Origin: Truepera sp.
GTDB lineage: Bacteria; Deinococcota; Deinococci; Deinococcales; Trueperaceae
Direction of reading: 5' to 3'
Length of the DNA: 6,467 nt
NCBI GenBank assembly: GCA_018333775.1
Contig: JAGXSO010000059.1
Span: 1-6,467 of the forward strand
In this document: piece by piece, positions 1 through 6,467 of the stretch
Layout: each line of letters begins with the position of its first letter
Numbering within the stretch: position 1 is the stretch's first letter
Program-made: the position numbers and the translations under genes
Notes under the pieces: generated by a model
Seen by the model: only the letters and a program-made list of their open reading frames with translations
What the model was told of the DNA's origin: nothing
The model's database searches: none

Positions 1-620
1 CCCCCGAGCGGCTCGAGCTGCGCGAGGCCAACTCGCGCACCGGCCCGGTCTTGGTAGACTTTAGCGCCCAGCGTGCCGTCAGTCGGCGAAGCGGGCCTCG
101 GCTGGAGGTGGCGCGAGCGGTCGGCGTTAAGAGGGGCCATCGCCCCACTGTACTGGATGCTACCGCCGGCCTCGGGCAGGACGCCTTTGCGTTGGCTGCC
201 ATTGGCTGCCGCGTCACTATGATTGAGCGCCACCCGGTAGTGGCGGCCTTGCTGGCGGATGGGCTGGCTCGAGCCCAGCGCGACCCCGAGCTGGCCATGG
301 TGGCTGCACGGCTACAGCTAATCGTCGGCGACGCCCTGGAGTTGATGCACCAGCCCGCTACCCCCCGGCCCGAAGCGGTGCTGCTCGACCCGATGTACCC
401 ACACCGGTCCAAGCAGGCGCTCCCCAAAAAGGAGCTGCGGCTGTTTCGGCGTCTCGTTGGCGACGATCTTGACGCCGATGCGCTGCTTGACGCCGCGCTG
501 GCGCTAGCCACACGGCGCGTAGCGGTCAAGCGCCCACGCCACGCCCCGCCGCTGGCCGGGCGGCAGCCGGGTGCCGTTATACTGGGCAAGACCACCCGGT
601 TCGACCTCTACCTGGTGTAG
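1..620 (+). CDS. rsmJ: 16S rRNA (guanine-N2) methyltransferase RsmJ-like, 5' end outside window
   Basis: SAM-dependent methyltransferase of the RsmJ (YhiQ) family, which in E. coli makes m2G1516 in 16S rRNA of the small subunit. The frame is open from base 3 to the TAG at 618-620. The first codons read PERLELREANSRTGPVLVDF, matching from memory the E. coli RsmJ stretch PEHLELRK...FVDF, so the TTG at 51 is internal and the real start is upstream of the window. SAM-binding motif I is DATAGLGQD (156-182). The acidic end of strand 2 is ERHPVVAALL (225-254). The catalytic motif DPMYPH (387-404) is followed by KKELRLFRRLVGDDLDADAL, the family signature. The C-terminus KTTRFDLYLV is typical and complete. 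No key residue appears lost. RsmJ is best known from Gammaproteobacteria, so presence in this genomic setting is mildly unexpected. Family assignment is strong; the exact target base is inferred. Confidence 0.9.
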   Translation, partial: PERLELREANSRTGPVLVDFSAQRAVSRRSGPRLEVARAVGVKRGHRPTVLDATAGLGQDAFALAAIGCRVTMIERHPVVAALLADGLARAQRDPELAMVAARLQLIVGDALELMHQPATPRPEAVLLDPMYPHRSKQALPKKELRLFRRLVGDDLDADALLDAALALATRRVAVKRPRHAPPLAGRQPGAVILGKTTRFDLYLV

Positions 621-757
621 GAGGAGCTGCCCATGAACTATCGTTCACCGGATGAAAAGGCGATCAGGCTGTCAGCTAATCAGGCTATCAGCCTTAAACC
701 GACTGATCGACTGAAAGCCTGATAGCCTAACAGCCTACGAGGCTTAACGCCCCTACT
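621..757 (+). repeat. Structured intergenic repeat, copy A (two-stem imperfect hairpin)
   Basis: This stretch aligns with the reverse complement of 5455-5612. Shared blocks in the same order are GAG-AGCTGCC-ATGA, GTTCACC, an identical 18-mer GGATGAAAAGGCGATCAG (650-667), CAGGCTATCA, AGGCTTAA (740-747) and CGCCCCTACT (748-757). It folds into an inner 10-bp stem (682-691 with 719-728, 27-base loop) and an outer 7-bp stem (666-672 with 730-736), with an asymmetric bulge on the 5' side. No T-run follows, so it is not an obvious terminator. It fills most of the rsmJ-hbd spacer. The pairing was worked out by eye. Confidence 0.75.
633..722 (+). CDS. 29-codon mini-ORF in intergenic repeat copy A
   Basis: ATG at 633 follows a very good Shine-Dalgarno site (GGAGGAG, 620-626, six-base spacer) overlapping the rsmJ stop codon, as for a translationally coupled gene. 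The frame reads MNYRSP then DEKAIRLSANQAISLK and stops at TGA 720-722 inside the hairpin. The repeat copy on the opposite strand has an aligned ORF (5523-5600) sharing DEKAI-LSA-QAI, with frame kept although the codons before the core differ in number. It may be a real micro-peptide, the decayed start of a lost gene, or a passenger reading of a structured repeat. No function is recognised. Confidence 0.3.
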   Translation: MNYRSPDEKAIRLSANQAISLKPTDRLKA

Positions 758-790
758 CGAATACTCGAATACTCGAATACTTGAATACTG
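755..790 (+). repeat. Octamer tandem repeat ACTCGAAT x4
   Basis: Three perfect copies of ACTCGAAT (755-778) are followed by one variant ACTTGAAT (779-786) and a partial ACTG. The array abuts the end of repeat copy A and lies about 18 bases before the hbd start codon, just upstream of its ribosome binding site. Each unit contains AATACT, a weak -10 look-alike. Such arrays change copy number by strand slippage; an effect on hbd expression is inference. Confidence 0.85.
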
Positions 791-793
791 ATC

Positions 794-798
794 GGAGG
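794..798 (+). promoter_or_regulatory. Ribosome binding site deciding the hbd start
   Basis: GGAGG is followed by a six-base spacer (ACAGCT) and ATG at 805. This supports ATG 805 over the in-frame TTG at 781, which lies inside the octamer array. Confidence 0.85.
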
Positions 799-804
799 AC
801 AGCT

Positions 805-1626
805 ATGACCCTTCACACCATCACCATCATCGGCGCGGGCACCATGGGCGGCGGGATCGCCGCAGTCTGCCTGCAGAGCGGCTTTGCAGTTGCGCTCTAC
901 GACCCCGACCCGGGTGCGCTGGAGCGGGCGCGGGCGCGGATCGCCAAGCGCAACGATCAGGAGGCGTTAAAGCGGCTAAAGCTCAGCAACGACCTGGCTA
1001 GTACGGTAGCGGGAGCGGATTATGTGATCGAGGCGGCCCCGGAGAGGCTCGAGCTGAAACGCAGCCTATTCAAACAGCTCGACGCTTTGGCCCCCGCTCC
1101 GGCGGTGCTGGCCAGCAATACCAGCCAGCACTCGGTGACGGCGCTGGCAGCCGAGACCAAGCGCCCTGAGAAGGTGATCGGTATGCACTGGTTCAACCCG
1201 CCCGAGAAGATGGCGCTAATTGAGATCGTTCTGGCAGTGCAGACCTCTGAGGGCACCCTGGCGCTGACCGAGCAGCTAGCTAGCTCCTGCGGTAAGACCA
1301 GCGTGGTGGTCAAAGATCGGCAGGGCTTCGTGACCACCCGCGCCCTGGCAGCGCTCTTAAGCGAGGCCATGCGAATGCTCGAAGAGGGAGTAGCCAGCGC
1401 TAACGACATCGACACCGCTGTCAAGCTCGGCCTCAACCACCCCATGGGGCCCTTAGAGCTGGCCGACTACGTTGGCTTAGACACCATGCTTTTGATCAGC
1501 GAGTCTCTGACCGAGGCGCTGGGCGAGCGCTTCAGGCCCGCCCAGACCCTGCGCAAACTGGTCGAGGCCGGGAAGCTGGGGCGCAAGAGCGGCGAGGGGT
1601 TCTACCGCTACGACGCGCCGCGCTAA
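805..1626 (+). CDS. hbd: 3-hydroxyacyl-CoA dehydrogenase (NAD), 273 aa
   Basis: Cytoplasmic enzyme oxidising (3S)-3-hydroxyacyl-CoA to 3-oxoacyl-CoA with NAD+ (beta-oxidation), or the reverse in butanoate-type synthesis. The N-terminal Rossmann fold has GAGTMG at residues 10-15 and Asp33 at the end of strand 2 (ALYD) for the NAD ribose. Family catalytic residues are in place: Ser104-Asn105 (ASNTS), the His128-Glu140 dyad in MHWFNPPEKMALIE, and Asn211 in GLNHPMGP. The C-terminal helical domain ends with GRKSGEGFYRYD, the usual terminus, so the gene is complete and near the family's usual length of about 280. One oddity is GFVTTR (174-179), where most relatives have Asn before Arg. ATG 805 was chosen for its ribosome binding site. 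It stands alone here, without thiolase or enoyl-CoA hydratase, so its substrate chain length cannot be told. Confidence 0.92.
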   Translation: MTLHTITIIGAGTMGGGIAAVCLQSGFAVALYDPDPGALERARARIAKRNDQEALKRLKLSNDLASTVAGADYVIEAAPERLELKRSLFKQLDALAPAPAVLASNTSQHSVTALAAETKRPEKVIGMHWFNPPEKMALIEIVLAVQTSEGTLALTEQLASSCGKTSVVVKDRQGFVTTRALAALLSEAMRMLEEGVASANDIDTAVKLGLNHPMGPLELADYVGLDTMLLISESLTEALGERFRPAQTLRKLVEAGKLGRKSGEGFYRYDAPR

Positions 1627-1642
1627 GGCCATAGGCGATGCT

Positions 1643-1662
1643 GGGGCTGTGCAGGCAGCTCC
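1643..1662 (+). terminator. Weak hairpin downstream of hbd
   Basis: GGGGCTG (1643-1649) pairs with CAGCTCC (1656-1662) around a six-base loop, with one G-U pair. There is no T-tract after it, so it is only a candidate 3' end for hbd. Confidence 0.25.
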
Positions 1663-1669
1663 TGACCAC

Positions 1670-1690
1670 GGCTAGTGGTTAGTGGCTAGT
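1670..1690 (+). repeat. Heptamer tandem repeat GGCTAGT x3
   Basis: GGCTAGT, GGTTAGT, GGCTAGT (1670-1690), followed by the small palindromic stretch AGTAACTAC. It is a different unit sequence from the other short arrays in the window but of the same size class. It sits about 45 bases upstream of the aspS -35 box. Confidence 0.6.
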
Positions 1691-1734
1691 AGTAACTACA
1701 AGCTACCAGCTCCTCTCGGCTTATCGGGTGAGCG

Positions 1735-1764
1735 TTGACAGCCACACTACCACCTTGCTAGGAT
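1735..1764 (+). promoter_or_regulatory. Strong sigma-70-type promoter of the aspS leader
   Basis: A perfect -35 TTGACA (1735-1740) is followed by an 18-base spacer and TAGGAT (1759-1764), with an extended -10 TG at 1756-1757 (TGCTAGGAT). Transcription would begin near 1770-1773, leaving only a few bases before the leader ATG at 1776. It drives the leader ORF and aspS. Confidence 0.75.
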
Positions 1765-1775
1765 ACCCGGCAACG

Positions 1776-1829
1776 ATGCGCCGCCCCCGTCACGACAACG
1801 ATAATTCGCACTTAAGTCTCGGGGCCTAG
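1776..1829 (+). CDS. Putative aspS leader peptide with Asp-Asn-Asp-Asn control codons
   Basis: A 17-codon ORF, MRRPRHDNDNSHLSLGA, with stop TAG at 1827-1829. The run GAC AAC GAT AAT (1794-1805) encodes Asp-Asn-Asp-Asn, the two amino acids whose tRNAs a non-discriminating AspRS charges. There is no Shine-Dalgarno site, but the predicted transcript starts about five bases before the ATG, so translation would be essentially leaderless. The stop codon lies just after one strand of a predicted antiterminator (1816-1824), where a terminating ribosome would cover it. The sequence and pairings are seen directly; the function as a leader peptide is inferred by analogy with trp and his attenuators. It is too short for routine gene calling. 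Confidence 0.6.
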   Translation: MRRPRHDNDNSHLSLGA

Positions 1830-1879
1830 CCGTCAACTTTCCGCGCACCCCCGAGGCCCACCCTCGGGGATGTTCCTTT
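1783..1879 (+). promoter_or_regulatory. Putative ribosome-mediated attenuator of aspS
   Basis: Segments 1-4 can be drawn. Segment 1 (1783-1787, GCCCC) may pair weakly with 1821-1825. Segment 2 (1816-1824) pairs over 9 bp, one G-U, with segment 3 (1849-1857): the antiterminator. Segment 3 (1849-1856) alternatively pairs over 8 perfect bp with segment 4 (1862-1869): the terminator-like hairpin. The 2:3 and 3:4 stems share the same CCCCGAGG strand and exclude each other. A ribosome stalled on the Asp/Asn codons (1794-1805) would leave segment 2 mostly free; one reaching the TAG at 1827 would mask it. No T-box consensus is visible. Pairings are by eye, without energies. Confidence 0.55.
1849..1879 (+). 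terminator. Attenuator hairpin in the aspS leader
   Basis: CCCCGAGG (1849-1856) and CCTCGGGG (1862-1869) form 8 perfect pairs around a CCCAC loop. ATGTTCCTTT follows, a weak U-rich tract (six T in ten). The aspS ribosome binding site GGAG (1880-1883) comes straight after, so the hairpin could act on transcription, on translation, or both. Confidence 0.5.
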
Positions 1880-1888
1880 GGAGCCAAC

Positions 1889-3154
<1,266 letters not shown>

Positions 3155-3166
<12 letters not shown>

Positions 3167-3184
3167 CGGGAGCAAAGGTATAAT
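3155..3184 (+). promoter_or_regulatory. Leaderless promoter of the DUF2281/PIN pair
   Basis: A perfect TATAAT (3179-3184) lies exactly six bases before ATG 3191, so the transcript should begin at or next to the start codon. A poor -35, TTGCAG (3155-3160), lies 18 bases upstream inside the end of aspS. The pair can therefore be transcribed apart from aspS. Confidence 0.7.
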
Positions 3185-3190
3185 TGAGCT

Positions 3191-3409
3191 ATGAGCGTAC
3201 CCTCGCGGTCTCTTGCGGAACTGGTAGAGGAGCTCCCACCCGACGCTCGAGCCCAGGTCCGAGATTTTGTCGAGTTTTTGCTGACCAAACGAAAGCGCAG
3301 CCAGGGCAGGACGCTGCGACAAAATTGGGCCGGTGCGCTGCGCGAGCACCGGGATCGCTATAGCTCGCTACAGTTGCAGAAGAAAGCCCTGGAGTGGCGG
3401 AGCAGTTAA
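3191..3409 (+). CDS. DUF2281-type antitoxin-like protein, 72 aa
   Basis: Small, charged protein of the DUF2281 type, usually found directly before a PIN-domain gene and regarded as the antitoxin of a VapBC-like pair. The N-terminal half, ELPPDARAQVRDFVEFLLTKRK (residues 14-35 region), is the family signature helix. A basic linker follows, then the conserved tail LRQNWAGALREHRD...SLQLQKKALEW that probably binds the toxin. ATG 3191 was chosen because a consensus -10 box ends seven bases before it; only a poor AAAGG lies further upstream, so translation is likely leaderless. The 3' end overlaps the PIN gene by 16 bases, implying coupled translation. Autoregulation of its promoter is common in such pairs but no operator palindrome stands out here. 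Family call is firm; antitoxin activity is inferred from context. Confidence 0.75.
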   Translation: MSVPSRSLAELVEELPPDARAQVRDFVEFLLTKRKRSQGRTLRQNWAGALREHRDRYSSLQLQKKALEWRSS

Positions 3410-3813
3410 GAGACGCATACCTGCTAGATACCAATATCTGGCTTGAGCGGTTTTTGGAGCAAGAGCGCTCAGCCGAGGTCGGACGATTCCTGGCTCAGAC
3501 GCCTTCGGAGCAGCTGTGCCTGACGGACTTTTCTTTTCACTCCATAGGCGTGGTGTTGACCAGGTTGCACCGCTGGGAGGCCCTGCTCCAGTTTGTTCAG
3601 GATGCGTTTATCGAAGGCGCGGTGGTGCTCATTAGCCTTCAACCGCAGGATATGGTCCGCCTAACCGAGGTGATGGGCGAGTTCAAGCTCGACTTTGACG
3701 ACGCTTATCAGTACCTGGCTGCCGAGAAATACGATGTTACACTGGTCAGTTTTGATGCGGACTTCGACCGGACAGGCCGGAGGAGGATGACCCCAGCCGA
3801 ACTTTTAAGCTAA
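3394..3813 (+). CDS. PIN-domain ribonuclease toxin-like protein, 139 aa
   Basis: PIN-fold nuclease, likely the toxin of a type II toxin-antitoxin pair, cleaving RNA with Mg2+ or Mn2+ held by clustered acidic residues. The first strand gives YLLDTNIWLE with Asp12, the hallmark. Further candidates are Glu28, Asp45 (LTDFS), Asp100/102/103 (LDFDDAYQ) and Asp121/Asp123 (SFDADFD). The acidic centre looks intact, so the protein may be active. GTG 3394 gives the full first strand and overlaps the antitoxin-like gene by 16 bases; no later start keeps Asp12. The next gene, fpg, is convergent. The RNA target cannot be told from sequence. The PIN assignment is strong; toxin role rests on the DUF2281 neighbour. 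Confidence 0.82.
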   Translation: MAEQLRDAYLLDTNIWLERFLEQERSAEVGRFLAQTPSEQLCLTDFSFHSIGVVLTRLHRWEALLQFVQDAFIEGAVVLISLQPQDMVRLTEVMGEFKLDFDDAYQYLAAEKYDVTLVSFDADFDRTGRRRMTPAELLS

Positions 3814-3883
3814 CTGGCTAGCGTGAGCGCCCTTCTAAGCCCCCGCCACCGCTTAATGTAAACAAACCCGCCCTTTTTCGATC

Positions 3884-4711
3884 TCAAAGTCGTGTGGGTC
3901 GAAACTGCGCCGGGAACTGCTGGCAGCGCGGACAGTGGTGGGTGCCCCGCCCGGCCACCACCAGTCTCTCGATGGTTCTGCCGCAGCGCAAGCAGGGCTC
4001 ACCCGCACGGCCATAGACCTGCAAAAAACTGCCGAAGCCGCCCGCTGCGCCGTTCACGGTGCGGTAATCGCTGAGGGTGGTGCCGCGTGCTTCGAGGCTC
4101 TCACTGAGCACCCCCTTGATCGCTTGGCACAAGCGGGCAGCGGATCGCGCGCTCATGTGGGCCGAGGGCGTCAGAGGGTGGAGCCGCGCCCGCCACAGCG
4201 CTTCGTCGGCGTAGATGTTGCCGACCCCGGCTACCGGGCGCTGGCTTAACAGGTGGGTCTTAATAGCAGTCTTGACCCGGAGCGCTTTAGCGAAACGGGC
4301 CGGATAGAAGTCCGGGCCGAGCGGCTCCGGCCCTAGCGCCGCCAGCGTGGGGAGGCTGGTGTAGTCGCCTGCCGGGACCACCAGAAAGCGCCCAAAACGC
4401 CTGGCATCTCGAAAATAGAGCGCACTTGGCGAGGTGTCTAGCTCGAGCTTAACCCGCAGATGACTTCCCGGCTGCGGACTCAAGACGCCGGTCATACCGA
4501 GGTGGATCACTAGCTCGTCGCCGCTGTCAAGCGGCAGCAGCAAGAACTTGCCGCGCCGGTTTACCGCCGTAATGCGCCGACCCACCGCCCGCTCCAGGCC
4601 GGCGTATTTGGGTCCGGGTGGGGCCATGAGCGCCGTCCCGGTAATAACGGCGCTGGTCAGCCAGGGGGCTAGCTCGAGCCGGACGGTTTCGACTTCAGGC
4701 AGTTCGGGGAT
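3884..4711 (-). CDS. mutM: Formamidopyrimidine-DNA glycosylase (Fpg/MutM), apparent ATC start
   Basis: Bifunctional glycosylase/AP lyase removing 8-oxoguanine and FaPy from DNA. The mature protein begins PELPEVET; Pro1 is the catalytic nucleophile and Glu2 is essential. Counting from that Pro: Lys54 (RRGKF), intercalating Met72, Arg103 and Phe105 (DARRFGR), the H2TH segment with Asn164 (GVGNIYADE), and a zinc finger Cys239-Cys242-Cys259-Cys262 with Arg254 (GRGT). All are present, arguing for a working enzyme of normal length (about 275 aa). The codon before Pro is ATC (4709-4711), not ATG. The nearest ATG (4727-4729) would add MKGRSAI ahead of Pro and bury the nucleophile. AAGGGAAG (4719-4726) lies seven bases before ATC as a possible ribosome binding site. 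Initiation at ATC is therefore preferred here; an automatic annotation would probably use 4729. The start overlaps the end of hisA, implying co-transcription. Confidence 0.9.
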   Translation of the reverse strand: MPELPEVETVRLELAPWLTSAVITGTALMAPPGPKYAGLERAVGRRITAVNRRGKFLLLPLDSGDELVIHLGMTGVLSPQPGSHLRVKLELDTSPSALYFRDARRFGRFLVVPAGDYTSLPTLAALGPEPLGPDFYPARFAKALRVKTAIKTHLLSQRPVAGVGNIYADEALWRARLHPLTPSAHMSARSAARLCQAIKGVLSESLEARGTTLSDYRTVNGAAGGFGSFLQVYGRAGEPCLRCGRTIERLVVAGRGTHHCPRCQQFPAQFRPTRL

Positions 4712-5396
4712 AGCGGATCTTCCCTTCATAAAGCGCCCGCCCCACGATGGCGCCGTTTAGGCCCAGGCGCTGGTACAGCTCCAGGTCGGCCTCGCTTGCC
4801 ACTCCGCCACCGGCTAGCAGCGTGTGCGGATAGGCTTCGCGCAGCCGCGCCACCGGCTCTGGATCGACACCTTGCATGGTGCCGTCACGGCTAATGTCGG
4901 TGTAGATGACGCACCTAACGCCTTGCGCCGCAACCCGCTCGGCCAAGCTCACCGCCGACACTTCGCTCAGCTCACGCCACCCCCGTAAGGCTACCCGCCC
5001 CTCTTTGGCGTCGATCGACACCACCAGCCGCTCGGGCCCGTAGTTAGCTAGCAGCGCCTCCACCAGCTCCGGTTTGGTAATGGCCGCCGTGCCCATGACG
5101 ATGCGGTCAACGTGCTTAAGCCACGCCCGGGCTACCTGTAGGTCGCGGATGCCGCCGCCTACTTCCACGCGGCACGGCGCCTCGCGGGCGATCTCCTGAA
5201 TAACCGCGCGGTTGTCACCGCGCCCTATGGCGGCATCGAGATCGACCAGGTGGAGCCAGCGGCAACCGCCCGCCGCCCAGTGCTGAGCCGCCTGGCGCGG
5301 GTCCTCAAAATAGACCGTCTCGCGTTTGGGGTCGCCCTCTAAAAGCCTGACCGCTCGGCCTTGCTGAATATCTACGCAGGGGATCACTTCGAACAC
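4695..5396 (-). CDS. hisA: ProFAR isomerase HisA, 233 aa
   Basis: Phosphoribosylformimino-5-aminoimidazole carboxamide ribotide isomerase, fourth step of histidine synthesis, a cytoplasmic (beta/alpha)8 barrel. The catalytic pair is Asp9 (IPCVDI) and Asp129 (VSIDAKEG). Phosphate-binding loops are VEVGGGIRD (77-85) and LLAGGGVAS near the C-terminus; YTDISRDGTMQG (165-176) is typical, and Trp140 follows Gly139. Length fits the family and Asp129 with its neighbours favours HisA over HisF. The start is GTG (5394-5396), six bases after a TATACT box, so the mRNA is probably leaderless. The gene is not in a histidine operon; its 3' end overlaps fpg, its likely co-transcribed partner. The last residues, GKIRYPRTA, include codons that double as the fpg start region. 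Confidence 0.92.
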   Translation of the reverse strand: MFEVIPCVDIQQGRAVRLLEGDPKRETVYFEDPRQAAQHWAAGGCRWLHLVDLDAAIGRGDNRAVIQEIAREAPCRVEVGGGIRDLQVARAWLKHVDRIVMGTAAITKPELVEALLANYGPERLVVSIDAKEGRVALRGWRELSEVSAVSLAERVAAQGVRCVIYTDISRDGTMQGVDPEPVARLREAYPHTLLAGGGVASEADLELYQRLGLNGAIVGRALYEGKIRYPRTA

Positions 5397-5402
5397 AGCG
5401 CG

Positions 5403-5408
5403 AGTATA
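5403..5408 (-). promoter_or_regulatory. Leaderless -10 box of hisA-fpg
   Basis: On the minus strand, TATACT is followed by exactly six bases (CGCGCT) and the GTG start of hisA. No good -35 is seen upstream. The spacing equals that at 3179-3191. Confidence 0.65.
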
Positions 5409-5431
5409 GCCGATGGCCCGAAAATCAGTAC

Positions 5432-5459
5432 CCAGGAGTCAGAAGCCAGGAGCCAGTAG
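5432..5459 (-). repeat. Heptamer tandem repeat (CCAGGAG family) x4
   Basis: On the plus strand CCAGGAG, TCAGAAG, CCAGGAG, CCAGTAG run without gap. The array abuts the end of repeat copy B and ends about 25 bases before the hisA -10 box, the same position relative to its repeat as the octamer array next to copy A. Confidence 0.65.
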
Positions 5460-5612
5460 GGGCGAAATCCTTAAGCCTAGCAGTCTTTCAGGCTCTCAAT
5501 TACTCGGGCGAAGCCTTGTCAGTCAGCCAGTGGTTTTGTTGATAGCCTGACTCGCTGAAAGACTGATCGCCTTTTCATCCTTGGTGGTGAACAAACTCAT
5601 AGGCAGCTTCTC
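5455..5612 (-). repeat. Structured intergenic repeat, copy B (inverted relative to copy A)
   Basis: Reverse-complement homologue of 621-757, with the identical 18-mer at 5563-5580, the GTTCACC block at 5586-5592, AGGCTTAA at 5471-5478 and CGCCCCTACT at 5455-5464. It forms an outer 10-bp stem (5481-5490 with 5556-5565) and an inner stem (5491-5499 with 5539-5547, one mismatch), with a seven-base bulge on the element's 5' side and a 39-base loop. The architecture matches copy A although stem bases differ in compensating pairs. It fills most of the spacer between hisA and the transposase remnant. Confidence 0.75.
5523..5600 (-). CDS. 25-codon mini-ORF in intergenic repeat copy B
   Basis: ATG (5598-5600, minus strand) is preceded by GAGAAG with a six-base spacer, matching the layout of the mini-ORF at 633. 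It reads MSLFTT then KDEKAISLSASQAINK and stops at TGA (5523-5525). Compared with copy A, the aligned core (GAT to ATC, 13 codons) differs at four bases, three of them third positions and two of those silent. This hints at coding constraint but the sample is tiny. Function is unknown. Confidence 0.25.
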   Translation of the reverse strand: MSLFTTKDEKAISLSASQAINKTTG

Positions 5613-6467
5613 ACCTCGACTGCTAGGGGATGCGCTAGTGAAGCAAGAACCAAGCCAGGTTATGAGCGAGTTTACGACAGGTAGCAGCACGGATCGAGCG
5701 AAAGGAGTTAAGCTGGACCAGAGTGAGGTTACGGCTTCTTACCAAGGAGGAGAACACCGTCTCGATGGTCTTGTGCACCCAGGAAAAGGCAGACCCCCAC
5801 AGCTTAGGACGCTTGAAGCTGGCTTTGGGTTGGGCATGTATGCCACAGCCATGATAGTTTGCGTCGCCCAAGATAAAGGCGTTGCCCTCAGTAGTCATGC
5901 AGCGCCCCGCTTCCTGATCGGCGATATTGGCGGGAGCGATCAGACCCGAAGCGAGAGTGATTTCTGAAAGCGGCAGATCAGCCCTCGTTCATCCACGATG
6001 GCATGGAGCTTGAAGCCGTAGAACATGCCCATGCTGCTATAGCCCGATCTAGCTTCGGTCATGGCCCGTGGCTTCCGCCAGCGTGCTCCTTTGCAAATGG
6101 CAATAGCCTTGGAGTCGATGATGTAGCTGTCGAGTTCGCCTGCCAGCTTGGGAGCAAAGCGCAAGGCGAAATCGGCATACAGACGCTCGAGGTTGTTCTG
6201 GATGCGGTAGAAGCGGGTGCGGTCGGGAAGCTCGGGGAAGAGCGAACGGTACTCGATCTTAACGAAGTCGAAGCAATGGCCCAGGTAGCGCTGTTTGAGG
6301 AGTTCACCGACCAGCGCGATGGTCATGATCTCGCTATAGGTACCTTTCTGGTTAGCCATCCTCGGCAGCTGGCAGATGCCAGCACCTTCCAGCGCTTTGA
6401 GGTAATCATCGACAAACACATAGACCAGCGTGAAGAGGTCGGTCAAGGTAGACTGATTGAGGAAGAT
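5613..6467 (-). mobile_element. IS982-family insertion sequence remnant, cut by right window edge
   Basis: The segment is accounted for by an IS982-like transposase. Its downstream end should lie between the transposase stop (5635) and the point where homology to repeat copy A begins (about 5612). The upstream end lies beyond the window, so terminal inverted repeats and target duplications cannot be checked. The element appears to abut or interrupt repeat copy B. Confidence 0.6.
5635..6467 (-). pseudogene. IS982-family transposase, frameshifted and 5'-truncated by the window
   Basis: DDE transposase of the IS982 family. The frame is open from the right edge (IFLNQSTLTDLFTLVYVFVDD), so the start is probably a few codons outside; TTG 6446 is internal or alternative. 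The first catalytic Asp is in YIIDSKAIAI (codon 6114-6116), followed by GMFYGFKLHAIVDERGLICRF. The frame then runs to a premature TGA just after 5940. The rest continues in another frame: ASGLIAPANIADQEAG, LGDANYHG with the second Asp (5863-5865), and KTIETVFSSL with the catalytic Glu (5761-5763), ending at TAG 5635. One lost base in the TTT run (5967-5969) explains everything: a fourth T gives RFSEITLASGLIAPAN. The whole would be about 277 aa plus the missing start, near the family's usual 290. No classical slippery heptamer is seen, so decay is likelier than programmed frameshifting. Confidence 0.82.

Follow-up and report, generated by a model that had tools for sequence, protein, structure and literature searches.

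A candidate leader-peptide attenuator sensing asparagine charging upstream of aspS2 in the phylum Deinococcota

INTRODUCTION

Leader-peptide attenuators have been described in front of aminoacyl-tRNA synthetase genes, namely trpS and leuS in Streptomyces (PMC1262725) and, as a histidine leader, hisS/hisZ in bacilli (PMC2965389). The element described here resembles these and the trp/his attenuators, as presented in the excerpts of those sources, in having a short open reading frame (ORF) with runs of the relevant codons and an antiterminator and terminator that share a strand; like the synthetase cases, it has a synthetase gene downstream. Unlike classical attenuators, it carries Asn and Asp codons and precedes aspS2, which encodes the non-discriminating aspartyl-tRNA synthetase (AspRS2) of tRNA-dependent Asn synthesis. 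It also differs in being predicted to be near-leaderless, in occurring in Deinococcota, and in lacking a U-tract in part of the family.

Two other kinds of leader RNA are comparable. A cis-regulatory “tRNA synthetase leader” has been predicted before Shewanella aspS (PMC2659441). It too lies before aspS, but in another phylum, and the excerpt of that source names no Asp/Asn leader peptide and leaves the type of aspS unstated. T-boxes (RF00230) also sense tRNA charging in front of amino-acid genes, but they read uncharged tRNA directly, and none was matched at the locus studied here.

In D. radiodurans and T. thermophilus, AspRS2 and GatCAB make Asn on tRNA-Asn (PMC4206432), so an aspS2 gene that responds to Asn charging would be under end-product control. 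That work covers the same enzyme class and pathway, beside AsnRS, and its excerpt concerns enzymology, not aspS2 control. Leader-peptide attenuation is a known mechanism, synthetase genes included; in the literature searched (titles and the starts of abstracts, covering few subscription papers), we found no description of an attenuator of this type for aspS2 or for asparagine.

RESULTS

The aspS2 leader region of Truepera sp.

We analyzed a 6,467-nucleotide stretch of Truepera sp. DNA, called the window here. The original prediction placed a strong promoter, a 17-codon ORF with four successive Asp and Asn codons, and two alternative RNA pairings ahead of a gene for a non-discriminating AspRS, and all of these were recovered (Table 1). 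The promoter consists of TTGACA at 1735-1740 and TAGGAT at 1759-1764; one such promoter was found, against a mean of 0.1 in shuffled sequence. Strand 2 pairs with strand 3 over 9 bp, one of them G-U, and strand 3 forms 8 perfect bp with strand 4. Strand 2 begins 11 bases past the last Asn codon, with the caveat that it is still inside the leader ORF. Between the leader stop and aspS2 are 59 nt, which include the hairpin.

Table 1. Features of the aspS2 leader region, in window coordinates
Feature	Positions	Strand	Basis or comparison
Promoter: TTGACA, 18-nt spacer, extended -10 TGCTAGGAT	1735..1764	+	Same kind of box before relatives' leaders (demanded by the finder)
Leader ORF, 17 codons, MRRPRHDNDNSHLSLGA; AUG 11 nt past the -10 box	1776..1829	+	Leader ORFs in 97/100 regions
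Putative regulatory codons Asp-Asn-Asp-Asn	1794..1805	+	Enriched over 78 distinct leaders
Strand 2, putative antiterminator 5' arm, GTCTCGGGG, within the leader ORF	1816..1824	+	Pairs with 1849-1857
Strand 3, common to the putative antiterminator and terminator (the latter 1849-1856)	1849..1857	+	Sequence, comparison
Strand 4, 3' arm of the terminator-like hairpin	1862..1869	+	3:4 covariation in Trueperaceae
Weak T-rich tail ATGTTCCTTT, 6 T in 10, longest run 3	1870..1879	+	Sequence
GGAG, probable aspS2 ribosome-binding site, outside hairpin 3:4	1880..1883	+	Sequence, inference
aspS2, non-discriminating aspartate--tRNA(Asn) ligase, 425 aa	1889..3166	+	TIGR00458 and NF003483 over cut-off

On its own, the window makes a weak case. 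Its fold is unremarkable (z -1.10, with 29 of 200 shuffles equally good), and its single terminator-like site, against an expected mean of 0.4, is not clearly above chance. Rfam gave no match in the window up to E 5, T-box RF00230 included. Judged from the comparison with relatives, the layout is above chance.

The AspRS2 of the window scores 391.7 bits against TIGR00458 (cut-off 368.4) and 552.4 bits against NF003483 (cut-off 353), which bears out its predicted identity as non-discriminating. Its best PDB match is 1n9w/3kfu, “aspartyl-tRNA synthetase 2,” which we take to be the T. thermophilus enzyme; the AspRS2 of genome G094 matches 1n9w over its full length (873.8 bits). Among 111 Deinococcota genomes, 101 have a GatB match (98 of them over cut-off), 104 an AsnRS, and 36 an AsnB-like protein (30 of them over cut-off). 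A match of the discriminating AspRS1 type is also present in genomes such as G001. A search for AspRS2 on plasmids gave 18 records, with no Deinococcota among the organisms listed.

Other features of the window were noted in passing. Two small plus-strand genes behind aspS2, at 3191-3409 and 3394-3813, overlap and look like a toxin-antitoxin-like pair; the former has a VapB-type antitoxin match below cut-off (26.3 versus 60 bits), and the latter has no NCBIfam match. Near the window end, the minus strand at 5940-6446 has an IS982-type transposase match below cut-off (88.1 versus 130 bits). A short tandem repeat of ATACTCGA-like units, seen by eye, occupies 755-790 on the plus strand before a 3-hydroxyacyl-CoA dehydrogenase gene.

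Recurrence in Deinococcota

The genome searches covered the family (39 genomes) and the phylum (111 genomes, with the genus Deinococcus outside the DNA sample), and 99 of the 111 had an AspRS2 at E 1e-70 or better. Genome G042, above the cut-off with a match that begins at a contig end, was left out, and G016, below the cut-off, was added. This gave 100 aspS2 upstream regions, from the window and 99 Deinococcota genomes, whose AspRS2 proteins are 59-92% identical to that of the window. A leader ORF behind a promoter-like box and followed by a 6-18 bp hairpin was found in 97 of the 100. Absence from relatives had been named in advance as the outcome that would speak against the prediction; leaving the window aside, 96 of the 99 genomes have the Asp/Asn mini-ORF together with strand 2 and hairpin 3:4.

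Apart from two leaders placed by hand, all came from a finder that demanded a TTGAC...TA...T promoter, so recurrence of the promoter is not an independent count. Since, in addition, any GC-rich stretch yields some hairpin, we place the weight on codons, covariation, and geometry.

Among the first six Trueperaceae loci, the leader is visible in five, and only its end is present in the sixth (L003), near a contig end. The closest AspRS2, from Truepera sp. CROMO_A_191, is 92% identical to that of the window and came from a species-genome scan that added five more Trueperaceae loci. Contig ends clip two regions (L085 and L090), which keep the leader ends DDDNRGLGA and QDDNRERRKPGA before the stop. 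One region (L172, G043:C20) has no leader or hairpin, and its aspS2 directly follows another reading frame. The AspRS2 there is 61% identical to that of the window, and the locus represents one clear loss or a transferred gene. These three regions were excluded from the leader statistics, which cover 97 rows and 78 distinct leaders. The grouping rule sorted two regions that look Thermus-type (L129 and L180) into the group “other.” A 47-row alignment (A2) served for viewing only.

The leader peptide and its codons

Examples of the leader peptides are MTPFAARLQDDNRERWRPGA, MTPPRSPQRARRNNDRRRLGA (G037), MLRADNNL, MRPRLLNNG (G094), MRGLLNNDR, MKCFFNNSADDDN, and, in Deinobacterium chartae, MRAAARNFNDNNDRLRAA. 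All 78 distinct leaders contain an Asn or Asp codon, with Asn in 77 and Asp in 58. An adjacent Asp/Asn pair occurs in 69 of the 78; 200 nucleotide shuffles gave 1.9 on average and never more than 6. Asp and Asn make up 23.2% of leader codons versus 1.3% and 3.6% in the other two frames. Weak leaders are one with Asp only (L099) and four with a single Asn each (L093, L124, L132, and L171), and L093 also has a poor strand 2.

The two amino acids are distributed differently across the phylum. In Trueperaceae, Asp and Asn are each present in 29 of 30 distinct leaders; outside the family, Asn is present in 48 of 48 and Asp in 29 of 48. Because Asn is near-invariant (77/78 versus 58/78 for Asp), the sensed quantity is most likely Asn-tRNA-Asn.

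Codon choice within the leaders is also biased. In 27 Trueperaceae, Asn is written AAT in 29 of 41 leader codons versus 31 of 157 aspS2 codons (odds ratio 9.8, Fisher p 1.5e-9, relatedness ignored). Attenuation theory, in the part of the source we cite, expects choice among synonymous control codons (PMC1183508). The preference may also have a DNA-level cause, such as the frequent -10-like GATAAT inside the leader.

Predicted start of the leader transcript

The distance from the -10 box to the AUG is 7 nt in 24, 8 nt in 6, 9 nt in 10, 10 nt in 50, and 11 nt in 7 of the 97 leaders, from a finder that searched leader starts within 35 nt only. One leader (L152) starts with GTG. Leaderless mRNA with a TANNNT motif adjoining the ORF is reported to be common in the phylum (PMC12340547, in excerpt). 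With the AUG 7-11 nt past the -10 box, no more than a few bases from the expected start, and a TANNNT motif in place, the leader ORF is near-leaderless by its predicted transcription start.

The RNA switch and its geometry

The two pairings differ in how well they covary. In Trueperaceae, 3:4 covaries, with a paired fraction of 0.973 versus 0.896 for swaps and 0 of 2000 swaps equally good. Covariation of 2:3, which the check proposed with the original prediction had called for, is shown only in part. When the register was left free, contiguous 2:3 complementarity exceeded that of shuffled leaders in every set tested. Against swapped strand 3, it was higher for all 78 leaders (18.53 versus 16.61, maximum 17.41 in 200 swaps) and for the 30 Trueperaceae (19.40 versus 17.89, maximum 19.10). 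For the 48 others, where the strands are mostly G/C runs, it was not above swaps (17.99 versus 17.71, maximum 18.52). In a fixed register, 84.5% of cells in 33 rows were paired versus a shuffled mean of 82.2% (8 of 500 equally good; 6 of 500 for the covariation score), and slid partners reached at most 69.0%. Fixed-register covariation on the 16 distinct triplets was not significant (886 of 2000 swaps equally good). Two loci (L089 and L108) pair 2:3 in a shifted register.

Hairpin 3:4 is computed to be more stable than the 2:3 segment in 25/25 Thermus-like, 20/20 Meiothermus-like, 18/19 other, and 14/33 Trueperaceae regions. With 3:4 favored in this way, 2:3 would have to win by forming first.

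The stop codon had been predicted to lie where a terminating ribosome masks the antiterminator strand, and the geometry agrees in every leader that could be assessed. In Trueperaceae, the median gap between the end of strand 2 and the stop is 3 nt, and the median distance from the start of the Asp/Asn cluster to strand 2, downstream of it, is 23 nt. A ribosome is reported to cover up to 12 nt downstream of the stop codon (PMC4833913, in excerpt). With a 12-nt footprint counted from the A-site codon, each of the 71 assessable leaders would have 5 nt or more of strand 2 free during a stall and no more than 2 nt free once the ribosome is at the stop. With a 15-nt footprint, strand 2 would be freed on a stall in 67 of 71 and covered at the stop in all 71. 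The other 7 of the 78 leaders were excluded, four whose best stem was under 5 bp and three in which no Asp/Asn codon preceded the best stem; L117 and L161, at least, are artifacts of the stem picker. Trueperaceae and the other groups differ in where strand 2 lies but keep the same logic, which argues for function.

The terminator tail and the pause hairpin

The weak U-tract had been flagged as the main weakness of the prediction, and it is indeed weak in the window. At least 5 T in the 10 nt after the hairpin were found in 27 of 33 Trueperaceae (6 in the window), 20 of 20 Meiothermus-like, 16 of 19 other, and 1 of 25 Thermus-like regions. The Thermus-like genomes are a real exception, as none of the 25 has a T run of 4 or more; their hairpins are long and GC-rich, with a median of -28.9 kcal/mol.

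We found no support for a 1:2 pause hairpin, as 1:2 complementarity was not above swapped partners in any of the four groups. Among 300 swaps, those at least as good numbered 103 in Trueperaceae, 41 in other, 156 in Meiothermus-like, and 60 in Thermus-like regions. Theory holds ribosome-polymerase synchrony via a pause hairpin to be a strict requirement for hyper-sensitive attenuation, according to the excerpted source (PMC1183508), so this result counts against the full trp scheme. There may be a pause of another kind.

Searches beyond the locus

When run against the 39 genomes of the family, a Trueperaceae model of the element (R1), mostly a sequence model with 10 base pairs, matched ahead of aspS2 in 34, always with an E value of at most 1.5e-6. 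The remaining 5 show either no match to aspS2 or just a 3' portion of the gene. The training alignment held 32 of the 34 matched regions, and the two outside it, in G007 and G038, scored E 4.2e-20 and 9.1e-10. We also considered a wider regulon in Trueperaceae and rejected it. The single extra match below E 0.001 (G037:C1:935181-935284, E 1.3e-5) is, in its best-matching part, a terminator-like hairpin beside a short ORF, which we take to be rpsT.

Outside Deinococcota, 72 of 74 AspRS2 loci were scanned (L019 and L023, with no upstream DNA, were left out). A mechanical scan gave Asp/Asn leader candidates in five of the 72 (L013, L014, L028, L058, and L061). No T-box was found at the Rfam gathering threshold in 16 non-Deinococcota AspRS2 loci, 15 of them Clostridia-type and 1 from Acidobacteria.

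One of these candidates, in Dojkabacteria (L058:2764-3000, the same as L191), and a locus in a related genome (L192) have the Asn/Asp-rich leaders MNTKFDNNNNDNNCH and MNRIQLNNNNNDNYCL. The order at both is leader, a putative switch made of GGGAGT, ACTCCC, and GGGAGTTTTTT, then tRNA-Asn and aspS, with one extra short ORF before aspS in L192. Judging by its layout, this is possibly an Asn attenuator that evolved convergently and extends its control to a tRNA gene. In this class, 62 of 85 genomes had a match, 30 regions from them were scanned, and 24 of the 30 had no leader candidate. A T-box match precedes aspS in another Dojkabacteria locus (L194:2866-3048, minus strand) at E 3e-9 and 50.1 bits, under the gathering score of 93.

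Four further Dojkabacteria loci (L193, L195, L197, and L198) have, upstream of aspS, short ORFs with Asn-containing ends, such as NNNTNNPLF and NNANNATRQG. These ORFs extend into a hairpin, so placed that the stop codon falls within the loop or close to it. This is another geometry, partly read by eye and perhaps due to chance. A second synthetase-like match, 31% similar, lies just downstream of aspS in the Dojkabacteria genome G112.

DISCUSSION

We consider it highly probable that the element is a ribosome-mediated attenuator of aspS2 of the trp/his type, which senses mainly the charging of Asn-tRNA-Asn and, above all in Trueperaceae, takes Asp as a second input. The classical attenuation reading of the original prediction is supported by the recurrence in relatives, the codons, and the strand geometry. 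The ORF, its codons, the complementary strands, their geometry and conservation, and the pathway genes are read directly from the DNA. Transcription would begin at the leader AUG or a few bases upstream, and the resulting near-leaderless mRNA would be loaded with a ribosome. Under Asn (or Asp) shortage, this ribosome would stall at the Asp/Asn codons, leaving strand 2 free to pair with strand 3, so that hairpin 3:4 would not form and aspS2 would be transcribed. With a good supply, a ribosome at the stop would cover strand 2, and 3:4 would end transcription before aspS2. An Asn shortage would thus very likely raise aspS2 output.

Two variants keep the leader and modify what it does, and we regard both as possible but rather unlikely. 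One retains the same sensing and lets 3:4 act otherwise, at least in Thermus-like genomes and perhaps in the window with its weak U-tract, through termination that is U-tract-less or Rho-assisted once the ribosome leaves, through mRNA stability, or through aspS2 translation. The long, GC-rich Thermus-like hairpins, with no T run of at least 4 in 25 of 25 regions, fit this, as does an aspS2 start a few tens of bases past the hairpin. However, the T-rich tails of the Meiothermus-like (20/20), other (16/19), and Trueperaceae (27/33) regions are as in intrinsic terminators, and the probable ribosome-binding site of the window lies outside the hairpin. The second variant, which we doubt to about the same degree, gives Asp charging as much weight as Asn because AspRS2 charges both tRNAs. 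Trueperaceae leaders, which mostly have Asp and Asn together, and the alternating codons of the window agree with such dual sensing, but the leaders outside the family (Asn 48/48, Asp 29/48) do not, and a discriminating AspRS1-type match exists in genomes such as G001.

The remaining explanations dispense with sensing by a translating ribosome, and we rate all of them far lower. It is very unlikely that the mini-ORF merely boosts aspS2 translation by reinitiation, with the hairpin a passive 5'-UTR structure. Several groups, Deinococcus-Thermus among them, show an excess of leader genes spaced 10-11 bp from the structural gene, by the excerpt of the source (PMC4833913), but the window leader stops 59 nt before aspS2 with a hairpin between, and neither the Asp/Asn enrichment nor the conserved strand geometry would be expected. 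Still less probable is direct binding of the leader RNA by AspRS2 or tRNA-Asn, as a T-box or tRNA mimic. Other synthetase genes are controlled by direct leader-RNA binding, and a T-box match precedes aspS in one Dojkabacteria locus; against this, the window has no Rfam match up to E 5, and the conserved information consists of in-frame codons with synonymous variation. That the ORF and hairpin arose by chance in GC-rich intergenic sequence would be in keeping with the weak single-sequence tests, yet recurrence in 97 of 100 regions, with AspRS2 59-92% identical to that of the window, contradicts it, and we give this explanation almost no credence.

Beyond attenuation sensing mainly Asn-tRNA-Asn charging, we offer a broader proposal tentatively, with somewhat more doubt than confidence. 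The element may be an ancestral, phylum-wide, near-leaderless Asn-charging sensor on the entry enzyme of tRNA-dependent Asn synthesis. The Thermus hairpin without a U-tract would then act by a mode of termination or shut-off unusual for attenuators, and the same design would have arisen independently in Dojkabacteria, as an Asn/Asp-rich leader and putative terminator ahead of tRNA-Asn and aspS.

If the attenuation reading is right, the element would be a leader-peptide attenuator serving both asparagine and tRNA-dependent amino-acid synthesis. Model organisms of the phylum are the known cases of the tRNA-dependent Asn pathway beside AsnRS, and with aspS2 output tied to Asn-tRNA charging, the division of labor between AsnRS and AspRS2/GatCAB would become testable. 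The near-leaderless start poses the question of how ribosome loading would be timed with the polymerase in a system without a conserved pause hairpin. Finally, Thermus would be a test case for how a GC hairpin may act without a U-tract at high temperature.
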